Shown: positions 1 to 64,000 of the stretch, piece after piece
Layout: each line of letters starts with the position of its first letter
Numbering within the stretch: position 1 is the first letter of the stretch
Source of the DNA: Flavobacteriaceae bacterium EG-1
GTDB taxonomy: Bacteria; Bacteroidota; Bacteroidia; Flavobacteriales; Flavobacteriaceae
Length of the DNA: 64,000 nt
NCBI RefSeq assembly: GCF_009649685.1
Contig: NZ_WJPK01000002.1
Span: forward strand, 226,202 to 290,201
Reading direction: 5' to 3'
Program-made: the position numbers and the translations under genes
The notes under the pieces: generated by a model
The model's input: the letters and a program-made list of their open reading frames with translations, nothing else
Database searches by the model: none
What the model was told of the DNA's origin: nothing

Positions 1-665
1 TTATTCCCACCTAATTGATACGGAGTCTGCATCCATTCATCAATGAATTCATATAGTTTAAGATTGGTAATTCTTTCTGGTGGAACACCTATTAAATCAG
101 CATATTTAAGCTGTAGAGGAGTATATATTATCTTTGGCGGCTTTGAAACAATCTCCTTTTCAACTACCGGTTTTGGAACCTCTTCATTAACAGCAGGTTT
201 TGGAACTTCTTTATTAATAATCGGGTTTGGCACATCCTCATAGATAAACTCCACATCATTCGCTACTTCCTTTTTTTTAAACCAAGACTTAGCAATTGGC
301 ATTTCCCCATTACTTTTTCGCTCCGTATTTCTATTTTTTCTTTCCTTATTAGTTATTAGCAATCCGATATTTTCAAGTTTTAACCTTTTACCTTGAACAA
401 TATAAATATCCAACTCTCTTATTTCATAACCAGGTTTTGAAATCATTAATACATGATTACCTTTTACCTCTTCATTAAGCGCTATGGTAAAACTTCCTTC
501 CATATCCGAAACTTGTTCAATACTAGTATTTTTGATAGCTATTCTAGCATTGGAAACCTTGTTGCTTTCCACTACATCTTCAATTATTCCCACAACAGAT
601 GTGTTTTGTGAAAATGAATTAACACAAATGCAATAAAACAAAAGAAATTTCAATATTATTTTCAT
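1..665 (-). CDS. NlpC/P60-type cell-wall hydrolase with carboxypeptidase-regulatory-like domain (3' part missing)
   Basis: The reading frame opens with ATG at 665 and runs off the left edge without a stop, giving about 221 residues. It begins with a signal peptide (MKIILKFLLFYCICVNSFSQ), followed by a carboxypeptidase-regulatory-like beta-sandwich at about residues 22-100 (VVGIIEDVVESNKVSNARI, then DMEGSFTIAL). A basic stretch and a linker with repeated EVPKP units follow at about 140-180. The last residues, ITNLKLYEFIDEWMQTPYQL then GG, match the start of the NlpC/P60 (C40) endopeptidase fold, whose catalytic Cys usually follows shortly after. The catalytic Cys, His and third residue lie outside the window, so activity is inferred. 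Expected role: secreted or periplasmic peptidoglycan cleavage. It diverges from the DUF5723 gene across a 545-base gap. Confidence 0.7.
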   Translation of the reverse strand, partial: MKIILKFLLFYCICVNSFSQNTSVVGIIEDVVESNKVSNARIAIKNTSIEQVSDMEGSFTIALNEEVKGNHVLMISKPGYEIRELDIYIVQGKRLKLENIGLLITNKERKNRNTERKSNGEMPIAKSWFKKKEVANDVEFIYEDVPNPIINKEVPKPAVNEEVPKPVVEKEIVSKPPKIIYTPLQLKYADLIGVPPERITNLKLYEFIDEWMQTPYQLGGN

Positions 666-736
666 AAAAATCTTTAAATCACAAGGCTAACACCTACCTT
701 TTCGGGCTTTTAAAATTATTAAAAAAAAAGTGAATA

Positions 737-779
737 GCTAAGATTCTCAACAATTAACACTTTACTTTAAAATCTTAGC
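737..779. repeat. Inverted repeat GCTAAGATT / AATCTTAGC
   Basis: GCTAAGATT (737-745) and AATCTTAGC (771-779) are perfect 9-base arms with a 25-base spacer, lying 72-114 bases upstream of the leftward NlpC-type start. A poly-A run at 721-729 would read as poly-T after the hairpin on the minus strand, but the long loop makes it a poor terminator. An operator is equally possible. Confidence 0.35.
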
Positions 780-1067
780 CTTGGGGAATATTCTTTTCAA
801 TGTGTTTCATACGAAAATCCTTTCATAGAACTATCAATTTAACGACATATAAATCAATAATATTTCAAATAAGAATAAATTTTATTGATTTAGCACTTTT
901 AGATATTCATTTTAAATAATTTTAGTTTTTTAAAAATCTCTTTTATCATTACTTTGTGCCAGTATAAAAGTAGCCAATTTTAACCTCTTGAATTCAACGA
1001 GTTACTATCCTTTTCGTTCAAAAACAGTATAACCTCGATTAAAGGACATAATAACTTAAATTGCGTA

Positions 1068-1098
1068 TTGGTTTCTTTTTTCATAAGTTATATGTTTG
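1068..1098 (+). promoter_or_regulatory. Bacteroidota-type promoter for the DUF5723 gene
   Basis: TTG at 1068-1070 is followed after 20 bases by TATGTTTG at 1091-1098, an exact fit to the Bacteroidota consensus TTG-N17-23-TAnnTTTG. Transcription would start near 1104, leaving a leader of about 107 bases before the ATG at 1211. Confidence 0.5.
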
Positions 1099-1210
1099 TA
1101 AAAAAGGAGAATATTGTTTTAAATTAAAGCATAATTTGATTTTCATTATCTTGAATTTAGAATGGAAATGATACCTTTTTAAAAAAAATCAAGTTGAAAA
1201 TCAATCAAGA

Positions 1211-2611
1211 ATGAAAATTGTATTTTATTTCACGCTCTTTCTGTTTTGTTCTCAACTTTGTTTTAGTCAATCATTTGTAGGGTATGAAACTGATAACTTT
1301 AATGGGATTCATGGGATTCTAGTTAATCCTGGCAATACGGCATATCAGAAAAATAAAGCTGAAGTTAATTTGTTTTCCTTTGGAGGTACATCGACCAACG
1401 ATTTTTTTCAACAAAGTGTTTTTGATATTTTTGATGGTAATTTTGATATTACTAAATTAAATTCTAGAGCTAGTAATGAAAACATTGTTTTTGAAAACTC
1501 AGAAGTTGTAGGGCCCTCATTTGTATTAGATTTAGACCCTAAAAAATTTAGTGTTGCATTATTTTCTAAACTTCGAAAAATAAGCAATTACAATAGTGTT
1601 AATGGAGATTTATTCTTAAGTATAGAAAATAATTTTCCTAATAATGACTTTGATATAAATCAAGAAAACTTTCATGGCACCACACATGCATGGGGTGAGT
1701 TGGGTGCATCTTTTGGACATATTCTTGTTGATCGTCTAATTAACGGCAACGAAAAACATCTATTAAAGGCAGGTGTAACCCTAAAATGGCTAAGAGGCAT
1801 AGGTATAGGCATAGGTTATTCTAATAATATCACGGGCGAATATTCTACAGATGACACTCAATTGAATCTGAATGGCGACTTTTCATACCTTGAAAAAGGC
1901 ATTCAAAATTCTGGATTAGAAGATTTTATTAAAGAAACAAGTGGCCAAGGTGTTGGAATGGATTTAGGCTTTTCTTATGAATGGCAAACTCGTAAATCGA
2001 TAAAAGAAGATGATAGAAAGGAAGATTATCGAGCTCTAAATCAATATCGTTTAAAAGTCGGTGTTTCTGTATTAGATATTGGTAGAATTGACTACGGAAA
2101 TGCTTTCCTAAAAAACTATGCTCTTAATGGCCCAATTACTAACAATGCATTTGAGAGTGCTGCTAATTTTACAGATATTTTAAATGATTATCTTGTAATT
2201 CCTTCTACAGAAGGCAAACTAAAAATTCAATTACCAACAAGGGTAAGAGCTGAGGTAGATTTTAAAATTAAACCCTTTATATATGCCAATATTGTTCACA
2301 ATCAATCAATTGTAAAATCAAATACACTATACAACAACTACGTAACTAGCTCTACAACATTGACTGCACGATACGAAACTCGTAAATTAAGTGCTTATTT
2401 ACCAATTACAATTAGCCAATATGGGACAATTGATTTAATTGAAAGCAATGGTTTAGATGTAGGTCTTGGTATAAATATTTTTGGATTTGTTCACATAGGT
2501 TCAGGCAGTGTAATTTCCAATCTTATAACAACAAAAAATGCACGTGCAAACACAGCTAATTTTTATTGTGGCCTCAAAATACCAATTAGCTATAATATTT
2601 TAGACAAATAA
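1211..2611 (+). CDS. DUF5723 family outer-membrane beta-barrel protein
   Basis: The 466-residue protein starts with a signal peptide (MKIVFYFTLFLFCSQLCFSQ) and continues with GYETDNFNGIHGILVNPGN, the N-terminal signature of the DUF5723 family of Bacteroidota. The rest alternates short amphipathic beta strands (for example KHLLKAGVTLKWLRG and AYLPITISQYGTIDLI) and glycine-rich turns, as in a PorP/FadL-like outer-membrane barrel. No enzymatic motif is visible. It is the first gene of a rightward unit with a T9SS surface protein (106-base gap) and a lipoprotein, so a role in surface display or anchoring of that protein is reasonable, but this is inference. The function of DUF5723 is not established. 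Confidence 0.75.
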   Translation: MKIVFYFTLFLFCSQLCFSQSFVGYETDNFNGIHGILVNPGNTAYQKNKAEVNLFSFGGTSTNDFFQQSVFDIFDGNFDITKLNSRASNENIVFENSEVVGPSFVLDLDPKKFSVALFSKLRKISNYNSVNGDLFLSIENNFPNNDFDINQENFHGTTHAWGELGASFGHILVDRLINGNEKHLLKAGVTLKWLRGIGIGIGYSNNITGEYSTDDTQLNLNGDFSYLEKGIQNSGLEDFIKETSGQGVGMDLGFSYEWQTRKSIKEDDRKEDYRALNQYRLKVGVSVLDIGRIDYGNAFLKNYALNGPITNNAFESAANFTDILNDYLVIPSTEGKLKIQLPTRVRAEVDFKIKPFIYANIVHNQSIVKSNTLYNNYVTSSTTLTARYETRKLSAYLPITISQYGTIDLIESNGLDVGLGINIFGFVHIGSGSVISNLITTKNARANTANFYCGLKIPISYNILDK

Positions 2612-2717
2612 AAAAGATAATGCCTTATTAACGAATTCATTAAATACTGCAATTTGGAATAATATAAAACAAAACGCTAGTTAAATGTTCCTGTTTTAGT
2701 TTCTAAAAACATTGAAA

Positions 2718-5657
2718 ATGAAAAAAATACTTTTATTATTTTGTTTGGCTTTTAGTTTGGCCGGTTATAGCCAGAGCTATGATATTGAAATCACTTTAGG
2801 ACCTCAGCTTCAAGATGTGAATGGTTTTTATGTAATTGATAATGGAAATTTAGATCCCACTCTTTCTTTCGATGCTGTAAATTCAGGAGGTGGTCAAGTC
2901 ACATCAGGTCAATTACCTAGCTATGATCTTATAATAAACACATTAGAGAGCACTATCCGTAACCCAGCTTCTGGAGGTAATCCTTTTGACGAAGATATAC
3001 ATGATTTTACCTTAATAACCAATGAGGCCATAACTGTTCCGGTAAATAATGGGATAGATGGCACTTTTGAAGTGATTATTGATGGAGATAGTGATTTTGA
3101 GGCTGACGAATACTTTACAATTGAGGTTTCCACTTCCAATCCCATCCTTAATTTGAAGAATGCTGATCCCGATGGAGTGGTACGGTTTAATATGCGTATT
3201 GAAGACTCATCGGATACGGCTACAGCCACTTTGACAAAAATACAAGACGGCGAGGAAGGAATTCAGGACATCGAATATCGAATAAAAATGAATAAAACAA
3301 ACTATACAAATCAAGACTTAGTTTTTGACATCAATATTAATAATATTAGTACGAGCCCTGAAGATTACACTAACACAACCCAAGCTACAATTGCGAATGG
3401 TCTAGATGAAGTTGTTTTCTCAATACCTATAAACACAGACTTGGAGGTGGAACCATTGGAAAGTCTTGAAACGACTTTGGGATATTCAGGGGCATTTGCA
3501 AGTAGATTAACTGTTACCCAGCCTGGACCGATAGTGGCCACAATTACAGATAATACAAATTGCTCAACAGCTGTTAATTTTACTGATTCCAATTTAGAAG
3601 CATTCTTTTTAGATACTAACAATTATTCAAGTGGTCTTATAAGAGGGGCCTCGGGAAACCTCACAATAAATGATTTAGTGGTAAACGGCAAGGTTTGTGT
3701 TGAAAAGGCTAATTTGTTGACATATTTAGATCTATCCGATGGAATAGGTATAACCTCTTTAGAAGGAATTGAACATTTTGTTAATCTAGAGATTTTATAT
3801 GCGCAGAGAAATCCTATAGTAAGTATTGATTTAAGGGCTAATGTTAATCTAATTGATTTCAGAGCTAATAGAGCCGGCGCCGTAAATGCAGGTCTAGTAG
3901 AATATGTTGATTTAAGAGGACTTTCAAATTTAGAAGTTGTCGCCCTGACCGGTAATATAATCACTGAATTACTGCTTGAGAATAATACCTCATTACAAGT
4001 GCTACATGTTCAAAATAATAATCTTACAGGCAATTTAGACATCTCGACTTTTGAAAATGGCTTGGCAAGGGGCAGTTATGGATATACCCCATTACTTTTA
4101 GATGGTAACCAGTTGAGCTGTATTAAGGTAAATGATTTAACCAATGCTCAAAATAGACTTGACAGTGGCGACTGGGTTGTCGATGACAATAATCTAGTTA
4201 AAACCAATTGTGATGAGCCTACTGCAAGCATAACCGCAAACGACCCTGATGCTTCGGAGGTGGGGCCGGACAATGGACAATTTACGGTAAACTTATCTTC
4301 GCCCGTCCCTTCTGGTTGTTGCCCAATGACAATTAGTTACACTGTTGCTGGAACTGCGCTCCCTGGAGTAGACTACACTGTTTTAACTGGCACAGTCCAA
4401 ATTCCTATAGGAGAAACATCAGCCCCTATTGATATTGACGTTATAGATAATGATGATGCTATTGATAACGAAACTGTAGAACTGACCTTAGATCCAGGCA
4501 GCGGTTATACATTAGGCACACCAAACTCGGCTATAGTAACCATAACTAATAGTGCAACTATCCCAATGGCCACAATTTCTGCAAATGACCCCAATGCTTC
4601 TGAAGTGGGGCCCGACAATGGTCAATTTACCATAGCTTTATCTTCAGCAGTTCCTGCGGGTTGCTGCCCTTTGACTATTAATTATTCTGTAGATGGCACC
4701 GCCATACCAGCAGCCGACTACATTAATCTGACTGGTACTGTTGAAATTCCCATAGGAGCTACATCAGTCACCATTGATATTAATGTTCTAAATAATGATG
4801 ATGCCGATGACATGGAATCTGTTGAAGTAACCTTAGATACAGGAATTGGTTACACCTTGGGAACACCAAACTCGGCCACAGTAACGATTACTAATAGTTT
4901 AGAAGCAAGCACTGATATAGATTTAGATATAGATGATATTATAGTTCTAGTGACCTCCGAAACTTGTGAAGGACAAAATAATGGAGAAATTGAGGTAAGT
5001 ATTTTTAATGAAAATTATACGTTTAGTGTCTTATTAGATGGAGATATTGTTGGACAAGCCTCATTCAATTCTCCTTTCACTATTAATAATCGAAGCACAG
5101 GCGAGCATATAATTTGTTTAAGGACAACGGAATATCCTGATTTTGAACAATGCTTTGGAGTTAACATTAAAGCTTTTGAAGGCCTTAATGTCTCAGGGAG
5201 CACATTTGATATAAATAATTTAACTGCTTCATATTTTGTTGAAGGGAGTAAAAATTATGAGGTATTGGTGAACGAAATAACATATAGTTTCAAATTTAAC
5301 ACCACTTCATCAAAACCTATAGAGGTTCCATTAGATTCCAATACAAACGAAATAATAATTAAGGGCATCTCAGATTGTCAGGGAGTCTTTAAGGAATCTA
5401 TAATTATAGCAGATGAAATTAGAGCTCACCCAAATCCAGTCGTCAATAATTTAGAAATTGATGGAATTCCTAATTCAGAAAATACAGAAATAGCATTATT
5501 TTCAGTATCGGGGGAGCTGATAAAACACTTAAAATTCAAAAACAAGAACTATAAAACCATAAGTGTCCCTATGTATGATATACCGGCTGGTGTTTATCTA
5601 CTTAAAGTTCTACTCCCTAATGATAATAGTTTGGATAAGAAAATCATAAAAAAATAA
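2718..5657 (+). CDS. Large T9SS-secreted surface protein with LRR-like region and two Calx-beta domains
   Basis: The start is taken as the ATG at 2718 because it gives a clean signal peptide (MKKILLLFCLAFSLAGYSQS); an in-frame TTG six bases earlier is less likely. About residues 25-270 form beta-sandwich-like sequence with Calx-beta-like segments. Residues about 280-480 resemble leucine-rich repeats (LEGIEHFVNLEILYAQRNPI, LVEYVDLRGLSNLEVVALTG). Two near-identical Calx-beta-like units follow, each with ANDP.ASEVGPDNGQFT, a CCP pair and a GYTLGTPNSA end. A two-part beta-sandwich module then precedes a T9SS sorting tail beginning HPNPVVNNLEI and ending KKIIKK. The protein should be exported across the outer membrane and attached or released there. 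The following lipoprotein gene starts 5 bases after the stop. Adhesion or glycan binding is plausible; no catalytic residues are recognised. Confidence 0.75.
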   Translation: MKKILLLFCLAFSLAGYSQSYDIEITLGPQLQDVNGFYVIDNGNLDPTLSFDAVNSGGGQVTSGQLPSYDLIINTLESTIRNPASGGNPFDEDIHDFTLITNEAITVPVNNGIDGTFEVIIDGDSDFEADEYFTIEVSTSNPILNLKNADPDGVVRFNMRIEDSSDTATATLTKIQDGEEGIQDIEYRIKMNKTNYTNQDLVFDININNISTSPEDYTNTTQATIANGLDEVVFSIPINTDLEVEPLESLETTLGYSGAFASRLTVTQPGPIVATITDNTNCSTAVNFTDSNLEAFFLDTNNYSSGLIRGASGNLTINDLVVNGKVCVEKANLLTYLDLSDGIGITSLEGIEHFVNLEILYAQRNPIVSIDLRANVNLIDFRANRAGAVNAGLVEYVDLRGLSNLEVVALTGNIITELLLENNTSLQVLHVQNNNLTGNLDISTFENGLARGSYGYTPLLLDGNQLSCIKVNDLTNAQNRLDSGDWVVDDNNLVKTNCDEPTASITANDPDASEVGPDNGQFTVNLSSPVPSGCCPMTISYTVAGTALPGVDYTVLTGTVQIPIGETSAPIDIDVIDNDDAIDNETVELTLDPGSGYTLGTPNSAIVTITNSATIPMATISANDPNASEVGPDNGQFTIALSSAVPAGCCPLTINYSVDGTAIPAADYINLTGTVEIPIGATSVTIDINVLNNDDADDMESVEVTLDTGIGYTLGTPNSATVTITNSLEASTDIDLDIDDIIVLVTSETCEGQNNGEIEVSIFNENYTFSVLLDGDIVGQASFNSPFTINNRSTGEHIICLRTTEYPDFEQCFGVNIKAFEGLNVSGSTFDINNLTASYFVEGSKNYEVLVNEITYSFKFNTTSSKPIEVPLDSNTNEIIIKGISDCQGVFKESIIIADEIRAHPNPVVNNLEIDGIPNSENTEIALFSVSGELIKHLKFKNKNYKTISVPMYDIPAGVYLLKVLLPNDNSLDKKIIKK

Positions 5658-5662
5658 TTGAC

Positions 5663-6331
5663 ATGAAAAGTATAAATATATATGTTATTCTTATCGGAAT
5701 TTTTTCATATTCCTTATGTTCGTGTGAAGGGTCCTTTGAACGCACAACTGAGATAGATCAAGTAGTTACTTTAACATTACCTGAGAATAATCAGGAGTGT
5801 TTTGGAGTAAATTTACCCAATGGAAAAATAGAAGTTAACTTTGATTGGGAAGATGTAAGCGACGCAAATACTTACACTTTAGAATATATAGAAATTGTAA
5901 GTGGTAATTCATTTACTGAAACAAGTTCCAGTTCAAATTTAAATTTAGAATTGGAACCAGGTACACAATTTTCTTGGACCGTAACAACAATTGATGCAAC
6001 AGGAAACCCTATATCAAGTGATTCTTTCAATTTTTACACTGAAGGACTTGCCGATGAAAATCATGTGCCATTTCCAGCTGAAATTGATGAATTAAATAAT
6101 AACAATAATACGTTAACAATTACCTGGAATGGTTCAGACTTAGATAATGACATTGAGTTTTATGATGTATTCTTTTCTGATCAAAATCCTCCAACTTTAT
6201 TAACGCCTGAGACTACTTCTCAGACCCAAACTGTAAATATCGAAACGAGTAAAACTTATTATCTAAATATAAGAACGGTAGATAAAAATGGTAATTTTTC
6301 AGACTCAAAGAAAATAATTAATATTCCTTAA
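5663..6331 (+). CDS. FnIII-like lipoprotein, partner of the T9SS surface protein
   Basis: The 222-residue product has a lipoprotein signal with a lipobox ending SLCSC near residue 20. It contains two fibronectin-III/Ig-like sandwiches: the first begins LTLPENNQECFG, the second is marked by WNGSDLDNDIEFYDVFFSD. It is clearly similar along its length to the lipoprotein at 56531-57232 (shared PENN.EC, F.WE, PFPA, W.GSD.DNDI, and a final T.D..GN.S). Both follow a large T9SS protein directly. Here the spacing is 5 bases, so co-translation is likely. A surface or periplasmic anchor or partner for the upstream protein is the best guess; there is no enzymatic motif. Confidence 0.65.
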   Translation: MKSINIYVILIGIFSYSLCSCEGSFERTTEIDQVVTLTLPENNQECFGVNLPNGKIEVNFDWEDVSDANTYTLEYIEIVSGNSFTETSSSSNLNLELEPGTQFSWTVTTIDATGNPISSDSFNFYTEGLADENHVPFPAEIDELNNNNNTLTITWNGSDLDNDIEFYDVFFSDQNPPTLLTPETTSQTQTVNIETSKTYYLNIRTVDKNGNFSDSKKIINIP

Positions 6332-6955
6332 ATTATTGTTTTTTCTTGATTCTTTTAGCGCCATTATATTGGCCAAATTAGAACTTAACACCCAGTAAAC
6401 AACAGGGTTACAGCACACCTTTTGAATAACTCAAGTTTAATTCTTACCAAACTGATAATCATACAACAAAAGATATCTGGATATTATTGAGCAATTAAAA
6501 TTCAATTACATGGCAAACACTACTTTACCAATAGCAATTAAACAAAGCTAAAATAACAGAGTTAGTGGCAGACAATTGAATAAAATAGAATGGTATGTAA
6601 TTCTATTTGTTACCATCCAAAACATACACTAATAAAATGCATTTCTTAAATAGAAATACTCCAGTAGGCACCAAAAAAATTTACACATGAAAATCTATTA
6701 CCTATCATTGCCCGAGCAATTAGTATTTACACTCAATCTAAAAGTTTTTGAAACATTTAGATTACAATATCAAATTAAAAACATTATACTAAGCTTGTAG
6801 TTATTGAAGTATTCACATATCACCCTATCGAACTTTGTAAATAAAATATAACTAGATCTCATGGGTTTTTTAGACCTCGAATTTTATCCTTATTCAAAAA
6901 TATAAAATGCATTAAATCAACTAAAACAACAATAAAAACACCACAATATTTTTTC

Positions 6956-6981
6956 TTCGGTTCGAGTCCCGTCCAGACCGC
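6956..6981 (+). pseudogene. 3' fragment of a tRNA-Asp gene (probable att-site remnant)
   Basis: The sequence contains the T-loop TTCGAGT (6961-6967), the T-stem 3' strand CCCGT (6968-6972), the acceptor 3' strand CCAGACC (6973-6979) and a G discriminator at 6980. Acceptor strand and G73 fit tRNA-Asp. The T-stem 5' side (6956-6960, TTCGG) no longer pairs properly, and no anticodon arm, D arm or 5' acceptor strand exists upstream, so this is not a functional tRNA. A duplicated tRNA 3' end followed by the native terminator is the usual trace of tyrosine-recombinase integration. Confidence 0.6.
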
Positions 6982-6983
6982 AG

Positions 6984-7013
6984 AAAGCTCTCAAGAAATT
7001 GGGAGCTTTTTTT
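6984..7013 (+). terminator. Intrinsic terminator behind the tRNA fragment
   Basis: AAAGCTCTC (6984-6992) pairs with GGGAGCTTT (7001-7009) through one G-U pair around an 8-base loop, followed by further T residues to 7013. It lies where a tRNA terminator is expected and supports the reading of the tRNA fragment. Confidence 0.7.
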
Positions 7014-7199
7014 CTTTTATATATTTTACTTATCATAATCTATGTAACAACAACACCTTTACAACAATCTCTTTTAAGCACATGTTTTAATTCACAAATA
7101 AATTAGGTATTTTGTGTATTATTCGTTCGTGTCGAAATGACTATTCTTAAGAAATTGAAATAGCTCGTTAAAACCATGATTGCATATTAAAAAATATAT

Positions 7200-9629
7200 A
7201 TGACCCGCCTTATATTTCTCTTTATTCTGTTATTCACAAATTTAATTTCTATAGGTCAATCGGAGATAAACAACATAGTATATGAAAATATACAACCTAA
7301 CAAAATAGTCGTTTATAAAACTATAGACACTACAAAACTAAAACTACATGTCTTTAACCCAAAAGGACATACCACAGCAAATAAAACACCTGCAATAGTA
7401 TTTTTCTTTGGTGGTGGATGGACGAATGGTACTCCAAAACAGTTTTATGAGCAAGCAAATTACTTTGCATCGAAAGGAATCATGGCAATTTCGGCTGAAT
7501 ATCGTGTAAAAAGCAGAAATAATACTTCACCTTTTGAAAGTGTGAAAGATGCTAAATCTGCTATTCGTTGGATACGAAAACATGCCACCGAACTTGGTAT
7601 AGACCCTAATAAAATTATAGCCTCTGGTGGATCGGCTGGGGGCCATATTGCTGCATGTACAGGTACGATAAATGGATATGAGGAAGCAGGCGAAGATTTA
7701 TCCTTTAGCTCCATCCCGAATGCAATGATTTTATTCAATCCTGTATTAGATACTACAGTTAAAGGATACGGATTAGATAAAGTAGGTAAAGAAAAACAAA
7801 CAGAAATTTCACCCAACCATCACATACAAAAAGGAATTGTACCTACTCTAATTTTTCACGGAACAGGAGATACAACTGTCCCATTTGAAAATGCAGAACG
7901 ATTTACTAATCTTATGCTTGAAGCTGGTAATACTTGCGAATTAATTGCTTTTGAGGGTAGAACACATGGCTTCTTTAACGGGTCTTTTTTTCGACCGAAA
8001 GTTAAAAACACCTCTGATTATAAGAAGACTATTGAAAAAAGCACTTCATTTCTTACTGAATTAGGATTAGGCTATTTAAAAAAAGAAAAAAACATCAATG
8101 CTGTTCAAAAACCAAACATTATTATCATTTACACAGATGATCAAGGTTATGGAGATGTGAGCGCATTAAATAAGAATTCAAAATTTAAGACGCCTAACAT
8201 AGACAAAATTGCCAATGAAGGTGTGATTTTTACTGACGGCCATAGCAGTGATGCTGTTTGCACTCCATCTAGATACTCCCTTTTAACTGGTCGCTATAGC
8301 TGGAGAACTTCATTAAAAAAAGGTGTGCTAAAAGCTGACGGACCTTGCTTGATTGAAAAAGACAGAATGACCATTGCTTCTTTACTTCAAGATAATGGTT
8401 ATAAAACAGCAATAATAGGAAAATGGCATCTGCAAATGGAATTTCAAGGAACTTTCAATAAAAATCGAGACTGGTCCAAACCCTTCACTGACGGGCCTAT
8501 TGATAAGGGATTTGATTATTTCTTTGGAATACCAGCTTCAATGAATTATGGTGTTTTAACCTATCTTGAAAATGACCGCGTTCTAGAACCTCCTATACTG
8601 TACACAAAAAAGAAAATAGATTCTAATCCCAGATCTTTTGGTAATAGAGTTAGACCTCATAGCTATCGAATGACACCTCCTTATAAAAATAGACCTATCG
8701 ACGAAGGAGATTGGGTAGAAGCTGCAGCCTCCTTCGACGACCAACTTGTTTTAAAAACGCTAGCGAACCGAGCCGTTAATTACATTAATGAAGTTGCAAC
8801 CGATTCTATAAATAGTAAACCCTTCTTTTTATACCTTCCGTTAACAAGTCCGCATTTGCCACATGCTACTCATCCAGATTTTCAAGGAAAAAGCAATTGC
8901 GGAAATTATGGAGATTTTATGGAGGAAACTGATTTTCGAGTGGGCCAAATACTTAATGCGCTTGATGCCAATGGCATTTCTAATAACACATTAGTCATTT
9001 TTTCATCGGATAACGGTGCCGAAACTAATTATACGTATCAGCGTGAGACCTATAATCATTATAGTAATTTAAATTTTAAAGGTGGTAAAAGAGATATTTA
9101 TGAAGGCGGACATAGAGTTCCGTTTTTTATGCGCTGGCCAGATAAAATAAAAGCTGGAAAAACAATAACTACACCTGTTTGCCAAACAGATTATCTTGCT
9201 ACCATAGCAGCTATTATAAGTGCAGACATTCCTGATAATGCTGGCGAAGATAGTTTTAGTTTGTACCCTTTGCTGAAAGATGATTCCCTTAAGAAATATA
9301 AAAGAGGCGCATTAATTCATCATTCAGTTACTGGTCACTTTGCAATACGTAATGGAAAATGGAAGTTAAACATGTTCCGTGGTTCTGGTGGCTCATTAAA
9401 ACCAGCTTTTATAGAACCAGGTCCTAAAGAAGCTATTTATGAACTCTACAATATGGAAGATGACCCTTCAGAAACGAATAACCTCTATTTTAAGCATCCC
9501 GATATAGTAAAGAAACTTACCCAAGAATTAACTTCATTAATTACTAACGGTAGGTCGACATCTGGTAATCCTCAAGACTACATCAAAGACAACTGGCCAC
9601 AACTTACTTGGATGGATTTGTCTGAATAA
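7200..9629 (+). CDS. Secreted esterase-sulfatase fusion (alpha/beta hydrolase + S1 sulfatase)
   Basis: The 809-residue protein has a signal peptide (MTRLIFLFILLFTNLISIGQ) and two enzyme domains. Residues about 30-285 are an alpha/beta hydrolase of the BD-FAE/acetyl-esterase type: oxyanion-region FFGGGW, nucleophile elbow GGSAGG with Ser145, acid Asp near 223 (GTGDTTVPF) and catalytic His near 256 (RTHGF). Residues about 300-800 are a type I sulfatase: metal ligands in YTDDQGYGD, formylglycine site CTPSR with Cys354, GKWH, and SDNG. The Cys needs oxidation by a maturase not seen here. The pair of activities suggests removal of acyl groups and sulfate from the same glycan, in the periplasm or at the surface. 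The next sulfatase overlaps its stop by one base, so the two are co-transcribed ahead of SusC. Confidence 0.85.
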   Translation: MTRLIFLFILLFTNLISIGQSEINNIVYENIQPNKIVVYKTIDTTKLKLHVFNPKGHTTANKTPAIVFFFGGGWTNGTPKQFYEQANYFASKGIMAISAEYRVKSRNNTSPFESVKDAKSAIRWIRKHATELGIDPNKIIASGGSAGGHIAACTGTINGYEEAGEDLSFSSIPNAMILFNPVLDTTVKGYGLDKVGKEKQTEISPNHHIQKGIVPTLIFHGTGDTTVPFENAERFTNLMLEAGNTCELIAFEGRTHGFFNGSFFRPKVKNTSDYKKTIEKSTSFLTELGLGYLKKEKNINAVQKPNIIIIYTDDQGYGDVSALNKNSKFKTPNIDKIANEGVIFTDGHSSDAVCTPSRYSLLTGRYSWRTSLKKGVLKADGPCLIEKDRMTIASLLQDNGYKTAIIGKWHLQMEFQGTFNKNRDWSKPFTDGPIDKGFDYFFGIPASMNYGVLTYLENDRVLEPPILYTKKKIDSNPRSFGNRVRPHSYRMTPPYKNRPIDEGDWVEAAASFDDQLVLKTLANRAVNYINEVATDSINSKPFFLYLPLTSPHLPHATHPDFQGKSNCGNYGDFMEETDFRVGQILNALDANGISNNTLVIFSSDNGAETNYTYQRETYNHYSNLNFKGGKRDIYEGGHRVPFFMRWPDKIKAGKTITTPVCQTDYLATIAAIISADIPDNAGEDSFSLYPLLKDDSLKKYKRGALIHHSVTGHFAIRNGKWKLNMFRGSGGSLKPAFIEPGPKEAIYELYNMEDDPSETNNLYFKHPDIVKKLTQELTSLITNGRSTSGNPQDYIKDNWPQLTWMDLSE

Positions 9630-11113
9630 TGAAACCCATAATTTATATTATGTTGAAATCTATCTTCAAAAAAACATTTTTAAAGCATATTTGCTTCTTT
9701 ATTCTTTTCACTTTTATTAGTTGTGTTGAAAAACAAAAAAATACAACTGAAGCTAACGAGATAATAATTAAACCGCCAAACATCATCCTTTTAATGGCAG
9801 ATGATCAAGGGTGGGGTGACGTAGGATACAATGAACATCCACATTTAAAAACTCCAAATTTAGATGCCATGGCTGCGAACGGAGCTGTATTCGAACGTTT
9901 TTATGCAGGATCCGCCGTTTGTTCTCCAACACGTGGGAGCGTAATGACAGGTAGACACCCAATGCGATATGGTATTTGTTATGCTAATTGTGGACACATT
10001 AAAAAAGAAGAAGTGACTTTAGCAGAAATGGTTAAAGAAAAGGGATACACCACAGGACATTTTGGCAAATGGCACTTGGGAACTTTAACTCGAGACACTT
10101 TGGATGCAAACAGAGGTGGCAACCCTAAATACGACAACGATTACGCGCCACCTTGGGAACATGGTTTTGATGTAAGTTTTGTTACAGAATCTAAAGTACC
10201 TACATATAATCCTATGATTACACCACCTTCAACGTCTGGTGACGTAAATGGAAAACTTAAAGAAGGTAAACCATTTAATACTTTTTATTGGACTGGTCCT
10301 AATCAAATTGAAACAGAAAATCTAGAGGGAGACGACTCAAAAGTAATAATGGATCGTGTGATTCCGTTTATAGAAGATGCCTCAAAATCAAAAAAACCTT
10401 TTCTTTCTGTAGTTTGGTTTCACACTCCTCACTTACCAGTAATTGCGGGTGAAAACCATAAAAATATATACAGTGAGCTATCAGAAGACCAACAACACTA
10501 TTATGGTGTTTTAACTGCAATGGACGAACAAATAGGAAGACTACGAACTAAACTTAAAAAGTTAGGTATTGAAGACAATACTATTTTATTCTATACTAGT
10601 GATAATGGTCCTGAAGGTAAAATGGCTACTGGAAGAACTCAAGGTATTACCAAAGGATTAAAGGGCAGAAAACGAAGTTTATACGAAGGTGGTATTAGGG
10701 TTCCTGGAATTATCGAATGGGCTGGCACTATTAAACCAAACACAACGGTTAAGGCTCCCTGTTTTACATCAGATTATTTTCCAACGATTGCCAACCTTCT
10801 AAAAATTGACCTAGAAAAATACCAACGCCCTTACGATGGAGTTGATATTTTACCCTTTGCACTTCAAACTAAAAAGGAAAGATTTTCTCCACTTGCGTTT
10901 AGCATTGATAACTATGCTGCCTTAATAGAGAACAAATATAAAATTCATAGAAACGACCCAAAAAGTCAGTTTGAATTATATGACATAGAAAATGACCCGG
11001 CTGAAAAAAATAATCTATCCAAGGAAAATCCTGACAAATTACATGAAATGGTCACGCTTTGGAATGCATGGGACCAATCTAGAGCTGCTAGTGCTCAAGG
11101 AAAAGATTATTAA
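9629..11113 (+). CDS. Type I sulfatase, lipoprotein
   Basis: The 494-residue product is a formylglycine-dependent sulfatase: ADDQGWGD supplies metal ligands, CSPTR (Cys98) is the maturation site, HFGKWHLG and SDNGPEG complete the active site. The N-terminus ends in a lipobox (FTFISC), so it should be lipid-anchored. The ATG at 9629 overlaps the previous stop as TAATG, favouring translational coupling; an in-frame ATG at 9650 also gives a good lipoprotein signal and cannot be excluded. It should remove sulfate from oligosaccharides handled by the neighbouring SusC/SusD. The subfamily and the sulfate position cannot be assigned by eye. Confidence 0.85.
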   Translation: MKPIIYIMLKSIFKKTFLKHICFFILFTFISCVEKQKNTTEANEIIIKPPNIILLMADDQGWGDVGYNEHPHLKTPNLDAMAANGAVFERFYAGSAVCSPTRGSVMTGRHPMRYGICYANCGHIKKEEVTLAEMVKEKGYTTGHFGKWHLGTLTRDTLDANRGGNPKYDNDYAPPWEHGFDVSFVTESKVPTYNPMITPPSTSGDVNGKLKEGKPFNTFYWTGPNQIETENLEGDDSKVIMDRVIPFIEDASKSKKPFLSVVWFHTPHLPVIAGENHKNIYSELSEDQQHYYGVLTAMDEQIGRLRTKLKKLGIEDNTILFYTSDNGPEGKMATGRTQGITKGLKGRKRSLYEGGIRVPGIIEWAGTIKPNTTVKAPCFTSDYFPTIANLLKIDLEKYQRPYDGVDILPFALQTKKERFSPLAFSIDNYAALIENKYKIHRNDPKSQFELYDIENDPAEKNNLSKENPDKLHEMVTLWNAWDQSRAASAQGKDY

Positions 11114-11146
11114 GAATTCTTCCTGTATCGGTTTTAAATAAATTTA

Positions 11147-11180
11147 GAACAAAACTTTTATTCTTAAAATAGTTTTGCTC
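11147..11180 (+). terminator. Hairpin downstream of the sulfatase pair
   Basis: GAACAAAACT (11147-11156) pairs with AGTTTTGCTC (11171-11180) with one mismatch on the plus strand, and the inner AT-rich bases extend the stem partly. There is no clear T tract after it, so it may be a 3' end stabiliser rather than a strong terminator. Confidence 0.35.
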
Positions 11181-11395
11181 CAACAACTATAAAAAGCAGC
11201 GAAATTAATGAACGTATACTCTTAAGCGTTGTAATTACATGTGTTTACAAACCAGTTTCAATTTATCAACTTCATCGTTTAATCCTTTATAAATTAACAT
11301 ATTGATAAAATTGTCCATGTTTTTGAATCAAATATCCATTCTATTGCCTAATTGTCAGATTATGTTTGATGAAACTTTTAATCAACATAACGAAA

Positions 11396-14300
11396 ATGAA
11401 AAAACTCAAACTTTTAATGATGCTCCTTCTACTAGGTGTTACATCAGTTTCATTTGCTCAAACACAAATTAGCGGTGTTGTTCTAGATGATGCTAATGTA
11501 CCTTTACCTGGAGCCAGTATAATTGAAAAAGGAACATCAAATGGTGTGGTGTCTGATTTCGATGGTAATTTCACCATTTCAATAACTGATGGTACAGCAT
11601 TAGAAATATCTTATATAGGATATGAAACGAAAGAAATACTTTTAGACGGCTCTTCAAATTACAGCATTCAACTCGGAGAATCTTCAACTAGCCTTGATGA
11701 AGTAGTGGTTATTGGTTATGGTTCTGTAAAGAAAAGTGACCTAACCGGAGCTGTAGCTTCTATTGGTTCTGAACAATTAACTGAGCAACGTAAAACAGAT
11801 CTTGGTCAAGCAGTAAGAGGTACCGTGGCCGGGGTTGATGTCAGAAGGTTAAATTCAAAACCAGGCTCTCCACTTTCTATTAGAATAAGAGGTAACACGG
11901 TTATAACTAATAATAACCAAGCTAATAAAGATGGTCAAAGCGATGATGTAACAGAAGATTTATCTAGACCACTTTATGTGGTAGATGGTATTTTTCTTGA
12001 CAATATCAATCTCTTAAACCCTTCTGACATTAAGCAAATGGACATTTTAAAAGATGCATCAGCAACTGCCATCTATGGTTCTAGAGGTGCTAATGGTGTT
12101 GTAATCATTACCACCAAAAATGGAATAGAAGGTAAAACACAATTCTCTTATGACGCCTCATTTGGAATAAGTACAGCTAGCAATTTAGTAGATACAATGT
12201 CTGGAGATGATTATGTTTCATTTATAGATAGTAGTTTAAGAGCTGAGCAATGGAAAGCACAATGGCTAGATAGTTCAACTCCAAATCCTGTAGCCGCAGA
12301 TTATAATAATTATTCGATTAACAGAGCTACAGAATTTTTCGATAATGGCGAAACAGATAATATAGCTAACGGCAGGTACTTTGATTGGGTAGATTATATC
12401 ACAAGAACAGCTATTCAATCTAGTCACACCATATCCATGTCGGGTGGTCAAAATGGACTAATTTACAGTTCCTCAATAGGATACTTAAAAGATGAAGGTG
12501 TTGTTGGAAATGATCAGCAATATGAACGCTATACGGCGTCTACTTCCCTTTCAAAAAAGATAAACAGATTAACTATTGGTTTACGAGCATATCTTTCTTA
12601 TTCAGAACAAGAATCGGGAAGTAGAGAACTCTTTAGAAGCGCCTACAGATTGCCTGTTACTACTGACCCATACGAAGATAACGGTGATTTAATATTATAC
12701 CCTGATGATGAAGACCAGCGTTTTATAAATCCATATTATGAAGTAAATGGCGCATGGAAGGTAAACCAAAGAATACTTAATGTTATTTCTAATTTCTATA
12801 TTCAGTATGAGGCTGCTGATTGGTTAAATTTAAAATCAACATTTTCTCCTAACCTTTCTTCCACTAGAAATGGAGAACACAGGGGACTACTCACGAAAGC
12901 GGCACGTAATGATCCTTCAAGAACTAGAGCATATTTTGGAACAGACTTGAGAAATTCATACACATGGGACAATACTGTAGATTTTAACTTCGATATTACC
13001 GAAAATCAAAAATTAAGCACAACATTGATTGCTTCTGTATATTACAACCAATTAGAGGGTAATAATATTGAAACTAGAAATGTTCCTGATTTCAATGGAT
13101 TCTACAACACTGGTGCTGGAACCGATATTAGAGAATATAGTTCTTATTTTCAAAAAGAATCTACTGCTTCTGTCGCAGGTCGTTTAAACTATAATATCAA
13201 CGACAAATATCTTTTCACTTTCACAGGCAGATATGATGGTGCCTCTAAATTAGCCGAAGGTAATAAATGGAACTTCTTTCCATCAGCAGCCTTTGCATGG
13301 CGCGCAAGTGAAGAACAATTTTTACAAAATGCCGATTGGTTGTCAAATTTAAAATTTAGATTAAGTTATGGGCAATCTGGAAACTATAATACAGTAGGAC
13401 CATACCAATCATTTGCCTTCTTGAATGATGCAAATTATTTATTTGGAGATGCACTAAACAATGGCAATATTGTTAGCGGATTGTCTAACAACCAATTAAC
13501 CTGGGAGGTTTCCGATGAAATAAACTTTGGTCTTGATTTTGGTTTATTCAACAACAGAATTAATCTATCACTTGAATTATACGACAAAACAACAAATGGA
13601 GCTATATTCTCGAGAGACCTGTTAAGTTTAACTGGTTTTGATAGTGCCATAGGAAACTTTGGTTCTATGAAAAATAGTGGTATTGAGGTTTCTTTAAACA
13701 CGAAAAATATTCAAACGGATAACTTTAGCTGGAATACTAGTTTAAACTTCGCAAGAAATAAGAATGAAATTCTAAAACTTGAAGGAGACCTAGATTTACA
13801 AGTATTTGGCACTCATAGCGCATTAATCGTCGGACAACCATCCGATGCTATTTATTCTTACGAAAAATTAGGAATTTGGCAAATTGATGAAGCGGCAGAA
13901 GCAGCAATTTACAACGCAGTTCCGGGGGAATATAAATTTAAAGATCAAAACAATGACGGTGTATTAGATGCAGTAAATGATAAAGTTGTAATTGGCACTA
14001 CAGCTCCAGATTGGACCGGTGGTATGACTAATACTTTTAAATATAAAAATGTTGATTTATCGGTAATGATGTATACTAGACAAGGCATCTTCGGCCATTC
14101 AGAATTTCATCAACATCATAATATTAATGCTAGTGAAACTAGATTCAACAAAATAAATACCTCATACTGGACTCCCGATAATCCAACAGCTGAAAATCCT
14201 TTACCTGGAGTCACCCCTACTGTTGGCGAATATTGGTTTGAAGATATGTCCTTTGTTAAAATTGGTAATATTGGAATGGGTTACAACTTTCCAAGTAGTT

Positions 14301-14467
14301 TGCTTGACAAATTTAAAATGTCCAGTGCAAGGTTATCAGTAGATGTCCAGAATCCGTTCACTTTTACTGATTATGAGGGTCCAGATCCTGAAACCGCACT
14401 TCAGAATTCATACAACATGAGCTTTCAAACAATGACAACATTGTTAGGTTTAAAATTAGCATTCTAA
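11396..14467 (+). CDS. susC: SusC/RagA-type TonB-dependent outer-membrane transporter
   Basis: The start is placed at the ATG at 11396, giving the typical signal peptide (MKKLKLLMMLLLLGVTSVSF then AQ); upstream in-frame TTG and ATG codons at 11366-11371 would add a poor leader. The 1023-residue protein has a carboxypeptidase-regulatory-like domain at about residues 24-105 (ISGVVLDDANVPLPGASI), the family motif GYGSVKKSDLTGAV, a plug domain with LKDASATAIYGSRGANGVV, and a C-terminal barrel. SusC proteins import oligosaccharides into the periplasm using TonB energy, capped by a SusD lipoprotein. SusD follows after 13 bases. The substrate cannot be read from the sequence; sulfatases and GH92 nearby point to a sulfated mannose-containing glycan. 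Confidence 0.93.
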   Translation: MKKLKLLMMLLLLGVTSVSFAQTQISGVVLDDANVPLPGASIIEKGTSNGVVSDFDGNFTISITDGTALEISYIGYETKEILLDGSSNYSIQLGESSTSLDEVVVIGYGSVKKSDLTGAVASIGSEQLTEQRKTDLGQAVRGTVAGVDVRRLNSKPGSPLSIRIRGNTVITNNNQANKDGQSDDVTEDLSRPLYVVDGIFLDNINLLNPSDIKQMDILKDASATAIYGSRGANGVVIITTKNGIEGKTQFSYDASFGISTASNLVDTMSGDDYVSFIDSSLRAEQWKAQWLDSSTPNPVAADYNNYSINRATEFFDNGETDNIANGRYFDWVDYITRTAIQSSHTISMSGGQNGLIYSSSIGYLKDEGVVGNDQQYERYTASTSLSKKINRLTIGLRAYLSYSEQESGSRELFRSAYRLPVTTDPYEDNGDLILYPDDEDQRFINPYYEVNGAWKVNQRILNVISNFYIQYEAADWLNLKSTFSPNLSSTRNGEHRGLLTKAARNDPSRTRAYFGTDLRNSYTWDNTVDFNFDITENQKLSTTLIASVYYNQLEGNNIETRNVPDFNGFYNTGAGTDIREYSSYFQKESTASVAGRLNYNINDKYLFTFTGRYDGASKLAEGNKWNFFPSAAFAWRASEEQFLQNADWLSNLKFRLSYGQSGNYNTVGPYQSFAFLNDANYLFGDALNNGNIVSGLSNNQLTWEVSDEINFGLDFGLFNNRINLSLELYDKTTNGAIFSRDLLSLTGFDSAIGNFGSMKNSGIEVSLNTKNIQTDNFSWNTSLNFARNKNEILKLEGDLDLQVFGTHSALIVGQPSDAIYSYEKLGIWQIDEAAEAAIYNAVPGEYKFKDQNNDGVLDAVNDKVVIGTTAPDWTGGMTNTFKYKNVDLSVMMYTRQGIFGHSEFHQHHNINASETRFNKINTSYWTPDNPTAENPLPGVTPTVGEYWFEDMSFVKIGNIGMGYNFPSSLLDKFKMSSARLSVDVQNPFTFTDYEGPDPETALQNSYNMSFQTMTTLLGLKLAF

Positions 14468-14480
14468 AAAAAACAAGAAA

Positions 14481-16142
14481 ATGAATACATATAAAAAAAA
14501 TATAGGGCGGGTGCTATTAGTTGCAATAGTAGCTTTTACCATCTATTCCTGCAATAAATATATTGAGGAAGAAAACTACACTAACTTAACTGGAGAAGAT
14601 TTTATAACCGAAGATAATGCAGACAGACTAGTTGTTGGAGTTTATAATGCTCTGCGTCCTATTTACAAAAATTACGACGTTACCATGTTGGGAACTGATA
14701 TATTTACAACTCAAGGAAATATTAATACAGATTTAAGCTCACTTAATGTTTATTTGAACATAAACAGCAGTACAGGAAGTTTTTCTTCTGAATGGAGTAA
14801 TAATTACAATGTTATAAGTAAAGCTAATATTGTAGTAAACAGGTTTAACAATAATATTGATTGGACACCTTCAAACACTTCAACACGAGACAATGGCATA
14901 GCCCAGGCGAGAGCACTTAGAGCATTGGCCTATTTTAATTTAGTCCAACAATTTGGAGGCGTTGTAATAAGTTTAGATGAAATAAATGATATTAGCTCTG
15001 AATATAGTAGATCGTCTGAGCAAGAAACATATTTGCAAATCATTTCAGATTTAGAGCAGGCTATTCCAAATTTAGAAGCAAATCCAGAACCTGGAAGGTT
15101 TTCTCAAAGAGCTGCACAGCACCTATTAGCCAAAGTACATTTAACAAGAGCATACACATCTAATGCGGATAGTGATGATTTTGTTAAGGCAGCCGCACTA
15201 GCTGAAAGTGCCATTGGAAGTTATGATATTAAATCTCAAAGCTATGCTCAAGTCTTTGACTATGAAAATCAACTAAATGATGAAATATTATTTGCAATTC
15301 AATATGGTGCTGGTGGAGATTATGAGGACAGAAACAACAACAAACATTCATCACTTAAATTTAGTGTAGATCAATTACCTGGTTTAAACAGACAAAACCC
15401 ATATGGATTTCGTGCAGGAAACGTTATGCCAACTGAATTTTTCTATTCACTATTTGAAGACAACGATACTAGAGAAGATGCTACTTTACATAGAGCTCTC
15501 TACGCTAACATAGTAGACACGGTAGGAACTGATGCTATAGCCGAAGGTGATACCGTTATATATTTTCCAAAAAATACTTTATCCCAAGACGAATTGGAGG
15601 ATAGATTAAATAGGTATTACGTATATCAACCAGATCAATATTACTATAATGATTCACCAACAAATATCTCTGGAGTAAATTATCAATATACAGACAACAC
15701 CATTAATGCCAATTTTCCAATATTCAAAAAATTTGATGATGTAGGCTTTGATGAAGCAGAAGGCGGATATAGAGATACTTTTATTTTTCGAGTAGCAGAA
15801 TCACATTTGATTGCCGCTGAAGCACATTTAGGTGCCGGAAATTTAACCCAAGCTACAGCACATACAAATATAGTTAGAGAACGTGCCACGGGGGTAGTAA
15901 ATCATTATACAACAGTTACTGTAGATGATATTCTAAATGAAAGAGCACTAGAATTAGCTGGAGAAACGAGCAGATGGAACGATTTAAAAAGGACAGGAAA
16001 ATTACAAGAGCGTATAAACCTTTATAATCCACATATAATTGACCATGGTTCTTTTGATGCGACAGTTCATTTATTACGTCCAATTCCCGCTACGGAAATT
16101 ATTTTATCGGATAACAATATAGAACAGAACCCAGGATACTAA
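14481..16142 (+). CDS. susD: SusD/RagB-type glycan-binding lipoprotein
   Basis: The 553-residue protein has a lipobox (FTIYSC) near residue 24 and the helical SusD architecture: an N-terminal SusD-like part (RALRALAYFNLVQQFGGVV is the classic TPR-region motif) and a C-terminal part ending with ERALELAGETSRWNDLKRTG and LLRPIPATEI, both strong family hallmarks. It forms the lid of the SusC transporter and binds oligosaccharide at the cell surface. It sits 13 bases after SusC and is followed by a terminator hairpin at 16183-16214, so SusCD may be expressed at a different level from the GH92 gene downstream. Confidence 0.93.
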   Translation: MNTYKKNIGRVLLVAIVAFTIYSCNKYIEEENYTNLTGEDFITEDNADRLVVGVYNALRPIYKNYDVTMLGTDIFTTQGNINTDLSSLNVYLNINSSTGSFSSEWSNNYNVISKANIVVNRFNNNIDWTPSNTSTRDNGIAQARALRALAYFNLVQQFGGVVISLDEINDISSEYSRSSEQETYLQIISDLEQAIPNLEANPEPGRFSQRAAQHLLAKVHLTRAYTSNADSDDFVKAAALAESAIGSYDIKSQSYAQVFDYENQLNDEILFAIQYGAGGDYEDRNNNKHSSLKFSVDQLPGLNRQNPYGFRAGNVMPTEFFYSLFEDNDTREDATLHRALYANIVDTVGTDAIAEGDTVIYFPKNTLSQDELEDRLNRYYVYQPDQYYYNDSPTNISGVNYQYTDNTINANFPIFKKFDDVGFDEAEGGYRDTFIFRVAESHLIAAEAHLGAGNLTQATAHTNIVRERATGVVNHYTTVTVDDILNERALELAGETSRWNDLKRTGKLQERINLYNPHIIDHGSFDATVHLLRPIPATEIILSDNNIEQNPGY

Positions 16143-16182
16143 AATAAAAAGGCCATTAACATTGAGGAGTTAATATGTTTCT

Positions 16183-16214
16183 AAAATGGGCAGATTTAAA
16201 AGTCTGTCCATTTT
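16183..16214 (+). terminator. Terminator after susD
   Basis: AAAATGGGCAGA (16183-16194) pairs with TCTGTCCATTTT (16203-16214) as a 12-base stem with one G-U pair and an 8-base loop, and the stem ends in T residues. It should stop or attenuate transcription from the SusCD unit. Confidence 0.65.
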
Positions 16215-16231
16215 AATTTAACTCAAATGCA

Positions 16232-16319
16232 GTTTTGCAAAACCCTTGCTCATGTTTATATAAATAATATAAACATAATATAGATTACAAATATTTTTAA
16301 AGGCAAAAGTAATTTTGCC
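16232..16319. promoter_or_regulatory. Cluster of three inverted repeats between susD and the GH92 gene
   Basis: Three perfect dyads lie within 88 bases: palindrome GTTTTGCAAAAC (16232-16243), ATGTTTATAT / ATATAAACAT with a 5-base spacer (16252-16276), and GGCAAAA / TTTTGCC with a 4-base spacer (16302-16319). The first and third share the half-site GCAAAA. They lie in the 449-base gap ahead of GH92 and are candidates for regulator binding sites. The rest of the gap (16320-16591) holds nothing recognisable. Confidence 0.4.
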
Positions 16320-16591
16320 AAAAATTAAAAATATTCAAACAAAATAATTCAAAATCATAACAACTGTTAAACTTCAATACATGGAATTAATCAAAAAAAT
16401 GATAAAAACGTTATAATAATATTTCTACAGATTATAGTTCAATTTCACCCTATACCAGAAAAATCTAATACATTATATTTATAGACAATAACGTAATCGA
16501 ATTAAAAATAAAACAATAATACTTGAAGACGGCACCAAACCGATTAAACTGGTTAATTCCGTAAAAAAAGTTGAAAATTTGAATTAATTAA

Positions 16592-18919
16592 ATGAAACCA
16601 ACCTCATCCTATTCTATTTTAAAAATAGCAATGGCTATTTTATCGCTAACTTTTTTTATCTCATGTAAAATAGATTCAAAAAAGAAAGACAAAGAAGTTG
16701 TTGAAGTTAGCCCAGTAGACAAAGTATACCCTCATTTAGATTCTGAAAATTCGCGTTGGTTTTTCTTTTCCTCCGCAAGCCGACCTTTTGGCATGGTAAA
16801 CCTTAGCCCAGATACTGAAGTTGACGGCGCTTGGGGAAGTGGATACCGGTACAAAGTAGATACCATACATGGGTTTAGTCATATTCATGCTTGGCAACTA
16901 TCTGGACTTTCGGTACTGCCAGTAACTATTTCAGATAAAAATCAAACTTCTATATTCAAAGATTTTAAATCTAAATTTAATCATGAAACCGAAAAAGTGG
17001 CTCCCGGTTATCATTATGTTGAATTAGAACGTTATGGTATATCAGCAGAACTTACAAGCACCAAAAGAGTAGGACTTCATAAGTATGAATTTCCCAAGAA
17101 TAAAACTGCAGCAATACTCTTCAATTTAAATGGTATGCTAGGCCCTAATGCAAATTTGGAAGGTCTTCTTACTAAAATAAGTGATAACAATTTAACAGGC
17201 GAACTAGTTTTAGAAAAAACACGAAGAAGACCAAAAGCAACCAAATTATATTTTAACATTGAATTAAATACCAATATTAATTCCATAGATAAAGATTCTG
17301 AAACTGGAAACTATTTGGCAACACTTGTAAAACCAAACAAACCTGTTTTAATGAAAGTAGGCATTTCATACACGTCCATTGAAAATGCAAAAAACAATAT
17401 TTCATCGGAATTATCGCATTGGGAATTTGATGAAATAGTTTCCGATTCTAAAACCGAATGGAATACAATGTTGAGCAAAATAGAGGTTAAAGGCGGTACC
17501 GAAAAAGCTCAGCGTAGATTTTATACTGACTTATGGCATGCTTTACAAGGTCGTAGAATTATTAGTGATGTGAATGGAGCCTATCCTGACAACACTGGTG
17601 AACACTTTAGAATAGGCCAAATACCACTTGACGAAACAGGCAAGCCAATATTCAACCATTACAATTCCGATTCTTTTTGGGGTGCACAATGGACTATAAA
17701 TACCCTATGGGGGTTAGTGTATCCTGAAATTATGGACGAATTTGTTCAGTCATTACTTCAATATTACAAAGATGGTGGACTTATTCCTCGTGGGCCATCT
17801 GGAGGCAATTACACCTATGTAATGACGGGGTCTTCCTCTACTCCTTTTGTTGTTAGTGCCATACAAAAAGGTATTATAAAAGATAATCACGAAGAACTTT
17901 ATCAAGCCCTAAAAAAGAACCACATGCCCGGAGGCATTATGGAAAAATCTGGCTATGAACACAACACAGCATTAGGTGGTGGCTTAAAATACTATATTAA
18001 AGATGGATATGTACCCTACCCTATTCCTGAAGGACGCTTTGGCTTGCATCAATCAGGTGCAAGTCTAACTATGGAATATGCGTACCAAGATTGGACTTTA
18101 GCACAATTAGCAAAAAAACTTGGACATACTAGAGATTATGATTATTTCATCAAAAGATCTAATAATTATGCTAACATTTTTGACAAAGAAATTGGGTGGA
18201 TGCATCCAAAAGATGTTAATGGTAAATGGTCAGATAATTTTAGTCCGTATGAACATGAACACGGTTTTATAGAATCAAATGGCGCACAATCTACATGGTT
18301 TGTTCCACATGATCTTAAGGGCTTAGCTGAATTAATGGGTGGTAAAGAAAAAGCTGTGGAAAAATTAAACTATCAATTTGAAACTGCAGAAAAACTAGGT
18401 TTCACAGCTGGCAATTCGCATTCTCAAGAGCTTCATCCTGAATATCGAGAAATTCCTATAAACTATGGCAATCAACCCTCTATGCAGACCGCTTTTATTT
18501 TTAACCACCTAGACCGCCCTGATTTAACTCAATATTGGTCTCGTAAAGTAATTGAAAAGGCATATAGTGGCTTAAGTACCTCTACAGGATATAATGGTGA
18601 TGAAGATCAAGGTCTTATGGGTAGCTTAGCTGTATTATTAAAAACTGGACTTTTTCAAATGAATGGTGGCACCGAAGAAAACCCAAATTATGAGATAGGA
18701 AGCCCTATTTTTGATCAGGTTACAATCCATTTAAATAACGATTATTACCCTGGTGATAAAATTCAAATAAAAACAGTTAATAATAGTGATGAAAATATTT
18801 ATATCAATAAAATAAAATGGCAAAACAACCCACATGAAATGTTTTACTTAAATCACAACCAACTTATTAATGGCGGAACATTAGAATTAGAAATGACTTC
18901 TAAAAATCCGAGAAAATAA
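16592..18919 (+). CDS. GH92 alpha-mannosidase, lipoprotein
   Basis: The 775-residue protein has a lipobox (FFISC) near residue 25 and the full GH92 fold: an N-terminal beta-sandwich with RPFGMVNLSPDT and GFSHIHAWQLSG, then an alpha/alpha barrel with LWHALQGRR and DSFWGAQWTINTLWGL. Glu561 in HGFIESNG corresponds to the general acid, and Asp670 and Asp672 in NGDEDQG to the base pair; the 109-residue spacing equals that of Glu533/Asp642/Asp644 which I recall for Bt3990. GH92 enzymes are calcium-dependent, inverting exo-alpha-mannosidases. Here it should trim mannose in the periplasm or at the surface after desulfation. No endo-mannanase (GH76, GH99) is encoded nearby, so endo-cleavage would have to come from elsewhere. 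Confidence 0.9.
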   Translation: MKPTSSYSILKIAMAILSLTFFISCKIDSKKKDKEVVEVSPVDKVYPHLDSENSRWFFFSSASRPFGMVNLSPDTEVDGAWGSGYRYKVDTIHGFSHIHAWQLSGLSVLPVTISDKNQTSIFKDFKSKFNHETEKVAPGYHYVELERYGISAELTSTKRVGLHKYEFPKNKTAAILFNLNGMLGPNANLEGLLTKISDNNLTGELVLEKTRRRPKATKLYFNIELNTNINSIDKDSETGNYLATLVKPNKPVLMKVGISYTSIENAKNNISSELSHWEFDEIVSDSKTEWNTMLSKIEVKGGTEKAQRRFYTDLWHALQGRRIISDVNGAYPDNTGEHFRIGQIPLDETGKPIFNHYNSDSFWGAQWTINTLWGLVYPEIMDEFVQSLLQYYKDGGLIPRGPSGGNYTYVMTGSSSTPFVVSAIQKGIIKDNHEELYQALKKNHMPGGIMEKSGYEHNTALGGGLKYYIKDGYVPYPIPEGRFGLHQSGASLTMEYAYQDWTLAQLAKKLGHTRDYDYFIKRSNNYANIFDKEIGWMHPKDVNGKWSDNFSPYEHEHGFIESNGAQSTWFVPHDLKGLAELMGGKEKAVEKLNYQFETAEKLGFTAGNSHSQELHPEYREIPINYGNQPSMQTAFIFNHLDRPDLTQYWSRKVIEKAYSGLSTSTGYNGDEDQGLMGSLAVLLKTGLFQMNGGTEENPNYEIGSPIFDQVTIHLNNDYYPGDKIQIKTVNNSDENIYINKIKWQNNPHEMFYLNHNQLINGGTLELEMTSKNPRK

Positions 18920-19005
18920 TATTTTAATAGTTGGTTTATTATTTAATTAAATTTTAATCGCCATTAAAAGACATTTACGAATAGATTAAAATTCAAAATT
19001 ATTAA

Positions 19006-22000
19006 ATGCAAATTAAGGGCATCATAAAAAGTATTTTTCTAGGTGTAATGCTACTCCTTGTTAGCATTCAACTTAAAGCCCAAAATATTAAGTTTCAGCA
19101 CTACACAGATAATGATGGACTTACTCACAATGCAGTGCGGCACATTTTACAGGACGAAAACGGCTTCTTATGGCTAGGAACTTTTTCAGGACTTAACCGT
19201 TTTGATGGTTTTGAATTTAAAAGTTACACCACCTCATCAGAAACAACTAATGCTATCCAGAATGATGATATTACTGCATTAGAATTTGATACCGGATCAA
19301 ATATTCTTTGGATAGGTACTCGTAATGGCCTTACTAGGTTCAATATGACAACAAATAATTTCAAAACCTTCTTACCCGACCAAAGCAATCCTAACACAAT
19401 ACAAGATCACGAAATACGAGCTGTTCATGTTGATCGATTTAAACGAGTATGGGTGGGCACAAGAGACAAAGGGGTATTTGTTTATTATCCTAAACTAAAC
19501 TCATTTGAAAAAATTGAATTGCCGAATTTCTCTTATATCAAAGAAATATTTGAAGACTCTAAAGGTTATATTTGGATTGGCAGTTATAAGGATAACGGAA
19601 TTGTAAAAATTACATTAGACGAACAAGGCAACATTGCATCCACAATTGAATTTAACTTAACAATACCCAATTCAACAGAGCTTAACCCTTACGTGAATTT
19701 TATTTATGAAAATGATAATTCCGATATATTTATTGGCACACGTGCAGGTCTATACAAACTCAACACACTAAGCAACAAATTCGAAAATCTGTACATTGAT
19801 GATGTTTCAATGCGAGACAAACTAGGACCCCATTTTACCTCAATAGCACAAGCCCCTGATGGAAAATATTGGCTTGGAACATTAGGCGGAATATTGGTAA
19901 CAGAAAAACTTGAAAACATTGCTATTCAAGAGTTTTCATTATTCTATTCTGAACTTTCCGATGATAATTCTTTAGTTGACGACCTAGTATCTTCATTATT
20001 TTTTGATGCATCTGGCGTACTATGGATAGGCACTGAAGATGGTTTAGATAAATTTGATCCGTTTGAGAATCAATTTAAAACTAACAAAGAAATTTCAAAA
20101 TACATTCAAAATCAAATTCCAAGAATAAGAGGATTTGCTAAGACCTATGACGATAAGTTAATTGTAGCCACTAGGCATAACGGACTATTTATTTACGACA
20201 ATGGGCATTATTCCCCACTTTATAACAAGCAAAAAGATATCGCTAGCATATATTCATTTGATGGAAAAAAGTTCTTTTGTGGGCTTTGGAATGGTGAAAT
20301 ATTGATTTACGATTACCTCAAAAATAAATCTAAAAAACACAATATCGGATTCCAAAAATCTCCTGTTTTGGCATTTGCAAAAATTGGTAAAAATAAATTA
20401 CTGATTGGATCTCACGGCGAAGGGGTTTTAGCCGTTAATGCAAACTCTTTTAAACCCATAGAATTTGCTGGAACAAAAATCGTCGACAATGAAATTAATA
20501 AAATAGTTACGGACAATAATGGTAAAATTTGGTTTGCAACTCAAGCAGGTGTTTATTTATACGACCCTTTTTCGGAACAAGCCAAAACCTATAAAACTCA
20601 CCTAGAAAAGAATAAGGGTTTATCACATAGCAATGTTAGCGATTTAACAATTGATGCAAATAAAAATATATGGGCTGCAACCAGAAATGGCTTAAATTAT
20701 TATGACAAACAAAGTGATAATTTTACTGCATACAATGTACCTACAGAATTACAAAACAAATGGATTACAGATCTATTTGCCGATGGTAATGGAAGTTTGT
20801 GGTTAAATGTTAACAACAATCAAGTTGCACGTTACAACACCGCTACGAAAACCGCTAAAACGTACCATACCAATAGTGGAAACCGATTAGATGTATTTAG
20901 TTTAAGCGGATTTTATTATTCAGATGATGAAGTTTTTTTAGGAGGTAAAAATGGCGTAATTTCTTTTTCGCCACAAACTTTATTAGATAACAACTATGCA
21001 CCCAAACCTATAATTACCAATATTAGAATTCAAAATAAAGAAATTGAAATTGGCAGCCAATTAAATGGCCAACAAATACTTAAAGAAGACATTAATGAAA
21101 GTCGAGCACTTGAATTGAATAATGATAATAAGAACTTTGCTCTTACATTCACTAGTCCATCATACATTAACGAACGATTTAATAAATACAGTTATATTCT
21201 TGAAGGTTTTGATGAATCTTGGAACACTGTAGATGTTAAACAACGAACCGTACAATACACTAATCTTTTTTTTGGAGATTATACTTTTAAAATAAAAGCA
21301 ATGAATAGCAATGGGGTATGGAGCGACACCGCTTCCTACAACATAAAAATTCTACCTCCATTTTGGCTCACATACAAAGCATTAGCACTGCTATTAGTAG
21401 CATTATCGGTACTTTTCTATTTTGTTCGAAGACAAATTAAAATTAGAATTAAGTTGAAAGAACAACTGTTAATGGAAAAGGTAAAACGCGAACGAGATGA
21501 AAAATTAAGCAACGAAAAACTTAGATTCTTTACTAATATTTCACATGAATTAAGAACACCTCTAACGCTTATACTAGGACCAGTAAAACAATTAATTGAG
21601 GAAGGACGTGAAACTAACAATTCTTTTCAAAATGCAAAATTTGACCTCATCAATCGAAATGCTAACAGACTATTAAACCTTGTAAATCAAGTGCTAGATT
21701 TTAGAAAATCTCAAGCAGATGAATTAAATCTTAAGGTTTCGCAAACAGATATTTTAACACGAACCAAAGTAACTTTTGATTCCTTTCAAGAATTGGCGGA
21801 AAATAAAAAAATTCAGTTCAACTTTATTTCAGAAAACAAAGAATTAGAAGGCTATTTAGACCGTGATAAGTACGACAAAATACTATACAACTTATTGTCA
21901 AACGCGTTTAAATTCACCCACAAATATGGCAATGTAGATGTTTTTCTTTCCAAGCATAGTGCTAAAAATCGAACATTTTTAAAATTAGAAGTAAGCGATA

Positions 22001-23055
22001 GCGGTATAGGAATTCCTTTAGCTAGCCAAGAAAAAATATTTAACCGCTTCTATCAAGCTAAAAATAGTAAAGAGAACAATACAGGTTCGGGTATTGGCCT
22101 ATCATTAGTTAACGCTTTGATAGAATTACATAAAGGTTCAATAACAGTAAAAAGCACACCAGGACAAGGGAGTATTTTCATTGTTAAAATTCCAATAGAA
22201 CGAATTAATTATGATGATAATGAGGTTTTTGAATATGAAAAAAACCAAGAATTCGAGGAGTCACCGCAATTATTAACTGCCAAGAAAATAATTCAAAATA
22301 CTGAAATAAAAGAGCGTATTTTAATTATAGAAGACAATACTGAATTACGGAATTACTTGGTTGATTATTTATCTGATTATTACAAAGTTTTTGAAGCAGA
22401 GAATGGTATAAAAGCGCTACGAATTTGCAGTCAAATAAAACCTATTGTTTGTGTTGCTGATGTAATGATGCCGATAATGAATGGGTTGGAATTTTGTAAT
22501 AAATTAAAAAATGACGCCTCCATTAGTCATATCCCAGTTATCCTATTAACCGCATTAGCCGAAAGTGACGACAAAATTAAAGGTTATAATTCTGGAGCGG
22601 ATGCATATCTTGTCAAACCTTTTAACCCCTCATTATTAAAAACACGCATCGACAATATTATAAAATCAAGAACAGCACTAAAACGAAAATTCTCAGCAGA
22701 TATTGAAAGCAACATCAAAGTGCTAACACACTCTCCTATTGACGAAGAATTTATGGTGAAAGTAAATCAGGTTATTGAGCAGAACATGAGCAATTACGAA
22801 CTTAATTCCGCTTTCTTATGTGAAGAACTAGGAGTGAGCTCATCAAAACTATATCGAAAAATAAAAGAATTAACCGACCTCTCTCCCAATGAATTTATAC
22901 GAACAATTCGCCTTAAAAAGTCTGCTCAATTATTAAAAACCAAAAATTTCAATGTTTCAGAAGTAACTTATTGTGTTGGCTTTAATGACCCCCTTTATTT
23001 CAGCAGATGTTTTAAAAAGCAATTTGGTTACCCGCCAAGTCACTTAATTAAATAA
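19006..23055 (+). CDS. Hybrid two-component system regulator (propeller sensor, kinase, receiver, AraC output)
   Basis: The 1349-residue protein combines a whole two-component pathway. After a signal peptide, residues about 30-680 hold Reg_prop propeller repeats (for example ENGFLWLGTFSGLNRFDGFE and WIGTRNGLTRFN), then a Y_Y_Y domain (about 690-780) and one membrane helix (about 785-805). The kinase has ISHELRTPLTLI with phospho-acceptor His847, and ATP-site boxes DSGIGIP and GSGIGLSLV. The receiver has Asp1152 in VADVMMPIMNG and the conserved Lys in YLVKPFN. The end is an AraC-type DNA-binding domain (SSSKLYRKIKELTDLSPNEF, GFNDPLYFSRCFKKQFGYPP). Such regulators sense oligosaccharides in the periplasm and activate the adjacent polysaccharide locus. 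It follows GH92 after 86 bases. Confidence 0.95.
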   Translation: MQIKGIIKSIFLGVMLLLVSIQLKAQNIKFQHYTDNDGLTHNAVRHILQDENGFLWLGTFSGLNRFDGFEFKSYTTSSETTNAIQNDDITALEFDTGSNILWIGTRNGLTRFNMTTNNFKTFLPDQSNPNTIQDHEIRAVHVDRFKRVWVGTRDKGVFVYYPKLNSFEKIELPNFSYIKEIFEDSKGYIWIGSYKDNGIVKITLDEQGNIASTIEFNLTIPNSTELNPYVNFIYENDNSDIFIGTRAGLYKLNTLSNKFENLYIDDVSMRDKLGPHFTSIAQAPDGKYWLGTLGGILVTEKLENIAIQEFSLFYSELSDDNSLVDDLVSSLFFDASGVLWIGTEDGLDKFDPFENQFKTNKEISKYIQNQIPRIRGFAKTYDDKLIVATRHNGLFIYDNGHYSPLYNKQKDIASIYSFDGKKFFCGLWNGEILIYDYLKNKSKKHNIGFQKSPVLAFAKIGKNKLLIGSHGEGVLAVNANSFKPIEFAGTKIVDNEINKIVTDNNGKIWFATQAGVYLYDPFSEQAKTYKTHLEKNKGLSHSNVSDLTIDANKNIWAATRNGLNYYDKQSDNFTAYNVPTELQNKWITDLFADGNGSLWLNVNNNQVARYNTATKTAKTYHTNSGNRLDVFSLSGFYYSDDEVFLGGKNGVISFSPQTLLDNNYAPKPIITNIRIQNKEIEIGSQLNGQQILKEDINESRALELNNDNKNFALTFTSPSYINERFNKYSYILEGFDESWNTVDVKQRTVQYTNLFFGDYTFKIKAMNSNGVWSDTASYNIKILPPFWLTYKALALLLVALSVLFYFVRRQIKIRIKLKEQLLMEKVKRERDEKLSNEKLRFFTNISHELRTPLTLILGPVKQLIEEGRETNNSFQNAKFDLINRNANRLLNLVNQVLDFRKSQADELNLKVSQTDILTRTKVTFDSFQELAENKKIQFNFISENKELEGYLDRDKYDKILYNLLSNAFKFTHKYGNVDVFLSKHSAKNRTFLKLEVSDSGIGIPLASQEKIFNRFYQAKNSKENNTGSGIGLSLVNALIELHKGSITVKSTPGQGSIFIVKIPIERINYDDNEVFEYEKNQEFEESPQLLTAKKIIQNTEIKERILIIEDNTELRNYLVDYLSDYYKVFEAENGIKALRICSQIKPIVCVADVMMPIMNGLEFCNKLKNDASISHIPVILLTALAESDDKIKGYNSGADAYLVKPFNPSLLKTRIDNIIKSRTALKRKFSADIESNIKVLTHSPIDEEFMVKVNQVIEQNMSNYELNSAFLCEELGVSSSKLYRKIKELTDLSPNEFIRTIRLKKSAQLLKTKNFNVSEVTYCVGFNDPLYFSRCFKKQFGYPPSHLIK

Positions 23056-23062
23056 TTTAAAC

Positions 23063-23087
23063 AAACAATTCTACGATTCTATTGTTT
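23063..23087. terminator. Bidirectional hairpin between convergent genes
   Basis: AAACAAT (23063-23069) and ATTGTTT (23081-23087) are perfect 7-base arms around an 11-base loop, between the regulator stop (23055) and the end of the minus-strand gene. The right arm overlaps the last codons of that gene. A shared weak terminator is the simplest reading. Confidence 0.4.
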
Positions 23088-25937
23088 ATAGATTAAATGA
23101 CGTTCAGTAAGATCACCTATTTGCACTAAAGCTATATAATAACCTGAATTTAAATCATTTAAATCTATTTGATTATCCGAATTACTTACTTTTTTTCGCT
23201 TAACAAAATCACCATCCATTCCGAAAATATTTATCATTCCAATAGTACCCAAAGGCAATACATTAGCATCAACATTTAACACATCAATAACCGGATTTGG
23301 GTATATTCCAATTATACTATTCTCTGTAGCAGTGTCAGCCAAGTCAGTTTCTTCTTCCTTTTCTTCAACTATATCAAGTACGCCACCATCTGCCGCCCAA
23401 ATGATTGCCTCTTTCATCATAGTTCTAAATTTAGCATCACTTTTATAATCTTTAGAATTATGTCCTAATGCTGTATAGAAAGAACGACCACCATCATATT
23501 CCTTATACCAAGTAACAGGTCTTGCAGCATCGTATGTATTTGCACCAGTAGTTCGCACTTGTAACAAATCTACATTACCATTATACAAATAACCACCATT
23601 ACGTTCCCAGTAGTAATACTCATCGTTTTTATGCCATTCTGTAGCACCTAAATGAGCAACTGCTGAATGCTCACCTACCACATCAATTATTCCACTAAAA
23701 TTACTAGAAGTATGATATGGAGAGACCTGTACGACGGCCCCAACCAAATCATTATACCAACTCCAACTTCCACTTCTATAAGTGTCCGTTGCCGAATGCA
23801 CCCCAACAAAGCCACCACCATTTTGTATATAAGATTCGAAAGCCTTCTCTTCAGATGCCGTTAGAATTTTATCTCCGGTAGTATTCATCCAAATTACAAC
23901 ATCATAATTTGCTAAGTTTTCATTAGTAAAGACATCACTAGTTTGTGAATCAGCAACTACCCAATTAAGTTCTTTTCCAAATTCATTCACCATATCTATG
24001 CCCGCTTGAATTGAAGAATGTCTAAACTCACCCGTTTCATGATAGACCAATACATGTACTTTTTGTTCTTCTTCAATAACTTCCTCTGGTTCAATTGTTG
24101 TTGATATAGTACTCGTTCCGTTTACTACAATTATTTTATCCCCAAATACTTCCGCAATTGGCTCTATAACTTGTAACGGTAATTTGCAACGATCGGACCA
24201 TGTATCTGTTGCGACATCATATTCAATAATATCCTTAAGTGTATTTCCCCCACTCTTTCCGCCAACTATTATTATTCTATTATTGTGAACTATTGTTCCA
24301 GATTGAAAATTTGAACGCACACTTGGTAGATTAGCTTTACTAATCCAGGTATTACTTTCAGGATTGTATTCATCTAAAAAACTCTGATTTGGAATACTAT
24401 CAGCAAGTACACTTTCTCCTCCTATAGCATAAATTTTATCACCAACAGTTGCAGCACTAAGAGAACTTCTAGAATTTGGAAGATCTGCAGCCAATTGCCA
24501 ACCAGCCGCCACATCATTTACATTTAAAACCAAATGCTCGCTTAAGCTAGTTTCACTATCCGACATTAGTCCTCCGAAATAATGCACCTCACTATTAAAA
24601 AATGCAGCCGCACCTGCAGAACGCGCACTAGGTAACTGCGGACCCATGGACCAAGTATTGGTACTCGTATTGTATACTTGAACGATGTTTGTAGCGGTAG
24701 CAAGGGAGTCATTTTTAATACCTGCGATAAGCCAAATTTCATCATTAACAGCTACAGTAGCCATTTCTGACACAGCAGTAGGCATTGAATTTACTTCTGA
24801 CCAAATATCGTTCGTTGCATCGTACACTTCGGTAACTGACGAAATTATTGAATCTGACACGGCGCTTGTAAATACAAATAACTTATTCTCTATTTTTACA
24901 CGTTGCGAATTATACTTTTCATTAGAAGAATTGGCAAGATTACTCCAAACACATTCTTCTGGAAAAACCACAATTTCTTCTCCAAAAATTTCAATGGCAG
25001 AAACCTTTGGTTGGTTTACAGTAGCACCGAAATCTATATTCAACACACTATCAACTACAGTTGTAGTATACGTTTTTATTAGTGCAGTCATCGGTGCCGC
25101 TTCTGCACTCAAATCGAAATCAACAATTATTTCTTCTCCTTCTATCGATGCATTAAAAACACGCTTACCTAATCCAGCCTCACCTCCATTGGTTGCACCC
25201 CAATAAATCTCAGCAAAATGTAAATTTATTTCATATTGCCCATTTGCAACTGGAATATTGTATCCAAAATTTTGCAAACTACCATTTGTAGTACGTTCAG
25301 TTTTATAAATGGAATCATTTGATGTTTCAAAAACATCTACAATATTATTATTTGCATAGGATTTACTACTGCCAACAAATAAAGTATCTGCAATAAATTG
25401 AATTGAATCATTAAACATTACGGCTGGACCACCACTATTTATTCTTAACTCGAAAGCCGGAATTACTACTTGGGTTCTTTCTAGTATTTCAAAATTTACG
25501 GTCAACGAATCTCCTGATGTTCCCGTTCCATTATCTTGGTTAAAAGCTGTTGCAGTTAATGTATTTACTCCAAAATCGGGAGTCCATGGTCGGTAGTCAT
25601 CATCATCATTTGCGCCAATTGCATATTCTGGAAGATTTTCGGTATGGTAATTTTTCACAGACTGATAGTCGAAAACAACACTTTGTGTTAACGAATCAAC
25701 CTCCGCTCTTATATTTAGATTTGTAGTACCAATTTCTTCAAGTATAAATATTGAACCCTCTGTAATTTCTGCTATATCTTCATCAGTATCTGCATTAACA
25801 AGCACAAAAGATAACACGTTCGGTGCAACAATTTCTACTATACTATCTTGTTCTAAGGGAATTTCTTGTGAGATAACATTTTGACAGATACAAAATATTG
25901 CAAGTGCCATAGTATACTTTAAAAGTACGTTTTTCAT
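23079..25937 (-). CDS. Secreted multidomain protein: malectin-like, kelch propeller, ThuA-like, T9SS tail
   Basis: The 952-residue protein has a signal peptide (MKNVLLKYTMALAIFCICQN). About residues 155-320 form a malectin-like carbohydrate-binding domain (FELRINSGG, YEINLHFAEIYWGAT, LNIDFGATVNQPKVSAIEI). Residues about 330-610 are kelch repeats (WSMGPQLPSARSAGAAAFF, DKIYAIGGE, RIIIVGGKSGG). Residues about 635-880 are a ThuA-like glutamine-amidotransferase-fold domain (HVLVYHETGEFRHSSI, GGGFVGVHSATDTY, GRSFYTALGHN). The C-terminus is a T9SS sorting domain (IGIYPNPVIDVLNVDAN) ending HLIYKQ. It should be exported to the surface. ThuA-like domains often occur in sugar metabolism, but the reaction is unsettled. 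It converges on the HTCS gene with 23 bases between and is probably part of the same polysaccharide locus. Confidence 0.8.
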   Translation of the reverse strand: MKNVLLKYTMALAIFCICQNVISQEIPLEQDSIVEIVAPNVLSFVLVNADTDEDIAEITEGSIFILEEIGTTNLNIRAEVDSLTQSVVFDYQSVKNYHTENLPEYAIGANDDDDYRPWTPDFGVNTLTATAFNQDNGTGTSGDSLTVNFEILERTQVVIPAFELRINSGGPAVMFNDSIQFIADTLFVGSSKSYANNNIVDVFETSNDSIYKTERTTNGSLQNFGYNIPVANGQYEINLHFAEIYWGATNGGEAGLGKRVFNASIEGEEIIVDFDLSAEAAPMTALIKTYTTTVVDSVLNIDFGATVNQPKVSAIEIFGEEIVVFPEECVWSNLANSSNEKYNSQRVKIENKLFVFTSAVSDSIISSVTEVYDATNDIWSEVNSMPTAVSEMATVAVNDEIWLIAGIKNDSLATATNIVQVYNTSTNTWSMGPQLPSARSAGAAAFFNSEVHYFGGLMSDSETSLSEHLVLNVNDVAAGWQLAADLPNSRSSLSAATVGDKIYAIGGESVLADSIPNQSFLDEYNPESNTWISKANLPSVRSNFQSGTIVHNNRIIIVGGKSGGNTLKDIIEYDVATDTWSDRCKLPLQVIEPIAEVFGDKIIVVNGTSTISTTIEPEEVIEEEQKVHVLVYHETGEFRHSSIQAGIDMVNEFGKELNWVVADSQTSDVFTNENLANYDVVIWMNTTGDKILTASEEKAFESYIQNGGGFVGVHSATDTYRSGSWSWYNDLVGAVVQVSPYHTSSNFSGIIDVVGEHSAVAHLGATEWHKNDEYYYWERNGGYLYNGNVDLLQVRTTGANTYDAARPVTWYKEYDGGRSFYTALGHNSKDYKSDAKFRTMMKEAIIWAADGGVLDIVEEKEEETDLADTATENSIIGIYPNPVIDVLNVDANVLPLGTIGMINIFGMDGDFVKRKKVSNSDNQIDLNDLNSGYYIALVQIGDLTERHLIYKQ

Positions 25938-25971
25938 ACTAAAATAATTAAGTTCAATTCTTTGGGTGCAC

Positions 25972-25979
25972 CAAAATTA
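25972..25979 (-). promoter_or_regulatory. Promoter -7 element for the malectin/kelch/ThuA gene
   Basis: TAATTTTG on the minus strand fits TAnnTTTG exactly and lies 35 bases upstream of the start codon. No clear TTG -33 element was found at the right spacing. Confidence 0.4.
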
Positions 25980-26159
25980 GAACGAAATATTTTAATATGG
26001 AAATAAAAATTTCATAAAACCCTTTAAATTAATAATTTAAACCTGCTCACCTCTAGTGTTTATAGTATCACAAGGCCTATAAGTGCATAAAAAATAAATT
26101 TTTAATATTTTTTACTCCAATGAAAAATATAGCTTCGATTTTGAGAATATGAAACTAAT

Positions 26160-27089
26160 TCAACCAAATTTCTGACGCTCAATCATAAATGTGTTAATCA
26201 CTTTTGAAAAACCATCTGCAACATCTATACTGACATATTTTATTCGATATTGGGCACATTTTAGTTTTAAAGCTTCAAAATAAGATTGAACTTCTTTTTC
26301 ATAAGACTCTTTTACTGTATCGGCATACAAATCGATTTTCTCACCTGTTTCTACATCAACAAATCGTTTGGGTGTATTCTCAAAATTGAAATGCAATTCT
26401 TTTTCACTATCTAATAAATGAAATAAGACCACCTCGTGCTTGTTATACTTTAAATGCTGTAACGCACTAAACATTTTATCATTTTCAACACTGGTTTGAA
26501 ACATATCTGTGAACAAAAACACTAAACTTCTGCGCTTAATATTTTCCGCTATTAAATGAAGATTTTCGTATGTCGCTGTGTGTTTGTCGGGAGTTTTTTC
26601 CTTAACAATTTCGCTTAACTTAGCTAATAACATTTGATGGTGACGCTCACTACCCTTTTCAGGTGCATAATAACTATAGTTATCTGCATATACACTTAAA
26701 CCTACAGCATCTCGTTGTCTTTTAAGAACATTCATTAAAGCCGCTATCGAAAGAACACCAAAACCTATTTTATTTAAATTAGCTATATCTAAATTAGCAA
26801 CTTCAGGATAATGCATCGACGCCGAATTATCTAATATCATGTGACACCTTAGGTTAGTCTCCTCTTCATAACGTTTTGTATAAAGTTTATCCGTTTTTGC
26901 AAATAACTTCCAATCAATATGCTTCGTACTCTCTCCTGGGTTATAAATTTTATGTTCAGCAAATTCTGCTGAAAAGCCATGAAACGGACTCTTATGTATT
27001 CCACTAATAAAACCTTCAACCACTTGATTAGCTAAAAGCTCTAAATTTTGGAATAATACTGCTTTATTTAATTCTGATTGCAGATTCAT
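26160..27089 (-). CDS. DUF58 domain protein (vWA-like)
   Basis: The 309-residue cytosolic protein has the DUF58 signature: GFSAEFAEHKIYNPGEST, then HIDWKLFAKTDKLYTKRYEE, followed by a von Willebrand A-like core with the metal-site motif DNSASM. DUF58 proteins usually accompany MoxR-type AAA ATPases in chaperone-like systems; no MoxR gene is in the window. It lies downstream of trxA on the same strand, but a strong terminator at 27130-27165 separates the two, so it probably has its own promoter or relies on read-through. No signal peptide or membrane segment is visible. Confidence 0.85.
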   Translation of the reverse strand: MNLQSELNKAVLFQNLELLANQVVEGFISGIHKSPFHGFSAEFAEHKIYNPGESTKHIDWKLFAKTDKLYTKRYEEETNLRCHMILDNSASMHYPEVANLDIANLNKIGFGVLSIAALMNVLKRQRDAVGLSVYADNYSYYAPEKGSERHHQMLLAKLSEIVKEKTPDKHTATYENLHLIAENIKRRSLVFLFTDMFQTSVENDKMFSALQHLKYNKHEVVLFHLLDSEKELHFNFENTPKRFVDVETGEKIDLYADTVKESYEKEVQSYFEALKLKCAQYRIKYVSIDVADGFSKVINTFMIERQKFG

Positions 27090-27129
27090 ATTTCGAAGAT
27101 ACTAAAGACCAGATTAAGGTATAAAATAA

Positions 27130-27165
27130 AAAAGGTTCAACCATGACTAGTCATAATTGAACCTT
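27130..27165 (-). terminator. Intrinsic terminator of trxA
   Basis: On the minus strand AAGGTTCAA and TTGAACCTT (27157-27165 and 27132-27140) form a 9-base stem, and the inner ATGACTAGTCAT is itself a perfect palindrome that lengthens it. A run rich in T follows, giving a textbook terminator 27 bases after the trxA stop. Confidence 0.85.
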
Positions 27166-27191
27166 CTTGAATTAAAATTAAATTTTAATTC

Positions 27192-27509
27192 TTACAATGC
27201 AGCGTCGATTGCATCTGCATAAACTTGTTTCGGAGAAACACCTACTTGTCTAGTTACAATTTCACCATTTTTAAATACCAATACAGTAGGAATATTACGC
27301 ACACCATATTTACCAGCAAATTCTTGATTTGCATCAACATCTACTTTACCAACTACGGCTTTTCCATCGTATTCCGTACTTAATTCTTCTATTACAGGAC
27401 CTACCATTCTACAAGGTCCACACCACGCTGCCCAAAAATCAACAACTACAGGTTTATCACTTTTTAACACTACTTCCTCAAAAGTAGCATCTGTTATTTC
27501 TAATGCCAT
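27192..27509 (-). CDS. trxA: Thioredoxin
   Basis: This 105-residue protein is a full-length thioredoxin: [15 protein letters not shown] carries the redox-active Cys pair WCGPC, and [14 protein letters not shown] contains the cis-proline loop. It reduces protein disulfides in the cytoplasm with thioredoxin reductase. It follows dnaE on the same strand but has its own likely promoter at 27532-27539 and its own terminator, so it can be transcribed alone. Confidence 0.97.
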
Positions 27510-27531
27510 TTGATTTATTTTTTTAATTACA

Positions 27532-27539
27532 CAAAGTTA
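27532..27539 (-). promoter_or_regulatory. Promoter -7 element of trxA
   Basis: TAACTTTG on the minus strand is an exact TAnnTTTG match, 23 bases upstream of the trxA ATG. The -33 region is T-rich but has no perfect TTG at ideal spacing. Confidence 0.5.
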
Positions 27540-27648
27540 GTCAATTATTATGCTTAAAACTTACTAACGTCACATTCCTAATATCTATTGCTATATTGAG
27601 CAAATCTATTATTATAATTTATAATTACTCCTTAATAAAATGCCAAAC

Positions 27649-30600
27649 TTAGTTTAATTTATAATGAACATCGGCTTCTTCCAAAACTTCTAGTAGTTCC
27701 GCACTAATATGCACCTTCTGTTTTCTACTAATTAAGTTTACTTTTATTTCTTCGCTCATTTCATAAACTACAAAATTTAAGGCATGATCCCCTTTATGCG
27801 TAGTCATCGTATCTTTTAATGCTCTAATTCTATCTTCTTGTAAATTATCAATATTGAGTTTTATCGTTAATTTTCTTGCATAAGCATCCATAACATCTTG
27901 CAACAACATAAAACTGTTGAATTGTATTCGCGGATCACCCTTTTTACCCGTATCACGATTTACCCATCCATCTTTTACATAAACCTTAATATAAGCGAAA
28001 GAATTTATCATTAAGAAATGTCTAAATTTTAAATATTCTTCACCAAAAATTCGAAATTCAAAAGAATCTGTATAATCTTCTAATGTAAATGCGGCCCATC
28101 CTTTTCCGTTTTTTGAAATGCGATGTTGTACATCTGAAATTACCCCGGCAAATGAAAGCTCTCTACTCACATATTCAGGCAAATTGTGCATACACGAAAC
28201 ATTAGCATTACAAAAAGATTTAATTTCCTTCTTAAAATCATCTAATGGATGACCTGAAATATAAATTCCTACTACTTCCTTTTCTTTACGAAGTTTTTCC
28301 ATAGTTGCCCATTCTTCGCAATGTGGAACTTCTGGCTCTGGAATTTGCACCTCACTAGCTTCACCAAACAAGCTAACTTGTGATGAGTTTGCGTTTTCTT
28401 GAAATTTAGCACCATATTTAACTACCTTTTCTAAAAATGTTATCCCATCACTTTCAGAAAGAAAATATTGCGCTCTGTTTACTCCAAAAGAATCGAATCC
28501 TCCAGCAACAGCAAGGTTTTCAAAAGCTTTTTTGTTTGCAGCCCGTAAATCAATTCGCTTGGTCATATCAAAAACCGATTTATAGGGCCCCTCTTTTTTC
28601 CTATTTTCTACAATGGTATCAACAGCGGACTTACCCACACCTTTAATAGCACCCATTCCAAAACGTACTGCACCTTCTTTATTAACCGCAAACTTGTAAT
28701 ACGATTCATTTACATCCGGCCCTAATACAGTTAACCCCATGCGCTTACATTCTTCCATAAAGAAAGTAACCTGCTTTATGTCATTCATATTATTTGAAAG
28801 CACTGCAGCCATATATTCCGCCGGATAGTGTGCTTTTAAATAGGCAGTCTGATATGCAATATATGCATAACAAGTTGAGTGACTTTTATTAAATGCATAT
28901 GCTGCAAATGCCTCCCAATCTTTCCAAATTTTTTCGAGTACATCTCTTGGATGTCCATTACTTTCTCCACCATCTAGAAACTGCGGTTTTAATTTCTGGA
29001 GTAAAGCAAATATCTTTTTACCCATTGCTTTACGCAAGACATCTGCATCACCTTTGGAGAAACCTGCAAGTTTCTGTGAAAGCAGCATTACCTGCTCCTG
29101 GTATACGGTAATACCATAGGTCTCCTTTAAGTACTCTTCCATATCTGGCAAATCGTACTTAATTTCAGCTATTCCATTTTTACGTTGTATAAATGTTGGA
29201 ATATACTCCATTGGCCCTGGCCGGTACAAGGCATTCATAGCTATTAGATCATCAAAAACAGAAGGTTTTAAATCCTTCATATGTTTTTGCATTCCTGGAG
29301 ATTCATATTGAAAAATACCCACTGTGTCTCCTTTCTGAAAAAGCTCAAAAGTTTTTTCATCATCTAAAGGAAAATCATCTGGAACCAAATCAATTCCATG
29401 TTTTGCCTTTACAATCTTTACGGTGTCCTTTATTAATGTTAGGGTTTTTAATCCCAGGAAATCCATCTTTAACAATCCCGCACTTTCAACTACCGAGTTA
29501 TCAAACTGGGTAACATATAAATCTGAATCTTTAGCCGTTGCAACTGGCACGAAGTTCGTAATATCATCAGGTGTAATAATAACTCCACAAGCATGAATTC
29601 CAGTATTACGTACTGACCCTTCTAACATACGGGCCATATTTACGGTTTGAGCCTCTAAATCACTTCCTTCAGAAATATTTAATAGCTCATTTACTTTTTC
29701 TAAGTCATCGGCTCGAAATTTCTTTTTTAAATCTGCTTCAGAAACACCAAAAATCTTACCTAGCTTAGACATGGTAGGAATTAATTTGGCAATTCTATCA
29801 GCATCACTTAATGGCAAATCTAGAACTCTGGCAGTATCTCTAATAGATGACTTTGCTGCCATTGTACCATATGTTATAATTTGAGCTACCTGATTGGCAC
29901 CATATTTATTTATTACATAATCCATTACACGCCCTCTACCTTCATCATCAAAATCTATATCAATATCTGGCATTGATACACGATCAGGATTTAAAAATCG
30001 CTCAAAAAGTAAATCGTATTTTAAAGGATCTATATTGGTAATCGTTAAACAATAAGCCACTACCGACCCAGCTGCAGAACCTCTTCCAGGACCTACAGAA
30101 ACATCCATATTACGTGCTTCACGAATAAAATCTTCTGTAATTAAAAAGTAACCAGGATACCCAGAATTTTTAATAGTATCTAACTCAAAATCAATTCGCT
30201 CTCTAATTTCAGGAGTAATTTCTCCATAACGTTTCTTAGCTCCTTCATAGGTAATATGTCTCAAATAGGCGTTTTCACCTCTATTTCCACCGTCCGCATC
30301 TTCCGCTACTTTAAAATCATCTGGTATATCAAACTTTGGAAGCAAAACATCTCTTGCCAACTCAAATGGCTCTACTTTATCTACTACTTCTTTAACATTA
30401 GAAATCGCTTCAGGCAGGTCTTTAAATAGAGCTTTCATTTCTTCTGAAGACTTGAAATAATACTCTTGATTTGGCAAACCATAACGATAACCTCTACCTC
30501 TCCCAATAGGTGTGGCTTGTTTTTCACCATCTTTTACACACAACAGAATATCATGAGCCTCTGCATCTTCTTTAGCACAATAATAGGTGTTATTAGTTGC

Positions 30601-32028
30601 AACTAATTTTACTTTATGTTTTTTTGCCAAGGGCACTAATACTTGATTCACCCGGTCCTCATCCTCTTGACCATGACGCATTATTTCTACGTACAAATCA
30701 TCCCCAAATTCTTGCTTCCACCACAGTAGGGCTTCTTCTGCTTGATTTTCTCCAACGTTTAAAATTTTACCAGGCACCTCACCATACAAGTTACCGGTAA
30801 GTACAATAATATCTTCTTTGTATTGTTGAATTATTTTTCGATCTATACGAGGCACATAATAAAAGCCATCGGTATAAGCAATAGATGACATCTTGCACAA
30901 ATTCTGATAACCATTCTTATTCTTAGCCATCATTACTATTTGATAGCCGTAATCCTTCACATTTTTATTCAAATGATTGTCACAAACAAAAAACTCGCAA
31001 CCTATTATAGGTTTTATTGTTTTTCCATTTGCAGGTTCACCATGATTCTCAGCAATTTTGTTTTTCTCAGCTACAGTTTTATTATGTGCTTTTACTTCTT
31101 TTACGAAGTGAAAAGCACCCATCATATTTGCATGATCTGTTAAGGCTACAGCAGGCATTTCGTTTTCTGCAGCAGACTTTACCAAGCTCTTTATATTAAT
31201 AGTACTCTGTAGAACTGAAAATTGAGAATGGTTATGCAAATGAGAAAAAGGTACCTCAGCTAAATTTTCTAGATTTTCTTCAATTTCTTGCGATGAAATA
31301 CCTACAGTTGCTTCATTCCATAGTGCATCAGCTATTTTTTTTGATGCCTTTTTTAAATTAATGTGTTTTAATCCAATTAACTCTATTTCTTTGGGATTGG
31401 CCTCATTAAAATTTTTAAAATAATCAGACTGAACATCTAGTTGCTCTTTTGTAAATTGTTGTTTACGAATGAGCTCTAAAAAACAACGTGATGTTGCCTC
31501 AACATCTGCCGTGGCATTATGTGCTTCTGAAAATGGTTCTCCGAATAGAAATTCATGTAATTCAGTAAGTGTTGGTAATTTAAATTTACCTCCTCTACCA
31601 CCTGGAATTTGACAGAGTTGAGCTGTATGTTCTGTACAAGTATCTAATACTGGCAGTTCTTGTAATGGATTATCAACACCTAAACGATGAAATTCAGCAC
31701 CCATAATATTCAAATCAAAGCCTACATTTTGCCCTACAATAAATTTAGTTTGCGACATTGCAGCATTAAATTTTTCTAAAACTTCGGACAAAGAAATACC
31801 ATCTTTCTGAGCCAATGCGGTCGATATACCATGAATTTGCTCGGCATCATAAGGAATATTGAAGCCAACTGGCTTTATTAAGTAATCTTGACTATCTACC
31901 AAATTCCCCATGTCATCGTGCAACTGCCAAGCAATCTGAATACAACGCGGCCAGTTATCAGTATCTGTAATAGGTGCATTCCATCGTTTTGGAAGCCCAG
32001 TTGTTTCAGTATCAAAAATTAGGTACAT
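27649..32028 (-). CDS. dnaE: DNA polymerase III alpha subunit with N-terminal 3'-5' exonuclease domain
   Basis: The 1459-residue replicase has three visible parts. Residues 1-200 are a DnaQ-like exonuclease (FDTETTGLP with Asp6 and Glu8, then GQNVGFDLNIM and HNATADVEAT), giving proofreading in cis. A PHP domain starts near residue 262 (HLHNHSQFSVL). The polymerase core includes VGPGRGSAAGSVVAYCL and the catalytic acidic motif MPDIDIDFDDEGRGR near residue 688. Further on, QVSLF fits the QxxLF sliding-clamp motif, and an OB domain follows (SFAGVISDVQHRISKNGKG). Such fusions are usual in Flavobacteriia. It is the chromosomal replicase, distinct from the dnaE2-type gene at 51.6 kb. Confidence 0.95.
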   Translation of the reverse strand: MYLIFDTETTGLPKRWNAPITDTDNWPRCIQIAWQLHDDMGNLVDSQDYLIKPVGFNIPYDAEQIHGISTALAQKDGISLSEVLEKFNAAMSQTKFIVGQNVGFDLNIMGAEFHRLGVDNPLQELPVLDTCTEHTAQLCQIPGGRGGKFKLPTLTELHEFLFGEPFSEAHNATADVEATSRCFLELIRKQQFTKEQLDVQSDYFKNFNEANPKEIELIGLKHINLKKASKKIADALWNEATVGISSQEIEENLENLAEVPFSHLHNHSQFSVLQSTINIKSLVKSAAENEMPAVALTDHANMMGAFHFVKEVKAHNKTVAEKNKIAENHGEPANGKTIKPIIGCEFFVCDNHLNKNVKDYGYQIVMMAKNKNGYQNLCKMSSIAYTDGFYYVPRIDRKIIQQYKEDIIVLTGNLYGEVPGKILNVGENQAEEALLWWKQEFGDDLYVEIMRHGQEDEDRVNQVLVPLAKKHKVKLVATNNTYYCAKEDAEAHDILLCVKDGEKQATPIGRGRGYRYGLPNQEYYFKSSEEMKALFKDLPEAISNVKEVVDKVEPFELARDVLLPKFDIPDDFKVAEDADGGNRGENAYLRHITYEGAKKRYGEITPEIRERIDFELDTIKNSGYPGYFLITEDFIREARNMDVSVGPGRGSAAGSVVAYCLTITNIDPLKYDLLFERFLNPDRVSMPDIDIDFDDEGRGRVMDYVINKYGANQVAQIITYGTMAAKSSIRDTARVLDLPLSDADRIAKLIPTMSKLGKIFGVSEADLKKKFRADDLEKVNELLNISEGSDLEAQTVNMARMLEGSVRNTGIHACGVIITPDDITNFVPVATAKDSDLYVTQFDNSVVESAGLLKMDFLGLKTLTLIKDTVKIVKAKHGIDLVPDDFPLDDEKTFELFQKGDTVGIFQYESPGMQKHMKDLKPSVFDDLIAMNALYRPGPMEYIPTFIQRKNGIAEIKYDLPDMEEYLKETYGITVYQEQVMLLSQKLAGFSKGDADVLRKAMGKKIFALLQKLKPQFLDGGESNGHPRDVLEKIWKDWEAFAAYAFNKSHSTCYAYIAYQTAYLKAHYPAEYMAAVLSNNMNDIKQVTFFMEECKRMGLTVLGPDVNESYYKFAVNKEGAVRFGMGAIKGVGKSAVDTIVENRKKEGPYKSVFDMTKRIDLRAANKKAFENLAVAGGFDSFGVNRAQYFLSESDGITFLEKVVKYGAKFQENANSSQVSLFGEASEVQIPEPEVPHCEEWATMEKLRKEKEVVGIYISGHPLDDFKKEIKSFCNANVSCMHNLPEYVSRELSFAGVISDVQHRISKNGKGWAAFTLEDYTDSFEFRIFGEEYLKFRHFLMINSFAYIKVYVKDGWVNRDTGKKGDPRIQFNSFMLLQDVMDAYARKLTIKLNIDNLQEDRIRALKDTMTTHKGDHALNFVVYEMSEEIKVNLISRKQKVHISAELLEVLEEADVHYKLN

Positions 32029-32057
32029 AAAGAATATCTATCTATTAGGAAGCCACC

Positions 32058-32070
32058 TGTCCAATGGACA
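32058..32070. repeat. Palindrome TGTCCA-A-TGGACA upstream of dnaE
   Basis: Perfect 6-base arms around one central base lie 30 bases upstream of the dnaE start, inside the expected leader or promoter. A regulator site or a leader hairpin is possible; chance cannot be excluded. Confidence 0.3.
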
Positions 32071-32217
32071 AAAGTGCTAAAAAAAGTGCCTATAAAAATA
32101 CGCAAAAGAGATAGTTATAAAAAAGGTAATTATGAGGAGTTATTAACTTCTTCGATAAATTTACTTTTCGCTCTTTACAAATAATTGGTATATTCATTTT
32201 TTTATAAAATCACTTTA

Positions 32218-33615
32218 ATGAAAAACTTAATTTTTACGTTATTAATTACTTGCTTTTGTTCCAATTTAAAAAGCCAATCACCAAAACATGAACAACCAAA
32301 TTTCATCATAATTTTCACCGACGACATGGGGTACGGTGACTTAGGGGTTTACGGACATCCTACTATAAAGACACCTAATCTTGATCAAATGGCTTTTGAA
32401 GGTCAAAAATGGACCAATTTTTACGTTGGAGCAAGTGTTTGCACCCCTAGCAGAGCAGCTATTTTAACAGGCAGATTACCTATTAGAAGTGGTATGACTA
32501 GCAAAAAACAACGGGTTCTTTTCCCAGACTCGAAAAACGGATTACCAGCAAGTGAAATAACACTAGCCGAGCAATTAAAGGGAGTAGGCTATAAAACTGC
32601 TGCTATAGGAAAGTGGCATTTAGGACACAAAAAACAATACTTACCAACAAATAACGGTTTTGACTACTACTTTGGAATTCCATATTCAAATGATATGGAT
32701 TTATTACAAGGTGATGAATTCAAAAATTATTGGAACCGATCTTACGACTCTATAGAACCTGCTCATTTCAATGTACCTCTTATAAGAAACACAGCTATTA
32801 TTGAACGACCTGCAAATCAACACACCATAATAAAACGCTATTCAGAAGAAACCATTAATTATATTAAAAAAAATAAAGACTCGCCATTTTTTGTTTATTT
32901 AGCACATAACCTTCCTCATGTTCCTTTATTTGTTTCAAAAGAATTTGAAGGCAAAAGCAAAAGAGGATTATATGGAGATGTTATTGAAGAAATTGATTAT
33001 GGTGTTGGTGAGATTATAAAAACATTAAAAGAAGAAGGATTAGCAGAAAACACTATTGTAGTTTTCACATCTGATAACGGCCCGTGGCTACCATTTAAAT
33101 TAAATGGTGGTAGCGCGGGCTTATTGAGAGCTGGCAAAGGCTCTACTTGGGAAGGTGGAATGCGTGAACCAGCAATATTCTGGGCTCCTGGAAGAATTAA
33201 ACCAGCTGTTATCACTGAAATTGGATCAACTATGGATCTATTTTCAACTTTTAGCAATTTAGCCGGAGCCAAATTACCTCATGACCGGATTTTAGACAGC
33301 CATGATTTAGGTCCTGTTCTATTTCAACAAAAAGAAAGTACGCGAAATAGTATTATTTATTACCGTGGAAATGAAATTTATGCGGTTCGTTTAGGAGATT
33401 TCAAAGCACATTACATTACGCAGGGTGTTTACGGACAATTTGGAAAACGCGAAGAACACAATCCACCTATCTTATACAATTTAAGTCATGATCCAGGAGA
33501 ACAATTCAATATCAACAATCAGCATCCGGATATTTTAAAAGAAATAAACAATCTAGTAGAAGCTCATAAATCTAAATTAGTAGTCGGCAAGGATCAATTA
33601 GCGGAACGAGAATAA
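32218..33615 (+). CDS. Secreted type I sulfatase
   Basis: The ATG at 32218 gives a signal peptide (MKNLIFTLLITCFCSNLKSQ); an in-frame TTG 33 bases upstream is unlikely. The 465-residue enzyme has FTDDMGYGDLG, formylglycine site CTPSR (Cys75), AIGKWHLGH, and SDNGPW with a Lys-rich pocket region further on. It resembles the sulfatase at 37746-39230 more than the two in the polysaccharide locus: both share GIPYSNDM, RGLYGDVI.EID and a SDNGPWL block. It stands alone between dnaE (divergent) and rpsP, which are housekeeping genes, and so looks inserted. Substrate unknown. Confidence 0.88.
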   Translation: MKNLIFTLLITCFCSNLKSQSPKHEQPNFIIIFTDDMGYGDLGVYGHPTIKTPNLDQMAFEGQKWTNFYVGASVCTPSRAAILTGRLPIRSGMTSKKQRVLFPDSKNGLPASEITLAEQLKGVGYKTAAIGKWHLGHKKQYLPTNNGFDYYFGIPYSNDMDLLQGDEFKNYWNRSYDSIEPAHFNVPLIRNTAIIERPANQHTIIKRYSEETINYIKKNKDSPFFVYLAHNLPHVPLFVSKEFEGKSKRGLYGDVIEEIDYGVGEIIKTLKEEGLAENTIVVFTSDNGPWLPFKLNGGSAGLLRAGKGSTWEGGMREPAIFWAPGRIKPAVITEIGSTMDLFSTFSNLAGAKLPHDRILDSHDLGPVLFQQKESTRNSIIYYRGNEIYAVRLGDFKAHYITQGVYGQFGKREEHNPPILYNLSHDPGEQFNINNQHPDILKEINNLVEAHKSKLVVGKDQLAERE

Positions 33616-33689
33616 AACAAACTAAAAATAATCAGACAATTCATTTAAATATAATTTATTAAACATGGTTAGGTTTTAAAGAAATAAAG

Positions 33690-33697
33690 TATATTTG
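33690..33697 (+). promoter_or_regulatory. Promoter -7 element for rpsP-rimM
   Basis: TATATTTG matches TAnnTTTG exactly. Transcription would start near 33704, giving a leader of about 64 bases that contains the hairpin at 33738-33752. Confidence 0.5.
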
Positions 33698-33737
33698 CAG
33701 CCCTTTTACAAGGAAAACGAAAAATGAATTAATAATC

Positions 33738-33752
33738 TGGGTCGGGCACCCA
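33738..33752 (+). promoter_or_regulatory. Leader hairpin upstream of rpsP
   Basis: TGGGT (33738-33742) pairs with ACCCA (33748-33752) around the loop CGGGC. It ends 15 bases before the rpsP ATG and is strikingly GC-rich for this AT-rich region. A ribosomal-protein leader element is possible. Confidence 0.35.
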
Positions 33753-33767
33753 ACAATTTAATGTGAT

Positions 33768-34349
33768 ATGCCAGTAAAAATTAGACTTCAAAGACACGGT
33801 AAAAAAGGAAAACCATTTTATTGGATCGTAGCAGCAGATGCACGCTCTAAAAGAGATGGTAAATATCTTGAAAAATTAGGGACTTATAATCCTAATACAA
33901 ACCCTGCTACAATAGACCTTAGTATTGATAATTCTGTAAAGTGGTTGCAAAATGGTGCTCAACCTACTGATACAGCTAAAGCTATTTTATCATACAAAGG
34001 CGTTATGATGAAAAAACACTTATTAGGAGGTGTTGCGAAAGGTGCTTTTTCAGAGGAGCAAGCTGAAGAAAAATTCAATGCTTGGTTAGAAGAGAAAAGC
34101 AAATTAGTAGGTGCTAAAGTAGATGGTTTAGAAAAAGCTAAAGACCAGGCCAAAGCTGAAGCTTTAAAAGCTGAAAAAGAAGTTAATGAAAAACGTGCAG
34201 CCGCCGCTGCCGCTGCTGAATTACCTGAAACTCCTGAAGGAGAAAGTGCAGAAGCAGAAGTTGAAGCAATTGCGGAAGCTCCAGAAGTTGCCGAAGAACC
34301 AGCAGCAGAAGCTCCTGCAACTGAAGAAACTCCTAAAGAAGATAAGTAA
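33768..34349 (+). CDS. rpsP: 30S ribosomal protein S16 with long acidic tail
   Basis: The first 80 residues are canonical S16 ([41 protein letters not shown]). The protein then continues to 193 residues, far beyond the 80-90 of most bacterial S16. The extension has a helical Lys/Glu/Ala section (about 100-150), a run of Ala residues, and a Glu/Ala/Pro-rich acidic tail ending EETPKEDK. Such tails occur in Bacteroidota S16 proteins; their role is not established. rimM follows after 11 bases, the common ribosome-assembly pairing. Confidence 0.97.
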
Positions 34350-34360
34350 TTTGCAAAACG

Positions 34361-34900
34361 ATGCGCAAAGAAGATTGTTTCTATCTCGGCAAAATCGTTT
34401 CAAAATACAGTTTTAAGGGCGAGGTTCTTGTTAAATTAGATACCGACGAACCTGAAATATACGAAAACATGGAATCAGTATTTATCCGTCTAAAGACGGA
34501 TAATATGGTTCCATTTTTTATTAAAAAATGTCGACTTCACAAATCGGCTTTACTTAGAATTGATTTTGAGGATATCAAAGACGAGCCGAGTGCAGACCGT
34601 ATTATGGGGTCTAAACTTTACCTACCCTTGTCGCTTTTACCTAAATTAACAGGCAATAAATTTTATTTTCATGAAGTTGTCGGCTACACACTTCAAGACT
34701 CTGTTCACGGCGATATTGGCATTATTACTGGAGTAAATGACAACACATCACAAGCATTATTTGTTGCTATGAAAGGAAACAAAGAATTATTGATTCCTAT
34801 TAGCGATGAAATCGTCACTAAGGTTGATCGCGAGAACAAGTCAATTCATGTAACAACACCGGAAGGTTTAGTTGCACTATATCTTGGTGACACCATATAA
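34361..34900 (+). CDS. rimM: Ribosome maturation factor RimM
   Basis: The 179-residue protein has the RimM N-terminal barrel (YLGKIVSKYSFKGEVLVKLD, GSKLYLPLSLLPKL) and the C-terminal PRC-barrel (FYFHEVVGYTL then GDIGIITGV and LLIPISDEIV). RimM binds S19 and helps maturation of the 30S head. It is co-transcribed with rpsP. Its last 24 bases overlap the 3' end of the convergent cytochrome c lipoprotein gene, an unusually tight junction. Confidence 0.95.
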   Translation: MRKEDCFYLGKIVSKYSFKGEVLVKLDTDEPEIYENMESVFIRLKTDNMVPFFIKKCRLHKSALLRIDFEDIKDEPSADRIMGSKLYLPLSLLPKLTGNKFYFHEVVGYTLQDSVHGDIGIITGVNDNTSQALFVAMKGNKELLIPISDEIVTKVDRENKSIHVTTPEGLVALYLGDTI

Positions 34901-37657
34901 TTTCATTTCTCGCATAGTCCAAGGGTATTTTTCTTGCGTTTCATCCTTTAAATCAGAAGTCTGAACAATTTTCAAATATTTTGCTTTTGTAGCATCAAAA
35001 GACATCACAATATTTGATTGACTGCAAACACCTTTATCTACGGAGATCCAATTTTCACCGTCCACAGAAATCAGCAACTCATACGCTCTAGGATAGGTGG
35101 GTAAGGGTGGTGGAGAACCTTCTCTCCAACCTTGAGAAATTCCAGCAGAAACATAACGCAATTCTGAAACTACCGATATTTCTGGTAATTCAATTTGAAA
35201 CCACATCCCTTTTTTCTGATTCTCACCAGTTGACCAACCTTCAAAATTAAACGCTCCTGCTGCTGAAGCTGAACCACCTACTCTTGTTTGAACAGCATGA
35301 CTAGCAGAAATTTTCCATGTATCATCTGGCACCATCAGTTCTGGAACAGAATTAATTAAATCGTCATATTGATAATAACCATCTTTTTTAGTTGTTTTAG
35401 AGCGTACTTTTGCTACTTCTGCCTCACTTACAACAGTTGCTTTGTTTGAAAGATTAGTCCTAATATAGGAAGCTATTGAGGCAATCCAATCATCGGATTG
35501 TTCTTTATTTCCAACCATTATTCCGGCAGGATAGGTTTTGCCAGCCAAGGGACCTTGCAGCCCATGAAGTAAAGTTTTAATTACATATTCAGGATGACCT
35601 TGAACACGATTTGAACCTGCCAATGGTGGTGCCATAATTAAGCCCTCACCTATTGGAGCTCCCAATCCGTCAATACCATGGCATTGCACACATAGTTCAT
35701 TAAATATAACCTGACCTTTGTTTAATTGCCTCTTTTGATTATCAGTTACATTAGCCCTTGAATCGTCCCACCAGTTTTTAACTTCTTCTGGATTTATTAT
35801 TTGACTTCCAATAGTTTGTACTCCTTTAGCTTTATTCGATTTTAATATTTTCTCAATTGCCATATTTAAACCAGAAACCTCCAAAACATTACCTGTTAAC
35901 ATTGCTTGAATAACAACATCAACATTTTCATCAGACAATAAATTAATATACATTTTTGCAAAAGATTTATCTCCAGCCTTATATAAAGTTTCACTAGCAC
36001 GGATTGCCTGAATTCGCATACGCGGATTAGAATCTTGCAACAAATCAACCAACAAATCGGATTTCAATGAACCTAAACCTTCCAAACACCAAAGTGCATG
36101 AAAACGACCTAAAAGGTTATCACTTTGTTTAGCCATTTTTTCTAGTGCTGCAGCTATACTTTGATCCTTGGACAACACAATAAGTTGTTGGGCCTTATCT
36201 CGCCACCATCCATTCTTATGATTTAAATATTGCACAAGTTCGGCCGGTGTTTTTTCCAACATATTTGGTTTTGTATCATCACGATTAAAATCGTCATGCG
36301 TGATTCTCCAAATACGTCCAAGACCAATTACCTTATCTAATTGGTACTGCTTAATTTTAGCTCTTAAGTACGTTCCTTCTTGTGCCCAATTTCCTTCTTG
36401 AATAATACCGTGATACATATCGGTAACATATAATGTTCCATCGGGCGCCGTTGTTAAATCTACCGGACGAAAAAGTGGATCAGTAGATTTTAAAAATTCT
36501 GATTTTTCATCTTGATAGGCATTATGTAAAGTTGTAAGCCCTTCTTTTACAATAGGATTTACTTGTCTTACAATACGTGCAACGGGCTCACCATAAAAAA
36601 GCTGACCATACATTTCTTTTGGTAAGCGGTCGCCGCGATAAATATCATTACCTGCTGCACCGGTTACCCTAGTCGGACCACCGGTTCTTTCACTTACCCG
36701 ATCCATACCCTCTTGAAGATCGGCAACTTTTACAGGTGCTCCCCAAGGCTCTTCAAAACCTTCCGCGTAGTTGTTTTCATACTTAAAATTACCATAATGT
36801 ACTGGGAATTGAAACTGAGAAGGCAAGCCACTGGCGCCTCCTAAAAATGAAAGCTTACCATCATCATCATGTGTAACACCCCATTGTGCTCTATTGAATC
36901 CTGTGTTTTCACGAATTATTCCATTATCCGTTTCTCTAATTCTAAAAGCATTATAAGTACTGTACAACCAATTATCCATATTATAATACATAAAAGCTTG
37001 CTGATGCTCAACATTTCCCGATCTTCCATAGTTATCAGTAAAAAATTCCTTTTTATCAGCTTTTCCATCTCCTGTTGTATCCGTGTATTTCCAAACAATA
37101 TCTGCATCTGATTCCATAGTTAAAACACAATCTTTACCATATGGTAATACAAAACGCGGAAAAATTAAACCATCTACAAATACAGTTCCTTTTTCATAAA
37201 CTCCATCATTATCATTATCCTCCCAACGAGATATTCTACTTTTTGGCTCTAAGGTCTTATCCGAATCTACAGTTAACATGTACGTTCTTAATTCTAAAAC
37301 AAACATTTTTCCATCACCATCAAATGCTATTGCTCCAGGCTGTTCAATTTCTGGCTCTGTAAGAATTGGCTCAATATGATACCCAACAGGTAGTATAAAT
37401 TTTTTTGCTTCTTCTTCAGCTCGCAAAGGAAGAATTGGTGCTTTTGGCTCTAAATCAATTCCGGCCCAATCGTCAGAATTAACATCTACTCCTTCTGGCA
37501 CAACAATTTCAGGTAAAGAATCCGACATTGTTTCTAGTACTTTATCCACAGGGTGAATTTGTCTTTCTTTTGAAATACAGCTACTAATCAACACAATAGC
37601 AATTAATAGACAAAAAAACTTAAGAGGAAATAACTTTTTAAGAACTTGAGGATACAT
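34877..37657 (-). CDS. Propeller dehydrogenase-like lipoprotein with HEAT, cytochrome c and discoidin-like domains
   Basis: The 926-residue lipoprotein (lipobox VLISSC) matches the planctomycete-type heme-binding family. About residues 75-440 form a glucose/sorbosone-dehydrogenase-like propeller (GAIAFDGDGKMFVLELRTYM, TTAPDGTLYVTDMYHGIIQE, GLGRIWRITHDD). HEAT-like repeats occupy about 455-610. A c-type cytochrome follows with CVQCH near residue 655 and a likely Met ligand further on (YPAGIMVGN). Residues about 770-926 look like a discoidin/F5-8C carbohydrate-binding sandwich. It could oxidise a sugar or polyol and pass electrons to the heme, at the periplasmic face or surface. Actual substrate is unknown. 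It diverges from a sulfatase gene 88 bases away. Confidence 0.8.
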   Translation of the reverse strand: MYPQVLKKLFPLKFFCLLIAIVLISSCISKERQIHPVDKVLETMSDSLPEIVVPEGVDVNSDDWAGIDLEPKAPILPLRAEEEAKKFILPVGYHIEPILTEPEIEQPGAIAFDGDGKMFVLELRTYMLTVDSDKTLEPKSRISRWEDNDNDGVYEKGTVFVDGLIFPRFVLPYGKDCVLTMESDADIVWKYTDTTGDGKADKKEFFTDNYGRSGNVEHQQAFMYYNMDNWLYSTYNAFRIRETDNGIIRENTGFNRAQWGVTHDDDGKLSFLGGASGLPSQFQFPVHYGNFKYENNYAEGFEEPWGAPVKVADLQEGMDRVSERTGGPTRVTGAAGNDIYRGDRLPKEMYGQLFYGEPVARIVRQVNPIVKEGLTTLHNAYQDEKSEFLKSTDPLFRPVDLTTAPDGTLYVTDMYHGIIQEGNWAQEGTYLRAKIKQYQLDKVIGLGRIWRITHDDFNRDDTKPNMLEKTPAELVQYLNHKNGWWRDKAQQLIVLSKDQSIAAALEKMAKQSDNLLGRFHALWCLEGLGSLKSDLLVDLLQDSNPRMRIQAIRASETLYKAGDKSFAKMYINLLSDENVDVVIQAMLTGNVLEVSGLNMAIEKILKSNKAKGVQTIGSQIINPEEVKNWWDDSRANVTDNQKRQLNKGQVIFNELCVQCHGIDGLGAPIGEGLIMAPPLAGSNRVQGHPEYVIKTLLHGLQGPLAGKTYPAGIMVGNKEQSDDWIASIASYIRTNLSNKATVVSEAEVAKVRSKTTKKDGYYQYDDLINSVPELMVPDDTWKISASHAVQTRVGGSASAAGAFNFEGWSTGENQKKGMWFQIELPEISVVSELRYVSAGISQGWREGSPPPLPTYPRAYELLISVDGENWISVDKGVCSQSNIVMSFDATKAKYLKIVQTSDLKDETQEKYPWTMREMKLYGVTKI

Positions 37658-37745
37658 ATAAATTGGAGAAATTGTAATTAATCTTGTTTTTACAACGAAT
37701 GAAATTAAGTATATTCATTGCAACTAACAAGCTTATAATTTTTAA

Positions 37746-39230
37746 ATGGCCGTGCACTATTTCTTAAAAAAATACACTTTTTTCCAAATCGTAATCCTTC
37801 TACTAATTGCTTTCAATTTTTCTTGTAAGGACGTTAAAAACAAAATACCTGAAAAATCAGTACCACCTAATATTATTATTGTATTTACTGATGATCAAGG
37901 CTATCAAGACATTGGAACTTTTGGCTCACCAAACATTCTTACACCCAATGTAGATCAAATGGCCAAAGAAGGAATTAAATTAACAAGCTATTATTCTGCT
38001 CAACCCATTTGCTCTGCTTCAAGAGCTGGTATTCTAACTGGATGTTACCCAAACCGTATTGGAATTCACAATGCTTTAGGCCCAGGAAGCCCAGTTGGTA
38101 TAAATTCTAAAGAAACAACCATAGCAGAAATGCTAAAAGATATTGGCTACAAAACTGGAATTTTTGGCAAATGGCATTTAGGTGATGATAAAAAATTCTT
38201 ACCTACACGACATGGATTTGATGAATGGGTTGGCATTCCATATTCTAATGATATGTGGCCAAACCATCCATGGCAAGGCACTGTATTTGATTTTCCTGCA
38301 CTTCCTTTATATCAAAATGAGACAGTAATTGACACTCTTGAAGATCAATCTCACCTTACAACATTACTTACCGAAAAAAGTGTTGATTTTATTAATCGAA
38401 ATAAAGACAACCCATTCTTTTTATATGTACCGCATCCGCAACCTCACGTACCGTTATATGTTTCAAACAAGTTTAAAGGAAAATCGGAACGCGGATTGTA
38501 TGGCGACGTTATTATGGAAATAGATTGGTCTGTGGGACAAATAATTGAAGCCTTAAAAAAGAATGGACTCGAAGAAAATTCGATGATTATTTTCACATCC
38601 GATAATGGTCCATGGTTAGCTTACGGAAATCATGCCGGGAGTGCTTTACCATTCAGAGAAGGAAAAGGCACAGCATGGGAAGGCGCTCAACGCGTGCCAT
38701 TTGCTATAAAATACCCTGGTAAACTTACTGCTAACAGAACCCTCAATACCCCTATAATGGCCATTGACATACTGCCTACAATAGCAGAAGTTACAGGAGC
38801 TAAACTCCCTAAAAAAACTATAGATGGCATGAGTGTGTGGAAAGTTTTAACTGGCGAAAGTACTGAAAGTCCACAAGAAGCTTATTTCTTTTACTATCGG
38901 GTGAATGAATTAATGGGTGTACGTTATGGAAAATGGAAATTATATTTTCCGCATAGATATAGAACAATGAATGGGCAAGAACCAGGTAAAGATGGACTAC
39001 CCGGAGACTACCGAATGATTGATATGGAAGAAATTGAATTATATGATGTGGTAAATGACTTAAGTGAAACGAAAAACATAGCAAAAGAAAATCCTGAAAT
39101 TGTTGAAAAGATAAAACTTTTAGCCAACAATATGCGCTCTAGATTAGGTGACTCTTTATTAGAATTAGAAGGTAATGAAACAAGGGAACCAGGAAGATTA
39201 GAATCAAATCAAAAAAAGGCAAATGATTAA
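37746..39230 (+). CDS. Type I sulfatase, lipoprotein (CSASR type)
   Basis: The 494-residue lipoprotein (lipobox FNFSC) has FTDDQGYQD, FGKWHLGDD and SDNGPWLAYG. Its formylglycine site is CSASR (Cys89), the CxAxR variant in which Ala replaces the usual Pro; this variant is accepted by known maturases. It resembles the sulfatase at 32218-33615. The stop overlaps the start of the LD-carboxypeptidase gene by 8 bases, so the two are translationally coupled. The C-terminal block PHRYRTMNGQEPGKDGLPG is longer than in its relatives here. Confidence 0.88.
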   Translation: MAVHYFLKKYTFFQIVILLLIAFNFSCKDVKNKIPEKSVPPNIIIVFTDDQGYQDIGTFGSPNILTPNVDQMAKEGIKLTSYYSAQPICSASRAGILTGCYPNRIGIHNALGPGSPVGINSKETTIAEMLKDIGYKTGIFGKWHLGDDKKFLPTRHGFDEWVGIPYSNDMWPNHPWQGTVFDFPALPLYQNETVIDTLEDQSHLTTLLTEKSVDFINRNKDNPFFLYVPHPQPHVPLYVSNKFKGKSERGLYGDVIMEIDWSVGQIIEALKKNGLEENSMIIFTSDNGPWLAYGNHAGSALPFREGKGTAWEGAQRVPFAIKYPGKLTANRTLNTPIMAIDILPTIAEVTGAKLPKKTIDGMSVWKVLTGESTESPQEAYFFYYRVNELMGVRYGKWKLYFPHRYRTMNGQEPGKDGLPGDYRMIDMEEIELYDVVNDLSETKNIAKENPEIVEKIKLLANNMRSRLGDSLLELEGNETREPGRLESNQKKAND

Positions 39231-40275
39231 AAGAAGAACATTTATCGGTTCAGCTTTAAGTGCTTCCGTCGCACTTGCAATTCCCCAATCAACTTTTGGT
39301 GTCACAAAAACATCAGAATACAATAGTCTAATTTTACCCAAACAATTAAAAAAAGGAGATACTATTGGTCTAATAGCGCCCGGATATGCTATCACTTCTG
39401 AAATCTTAGTCAACACCAAACAAACTCTAAAAAGAATGGGGTTTAACACGTACAATACTAATCGTATTCTTGGCAATCATGGATATTTCAGCAATACAGA
39501 CAAAGAGCGAGCTCAAGATGTAAACGAAATGTTTAGCAATCCAAATATTGATGGAATACTTTGTGCTAGAGGAGGATATGGCTGTACAAGAATATTGCAT
39601 TTAATCAATTATGATTTAATTAAAACAAACCCTAAAGTTCTTATTGGATTTAGTGATATTACTGCGCTATTAAACGGCATTCACAAAAAAACTGGATTAG
39701 TTTGTTTTCATGGACCGGTCGGTAGTACGATAAATGATTCGTACAGCATTGAAAAATTTGAAAATGTATTAGTTAAACCTAAAGACAGATTCTTAATTAA
39801 AAATAAAGTACTTACAGATAAAAAATTAAAGAATAATAGCGAATATGAACGCTATATCATAAATAAAGGAACAACTACTGGAAGATTATTAGGAGGTAGT
39901 CTAACATTAATAAATGCTCTGATAGGTACACCGCATGAAATAGACTTTACAAATGCTATTGTGTGCATTGAAGATATTGAAGAAGCGCCGTACCGAATAG
40001 ATCGGATGCTAACACAATTAATTCATGGTGAAACTTTTAAAAATGCTGCTGGAATTGTATTTGGTGTTTTTGCAGGATGCGACAAACCGAAAACATCAAA
40101 ATCTTTTACCTTGAAAGAAGTAATAATGGATAGAATTAAACCACTAGAAATTCCCGCTGTATACGGAATGAGTTTTGGTCATATTCAAAACAATTTCACT
40201 TTCCCAATAGGAATTCAAGCTAAATTAAACACTGCCAAGATGAGTATTGAGTTATTAGAAAGAGCAGTTAAATAA
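39223..40275 (+). CDS. LD-carboxypeptidase (peptidase family S66), Tat-exported
   Basis: The 350-residue protein begins MIKRRTFIGSALSASVALAI, a twin-arginine signal (KRRTFIG). It has LKKGDTIGLIAPG, ARGGYGCTRIL, nucleophile Ser144 in IGFSDITAL, the Glu in EDIEEAPYRIDRML, and the catalytic His in FGHIQNN, so the Ser-Glu-His triad of S66 is complete. These enzymes remove the terminal D-Ala from peptidoglycan tetrapeptides or cleave related amide bonds. It overlaps the upstream sulfatase by 8 bases and is followed by trmN6 after 10 bases. A peptidoglycan role fits the family, but coupling to a sulfatase is odd. Confidence 0.88.
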   Translation: MIKRRTFIGSALSASVALAIPQSTFGVTKTSEYNSLILPKQLKKGDTIGLIAPGYAITSEILVNTKQTLKRMGFNTYNTNRILGNHGYFSNTDKERAQDVNEMFSNPNIDGILCARGGYGCTRILHLINYDLIKTNPKVLIGFSDITALLNGIHKKTGLVCFHGPVGSTINDSYSIEKFENVLVKPKDRFLIKNKVLTDKKLKNNSEYERYIINKGTTTGRLLGGSLTLINALIGTPHEIDFTNAIVCIEDIEEAPYRIDRMLTQLIHGETFKNAAGIVFGVFAGCDKPKTSKSFTLKEVIMDRIKPLEIPAVYGMSFGHIQNNFTFPIGIQAKLNTAKMSIELLERAVK

Positions 40276-40285
40276 AAAATAACAT

Positions 40286-41017
40286 TTGAAACAGCCATTT
40301 AAATTCAAACAATTTACTGTAAAACAAGATAAATGTGCAATGAAAGTTGGTACAGATGCGGTTTTGTTAGGTGCTTGGGTCTCATTAAAAGAAGATTTAT
40401 ACTCTATTTTGGATATTGGTTCTGGCACAGGTATAATTGCCTTAATGTTAGCACAACGTAGTGATGTTGAAACAATAGATGCCATTGAGATAGACGAAAA
40501 TGCTTATGAGCAATGCGTCGATAATTTTGAAGCCTCCAATTGGGCAGATCGTCTGTTTTGTTATCATGCTGCTTTCGACGAGTTACTTGAAGAAATAGAA
40601 GATAAATACGAATTAATAGTATGCAATCCGCCTTTTTATGAACCTCCTATTTCAAAAACCAATGGAAGTTTTCCAATAGATTCATCTCGAAAAAAAGCCA
40701 GGTTTTATGATGCACTTCCTTTTAACGACCTCATAAGTGGAGTTTCTCAATTATTAGATTCTAGTGGTACATTTGCCACAGTCATTCCTTATAACGAAGA
40801 AGAAAATTTTATCAAAATTGCAGCTAAAAATAAACTGTTTCCTAAGCGAGTCACTAGAGTAAAAGGGCGCGAAAATGCTAAAATCAAAAGAAGCCTTTTA
40901 GAATTTACATTCATTAAGCAAGAAATTGACAATAATCAATTAACTATAGAAACCGAAAGACACGTATACACATCAGCATATATTGACTTAACTAAAGATT
41001 TTTATTTAAAAATGTAA
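40286..41017 (+). CDS. trmN6: tRNA1(Val) adenine-37 N6-methyltransferase family protein
   Basis: The 243-residue methyltransferase has the family start (KQPFKFKQFTVKQDKCAMKV then GTDAVLLGAW), the SAM-binding LDIGSGTGIIALMLA, and the catalytic CNPPF. The start codon is TTG at 40286: an in-frame stop lies two codons upstream, and the conserved N-terminus begins before the first in-frame ATG, so TTG is essentially forced. It uses SAM to methylate A37 of tRNA-Val. It is the housekeeping gene after two catabolic genes, and in other Flavobacteriia I recall it next to rpsP-rimM. Confidence 0.88.
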   Translation: MKQPFKFKQFTVKQDKCAMKVGTDAVLLGAWVSLKEDLYSILDIGSGTGIIALMLAQRSDVETIDAIEIDENAYEQCVDNFEASNWADRLFCYHAAFDELLEEIEDKYELIVCNPPFYEPPISKTNGSFPIDSSRKKARFYDALPFNDLISGVSQLLDSSGTFATVIPYNEEENFIKIAAKNKLFPKRVTRVKGRENAKIKRSLLEFTFIKQEIDNNQLTIETERHVYTSAYIDLTKDFYLKM

Positions 41018-41049
41018 CAATTTACGCAGGTAATGTTGCGTTTCATAAT

Positions 41050-41057
41050 TATATTTG
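41050..41057 (+). promoter_or_regulatory. Promoter -7 element for the acyl-CoA dehydrogenase gene
   Basis: TATATTTG is an exact TAnnTTTG match, 15 bases before the ATG at 41073. The nearest upstream TTG (41036-41038) is too close for ideal -33 spacing. Confidence 0.4.
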
Positions 41058-41072
41058 ATAAAACACGCCGAT

Positions 41073-42251
41073 ATGAAACCTGACCTTTTTGAAGCACCGG
41101 ACTATTATAATCTTGATGAGCTACTCTCTGAAGAACATAAACTTGTTAGAGATGCAGCAAGACAATGGGTTAAAAGAGACATTTCGCCAATAATAGAAGA
41201 ATATGCGCAAAAGGCAGAGTTCCCCAATCAAATTATAAAAGGATTAGCTGAAATTGGAGCTTTCGGACCGTACATTCCGACCGAATATGGTGGAGCAGGA
41301 TTAGACCAAATCAGTTATGGAATTATCATGCAAGAAATCGAACGCGGTGATAGTGGTGTTCGGTCAACTGCATCGGTACAATCATCCTTAGTAATGTATC
41401 CTATATTTCAATATGGCACTGAAGCTCAACGAAAGAAATACTTACCAAAACTAGCATCAGGCCAGCTTATGGGTTGTTTTGGCTTAACAGAACCAAATCA
41501 TGGATCGAACCCAAATGGAATGGAAACGAAATTTAAGGATATGGGTGACCATTACCTTTTAAATGGTGCAAAACTTTGGATTTCCAATTCTCCTTTTGCT
41601 GATATCGCAGTAGTCTGGGCAAAAAACGAAGAAGGCAGAATTCACGGGCTTATTGTGGAAAGAGGCATGGAAGGGTTTTCAACTCCTGAAACACATAACA
41701 AATGGTCTTTAAGAGCCTCTGCCACAGGTGAGTTAATTTTTAATAACGTTTGCGTACCAAAGGAAAATCTTTTACCAGGAAAAAATGGTTTAGGAGCTCC
41801 ACTAGGATGTTTAGATTCAGCTCGATATGGAATTTCTTGGGGTGCAATAGGAGCCGCTATGGATTGCTATAATACTGCACTAAGATATGCCAAAGAACGT
41901 GTACAATTTGGAAAACCCATAGCTGCTTTTCAGCTGCAACAAAAGAAATTAGCTGAGATGATTACAGAAATAACGAAAGCACAATTATTAGCTTTTAGAT
42001 TAGGACAACTAAAAAATGAAGGCAAAGCAACCTCAGCTCAAATATCTATGGCGAAAAGAAACAATGTTGACATGGCTCTAAAAATTGCTAGAGAAGCCAG
42101 ACAAATACTAGGAGGCATGGGCATTACTGGAGAATACTCAATTATGCGCCATATGATGAATCTAGAAAGTGTAATCACCTATGAGGGCACACATGACATT
42201 CATTTATTGATTACAGGGGCTGATATTACTGGTATTGCTGCTTTTCAATAA
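41073..42251 (+). CDS. gcdH: Acyl-CoA dehydrogenase, glutaryl-CoA dehydrogenase type
   Basis: The ATG at 41073 gives 392 residues; an in-frame TTG 18 bases upstream is less likely. Typical motifs are CFGLTEPNHGSNPNGMET (FAD and substrate binding), LWISNSPFADIAVVWA, and the C-terminal YEGTHDIHLLITG with Glu371 at the position of the catalytic base of glutaryl-CoA dehydrogenases. That subgroup oxidises and decarboxylates glutaryl-CoA to crotonyl-CoA in lysine and tryptophan breakdown. Another short-chain acyl-CoA substrate remains possible. It probably has its own promoter. Confidence 0.85.
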   Translation: MKPDLFEAPDYYNLDELLSEEHKLVRDAARQWVKRDISPIIEEYAQKAEFPNQIIKGLAEIGAFGPYIPTEYGGAGLDQISYGIIMQEIERGDSGVRSTASVQSSLVMYPIFQYGTEAQRKKYLPKLASGQLMGCFGLTEPNHGSNPNGMETKFKDMGDHYLLNGAKLWISNSPFADIAVVWAKNEEGRIHGLIVERGMEGFSTPETHNKWSLRASATGELIFNNVCVPKENLLPGKNGLGAPLGCLDSARYGISWGAIGAAMDCYNTALRYAKERVQFGKPIAAFQLQQKKLAEMITEITKAQLLAFRLGQLKNEGKATSAQISMAKRNNVDMALKIAREARQILGGMGITGEYSIMRHMMNLESVITYEGTHDIHLLITGADITGIAAFQ

Positions 42252-42262
42252 AATTAATTCGT

Positions 42263-42643
42263 TTAATACTTTTCGTAAGTTAGCACCAACTCATCGTCCG
42301 CGATTTGAGGATTATCTACAGCAGTAAGTTCTAGCTTGTCGCCATTTACTACATAAGAAAATTCAGCTCCCGAATCTAAAATAATTATATTTCCTTCAAC
42401 AGAATATTCACCATTTGCATTAATCAAAAATTTAGGTTCTGCAGAATTTTCCACATTCAAACTACTACCTAAAAAAGTAATTTGGTGGGCGCTAAAATCA
42501 ACATTATCTTCAAAATAACAGAAACAAGCAGCATTAGTTAAAATCCATTTTCCTTCCAATTCTGTATTAATCACGCCTACATTTTCTTTGGTACAAGAAT
42601 ACAATGTTAGGATTAATACTAAAATGGTGGAGATTCTCTTCAT
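42263..42643 (-). CDS. Small lipocalin-like lipoprotein
   Basis: This 126-residue protein has a lipobox (LTLYSC) near residue 17. The rest is beta-rich and starts with LEGKWILTNAAC, the GxW-type opening of lipocalin-like domains common in small Bacteroidota lipoproteins. It contains a vicinal CFC and no catalytic motif. It is convergent with gcdH (11-base gap). Function unknown. Confidence 0.6.
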   Translation of the reverse strand: MKRISTILVLILTLYSCTKENVGVINTELEGKWILTNAACFCYFEDNVDFSAHQITFLGSSLNVENSAEPKFLINANGEYSVEGNIIILDSGAEFSYVVNGDKLELTAVDNPQIADDELVLTYEKY

Positions 42644-42810
42644 TCTGTCAAGATGGATGGCTATAAATACAACGTAAAAAATCTACTAGAAATTATACAC
42701 GACCCTAACTTTTTATCGAAAAAAATGGACCTAAAAATCAAATTTGCCCTCTTTCACAACAAAAAAACACTGTTTCACATCATTTTTTTTATGCAATTAG
42801 ATGCTGTTTG

Positions 42811-42908
42811 TATGTTTGACATGTAATTAAAAACGAATAAAATTTTTTCATTTTCATATAGTGTTCTCGTAAAAGAGCTCCGATCGTAAGACGGAGCTCT
42901 TTTTAGTT
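42811..42908 (+). ncRNA. Candidate small RNA (promoter plus terminator, no ORF)
   Basis: TATGTTTG at 42811-42818 is an exact TAnnTTTG promoter element on the plus strand. About 50 bases downstream stands a strong terminator hairpin, and no reading frame lies between. A transcript of roughly 80 bases starting near 42824 would result. The hairpin may instead serve only the leftward DUF1553-DUF1501 operon, so this is a prediction. Confidence 0.3.
42871..42904. terminator. Bidirectional intrinsic terminator
   Basis: AAAAGAGCTCCG (42871-42882) pairs perfectly with CGGAGCTCTTTT (42892-42903) around a 9-base loop, and both strands end the stem in T residues. It lies 45 bases after the DUF1501 stop and should end that leftward operon. 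Confidence 0.85.
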
Positions 42909-42948
42909 TAAAGCTACTCTATTAAGCTTGTAAAGAAAGCTCAATTCC

Positions 42949-44382
42949 TTAAGTAAAAAGATCTAATATAGGCTTACCATGTCCATCTGGAGTAGTATAA
43001 AAAGGCCTTCCTTCAATAGTATAGTTAGTTTGCGAATCGATGCCTAATGCATGATAAACTGATTGATGAATTTGATCTATCACTACTGGATTTTCTATAG
43101 ACGAACAAGGACGTTCATCTGCTGTCTTGCCATACACCAATCCCTTTTTGATTCCTCCACCCCACATCAATACAGAACTACCATCTGTAAAATGACGATG
43201 CATACCATAGAATTTTTCATCTTCTATAACATCGGGTTGATTTACTTGGTCTTTCACCTTTAACCCAGGTCGTCCTTCCATAATAGCATCACGACTAAAT
43301 TCACTTGCCAGAATAATTAGGGTATGATCTAAATGGCCAGATTCAGCTAAGTCTTTTATTAATTGGGCAATAGGTCGATCAATCAACTCCTTCATTTTTG
43401 CTGCACGCAGATGTCCATTTTCATGCGTATCCCAACCCAAGAAAGGTTCATATTCAGTTGACACACTAATAAAACGCCCTCCATTCATAGCTAGTCTTTT
43501 TGCCAAAAGACAACCCAAGCCAAATCTACCGGTATTGTAAGTGTCATAAGTTTCTTTTGACTCTTCAGAAAGATCAAAGACTTTTGCCTCCGGAGAATTA
43601 AGCAACCGATACGACTGCTCCATAGAACGCATTAAAGATTCGCGTTGGTAATCACTTCCGTTCTCCAAAACCCGACTATTGTTCGCCAGTTCTTTGTACA
43701 ATTTATATCTCGCTTCAAACCTTTTCATTGTCATCCCTTTCGGCGGACGTACGCTGTCTAGTCCAGTTGATGGATCAGGAATTAAAAACGGGCCAAATTC
43801 AGTACCTAAAAATCCCGCCGAATGGAAAGCTTTTAATTCTTCTGCTTCTCCAACAGTAAATCGTTGCCCCATAGCTATAAAAGGAGGAATTACATCATTC
43901 AATGGACCCAACTCTTTGGCTATCCACGCTCCTATATGTGGTGCTTGTACTGATTGTGGTGGTTCGTAACAGGTATGCCAATGGTATTGATGTCGTGTAT
44001 GTAAAATGTGACCTAAATCTGCGGATTTATATGATCGAATTATAGCACCTTTATCCATTACACTTCCTATACCTTCAAGACCTTCTGAAAAATGGAGCCC
44101 ATCTACAATGGTAGGTGATTTAGGAAAAGTACTTAATACCCTTTTACTCTCCACTCCTTTTTCATATGGCACATAAGCTTTTGGGTCAAAAGTCTCCGTG
44201 TGTGCCATGCCACCCGCCATCCACAATAATATTACTGTATCAGCTTTTGAAGCAAGAGCTTCTGTCCTGCTACAAGAGCTTAAAAAATTGGCCGTAGGAA
44301 TTGTTGTTGCTGCTGCACTAAGACTGGCTGCAGTCATTTTTTTTATAAACTCTCGACGTGATTTATTATCTACAGCGTTCAT
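42949..44382 (-). CDS. DUF1501 family protein, Tat-exported
   Basis: The 477-residue protein has a twin-arginine-like leader (SRREFIKKMTAASLSAA) and the DUF1501 core: ILLWMAGGMAHTETFDPK, SYKSADLGHILHTRHQYHWH, and MWGGGIKKGLVYGKT. DUF1501 proteins have an alkaline-phosphatase/sulfatase-like fold and in planctomycetes are nearly always encoded with DUF1549/DUF1553 cytochromes. That is the case here: its ATG lies one base after the stop of the DUF1553 gene. Function of the pair is unproven; involvement in glycan or sulfated-compound catabolism is suspected from context. Confidence 0.88.
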   Translation of the reverse strand: MNAVDNKSRREFIKKMTAASLSAAATTIPTANFLSSCSRTEALASKADTVILLWMAGGMAHTETFDPKAYVPYEKGVESKRVLSTFPKSPTIVDGLHFSEGLEGIGSVMDKGAIIRSYKSADLGHILHTRHQYHWHTCYEPPQSVQAPHIGAWIAKELGPLNDVIPPFIAMGQRFTVGEAEELKAFHSAGFLGTEFGPFLIPDPSTGLDSVRPPKGMTMKRFEARYKLYKELANNSRVLENGSDYQRESLMRSMEQSYRLLNSPEAKVFDLSEESKETYDTYNTGRFGLGCLLAKRLAMNGGRFISVSTEYEPFLGWDTHENGHLRAAKMKELIDRPIAQLIKDLAESGHLDHTLIILASEFSRDAIMEGRPGLKVKDQVNQPDVIEDEKFYGMHRHFTDGSSVLMWGGGIKKGLVYGKTADERPCSSIENPVVIDQIHQSVYHALGIDSQTNYTIEGRPFYTTPDGHGKPILDLFT

Positions 44383-44383
44383 T

Positions 44384-47221
44384 TTAATAAATAAATTGAA
44401 ATTCAGGTAATATCAAAACAGACCAAAATAAATCTTGTACTGTCTCCTTATCTGCAGTACTTCCAAATGCATCAATTATGATTTTCATTTCTTTTGGTGT
44501 TGGCTTTCTGCCCAATAATTTCAGATAAAGAGTTTCTGCAATTTCCTCACTTTTATTACCAATAGTATTTAGCCATTGTGTCGCCCCTTCATTTAATACA
44601 GTATTAAAATACTCTCCATTAGTGAGTTCTAGAGCTTGAAGCAGTGTTGCTTGTTCATCTCTAGTAGTTGTAACATTTTCTCTTGATGGCCTGCCTAGTG
44701 CTTTCATAAACGGATGTTGTTTTACCAAACTGGCTCTCGCTATCTGCTGCTCGCCATCATCAAAACTAAACTCAACTAATTTACCCCAGTTCGCCGAACC
44801 ATAATTTTGAGTTTCCTTCCAATCAGAATCATCAAAATTTATTTGTACCCATTCAGTATCAGGCAACACATCTGTACTTTTCCAGTTTTTGTCCGAATCA
44901 ATATCTATTTCTTTGCCATTTTCTAAATAAAGTCGCATCCCGAACAAAATACCTGCAGGATTCGCTATTGTTCCTTCATTATGACCAATAATTGCAATTG
45001 TATTATTTCCGGGAAATAAATATTTTGACACCTCAATTTTATCAACTTCACGCCAATTAGCACCTTTCGCAACTTCATTTCCATTAATAAATAATGTATA
45101 CGCGTGATCAACTGAAATTAATACTTGTGCTTTTTTAATAGTATTTTGTGGGATTCGTATTTGTTGACGAAAATATCTTATACCGGGTTCTGGTAATACG
45201 GTTCTATCAAATTTAACCTCACGATGCCAAAACCTTTTATCCTTCATAATATTCCCCAAAGGATCATATTCCACTGTAGGATACATGGGAGCTATTGTTT
45301 GACTTACTGCATCTGAAAACTGTTCTGCACTCAACCGCCTAACAATTGGCCCTTGAAAAACATAATCAGATTTTATTTCAACCTGATTTGAATATTTTAC
45401 TGTGGACAATTGATATGTTTTAGAAGTTAGTATTTGCCGCATTAAGTGTTTTAAATTATAGCCAGAAGCTATGAAATCTGATGCCAACCAATCTAAAACA
45501 TTTGCGTCCCAAGGTTGATTATCCATTTCATCTACAGGCTCCACAATTCCTCTACCCATAAATTTTTGCCAAATACGATTTACAAGTGTTCTGTACATTC
45601 TACCATTTTCGGGTTTTACAATCACCTCCGAAAGTAGGGCCAAACGCTCCATTACAGTTGCTGCATCTACATCACCCAATTCGGGATATAAAAAACTCAC
45701 CTTAGCCATTTTTCCAATTGGTTTATCACAACGATTTAGCTCTAAAACAGAATCTGCAAAAATTGCCGCAAAACCATACGATTGATCTAAAGTTAAATTA
45801 CTTACAAAACTATTGTGACAAGACGCACATTTAACATTTACCCCGAGTAACGACTGTCCAATATTCTGAGCAGCTTGCATTTCGGTACGTTGACTAGCAT
45901 TTACAACACCACGCCATTGTATACCTTTTATAAAACCTTCAGATTCAACAGAAGGATTGATTAATTCCTTAACCATCTGGTCGTAAGGTTTATTCTGTTC
46001 TAGACTTTCGTACAACCAATTGGTAATTTGCTTTCTTCCACCCGTAATAAATCCCGGACCACTATAGTCATTTCGAAGTAAATCGTTCCAAAAGGTCAAC
46101 CAATGTTGTGTATAATTTGTTGAATCATTAAGCAACTGATTAATAAGCTCATCCCTTTTATTCGGATTTCTATTTCCGACAAATTCGGATACCTCATCAG
46201 GATTCGGCAATAAACCCACTACATCTAAATAGACGCGACGAACAAATGCATGATCATCAACTGTGTCTGGCCAAGAAATTTCATTTTTCTTGAAATACAC
46301 ATCAATTAATTGATCTACTGGATGCTTTTCAGGAGTATTCTTAGGTAATTCTGGCTTTGTAAGGGCTAAATCAGCTTCAGGAAAAACCTTTAGTGCTTGA
46401 TCTGACCAATGCGCACCGTTTTTAATCCAAAGTTTAACTAAGGCTATTTCATCAGGTTTTAAAACTTTACCTTTTTTAGGCATTACTTCATCATCATTGG
46501 GAGAAAGTGAAATTCTACGAAAAAGTTCACTTTTGTCAGGTTTGCCTTCCACTATTACCACTCCCGATTCACCTCCAGCATATACACCTTCCTTATTATC
46601 AAGAGTCAATTCTCCTTTGCGTTTGTTCTCACTATGGCATTGGTAACAATTATGAGCGAAGATTGCTCGCACTCCTAAATTTAACTCATCTTGTTGCACT
46701 ATAGATAGTGAATCAACATCTTTAAACCTAGACAATAATAATGCTGTTTTTTCATTATCATAATCCGATTCTTCATTTAAAAATACACTCGTCAAAAAAT
46801 CTTCTCCATGGGTAAGACTAGATCCTAAATGACCTGCTATTATTAACAATAGCACTGTAATAGCTAGACTAATACGATAAAGCAAAAAGTCTTTTAATTT
46901 TCCTTTAATACTTCTTTCTAATAAGAATAAAGAAAATATTGAGATAACAGCTGTGGCTATTCCAAAATTTTGATGATTCTGAACTAACAATCCACTATAG
47001 TCGTCTTGAGTTTTAAGAAACCATCCAAAAATAACCGAAAGAATAGCAAAAACAACTCCAGCATATAACATCCATTTGATACCTTCTCGCAACGAATTAC
47101 GTTTACCCCCTATGGTAAGTGATTCAAAAAACAATGCAACTACCAAAAGACCTATCGGAAAATGTACAACCATTGGGTGTAATCGCCCTAATAATTGTAG
47201 TATCCACTGACCTTCTTCCAT
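44384..47221 (-). CDS. Planctomycete-type cytochrome c protein with DUF2231, DUF1549 and DUF1553
   Basis: The 945-residue protein begins with a DUF2231-like membrane domain of about four helices (LHPMVVHFPIGLLVVALFFE onward, to about residue 150). A planctomycete cytochrome c domain follows with heme motif CYQCH near residue 190. DUF1549 (about 300-490; FVRRVYLDVVGLLPNPDEV, CASCHNSF gives a second CxxCH) and DUF1553 (from about 540; RTLVNRIWQKFMGRGIVEPV) complete it. A sugar-binding-like beta sandwich (about 680-810; YTLFINGNEVAKGANW) is inserted in DUF1553. It is likely membrane-bound with its hemes in the periplasm. Its function is unknown; the DUF1501 gene follows as its partner. Confidence 0.85.
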   Translation of the reverse strand: MEEGQWILQLLGRLHPMVVHFPIGLLVVALFFESLTIGGKRNSLREGIKWMLYAGVVFAILSVIFGWFLKTQDDYSGLLVQNHQNFGIATAVISIFSLFLLERSIKGKLKDFLLYRISLAITVLLLIIAGHLGSSLTHGEDFLTSVFLNEESDYDNEKTALLLSRFKDVDSLSIVQQDELNLGVRAIFAHNCYQCHSENKRKGELTLDNKEGVYAGGESGVVIVEGKPDKSELFRRISLSPNDDEVMPKKGKVLKPDEIALVKLWIKNGAHWSDQALKVFPEADLALTKPELPKNTPEKHPVDQLIDVYFKKNEISWPDTVDDHAFVRRVYLDVVGLLPNPDEVSEFVGNRNPNKRDELINQLLNDSTNYTQHWLTFWNDLLRNDYSGPGFITGGRKQITNWLYESLEQNKPYDQMVKELINPSVESEGFIKGIQWRGVVNASQRTEMQAAQNIGQSLLGVNVKCASCHNSFVSNLTLDQSYGFAAIFADSVLELNRCDKPIGKMAKVSFLYPELGDVDAATVMERLALLSEVIVKPENGRMYRTLVNRIWQKFMGRGIVEPVDEMDNQPWDANVLDWLASDFIASGYNLKHLMRQILTSKTYQLSTVKYSNQVEIKSDYVFQGPIVRRLSAEQFSDAVSQTIAPMYPTVEYDPLGNIMKDKRFWHREVKFDRTVLPEPGIRYFRQQIRIPQNTIKKAQVLISVDHAYTLFINGNEVAKGANWREVDKIEVSKYLFPGNNTIAIIGHNEGTIANPAGILFGMRLYLENGKEIDIDSDKNWKSTDVLPDTEWVQINFDDSDWKETQNYGSANWGKLVEFSFDDGEQQIARASLVKQHPFMKALGRPSRENVTTTRDEQATLLQALELTNGEYFNTVLNEGATQWLNTIGNKSEEIAETLYLKLLGRKPTPKEMKIIIDAFGSTADKETVQDLFWSVLILPEFQFIY

Positions 47222-47328
47222 CCTTCTAATTTAAGAATATTCTTTAAGTCAACACTATTCTGTTTTATACAAAACCATATTATCACAATTTAAGGAAAAG
47301 CTTCAAAATCCTACTTCTCACTAGCATT

Positions 47329-49623
47329 TCAAACTTTTGTTACAGTTACTTTTATTGACTTGCTAATTGGAGTTTTGCTTCTATCAGCGAAATGGTTGTG
47401 TGGCACTAAAATATTTGTTTCAGGAAAATATGCGGCTAAATTCCCCTTGGGTATGTTATATGGAATTATTAGAAAGTTTGTTGCAGTTCTTATTTTACCG
47501 TCATATTTACTATTTATATCTACCACATCAAACTTCTTCAAATCTAAGCCTACAATATCATTAGCATTCATAAAAAGCACTCTTCGTTCATTATAAACTC
47601 CACGATATCTATCATCTAAACCATAGATAGTAGTATTAAATTGATCATGCGAACGAATTGTCATCAACATAAATTCATTTTGACCTAATTGATGCTTTGG
47701 TAAACTGTTAATAGTAATCTTAGCTTTTCCGTTAGGCAAATTGCTAAAATCTAGTTCTCGTACGTTATTAGGCAAATAATATCCAGCACCTTTAGATCGA
47801 TCCTCTGTATTATTAAATCCTTTTATTACCTTATCAATAAAAGAGCGTGTTAACTCATAATTTTCTCCGAGTTCTTTCCAATTAACTGAATGATTACCTT
47901 GAAAATAAGCATTAGCCAGTTGTCCTATAATTTCTGGTTCGCTCATTAAATTACTAGAAGCTGGTTTTAATACTCCTTTTGATTGTGTAACACGACCCAT
48001 ACTATTTTCAACAGTAAAATAGCGCTGTTTTCCATTTTTTATATCTTTCTCAGATCGACCAATTGTTGGAAGAATAAATGCAGTTTTTCCCGTAACTAAA
48101 TGCGAGCGATTTAATTTTGTACTTACCTGAATCGTTAATTCACAACTTTCAATTGCTTTAGCTGTATATGCAGTATCTGAGGCAGCCATTAAAAAATTAC
48201 CTCCGAGACACATAAAAATTTTACTCTTGCCATCATGCATAGCTTTTATAGCATCTACGGTGTCGTAACCTTCCATTGTTGGTGCTTTAAAACCTAAGTG
48301 CTCTTCAATTCTTTCATTTAAACTTTCATCAACAAAATGCATTATACCAACACTTCGATCACCCTGCACATTACTATGTCCACGCACCGGACAAGTACCT
48401 GAATTAGGCTTGCCAATTGCTCCTTTAAGCAACAATAGGTTAATATATTCTCGTATGGTTTCTACTCCATTTTTATGCTGGGTTAAACCCATAGCCCAAC
48501 AGACAACTATTTTAGATTTTTGAGCTAATAATTGCACTAGCTTATCAACTTGTTTATGGTTTACACCACATAATTTCAGCAATTCATCTTCTTTATAATC
48601 AGCTAAATCTTGAATTAAACAATCATACCCTTCAGTATATTCACGAATAAAAGCATGATCAAAAACTGATTGGTTTTTTACATCTCGTGCAGCCATTTTT
48701 TTTAAGACTAACTTCATTAAAGCTATATCTTGATTGATATTTACCGCTAAATGTAAATCTGCAATAGATACTGCGGAACCTAACCAACCCCTTACCTGTT
48801 GCGGATTTTTAAATTCTACTAAACCAGATTCTTCAAGTGGATTTATACTAACAACCTTACCGCCATTCTCTTTACACTTTGCCAACGCAGACAACATTCT
48901 TGGGTGATTGGTACCCGGATTTTGACCCGCCACAATTACTACCTCAGCCTCATATAAATCTTCAAGTTTAATTGAACCTTTACCTATACCCAGAGTTTCA
49001 CCTAATGCCACACCACTAGACTCATGGCACATATTAGAACAATCGGGCATATTATTAGTACCTAAAGCGCGAGCGAACATTCCATATAAAAAAGCAGCTT
49101 CATTACTTGACCTTCCTGAGGTGTAAAAAATGGCTTCGTTCGGCGAATTAAGTTTATGCAATTCATTAGAAATTAGATTGAAGGCATCTTGCCACGAAAT
49201 TGACTCATAATTTATACTTCCAGGACGTAAGATTAAGGGCTCAACAAGTCGACCAAACTTGTTTATTTGGAAATCTGTAAGTTGGGAAAGTTCTTCAACG
49301 GAATTCTTTTTAAAAAACTCAGCATCAATTTTTTTCGTAGTTGCTTCATCAGCTAATGCCTTAGCTCCATTTTCACAATACTCTGCTACTTTAGAGGGTT
49401 CTTCAGGATCTGGCCAGGCACAACTCGGACAATCAAAGCCGTCTTTTTGATTCATTTCAAGCAACGCATTCATTGACCTTAAAACACCCATTTCTTTGAA
49501 CCCATGACGTAGCGCCTCTTTTACCCCAAGTGCTCCTGCTGCAGTACGAACAGGATTTCCTAATTTAATTCCGGTGAATTCTTTTGACCCACTAATTGAC
49601 ACATTTCGCTTAAATTCTCGCAT
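47329..49623 (-). CDS. FdhF/YdeP-type molybdopterin oxidoreductase
   Basis: The 764-residue protein matches the YdeP family of formate-dehydrogenase-alpha-like oxidoreductases in length and motifs: YTSGRSSNEAAFLYGMFARA, VVIVAGQNPGTNHPRML, GTCPVRGHSNVQGDRSVGIM and a C-terminal MopB region. Cys199 in DCSNMCHESSG aligns with the selenocysteine that ligands molybdenum in E. coli FDH-H, so a Mo-Cys enzyme is likely. No signal peptide is seen, so it acts in the cytoplasm. No electron-transfer partner or cofactor gene lies nearby. Its substrate is unknown; YdeP is linked to acid resistance in E. coli. Confidence 0.88.
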   Translation of the reverse strand: MREFKRNVSISGSKEFTGIKLGNPVRTAAGALGVKEALRHGFKEMGVLRSMNALLEMNQKDGFDCPSCAWPDPEEPSKVAEYCENGAKALADEATTKKIDAEFFKKNSVEELSQLTDFQINKFGRLVEPLILRPGSINYESISWQDAFNLISNELHKLNSPNEAIFYTSGRSSNEAAFLYGMFARALGTNNMPDCSNMCHESSGVALGETLGIGKGSIKLEDLYEAEVVIVAGQNPGTNHPRMLSALAKCKENGGKVVSINPLEESGLVEFKNPQQVRGWLGSAVSIADLHLAVNINQDIALMKLVLKKMAARDVKNQSVFDHAFIREYTEGYDCLIQDLADYKEDELLKLCGVNHKQVDKLVQLLAQKSKIVVCWAMGLTQHKNGVETIREYINLLLLKGAIGKPNSGTCPVRGHSNVQGDRSVGIMHFVDESLNERIEEHLGFKAPTMEGYDTVDAIKAMHDGKSKIFMCLGGNFLMAASDTAYTAKAIESCELTIQVSTKLNRSHLVTGKTAFILPTIGRSEKDIKNGKQRYFTVENSMGRVTQSKGVLKPASSNLMSEPEIIGQLANAYFQGNHSVNWKELGENYELTRSFIDKVIKGFNNTEDRSKGAGYYLPNNVRELDFSNLPNGKAKITINSLPKHQLGQNEFMLMTIRSHDQFNTTIYGLDDRYRGVYNERRVLFMNANDIVGLDLKKFDVVDINSKYDGKIRTATNFLIIPYNIPKGNLAAYFPETNILVPHNHFADRSKTPISKSIKVTVTKV

Positions 49624-49739
49624 GCTCTAAAGGTAATTATTTTAAAAAATTTGTGCCTTGTTATTCTAGTCATTAACAGCAGTATTTTATTTGCTAATTT
49701 TAGTACTTTTAGAACGATACAAATATTTAAGACCAACCT

Positions 49740-50558
49740 ATGAATTTTATTACCAAACAACTCAATTCTTTCTCAACTTTATTAATTATTATGCTTTGCT
49801 CGGTATTTTCTATACAATCGTGCAAAGAAGAACCTAAAGAATACAAAGAGCCTGCGAATCCCGAACAAACTGAAGAGGCAGCAGCATTTAAAGCGATTTT
49901 CGACGGTAAAACTTTAAATGGTTGGGATGGAGACCCTACATATTGGAGTGTTGTTGATGGTACTATTGTCGGTGAAATAACTCCTGAAACCTTACTAAAA
50001 ACAAATACATTTATTATTTATGAGAATGACCAGTTGGCTGATTTTGAGCTAAAATTAGAATTTAAAATTTCAGAAAATGGAAATAGTGGAATTAACTACC
50101 GTAGTGACCAATTAGACACCATCCCTTTTGCACTGCGTGGATATCAAGCAGATATTGATGGAAAAATCCGATATACAGGTCAAAACTACGAAGAACGCAA
50201 ACGAGCAACCTTGGCCTATAGAGGTGAAAAAACAGAGATTATAGCACAGGAAAATGCTGACATAAAAGGTTCCTTACGAGGTAATGTTAAAAATAATTGC
50301 TGGCAAAGTCGTAAAGTATTAGAGCAACTAGGAGATATAGACAGCTTAAAAACAAAAATTAAAAGCAACGATTGGAATGAAGCTCATTTAATTATAAAAG
50401 ACAATAAACTACAACATTATATCAATGGTGTTTTAATGAGCGAAGTGATTGACAACGACAGCATTAACAGTATGACTGCTGGTAAACTTGGCATGCAAGT
50501 ACATGTTGGCCCACCCATGAAAGTGGCATACCGCAATATTATGCTAAAGGAGTTATAA
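49740..50558 (+). CDS. DUF1080 lipoprotein (3-keto-disaccharide hydrolase family)
   Basis: The 272-residue lipoprotein (lipobox SIQSC) is a single DUF1080 domain: FKAIFDGKTLNGWDGD, YWSVVDGTIVG, ADFELKLEFKISENGNSGI and a laminin-G/GH16-like sandwich to the end (GKLGMQVHVGPPMKVAYRN). The family includes 3-keto-disaccharide hydrolases that cleave glycosides whose C3 has been oxidised. It is followed after 21 bases by a propeller glycosidase-like lipoprotein, giving a two-gene unit. It diverges from the FdhF gene. Confidence 0.85.
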   Translation: MNFITKQLNSFSTLLIIMLCSVFSIQSCKEEPKEYKEPANPEQTEEAAAFKAIFDGKTLNGWDGDPTYWSVVDGTIVGEITPETLLKTNTFIIYENDQLADFELKLEFKISENGNSGINYRSDQLDTIPFALRGYQADIDGKIRYTGQNYEERKRATLAYRGEKTEIIAQENADIKGSLRGNVKNNCWQSRKVLEQLGDIDSLKTKIKSNDWNEAHLIIKDNKLQHYINGVLMSEVIDNDSINSMTAGKLGMQVHVGPPMKVAYRNIMLKEL

Positions 50559-50579
50559 AGTCTAAACTGTTGAATTTAA

Positions 50580-51626
50580 ATGAAAAATCTATTATTGCTA
50601 ATCGCGGTAATATCAATACTTGGCTGTAAACAGAAAGAAACTTCTTTAAACAATGAAGTCCCTCAGGATGAAATGGAAAAAATCTTTAATGAGATTAAAA
50701 CCCCTTTTAAATACGGAATAGTTATTGAACAACCGGACGACAAAAAGATGGTCGATAGTCCAACTATCTTTCGAAAGAATGGTGTTTGGTATATGACTTA
50801 CATTGTTTTTGATGGTCAAGGCTATGAAACTTGGTTGTCTGAAAGTGATGATTTACTTCATTGGAAATCAAAAGGAAAAATCTTATCATTTACGGAGAAC
50901 ACATGGGATGCCAATCAGAAAGCAGGCTACGTTTCACTGGTTAATACCGAATGGGGTGGAGACTATTCGGTAGAAAATTACAACAGTAATTATTGGATGA
51001 CCTATTTGGGCGGAAATACTGTTGGTTACGAAGCTGGAACATTAAAAATAGGCTTGGCGAATTCAACCTCACTAACAAAACCTAATGAATGGAATACAAA
51101 TCACTCTCCGCTTTTAACTCCGGAAGATGAAGATGCACGCTGGTTTGAAAACAAAACCATTTACAAAAGCCTAGTAATTAGAGATAGTAGTCTACATACC
51201 GGACACTCCTTTGTAATGTATTATAATGCAAAAGGGGTTAAAGACAACTTTGAAAGCATTGCTATGGCAGTATCTGACGATATGCTTTCATGGAAACGAT
51301 ATGGCGAAAATCCTGTTATTACTAAGGGAAAAGGCATTTGTGGTGATGCACAGATTGCAAAAATAGGAGACACTTATGTAATGTTCTATTTTGGGGCTTT
51401 CTGGAAACCTGGAGCTTTTGAGCGTTTTGCCTGCTCATATGATTTAATACATTGGACCGACTGGGAAGGAGAAGACCTAATAGCTCCTTCTGAAACATTT
51501 GATGCAAAATACGCGCATAAACCCTGGGTACTAAAATGGAATGGTGTTGTTTATCATTTTTATAATGCCGTTGGCGACAATGGTAGAGTTATAGCATTAG
51601 CAACTTCTAAGGATTTGAAGAAATAA
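50580..51626 (+). CDS. Five-bladed beta-propeller glycosidase-like lipoprotein
   Basis: The 348-residue lipoprotein (lipobox SILGC) has the repeated pattern of GH43/GH32/GH130-like propellers: MVDSPTIFRKNGVWYMTYIV, WLSESDDLLHWKSKG, AMAVSDDMLSWKRYGENPVI, AQIAKIGDTYVMFYFGAF, SYDLIHWTDWEGEDL. Candidate acidic residues are the Asp in VDSPTIF and acids later in the blades, but a full triad cannot be assigned by eye. Its family number remains open. Being co-transcribed with a DUF1080 gene, it probably acts on the same oligosaccharide in the periplasm or at the surface. Confidence 0.7.
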   Translation: MKNLLLLIAVISILGCKQKETSLNNEVPQDEMEKIFNEIKTPFKYGIVIEQPDDKKMVDSPTIFRKNGVWYMTYIVFDGQGYETWLSESDDLLHWKSKGKILSFTENTWDANQKAGYVSLVNTEWGGDYSVENYNSNYWMTYLGGNTVGYEAGTLKIGLANSTSLTKPNEWNTNHSPLLTPEDEDARWFENKTIYKSLVIRDSSLHTGHSFVMYYNAKGVKDNFESIAMAVSDDMLSWKRYGENPVITKGKGICGDAQIAKIGDTYVMFYFGAFWKPGAFERFACSYDLIHWTDWEGEDLIAPSETFDAKYAHKPWVLKWNGVVYHFYNAVGDNGRVIALATSKDLKK

Positions 51627-51651
51627 GATTATAAAATAACTTTCAAATTAT

Positions 51652-54651
51652 TTAACTCTTCTCTTGAAAAACGCGAACACTTGTTTTCATTTCTGCGTAG
51701 CGTGGATCTTGTATATAATCTTGTTTCAGCATTTTAATCACCTCTATACTTAGAAAACCGAACTCACTGACTACTTTACCATAAAAACGATAAATACCTC
51801 TTCCTGTAAAATAATACTGCGCAGCTACTGGAGGAAAATGCACTGAATCAAAAACTTTACCTTTTTGATCAATCATTGTTGCAAAATACATGCGTTTCCC
51901 ATTATGAGTTTTTGTATTCTTAACGGTTACCAAATAACCATAAATATCGATATGATGCCCTAAAAATCGTTCTAAGTCTTCAACATTTCTATTGTTTTTT
52001 GGTGGCTCTGCTAACAACTCAAACGGACTACACAAACAAAAACCTAAAAGTTCTAATTGTGTAAAAGCCGTTTCAAGGTCAGTAGTATGCAATTGTGGTA
52101 TTTCAAAATTCTGATGCTTTGGCGGAAACAATTTCGGGTGATCTATTTTCAAATTTTTATTAAGAAACAAATGCGCTTTCCATAATAATTTGTATTTGTT
52201 TACCCCAGTAAATCGAAAAGCATCAATACGAATGAGAATACTTGCTTGATCAATACTAATAAAAACACGGTCCAAAAAATCTTCTAAAGAACTAAAACTT
52301 CCGTTGGCTGTTCTTTCTTTTAGAATTCGCTCTACAACTCTATTTTCTAATTCATGTAAATAACCAAAACCAAGATAAATAGCCGTTCCATAAATCGTAT
52401 TTTTATTAAAACTTCTATTAACACAAGGTGGATGAATGGTTGCACCCATCATTCTAGCTTCGTGAACGTAGAATTCTGAACGGTAAAAACCACCTCCATT
52501 GTTAAGTACAGCCACCATATATTCAAGGGGATAATAAGCACGCAAAAACAAGGTTTGATAACTTTCTACAGCATATGAAGCCGAATGACCTTTTGCAAAG
52601 GCATAACCTGCAAAACTGGCAATTTGCTCCCAAACCTCTGAAATAAGCTTTTCTTGGTATGCCTTCTTTCTACAGTTTTCAAAAAATTTTTCTTTTACTT
52701 TCCTAAATTCTTCACGCGAACGAAACTTACCACTCATACCTCGCCTCAAAACATCAGCTTCACCTAAATTTAGGTTCGCAAAATGATGAGCTACTTTTAT
52801 CACATCTTCTTGATAGACCATTACCCCATAAGTATCTGGCATAATTTCCAACATAACAGGATGCGCTCTTTCTTTATCTCGTCCTGGATTTCGATGGCGA
52901 AGAATATACTCTCTCATCATACCGCTTTTTGCAACTCCGGGTCTAATTATTGAACTTGCCGCCACCAAACCAAGATAATTATCAACTTCTAACTTCTTCA
53001 AAAGCATGCGCATTGCAGGTGATTCTACATAAAAACAACCCATACACTGTGCACTCTTAATTAATGCGTTAACCGACTGATCGGTCTTAAACCGACGTAC
53101 ATCATGAATATCAAAAGTGTTAATTTTCTCAGGCTGATTATACTCAATAATATCAACAGCCTCGCGTATTTTAGAGAGTCCACGCTGCCCAAGAATATCA
53201 AATTTATAAAGACCAACATCTTCAGAAATAACCATATCAAACTGAACGGTCGGAAAACCTTTGGGTGGCAAGTGGGTTGCAGCAAACCAATGCAAGGGTT
53301 TTTCACTAATTAAAATGCCTCCTGCATGAATACTGAGGTAATTTGGCATACCTATAATTAGACCACCATATTTTACTACCAAACGCGAAACCTCATCAAG
53401 CTGCGATAGTTTATATTTTCCACCACAAAGCATATCAATCTCACTTTTTGGGAGACCAAATACTTTTCCTAACTCACGAATAACACCTCGTTCTTTAAAT
53501 GTTACATAGGTACCTAAAAGCGCTACATTTTTAAAGCGCTTAAAAATGTATTGTGTAACGGTTGGCCTATCACGATGTGAAAAATCAATATCAAAATCAG
53601 GCGGATTGGCGCGATACAAATTCATGAAACGTTCAAAATATAAATCCAACTCCATTGGATCTACATCTGTAATACGTAATAGATATGCAACAATACTATT
53701 TGCACCACTACCCCTGCCTACATAAAAAAAACCTTGTTTTCGAGCAAAGCTGACAATATCCCAATTAATTAAAAAATAAGAAACAAAACCCATGCTTTTA
53801 ATAAGCTCTAACTCTTTTGTCATACGCTTAAAAACGTCATCTCCCCCATCTGGGTACCGATACGGCAACCCTTCTTGACACAAGCGCTCAATCATTTCTT
53901 CATCTTCTTTCTTAGTAGCCGTATACGTTTTAAGATTTTGCGGTTTTCTTTTGCTAGAAAAATCAAAGTGTATTGTACAAGAATTTAATAATCGTTCTGT
54001 ATTCTCTAAAATAAATGGGAATTCAGAAAAAACTGCCGCTAAATTCGCTACCGGAAACATTTTCTCATTCTCATTAGCCTCTTCACTTTGATCTAGCTTG
54101 CTCAACAGTATATTATTATCAACAGCACGCAATAATCTATGCGCATTAAAATCAGCTTTATTACGGAATGTAACAGGCTGCTGTACCACCAATTTATCTT
54201 TCAATTTTGCTAAGCGTGAAAAAGGAAGCTTTCGTAAATCGGCTATTGAAATACCGATATATTCATAGTCTGCAAATGTAACTTGCTCATTCTGCAGTAC
54301 TTTCTCAAAAGGATATATAATATAAACATCTTCAAATTTAGGTGCAATTAGCGGCAAATCTTTTGCCTCATGCAAATGCTTTGATAGAAAATTATTCAGG
54401 TTTAAATACCCAACGTTATTTTTTGCAACACCCACAAAACACTGATTTACTCCGTTTCTAAAATCGACGCCAAGTATAGGCCTTACATTGTATTCAGGAG
54501 CTTTACGCACAAAATTTAAGGCAGCTGATGTATTATTTATATCTGTCAACACCAATTGTGTTACATGATTCTCTTGTGCTAACCTCAAGAGTTCTATTTC
54601 GGAAAAGGTACCGAAACGTAGACTATAGTATGTATGACAGTTTAGATACAA
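51652..54651 (-). CDS. dnaE2: Error-prone DNA polymerase III alpha (DnaE2-type)
   Basis: About 1000 residues, shorter than the replicase and lacking its exonuclease part. It has a PHP domain at the start (LYLNCHTYYSLRFGTFSE), the polymerase motifs FYVGRGSGANSIVAYLL and PPDFDIDFSHRDRP, and an OB region near the end. There is no in-frame ATG at the N-terminus. I place the start at the TTG at 54651, where family proteins begin; a TTG at 54693 would add 14 residues encoded by a tandem repeat and lies in the loop of a hairpin. It is downstream of dinB, so both should be induced together for translesion synthesis. No imuA-like or LexA-like gene is in the window. Confidence 0.88.
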   Translation of the reverse strand: MYLNCHTYYSLRFGTFSEIELLRLAQENHVTQLVLTDINNTSAALNFVRKAPEYNVRPILGVDFRNGVNQCFVGVAKNNVGYLNLNNFLSKHLHEAKDLPLIAPKFEDVYIIYPFEKVLQNEQVTFADYEYIGISIADLRKLPFSRLAKLKDKLVVQQPVTFRNKADFNAHRLLRAVDNNILLSKLDQSEEANENEKMFPVANLAAVFSEFPFILENTERLLNSCTIHFDFSSKRKPQNLKTYTATKKEDEEMIERLCQEGLPYRYPDGGDDVFKRMTKELELIKSMGFVSYFLINWDIVSFARKQGFFYVGRGSGANSIVAYLLRITDVDPMELDLYFERFMNLYRANPPDFDIDFSHRDRPTVTQYIFKRFKNVALLGTYVTFKERGVIRELGKVFGLPKSEIDMLCGGKYKLSQLDEVSRLVVKYGGLIIGMPNYLSIHAGGILISEKPLHWFAATHLPPKGFPTVQFDMVISEDVGLYKFDILGQRGLSKIREAVDIIEYNQPEKINTFDIHDVRRFKTDQSVNALIKSAQCMGCFYVESPAMRMLLKKLEVDNYLGLVAASSIIRPGVAKSGMMREYILRHRNPGRDKERAHPVMLEIMPDTYGVMVYQEDVIKVAHHFANLNLGEADVLRRGMSGKFRSREEFRKVKEKFFENCRKKAYQEKLISEVWEQIASFAGYAFAKGHSASYAVESYQTLFLRAYYPLEYMVAVLNNGGGFYRSEFYVHEARMMGATIHPPCVNRSFNKNTIYGTAIYLGFGYLHELENRVVERILKERTANGSFSSLEDFLDRVFISIDQASILIRIDAFRFTGVNKYKLLWKAHLFLNKNLKIDHPKLFPPKHQNFEIPQLHTTDLETAFTQLELLGFCLCSPFELLAEPPKNNRNVEDLERFLGHHIDIYGYLVTVKNTKTHNGKRMYFATMIDQKGKVFDSVHFPPVAAQYYFTGRGIYRFYGKVVSEFGFLSIEVIKMLKQDYIQDPRYAEMKTSVRVFQEKS

Positions 54652-54653
54652 AA

Positions 54654-54674
54654 TTGTTTGTTGTTTGTTGTTTG
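54654..54674. repeat. Three tandem TTGTTTG heptamers
   Basis: Three perfect copies of TTGTTTG lie just upstream of the proposed dnaE2 TTG start. On the minus strand they read as an unstructured A-rich stretch, a feature that favours translation initiation in Bacteroidota. Variation in copy number would change the frame only if translation began at 54693. Confidence 0.6.
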
Positions 54675-54712
54675 TTGATAGTATTTTGTACAACTAACAG
54701 CTATCAACAAAC
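54670..54712 (-). repeat. Intercistronic inverted repeat between dinB and dnaE2
   Basis: GTTTGTTGATAG (54670-54681) and CTATCAACAAAC (54701-54712) are perfect 12-base arms with a 19-base spacer. In the mRNA the hairpin begins 7 bases after the dinB stop and ends shortly before the dnaE2 start. No T tract follows, so it is not a standard terminator. Confidence 0.65.
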
Positions 54713-54719
54713 CACTAGA

Positions 54720-55934
54720 TTATTGTTTTCGATGTGCTAAAACAATTGGCGGCTGCCCATTAAACGGATTATTCATTCTGCCAATAGTACGTGCACCCAT
54801 TGCTGCAGCCCGAATCACACTTTTTTCACCATATTTTTTTCGAATATGATCCATGGCTTGATATAGATTTAAAGCCTCTTCAGTATCTTCAAATAAGTTT
54901 ATTTGGTAATTACCACTCACCAAATGCGTAAACCGAACACCTATTAGCCGTACTAACAACCTTCTATTATAAAGTGATTTAAACAGTTCTAAAATTTTCG
55001 GAATTAGAATGTGATCCGCACTGGTATACGGTATTCGCATTTGCTTTGAATAGGTGTTAAAATCAGAATACCTAATACGCACTGCAATACAGGCGGTCAA
55101 TTTTTCACCTCTTCTTAACTGATAGGCTAAATTTTCGGTCATCGCTATTAAAATGCCATTTAACTTTGTAACATCTATAGTGTCTTTATCAAAAGTGCGC
55201 TCTGTAGAGATTGATTTTCTCTCCCAAAACGGAATTACAGGTGTATGATCAATACCATTAGCACGATTCCAAATTACGGCTCCATTTTTACCCAATACGC
55301 GCCGCATAACATCTAAAGGCATTTCTTGTATTGTACCCACTTTTCGTAAACCTAAGTTTCTGAGCGTTTGATATGTTTTATCGCCCACCATGGGTATTTT
55401 TTTTATAGATAAGGGTGCTAAAAATGGTTTTTCTAAACCATAATCAATTTTTAGTTGATTATTGGGTTTCGCTTCTCCCGTTGCCACTTTAGATACTACT
55501 TTATTACCCGATAAACCAAAAGAAATAGGTAAACCTGTTTCTTTAATAATCTTTCTTCGCAACTCAGACGCATATTTATACGAACCAAAAAAGCGATCCA
55601 TTCCGGTAAGGTCTGCATAAAATTCGTCGATACTCGATTTTTCAAAAAGCGGCACGTGCTCTTTAACAATTTCGGTAACAAGATTAGAATGCTTACTATA
55701 TGTGCCTGCATTGCCTTTAATTCGTATCGCCTCAGGACATAATTCTTTTGCCATTTTCATGGGCATACCTGAATGAATACCATATCCACGGGTTTCATAA
55801 CTACAAGCCGCCACTACGCCACGATCACTAAGACCACCTATAAGAATAGGCTTATTCTTTAAGCGGCTATCCAAAAGACGCTCAACAGACACAAAAAAAG
55901 TATCTAAATCGAGATGTAAAATAGTTTTATTCAT
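54720..55934 (-). CDS. dinB: DNA polymerase IV (Y family)
   Basis: The 404-residue polymerase has the Y-family motifs: ILHLDLDTFFVSVE with the first metal ligands, ACSYETRGYGIHSGMPM, SSIDEFYADLTGMD with the catalytic Asp-Glu pair, and GLSGNKVVSKVAT. QINLF near residue 340 fits the QxxLF sliding-clamp motif. It performs error-prone translesion synthesis. dnaE2 follows on the same strand with 26-68 bases between, depending on start. Two tandem palindromes at 55961-55992 probably control the operon. Confidence 0.93.
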   Translation of the reverse strand: MNKTILHLDLDTFFVSVERLLDSRLKNKPILIGGLSDRGVVAACSYETRGYGIHSGMPMKMAKELCPEAIRIKGNAGTYSKHSNLVTEIVKEHVPLFEKSSIDEFYADLTGMDRFFGSYKYASELRRKIIKETGLPISFGLSGNKVVSKVATGEAKPNNQLKIDYGLEKPFLAPLSIKKIPMVGDKTYQTLRNLGLRKVGTIQEMPLDVMRRVLGKNGAVIWNRANGIDHTPVIPFWERKSISTERTFDKDTIDVTKLNGILIAMTENLAYQLRRGEKLTACIAVRIRYSDFNTYSKQMRIPYTSADHILIPKILELFKSLYNRRLLVRLIGVRFTHLVSGNYQINLFEDTEEALNLYQAMDHIRKKYGEKSVIRAAAMGARTIGRMNNPFNGQPPIVLAHRKQ

Positions 55935-55960
55935 TCATTACAAAAGTGAATGCTAATATA

Positions 55961-55992
55961 TGGATTATTTCCATTTTTTTGGATTATTTCCA
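55961..55992 (-). promoter_or_regulatory. Two tandem palindromic operators upstream of dinB-dnaE2
   Basis: TGGATTATTTCCA occurs perfectly twice, at 55961-55973 and 55980-55992, centres 19 bases apart. Each has the dyad TGGA-N5-TCCA. A promoter-like TATATTAG (minus strand, 55953-55960) is directly adjacent, so the operators would cover the region between the -7 and -33 elements. This arrangement fits repression by a dimeric regulator of damage-inducible polymerases. Confidence 0.55.
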
Positions 55993-56006
55993 ATTTAATA
56001 ATAAAA

Positions 56007-56033
56007 AAACACCCTGCATAAAGCAAGGTGTTT
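56007..56033 (-). terminator. Terminator of the small membrane protein gene
   Basis: On the minus strand AAACACCTTGC pairs with GCAGGGTGTTT through one G-U pair around a 5-base loop, followed by four more T residues. The pairing is better on the minus than on the plus strand, which fixes the direction. It lies 43 bases after the stop at 56076. Confidence 0.75.
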
Positions 56034-56075
56034 CACAAATTCATTTTCAAAATCTACTTCTCATAAAAGAGCACG

Positions 56076-56246
56076 CTAGTCAAAGGCAAAGCCTGTTGAT
56101 ATTCTAAATATCAAAGCATAAAATCCTACTATTATCAAAAAGAAAGTAAACCATGATAATACTTTCAAATAGTTCTTAATAATATAACTGCTAAAATTTC
56201 TAAAAGCTTGTAAATAAATCTCTTTAATAAGTAATGTTGTCTTCAT
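56076..56246 (-). CDS. Small membrane protein, DUF6747-like
   Basis: A 56-residue frame runs from ATG at 56246 to TAG at 56076: it starts MKTTLLIKEIYLQAFRNF, has a membrane helix at about residues 31-48 (SWFTFFLIIVGFYALIF), and ends RISTGFAFD. Flavobacteriia contain a family of 55-60 residue proteins with this layout, which I recall as DUF6747, including the ending TGFAFD. A terminator follows in the right orientation. Function is unknown. It stands alone between dinB and the M4 protease operon. Confidence 0.7.
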   Translation of the reverse strand: MKTTLLIKEIYLQAFRNFSSYIIKNYLKVLSWFTFFLIIVGFYALIFRISTGFAFD

Positions 56247-56464
56247 AATCACTTCATTTAATCGTTAAACATTAGTTAGCGATACAAAGGTCATGCTACA
56301 TTAAGGATTTAATTGAAATACTAGTTTAAATGGAGGTGATACTAGGTAAAATACAAGTTATAAGGCTTTCAGCAAGATTACTTGCACTTTAAAGAAGTAT
56401 GTTGTTTTTAGTTGATATAACACAAGAGTTTGAAAAAGAACACATTAAGATTTAACCACAGAAA

Positions 56465-56494
56465 AACCCTACACCCCTAGTAAGATGCAGGGTT
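56465..56494 (-). terminator. Terminator of the M4 protease operon
   Basis: On the minus strand AACCCTGCA pairs with TGTAGGGTT, 9 base pairs including one G-U, around a 12-base loop, and a short T run follows. It lies 37 bases after the lipoprotein stop at 56531. Confidence 0.65.
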
Positions 56495-56530
56495 CCGACC
56501 AAACCAACTCAAACATGAAATACTATTTAC

Positions 56531-57232
56531 CTACTGAACTTTAAAATCGAACACCTCTGATTGCGAAGTATTACCCACATTATCTTTAGTTATCACTTGC
56601 CAAAAATATGTTTGCCCCGAAACTACATTAACAGACATTGAACTTTGAGAGGCAACTCCAATATTTGTTGAAGGGGTAGCAACTGTGCCAAAAAGCACTT
56701 CAAATTCAACTATATCATTATCCACATCACTCCCCTGCCATTCAAGGCTTACAGCTGTTGACGCAGCAATAGACTCTCCTCTTCTCGGACTAACAACCGA
56801 AGCTGGAAAAGGTGCGTAATTCGTTACCCCTTCACCAGCATTGTAAAACTTCCAAATTGCGCTTACTGGCGCAACATCAGAATTATTAGCTCTTGTAACA
56901 ACAAACCATTCATATGGAGTATTACTTTTAAGTGTAATAGTAGATTCGTTGGTTGTTACTTCCGTTTTTTGAGTATCTCCATTTTCTAGATTTTTTAGGT
57001 TTACTTCGTAACTATCTGCATTTTGTGAAGCCTCCCATATGAAAGTTATTGCACTTTGCAAATTGTTTACTGCCTCACCCTCTGTACACTCAGAATTATT
57101 CTCTGGAAAAACCAGGGCTACACTTCCTGGGTCACCTATCGGATCCACATCCGGATTATCATTTTTACTTCCAGGACATGCCGTTAAAACTACTAGTAAC
57201 AGTAACGTCATTATCAGTTTTATTACTCTCAT
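56531..57232 (-). CDS. FnIII-like lipoprotein, partner of the M4 protease
   Basis: The 233-residue lipoprotein (lipobox VLTAC) has two fibronectin-III-like domains: the first starts LVFPENNSECTEG, the second carries SLEWQGSDVDNDIVEFEVLF and ends TKDNVGNTSQSEVFDF. It is a clear paralogue of the lipoprotein at 5663-6331. Its ATG overlaps the protease stop as ATGA, so translation is coupled. In both loci the lipoprotein follows a large T9SS-sorted protein, suggesting that it anchors or assists it. No catalytic motif is present. Confidence 0.7.
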   Translation of the reverse strand: MRVIKLIMTLLLLVVLTACPGSKNDNPDVDPIGDPGSVALVFPENNSECTEGEAVNNLQSAITFIWEASQNADSYEVNLKNLENGDTQKTEVTTNESTITLKSNTPYEWFVVTRANNSDVAPVSAIWKFYNAGEGVTNYAPFPASVVSPRRGESIAASTAVSLEWQGSDVDNDIVEFEVLFGTVATPSTNIGVASQSSMSVNVVSGQTYFWQVITKDNVGNTSQSEVFDFKVQ

Positions 57233-60200
57233 TGTTTTATTATTTTAAATAATTTTGTTTCTCCATCTATCAAAACCGACAACACATAAACTCCTGCTGT
57301 TAAGCCATCGGCATTAAGTTTAATCACACTTGTATTCGGCTCAATATTCTTTTGGAGTACGGTTCTACCATCAAAAGTGTTCAATAGTATTGGTAACGAA
57401 TAGCCATATGTTTTACCAAGTGCTACCGAAATCTCTCCGCTTTGTACAGGGTTAGGGTATACGACAACTGCATCATTCAAATCAAAATTTTCTTCATGTA
57501 AACCCTGACAAATCTTATCAGTTTTAATAGTTAATTTTGTTATGGATGTCTTTAAAGGAATTGTTATTTCAGACTTGTTGGTTACAATTACTTCATCGTT
57601 CAATGAGATTGTATATTCATTAGCACCAGACAAATTTAAACTAACCGATTTGGCACTTAAATTCACTTTTGAACTCACCGACAGTGCTTCAGGTTTTGCT
57701 ACAACCACATCAAAACAACTCGAATAACCTGTTTGTCCTGCTATAGTAATACATACATTATAGGTACCCCCTTCTAAATCAGAAAAAGAAATAGCATTAG
57801 TAAAATCATTTGTTTTATTTACCCCATTTCCTGTAATCGTTGCTGTATAATTATGATTTTCAACAGCTAAAATAGTTATGCTTCCATTTGCACTATTAAC
57901 ACAAGATTCGCCTTTGGCAGATACACTAAAATTAGTATTGGGTAATGAGAAAATTTCACATCCAGTTACATCAACTGCTGTACCAAATGGTGTATTTGGG
58001 CATTGATCATCCGCATTAAGCACTCCATCATTATCATCATCATTAGGGTTGTCAGGAACACTATCTCCTATGCTTACTGTAAAGTTTTTTGTAGTTCCGT
58101 CTTCAGCAGTTACTGTATAGACAACTGGATTTGTAAAATCATTACTAGAAACGCCGCTTTGCTGGTTTACGCCCGAAACAGCAACAGTAGCACTTGCCGA
58201 AATAGCGAAAGTTGCAACTAAATTTTCTGGATTTATATTGCTTGGAAGATTTACCGAAATTACATTACCATTAATTGAAGCTACTGTTGGCGGCGCTGTG
58301 ATATTAAATCTAAAATCAGTAATTTCTTTTTCATTACTTAATGTACTCCTAGAACCTACGGTATACCAAATACCCCATTTACCATCTGGAATTAATTCTG
58401 AGGCATTGCCGGATGGACTAATTCTATCTGCAGCCATATTAATGGCTAATATATTCTCATCACTACCACTGAAAGTATCAAATATTATTTTATCATCTGT
58501 TTTTGAATAATTTGGAAATCCTAATTTATTATTCTCATATACTGTTTTAACTTCTCCTGTTTCAATATTTGCTGAAATTACTTCGTAAACATTGTTTAAA
58601 TTATCAAAATAATCGAAGGCGATAATGTTACCTGATGTTTTAGAAAATGATGGATTACCAATACTTACACCTTCTGGTAAATTGGTAAATATTTTCTGAA
58701 TGCTACCATCACCATAAGTATTTGTCTGATTATCCCAAACCTTCATTGCGCCCACGTCCCAATATTCGATACTTTCACCTTCACCATTTCGCAACCTATT
58801 TAAGGCATCATAAATAAGATATTGCCCTGAATAATCCCATTCTAAGGCATCTGGATACAGAACTTCACCTGTAGTTACACCATCTGCCGAAGTTGGATTA
58901 TACAATTCAAAAGACCTAGAATCGCCATTAACCAAATCTGAAATAAATATAACATTTGACTCATCATTTATAACTGCAGCCAGTTTGGTTCCATCTTTGG
59001 AAAGGGAAACCGCTGCCCAAATTGGCTCACTTGAAATTACTGTTTCTTCTACATTATTTAAATCTAAGTTTATTGCATTTACAGTATTATCATCTGTTAC
59101 ATAAATGGCTAAACTACCATCATCTGCAACACTAGGTTTTCTATAAATTCCGGTTGTTGTTAATGCAAAATATTCCGTTGCTGCAGTATCGGAAATGTAT
59201 AAGGTGTTAGGGTTATCGGTATCAACATCTAGACTAAGAATAAAATCATCTCCATCGGCGGTAGGAATATCTCTGTCTGTATCGGTTCCCGATCCATCGG
59301 TAATACCTACTGTATCATAGGCATTTTTAACTGCTATTACTTCTGGAGTATTATCACCGTATAAATCAATTGCAGATTGAATTACTGCTAACCGAAGATC
59401 GATAAATTGTGATGATACCGTTAAATAGGATTCTAAGGCACGATAATATATTTGTTCTGCTTTGTTTTTACTTATATCTGTTGCAACTAGATAATAAGCT
59501 CTATTTAGAATACCACTATTTATATGTACCCCTCCATTATCGCGAGTTCCCGCATAATATTCGGTCATATCTTTTGGTTGCCATCCATTTTCATCAGAAT
59601 TTACGCCGTTATTAGGATTCTGCATATCACGCATTGCACCTGAAGTAAAAACATCTGTATTTACAATATCTTCACCCAATTTCCAATCGTCTCTATCTAT
59701 CATCGCACCGAAAATATCAGCAAAGGATTCATTAATCGCACCTGACTGATTTAAGTACTCTAAATTTGCAGTTGCTCTAATTACACCATGCGTCATTTCA
59801 TGCCCACCTACATCCAAAGCACCAGCTAACGGTTTAAAGGCATCTCTTCCATTACCGTAATAAATGGATTTTCCATTCCAAAAAGCATTATCTAATCCGC
59901 CACCATCTTCGTCCCCTACATTAATAAAAGATATAATTGTACCCCCTTCGCCATTTATTGAATTTCTATTGAATGTATTTTTATAATAGTTATAAGAAAC
60001 CTCAGCATTATAATGTGCAGAAACTGCAGTTGGGTTATCCCAATTATTAGTAGCGGATGTTACATGATAAATATCATTTTCTTCATAAGGCGACTCGTTT
60101 CTATAATCTAGGGTTATGATTGCACCAACAGGATTATCTGGCAATTCAGATTGCGCTTCATTAAACATTGCTTCAGAAGTGTTAATCAAATAATTTTGAC

Positions 60201-61170
60201 CATTAACACTATAGGCATTTATTTGTCTATTTACCCCATTCAAATCAGTACCCGTACCATTTGTAGGAGGCACTAAAATAGCCGAATGTGAATGGTTAAC
60301 TTCATTTAAATTATGATATAAAGTACAGGTATGGTAATATTTATTAATTATTTCACCTGTTTGAGCATCAACAAAATACTCCCATCTATCCATAGGATTT
60401 GGGAACACCGTTAAATGTCTTGCTAAAATATTCTTTCCTTCATGAGTATAAATTAGAAGCTCTTCTTCAAAATCAGAATTTGTTAATTGAGAAAGACCCA
60501 TAACCAAATTCTTAATATTTATTTTAGTCCCTAAATCTTTTTCAACTTCTTGCAAAGCATCTGTGACAGACAATTTAGGTATGGTACTGTTAATTATAGG
60601 AGTAGGTTTATTTCTACCATTTAAAGCACTTACTTTATTGTCTTCATCCAAATGTAAAACCACTTCACTGCCGTAAACTTTGACCCCTTGAAACATTTGT
60701 TGCATTTTAATATGGGTCTGACCTAATTTATCAACTTCATATGAGATTTCTTTAAACTCCGCTGTTGGGTCATTTATTTGAAGTAAATTTTTTACATCTA
60801 TTAAATAGTCATTTGCACTATTTTTTATTGATTGTTTCGCAGTTAGTGCCGCCGTTTCAGCGGTTGCTTTACTTTTAATAAACAATGGCAAACCATTCTC
60901 AGATTTATTGAGTACATGATGTTCATATTTATTACTTTCTGACCGTTCATTAAAAATTGAAGGCATTTGAAAATTTGTGTAACCAGTAGCCTTTAAATGT
61001 TTTCCACTTTTGTCTTTTGATATATTAAGGGTTTTAAAATTTTTTACAGTGCCGGCCTTAGCCGACATCCCTTTTTTATGCTTTTTATCATCAAAAGAAT
61101 CTTGAGCCAATAGTATGGATGCGGAGAAAAAGCAACATATAAAAGCTAATATTTGTAGTTCTCGTTTCAT
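57229..61170 (-). CDS. T9SS-secreted M4 (thermolysin-type) metallopeptidase
   Basis: The 1313-residue protein has a signal peptide, an FTP/PepSY inhibitory propeptide (about 60-215; QMFQGVKVYGSEVVLHLDED), and an M4 catalytic domain with the zinc motif HEMTH at residues 457-461 and the third-ligand helix NESFADIFGAMID. DNGGVHINSGILNRAYYL carries the expected active-site His. Residues about 655-935 look like a propeller, followed by a beta-sandwich (about 945-1040), a short thrombospondin type 3 calcium repeat (NDDDNDGVLNADDQCP), a two-part sandwich module shared with the 2.7 kb surface protein, and a T9SS tail (VVVYPNPVQSGEISVALG). It should degrade proteins at the cell surface or outside. It is the third of four closely spaced genes. 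Confidence 0.88.
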   Translation of the reverse strand: MKRELQILAFICCFFSASILLAQDSFDDKKHKKGMSAKAGTVKNFKTLNISKDKSGKHLKATGYTNFQMPSIFNERSESNKYEHHVLNKSENGLPLFIKSKATAETAALTAKQSIKNSANDYLIDVKNLLQINDPTAEFKEISYEVDKLGQTHIKMQQMFQGVKVYGSEVVLHLDEDNKVSALNGRNKPTPIINSTIPKLSVTDALQEVEKDLGTKINIKNLVMGLSQLTNSDFEEELLIYTHEGKNILARHLTVFPNPMDRWEYFVDAQTGEIINKYYHTCTLYHNLNEVNHSHSAILVPPTNGTGTDLNGVNRQINAYSVNGQNYLINTSEAMFNEAQSELPDNPVGAIITLDYRNESPYEENDIYHVTSATNNWDNPTAVSAHYNAEVSYNYYKNTFNRNSINGEGGTIISFINVGDEDGGGLDNAFWNGKSIYYGNGRDAFKPLAGALDVGGHEMTHGVIRATANLEYLNQSGAINESFADIFGAMIDRDDWKLGEDIVNTDVFTSGAMRDMQNPNNGVNSDENGWQPKDMTEYYAGTRDNGGVHINSGILNRAYYLVATDISKNKAEQIYYRALESYLTVSSQFIDLRLAVIQSAIDLYGDNTPEVIAVKNAYDTVGITDGSGTDTDRDIPTADGDDFILSLDVDTDNPNTLYISDTAATEYFALTTTGIYRKPSVADDGSLAIYVTDDNTVNAINLDLNNVEETVISSEPIWAAVSLSKDGTKLAAVINDESNVIFISDLVNGDSRSFELYNPTSADGVTTGEVLYPDALEWDYSGQYLIYDALNRLRNGEGESIEYWDVGAMKVWDNQTNTYGDGSIQKIFTNLPEGVSIGNPSFSKTSGNIIAFDYFDNLNNVYEVISANIETGEVKTVYENNKLGFPNYSKTDDKIIFDTFSGSDENILAINMAADRISPSGNASELIPDGKWGIWYTVGSRSTLSNEKEITDFRFNITAPPTVASINGNVISVNLPSNINPENLVATFAISASATVAVSGVNQQSGVSSNDFTNPVVYTVTAEDGTTKNFTVSIGDSVPDNPNDDDNDGVLNADDQCPNTPFGTAVDVTGCEIFSLPNTNFSVSAKGESCVNSANGSITILAVENHNYTATITGNGVNKTNDFTNAISFSDLEGGTYNVCITIAGQTGYSSCFDVVVAKPEALSVSSKVNLSAKSVSLNLSGANEYTISLNDEVIVTNKSEITIPLKTSITKLTIKTDKICQGLHEENFDLNDAVVVYPNPVQSGEISVALGKTYGYSLPILLNTFDGRTVLQKNIEPNTSVIKLNADGLTAGVYVLSVLIDGETKLFKIIKQ

Positions 61171-61173
61171 AAC

Positions 61174-61599
61174 TTATAATTCTATTAGTTTTTTTAGTTG
61201 CTTATAAAAATCCGAATACTCCTTGGAGATTTTATGATCTTCAGCCCCCCAAACAATCCTATGCTTTTTATCTAAACTTACTTCTTCTAAAAAATAATAG
61301 CGATTGCCTGGATGGTTAAAATCTAATTTTGAAATTGACAACTCTTCTAATTTTAAAAAAATCGCTTTAACCTCCTTTTTAGTTATAGCATCTAATTCAA
61401 CAACTTCTTTTGTTAGTGAACTTGTGCGAAATAGTTGACCATTTTCAATAAGCACATACGTATTTATTGCACCGGTCATGCCACCACCATTACCAAAAAC
61501 AAGTTGTTTATCAGGGAGTTCATCAAAAGTATATTGTTGCGATTTACATCCTAAAAAAAATAGTGCTAGCATACAAGAAAACAAGAGTGTCAATTTCAT
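61174..61599 (-). CDS. Small lipoprotein of unknown function
   Basis: The 141-residue protein has a lipobox (FFLGC) near residue 18 and no motif I can assign. Visible elements are a glycine-rich GNGGGMTGAINTYVLIENG and a Lys-rich C-terminal helix (FYKQLKKLIEL). It starts 22 bases after the barrel gene and its stop lies 3 bases before the protease start, so it belongs to the operon. A role in folding, inhibition or export of the protease is possible but not shown. Confidence 0.6.
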   Translation of the reverse strand: MKLTLLFSCMLALFFLGCKSQQYTFDELPDKQLVFGNGGGMTGAINTYVLIENGQLFRTSSLTKEVVELDAITKKEVKAIFLKLEELSISKLDFNHPGNRYYFLEEVSLDKKHRIVWGAEDHKISKEYSDFYKQLKKLIEL

Positions 61600-61621
61600 C
61601 TTTATGTTTTATATGAGTAGA

Positions 61622-62245
61622 TTATCCGCCAAATTGATAAGTCACCGTAAGCCTTACCACATTAAGTTTACTAACCAAACCATTGGTTTGATCACTAGAT
61701 AGGTTTGCAATACCAATGGCACCAGAAAGATCTACGTTTAATGATTCAAATAATTTTACTCCAGCACCAATATTTAAACCGCCATCTAGTGTCTTATAAA
61801 CATCAGAATCTTTATTACCAATATTTAACTTATTACCATTAGATTTTGCTGAAAGCATATAAGCTACATAGCCACCACCGAGAGCATACAATCGCGCTTC
61901 ACTTCCAAGATCCACCACATAAATTTTAGCATTGAAAGGCATTTCAACAAATGATGTTTTTACTTTAGCATAGTTGGTCAAATTAGTAGATTCTATGCTA
62001 AAAGTCTTTTGCGTAAACATTAATGCAGGTTCCAATGAAGCATTATCACCTAACTCTATTTCATAACCAAAACCTGTATGAAAGGAAAATCCTGCGTTGA
62101 ATAATTGTTGTCCAGCATTTGTATCTCTATCTTTAAGAGTCCAGCTAGAAACACCCAAACCAGCTTTCGCCCCAAATTGGGCATTTGCATTAAAACCCAA
62201 TAATGTAATCACTATTACTAATAGTACTTTAACCTCTTTTTTCAT
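61622..62245 (-). CDS. Outer-membrane beta-barrel protein (PorT-like)
   Basis: The 207-residue protein has a signal peptide (MKKEVKVLLVIVITLLGFNA) and the pattern of small eight-stranded barrels: FGAKAGLGVSSWTLKD, FHTGFGYEIELGDN, SLEPALMFTQKTF, and a final strand VRLTVTYQFGG ending in aromatic-Gly-Gly. This matches the porin-family/PorT-like domain common in Bacteroidota. It is the first gene of the M4 protease operon. The first gene of the 1.2-6.3 kb unit is also a barrel, which makes the two units parallel. Confidence 0.8.
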   Translation of the reverse strand: MKKEVKVLLVIVITLLGFNANAQFGAKAGLGVSSWTLKDRDTNAGQQLFNAGFSFHTGFGYEIELGDNASLEPALMFTQKTFSIESTNLTNYAKVKTSFVEMPFNAKIYVVDLGSEARLYALGGGYVAYMLSAKSNGNKLNIGNKDSDVYKTLDGGLNIGAGVKLFESLNVDLSGAIGIANLSSDQTNGLVSKLNVVRLTVTYQFGG

Positions 62246-62302
62246 AATTAAATGTTGTTTGTTATTTATTGATTAGAATTTGTCCTAATTTGATGTTAGC
62301 AA

Positions 62303-62333
62303 GGTATTTTGAAATGCTTGTTTCTGAAATACC
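62303..62333. repeat. Inverted repeat in divergent promoter region
   Basis: GGTATTT (62303-62309) and AAATACC (62327-62333) are perfect arms, and inner GAAA (62311-62314) and TTTC (62321-62324) extend the dyad past a small bulge. It lies between the barrel gene and the divergent sensor kinase. Confidence 0.35.
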
Positions 62334-62353
62334 ATCTTGATTGTATTTTTTTC

Positions 62354-62369
62354 TACTGGTTTTCCAGTA
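62354..62369. repeat. Short dyad TACTGG-TTTT-CCAGTA
   Basis: Perfect 6-base arms with a 4-base loop, in the same 200-base divergent region and 77 bases upstream of the sensor kinase ATG. A regulator site is possible. Confidence 0.3.
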
Positions 62370-62445
62370 TATTGATTACAGGGTGTTTATAGTGACCTAT
62401 AGATATAGTATATTGGCTCTAGATAAGTCAAAAATCAGAACCATA

Positions 62446-64000
62446 ATGCGTTTTATTTTTTACATTTTTATTCTTTTAATATCATTTGCTAGTTCAGCTC
62501 AAACAGGTCGAGAACAGCGAATTGATAGTTTAGAAAATGCACTTAAGGTTGTGATACACGATACCACTCGAGTAAATATTCTGAGTGAATTAGCTAGAAC
62601 TTATGGTGGTGTAGATTCTTTAAAATGTTTCGAATATGGCTTTAAGGCTATTGCCCTAAGCGAAAAGATTAACTATTTAAAAGGCATGGCCGATGCGAAT
62701 ATTAATGTAGCCGGAGGTTATCTTGACTACTTTGATGCTGAAAACGCCAAAAAATATTTTGTTATTGGTAATAAATTTGCAGACAAATTAATAGCAAAAG
62801 ACTCTTCTGCCACTAACATGAAAATTTGGCTTCGTGGTATTTACAATTTAGGTGTGGCTTATGGTTATTCTGGTGATGTTGAAAAAGAAATTGAAACTAT
62901 CGCCAAGACTATACCTATTGCTCAGAAAATGGGTGATAAAATTTTTGTTGCTAATGGCAATGCTAGCCTTGCTATTAAATATGGAAATATTTCACTTTTA
63001 GATAGATCTTATGAGATGTTTAAAATTAGCCAAAAACAATATGAAGAAGTAGGTTCACCAGAAGATATGATATATCACAGCTTAGCATTTACTAGTTGTT
63101 TAGTTGAAATGGATTCTCTTGAACGTATGAAATCAGTTCTCGATATTGCTAAAATTAATTTAGATAAAATTCCAAACTCATTCTACCAAGGCCCCTATTA
63201 TGGCGAACTAGGTCTGTACTACGGGAAAATGGGTAATTATAAAGAAGCTCTAATTGCACTAAACAAGTCTTATGACTATTGCAAAGCAAATAAAACAAAT
63301 TATTATATCAAATTATTATATCAACGATATGCCCTTATATACGAAAAAATGGGAGACCTTAATAAGGCAAAAGAATACACATTAAAATATGTAAACTTTA
63401 GTGATAATGAACATACTAGTGAGGAAATAATAGGTTCATATTACAGACTTGCAAAATTCGAAGCCGGATTAAAAAATTATGAATTTGCATACAATTATTT
63501 AAAAGAATATGTAAGAGCTAGAGATACTATTCGTCAAGAGAACTTGGATAATGCTATGCAGCAACTTGAAGTACAATACAAAACTGCCACGAAAGAAAAA
63601 GAGATTCTTGCACTTAAAAATGAAAAAAGTGAAGCAGCGTTAGCGTTAGAGAAGCGGAAATCGCAAAGCTATTTATTGGGGGCATTAGCGAGTATTCTGG
63701 CGCTACTTTTATTTATTGGATTTTATGGGTACAACTCTAAACTTAGAAAGGCTAGGAAAAAAGAAATTCAACAAGAGGCAGAAGTTGCTTTGTTAAAACA
63801 AGAGCAACAAAACAAAGTATTTTCGGCAATGATAGAAGGGCAAGAAAAAGAAAGAAAAAGACTTGCGATTGACTTGCATGATGGTTTGGGCGGAAGATTA
63901 TCGGGCATAAGTCTTAATCTATCTAAATTAAATAAAGATGAACCTAAAGAATACCCTAAAGTTCAACTACAAAAAGTTATGAAAGATTTGGACGACTCTC
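62446..64000 (+). CDS. TPR-containing sensor histidine kinase (HisKA_3 type), 3' end missing
   Basis: The frame opens with ATG at 62446 and is still open at the right edge (518 residues seen). It has a signal peptide (MRFIFYIFILLISFASSAQ), TPR-like helical repeats over about residues 25-370 (YYGELGLYYGKMGNYKEALI and LYQRYALIYEKMGDLNKAKE), a coiled-coil stretch rich in Lys/Glu, a membrane helix at about 406-428 (YLLGALASILALLLFIGFYG), and the dimerisation box EKERKRLAIDLHDGLGGRLS with phospho-acceptor His478. Only the ATP-binding part should be missing. Such kinases pair with LuxR/NarL-type response regulators, expected just beyond the edge. It diverges from the M4 protease operon and could control it. 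Confidence 0.88.
   Translation, partial: MRFIFYIFILLISFASSAQTGREQRIDSLENALKVVIHDTTRVNILSELARTYGGVDSLKCFEYGFKAIALSEKINYLKGMADANINVAGGYLDYFDAENAKKYFVIGNKFADKLIAKDSSATNMKIWLRGIYNLGVAYGYSGDVEKEIETIAKTIPIAQKMGDKIFVANGNASLAIKYGNISLLDRSYEMFKISQKQYEEVGSPEDMIYHSLAFTSCLVEMDSLERMKSVLDIAKINLDKIPNSFYQGPYYGELGLYYGKMGNYKEALIALNKSYDYCKANKTNYYIKLLYQRYALIYEKMGDLNKAKEYTLKYVNFSDNEHTSEEIIGSYYRLAKFEAGLKNYEFAYNYLKEYVRARDTIRQENLDNAMQQLEVQYKTATKEKEILALKNEKSEAALALEKRKSQSYLLGALASILALLLFIGFYGYNSKLRKARKKEIQQEAEVALLKQEQQNKVFSAMIEGQEKERKRLAIDLHDGLGGRLSGISLNLSKLNKDEPKEYPKVQLQKVMKDLDDS

Follow-up and report, generated by a model that had tools for sequence, protein, structure and literature searches.

A putative docking module ahead of type A sorting tails and its FnIII-like lipoprotein: a probable cognate pair for type IX secretion cargo in Flavobacteriaceae

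Our analysis of a 64-kb stretch of DNA from Flavobacteriaceae bacterium EG-1 (the window, 64,000 nucleotides at its full length) suggests that each of two units encoded there constitutes a cognate docking pair which tethers cargo of the type IX secretion system (T9SS) to a surface lipoprotein, a reading to which we assign a probability of roughly 0.62. The cargo, an enzyme or adhesin of any fold, would leave the cell through the shared T9SS translocon (SprA/PorV) by means of its type A tail, a module of about 160 residues ahead of this tail would bind an outer-membrane lipoprotein that is translated together with the cargo and has two FnIII-like domains, and the lipoprotein would display the module and hold the cargo on the cell surface without a covalent link to LPS. 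The pairing is obligate and the two genes are translationally coupled, the module keeps a fixed place while the bodies in front of it are swapped, and it is the module and not the tail that co-evolves with the lipoprotein. We infer that the lipoprotein is exposed at the surface, that it physically binds the module and that surface retention is the purpose of the pair.

Units in the window and in the source genome

The sequence-only reading had placed four genes at 2718-5657, 5663-6331, 57229-61170 and 56531-57232, and open reading frames were indeed found at these positions. The features of the two units are as follows.

2718..5657, + strand: cargo 1, with a Sec signal peptide, LRR, two Calx-beta domains, docking module and type A sorting tail
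4938..5438, + strand: putative docking module of cargo 1, two beta-sandwich halves with E.C...NG.I, CF.V and CQG..E; module profile score 141
5427..5654, + strand: T9SS type A sorting domain of cargo 1 (TIGR04183 / PF18962)
5663..6331, + strand: partner lipoprotein 1, with a lipoprotein signal peptide and two FnIII-like domains; lipoprotein profile score 217
57229..61170, - strand: cargo 2, with an FTP propeptide, M4 thermolysin-type protease, docking module and type A sorting tail
57448..57930, - strand: putative docking module of cargo 2; module profile score 193
57232..57462, - strand: T9SS type A sorting domain of cargo 2
56531..57232, - strand: partner lipoprotein 2; lipoprotein profile score 286

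The ATG at 2718 fits as the start of cargo 1, the mechanically called open reading frame opening earlier at TTG 2712. A large T9SS-sorted protein followed within a few bases by a lipoprotein had been described for both units, and the junctions, read directly, agree with this description: in unit 1 a TAA is followed by 5 bases and the lipoprotein ATG at 5663, and in unit 2 the lipoprotein ATG overlaps the stop codon of the cargo (ATGA). The N-terminal bodies differ as had been proposed, Pfam assigning Calx-beta, LRR_4 and Por_Secre_tail domains to cargo 1 and FTP, Peptidase_M4 and Por_Secre_tail domains to cargo 2. The common two-part module before the sorting tail was recovered as well, as the C-termini of the two cargo proteins (module and tail, 241 residues) align at E = 2e-12. 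Similarly, the two lipoproteins, both with fn3 matches in Pfam, are alike along their whole length (E = 7e-22, 27% identity). Both tails score above the TIGR04183 cut-off of 23 (31.7 bits in cargo 1, 26.0 bits in cargo 2), and TIGR04131, the type B CTD model, is absent among the NCBIfam matches of the cargo.

A further element of the sequence-only reading, an outer-membrane barrel opening each unit, had to be abandoned. The barrels in the window are unrelated and belong to different Pfam families (DUF5723 and OMP_b-brl_2), and in unit 2 a gene for a 141-aa lipoprotein separates the barrel from the cargo. There is no barrel upstream of the two other cargo/lipoprotein pairs of the genome; at 67 related loci with upstream sequence, the unit 1 barrel was found at none and the unit 2 barrel at a single one, a syntenic M4 unit. 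Its absence at the other pairs and in nearly all relatives thus rules out the barrel as a component of the unit.

A search of the whole source genome yielded four full lipoproteins and four full modules, adjacent every time, and the window units are two of these four pairs. The additional cargo proteins are an LRR/DUF7619/SprB protein (pair C1) and an M12B reprolysin with a P-domain (pair C3), their junctions reading TAATG and ATGA, respectively. Type A tails number 24 in this genome; the module is present in 4 and the lipoprotein lies behind exactly the same 4, a coincidence with a chance of 1 in 10,626, calculated as one over the number of ways of choosing 4 from 24. The remaining 20 type A cargo proteins have no partner lipoprotein. 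The SprA translocon is encoded as well (TIGR04189, 2855 bits). A fifth, solitary lipoprotein piece of 100 residues resembles a remnant. Recent duplication of a single cassette as the origin of the pairs is ruled out by the unrelated bodies and identities of 25-45%, and also by the finding that the M12B pair adjoins pth in several genera.

Pairing across genomes and anatomy of the parts

In a family sample of 60 genomes, one per genus, 57 lipoprotein matches (E < 1e-20) occur in 25 genomes, and 54 of the 57 genes lie directly downstream of a module-bearing open reading frame, including one decayed locus at which a deletion has left a fusion of a partial module and a partial lipoprotein. Two of the other three are situated at contig ends, and the third is in reverse order, the module gene following that of the lipoprotein. 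Within a phylum sample of 296 genomes, all 26 strong lipoproteins (E < 1e-30) adjoin a module, 25 of them a full one and one a partial module in a decayed remnant; nearly all stay inside Flavobacteriaceae, the family of the window. Weaker matches elsewhere in the phylum are other FnIII proteins, and their genomes almost never have a module match. Among named genomes, 80 loci were kept, and the module gene is directly upstream at 78 of the 78 readable ones, the two others being masked upstream. The ATGA overlap is usual, the gap between the genes being -4 in 51 and -1 in 10 of these 78 loci. Genera with the pair include Maribacter, Cellulophaga, Zobellia, Robiginitalea, Tenacibaculum and Croceitalea, and it also occurs beyond Flavobacteriaceae, in Mucilaginibacter and Sphingobacteriaceae. 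Unpaired modules number 23 in the family sample, some of them at contig ends or in a second cargo gene of the same cluster; about 17 are true orphans with no lipoprotein gene nearby, most of them, not all, in genomes which have one elsewhere. Lipoprotein homologues are therefore found almost solely beside module genes, and the C-terminal modules do align in profile searches; these were the two points on which the sequence-only reading had staked its proposal of a dedicated T9SS cargo unit, and as both checks failed to refute it, we consider the proposal well supported.

The module, about 160 residues long, occupies a fixed position just before the sorting tail. Its first half, with the motifs E.C..NNG.I and C..CF, weakly resembles SprB repeats (PF13573; best E = 4e-4, the match of the window module, at 15 bits, remaining far under the curated cut-off of 28), whereas the second half, with G...Y.I..NG....T and CQG..E, belongs to no family. 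The tail, that is the stretch after the module, measures 68-75 residues in nearly all pairs. On the DNA, it sits between the module and the lipoprotein. The lipoprotein itself is composed of a lipobox, an Asp-, Gly- and Pro-rich linker and two domains similar to FnIII (PF00041). Neither module nor lipoprotein is covered by any Pfam or NCBIfam model or by a PDB family. A PDB sequence search returned no credible relative for the module and only generic FnIII ones for the lipoprotein, and PDB and viral fold searches with the predicted model returned generic Ig/FnIII chains alone; profile matches of the two are weak and CBM-like or FnIII-like, both being of generic beta-sandwich types.

The cargo bodies form 29 clusters, a number which counts a few short fragments from contig ends, and represent at least 20 unrelated bodies. 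Sortilin/BNR propellers (49) are the most frequent among the 127 pairs, followed by alpha-amylases (17), M12B proteases (15) and beta-helices (8); other bodies are GH42-like, M4, beta-porphyranase, cellulase with CBM6, LRR, TIG/NHL and LamG with a glycosidase core, among others.

Co-evolution, predicted complex and competing explanations

Across the 127 pairs, distances between modules correlate with those between lipoproteins at r = 0.856, a value above that of the two halves of the lipoprotein against each other (r = 0.713). For the sorting tail against the lipoprotein, r is 0.447, and the partial correlation given the module drops to 0.13. When partners were shuffled within the 15 genomes with several pairs (45 pairs), none of 2000 shuffles reached the observed value (0.736, against a shuffled mean of 0.235). 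A column-matched control gave r = 0.69-0.83 for 72 random module columns and 0.45 for 72 tail columns; some of the weakness of the tail signal reflects saturation, the tail evolving at a higher rate than the module, and among the close half of the pairs the values are 0.75 for the module and 0.56 for the tail. The lipoproteins fall into two subtypes, depending on whether an EG loop is present, and these correspond to two module subtypes (CQG, CEG). Residue-level co-variation (MI-APC) between module and lipoprotein also exceeds that with the tail; as it is dominated by the subtype split, we did not use it as evidence of contact. The overall pattern, albeit a correlation, is the one a specific interface would be predicted to leave, unlike plain operon inheritance.

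Structural prediction with AlphaFold made use of natural in-frame cargo/lipoprotein pairs, in which reading the stop codon as Gln results in a single chain that runs from the module through the tail to the lipoprotein. Pair L189 (147 rows, almost all of them single parts) reached a mean pLDDT of 91.0 and a pTM of 0.71; by our estimate, independent bodies of such sizes would yield a pTM of about 0.5 at most, so that module and lipoprotein appear to have been positioned against each other. Pair L151 (87 rows) had a mean pLDDT of 91.3 and a pTM of 0.47, as for unconnected bodies, and no confident docking. The folds of module and lipoprotein are well predicted, and the two runs disagree on the complex. 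The suggestion that lipoprotein and C-terminal module recognise each other gained indirect support from a co-evolution not matched by the tail, but only one of the two predicted structures is in line with it.

With regard to the location of the lipoprotein, the N-termini behind the lipobox Cys are Asp-rich, with 2.3 acidic versus 0.5 basic residues at positions +2 to +11 (127 pairs), and in this they resemble published flavobacterial surface-export signals, which are acidic and close to the lipid-bearing Cys (PMC5080379). The position of the acidic stretch and the window members differ from the SDDFE signal (PMC5080379), and the four lipoproteins of the source genome are less typical, their weakly acidic N-termini rendering surface exposure uncertain.

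Several other explanations have to be weighed against a docking pair. The lipoprotein might be a secretion accessory, such as a periplasmic chaperone, a pilot or a second shuttle, that binds the module beneath the outer membrane, feeds the cargo to the translocon and is not its final anchor. Obligate pairing, coupling and co-evolution would fit such a role equally, and a precedent exists in type B cargo, which requires its own downstream-encoded PorP/SprF shuttle (PMC12618676). We nevertheless consider an accessory role rather unlikely, as the tails are of the ordinary type A served by PorV (PMC12618676), the 20 other type A cargo proteins of the source genome manage without a lipoprotein, and the acidic N-termini favour the surface. 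It is less probable still that the two proteins make no contact at all, the operon being inherited as a block with the module acting as a stalk and the lipoprotein having some other surface role. The generic beta-sandwich character of both partners, the existence of orphan modules and the AlphaFold run without docking are compatible with this explanation; block inheritance, however, predicts that the intervening tail and the module track the lipoprotein equally well, which is not what we observed, and it offers no reason for the module to keep its lipoprotein when bodies are swapped.

The presence of two proteases (M4, M12B) among the cargo of the source genome could indicate that the lipoprotein inhibits the cargo or confers immunity against it, as neighbouring genes often encode inhibitors. 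The same lipoprotein family, however, stands behind amylase, cellulase, porphyranase, LRR, propeller and TIG/NHL bodies, and its co-evolution is with the module next to the tail; given this diversity of bodies we rejected the inhibitor reading as highly improbable. We regard as just as improbable that module and lipoprotein bind the same glycan or capsule and co-localise without touching each other. Weak CBM-like or FnIII-like profile matches and the many cargo proteins acting on polysaccharides speak for a shared glycan, but no strong match to a carbohydrate-binding family was obtained, and partner-specific co-evolution inside single genomes is better explained by direct contact.

Relation to known anchoring systems

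Dockerin-cohesin systems combine one interchangeable docking module on many enzymes with one receptor fold on the cell. The proposed docking pair would work in a similar manner, with an interchangeable module on many enzymes, but no sequence relation was found, there is one receptor gene per cargo gene, and the secretion system is a different one. Among T9SS cargo, the pair represents a known principle, a cargo with its own downstream partner, realised with another tail, another recognition part and another partner. In type B CTD cargo systems (SprB/SprF, PG1035/PorP), a PorP/SprF-like barrel encoded downstream shuttles and anchors the cargo (PMC9143113, PMC12618676). As in these systems, the cargo-specific partner gene is directly downstream in most cases, several cognate pairs occur per genome, the partner is assumed to fasten the cargo to the cell surface, and orphan cargo would have to use a partner encoded elsewhere. 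In contrast, the tail is of type A (TIGR04183), recognition would reside in a separate module ahead of the tail, and an FnIII (fn3) lipoprotein takes the place of a FadL-type outer-membrane barrel as partner. In P. gingivalis, type A cargo, once its tail has been cut, is anchored covalently to A-LPS by the PorU sortase (PMC10202324). Both cases involve a type A tail, the common translocon as exit and display at the surface; the link proposed here would, however, be non-covalent and mediated by the lipoprotein, and the source genome has no detectable PorU. In the literature, with subscription papers lying outside our coverage, we found no description of such pairs or of lipoprotein-held type A cargo. 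The tandem genes pep25/lbp26 of F. collinsii, relevant by title, turned out to be Wza/Wzz-like (PMC9950754).

PorU was not detected in the source genome by NF033707, which matches at the level of the CTD alone, or by PF01364, which gives no match; the same search identified a full-length PorU (NF033707) in 37 of the 60 family genomes and a fragmentary one in one more. No full-length PorU is encoded in 18 of 25 family genomes with the pair, and PorU is present in 31 of 35 without it. The raw association (Fisher p = 5e-6) comes down to three supported independent contrasts on an rpoB tree and is not significant there, most of it being supplied by the 12-member rpoB clade of the source genome, in which PorU is missing and the pair present in every member. 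PorU is likewise missing on at least four more branches that carry the pair (G020/G052, G004, G047, G031) and on some that do not carry it (G007, G016, G023, G035). As three contrasts are too few for significance, we keep the anti-correlation as a lead. A Flagellimonas-like isolate has been reported to lack PorU and PorQ, yet to glide (PMC7440613), and Sphingobacteriia, in which the pair occurs too, to lack PorQ, PorU and PorZ (PMC7323717). It might be speculated, if only tentatively, that in PorU-less Bacteroidota interchangeable docking modules on type A cargo and cognate FnIII lipoproteins replace attachment by PorU and A-LPS, which would amount to a sortase-independent anchoring of T9SS cargo.

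What decides whether a type A cargo protein is released or retained at the surface has yet to be explained (PMC10202324), especially in bacteria with no known A-LPS (PMC9950754) or no sortase (PMC7440613, PMC7323717). The pair would define two protein families unnamed in the databases searched. In many marine bacteria, enzymes and adhesins destined for export have a common module near their end, and each of their genes is directly followed by that of a matching membrane-anchored protein, an arrangement probably dedicated to holding otherwise unrelated proteins on the surface. If the docking pair operates as proposed, on amylases, cellulases, porphyranases, proteases and adhesins alike, it would account for the choice between release and retention in a wide range of polymer-degrading marine bacteria and would provide a plug-in tag to display enzymes on their surface.

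Sortase and other cargo with type A tails

The PorU sortase, searched for with NF033707 and PF01364, was not detected in the EG-1 genome (99.9% complete). That genome encodes the T9SS translocon SprA as well as 24 cargo proteins with type A tails. PorU is likewise missing from an entire clade of relatives. The window contains one more protein with such a tail, which has neither the docking module nor a partner lipoprotein:

23079-25937, minus strand: type A sorting-tail protein

Conserved neighbours and degenerate copies

Next to the M4-type unit of the window lies a gene which is retained upstream of such units in other genomes (loci L137 and L232):

61174-61599, minus strand: small lipoprotein of 141 aa, without assigned family

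The M12B (reprolysin) pair adjoins pth (peptidyl-tRNA hydrolase) in several genera (L017, L023, L026, L036) and is an ancient copy held in synteny.

At L232:3697-4485 (related genome G001, contig C13), deletion has reduced an M4-type unit to a remnant in which the signal peptide and the module's first part run in frame into a piece of the lipoprotein; a frameshift comes after this fusion. Module and lipoprotein of this unit degenerate jointly. A lone 100-aa piece of the partner lipoprotein family, apparently a remnant, consisting of the second FnIII domain only, occurs in EG-1 (L018:11416-11718; C1:1563415-1563717), with no partner gene beside it.

Numbers of lipoproteins and cargo proteins

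Close to a module/lipoprotein pair and an additional module gene at L229 (G019, contig C1) are two long ORFs with several copies of the partner lipoprotein's FnIII type, whose products are possibly multi-site receptors:

L229:9658-11592: multi-FnIII ORF
L229:11628-13517: multi-FnIII ORF

Gene clusters at L217, L229 and L261 comprise two cargo genes with the module and a single lipoprotein gene, suggesting that a single lipoprotein is able to serve two cargo proteins.
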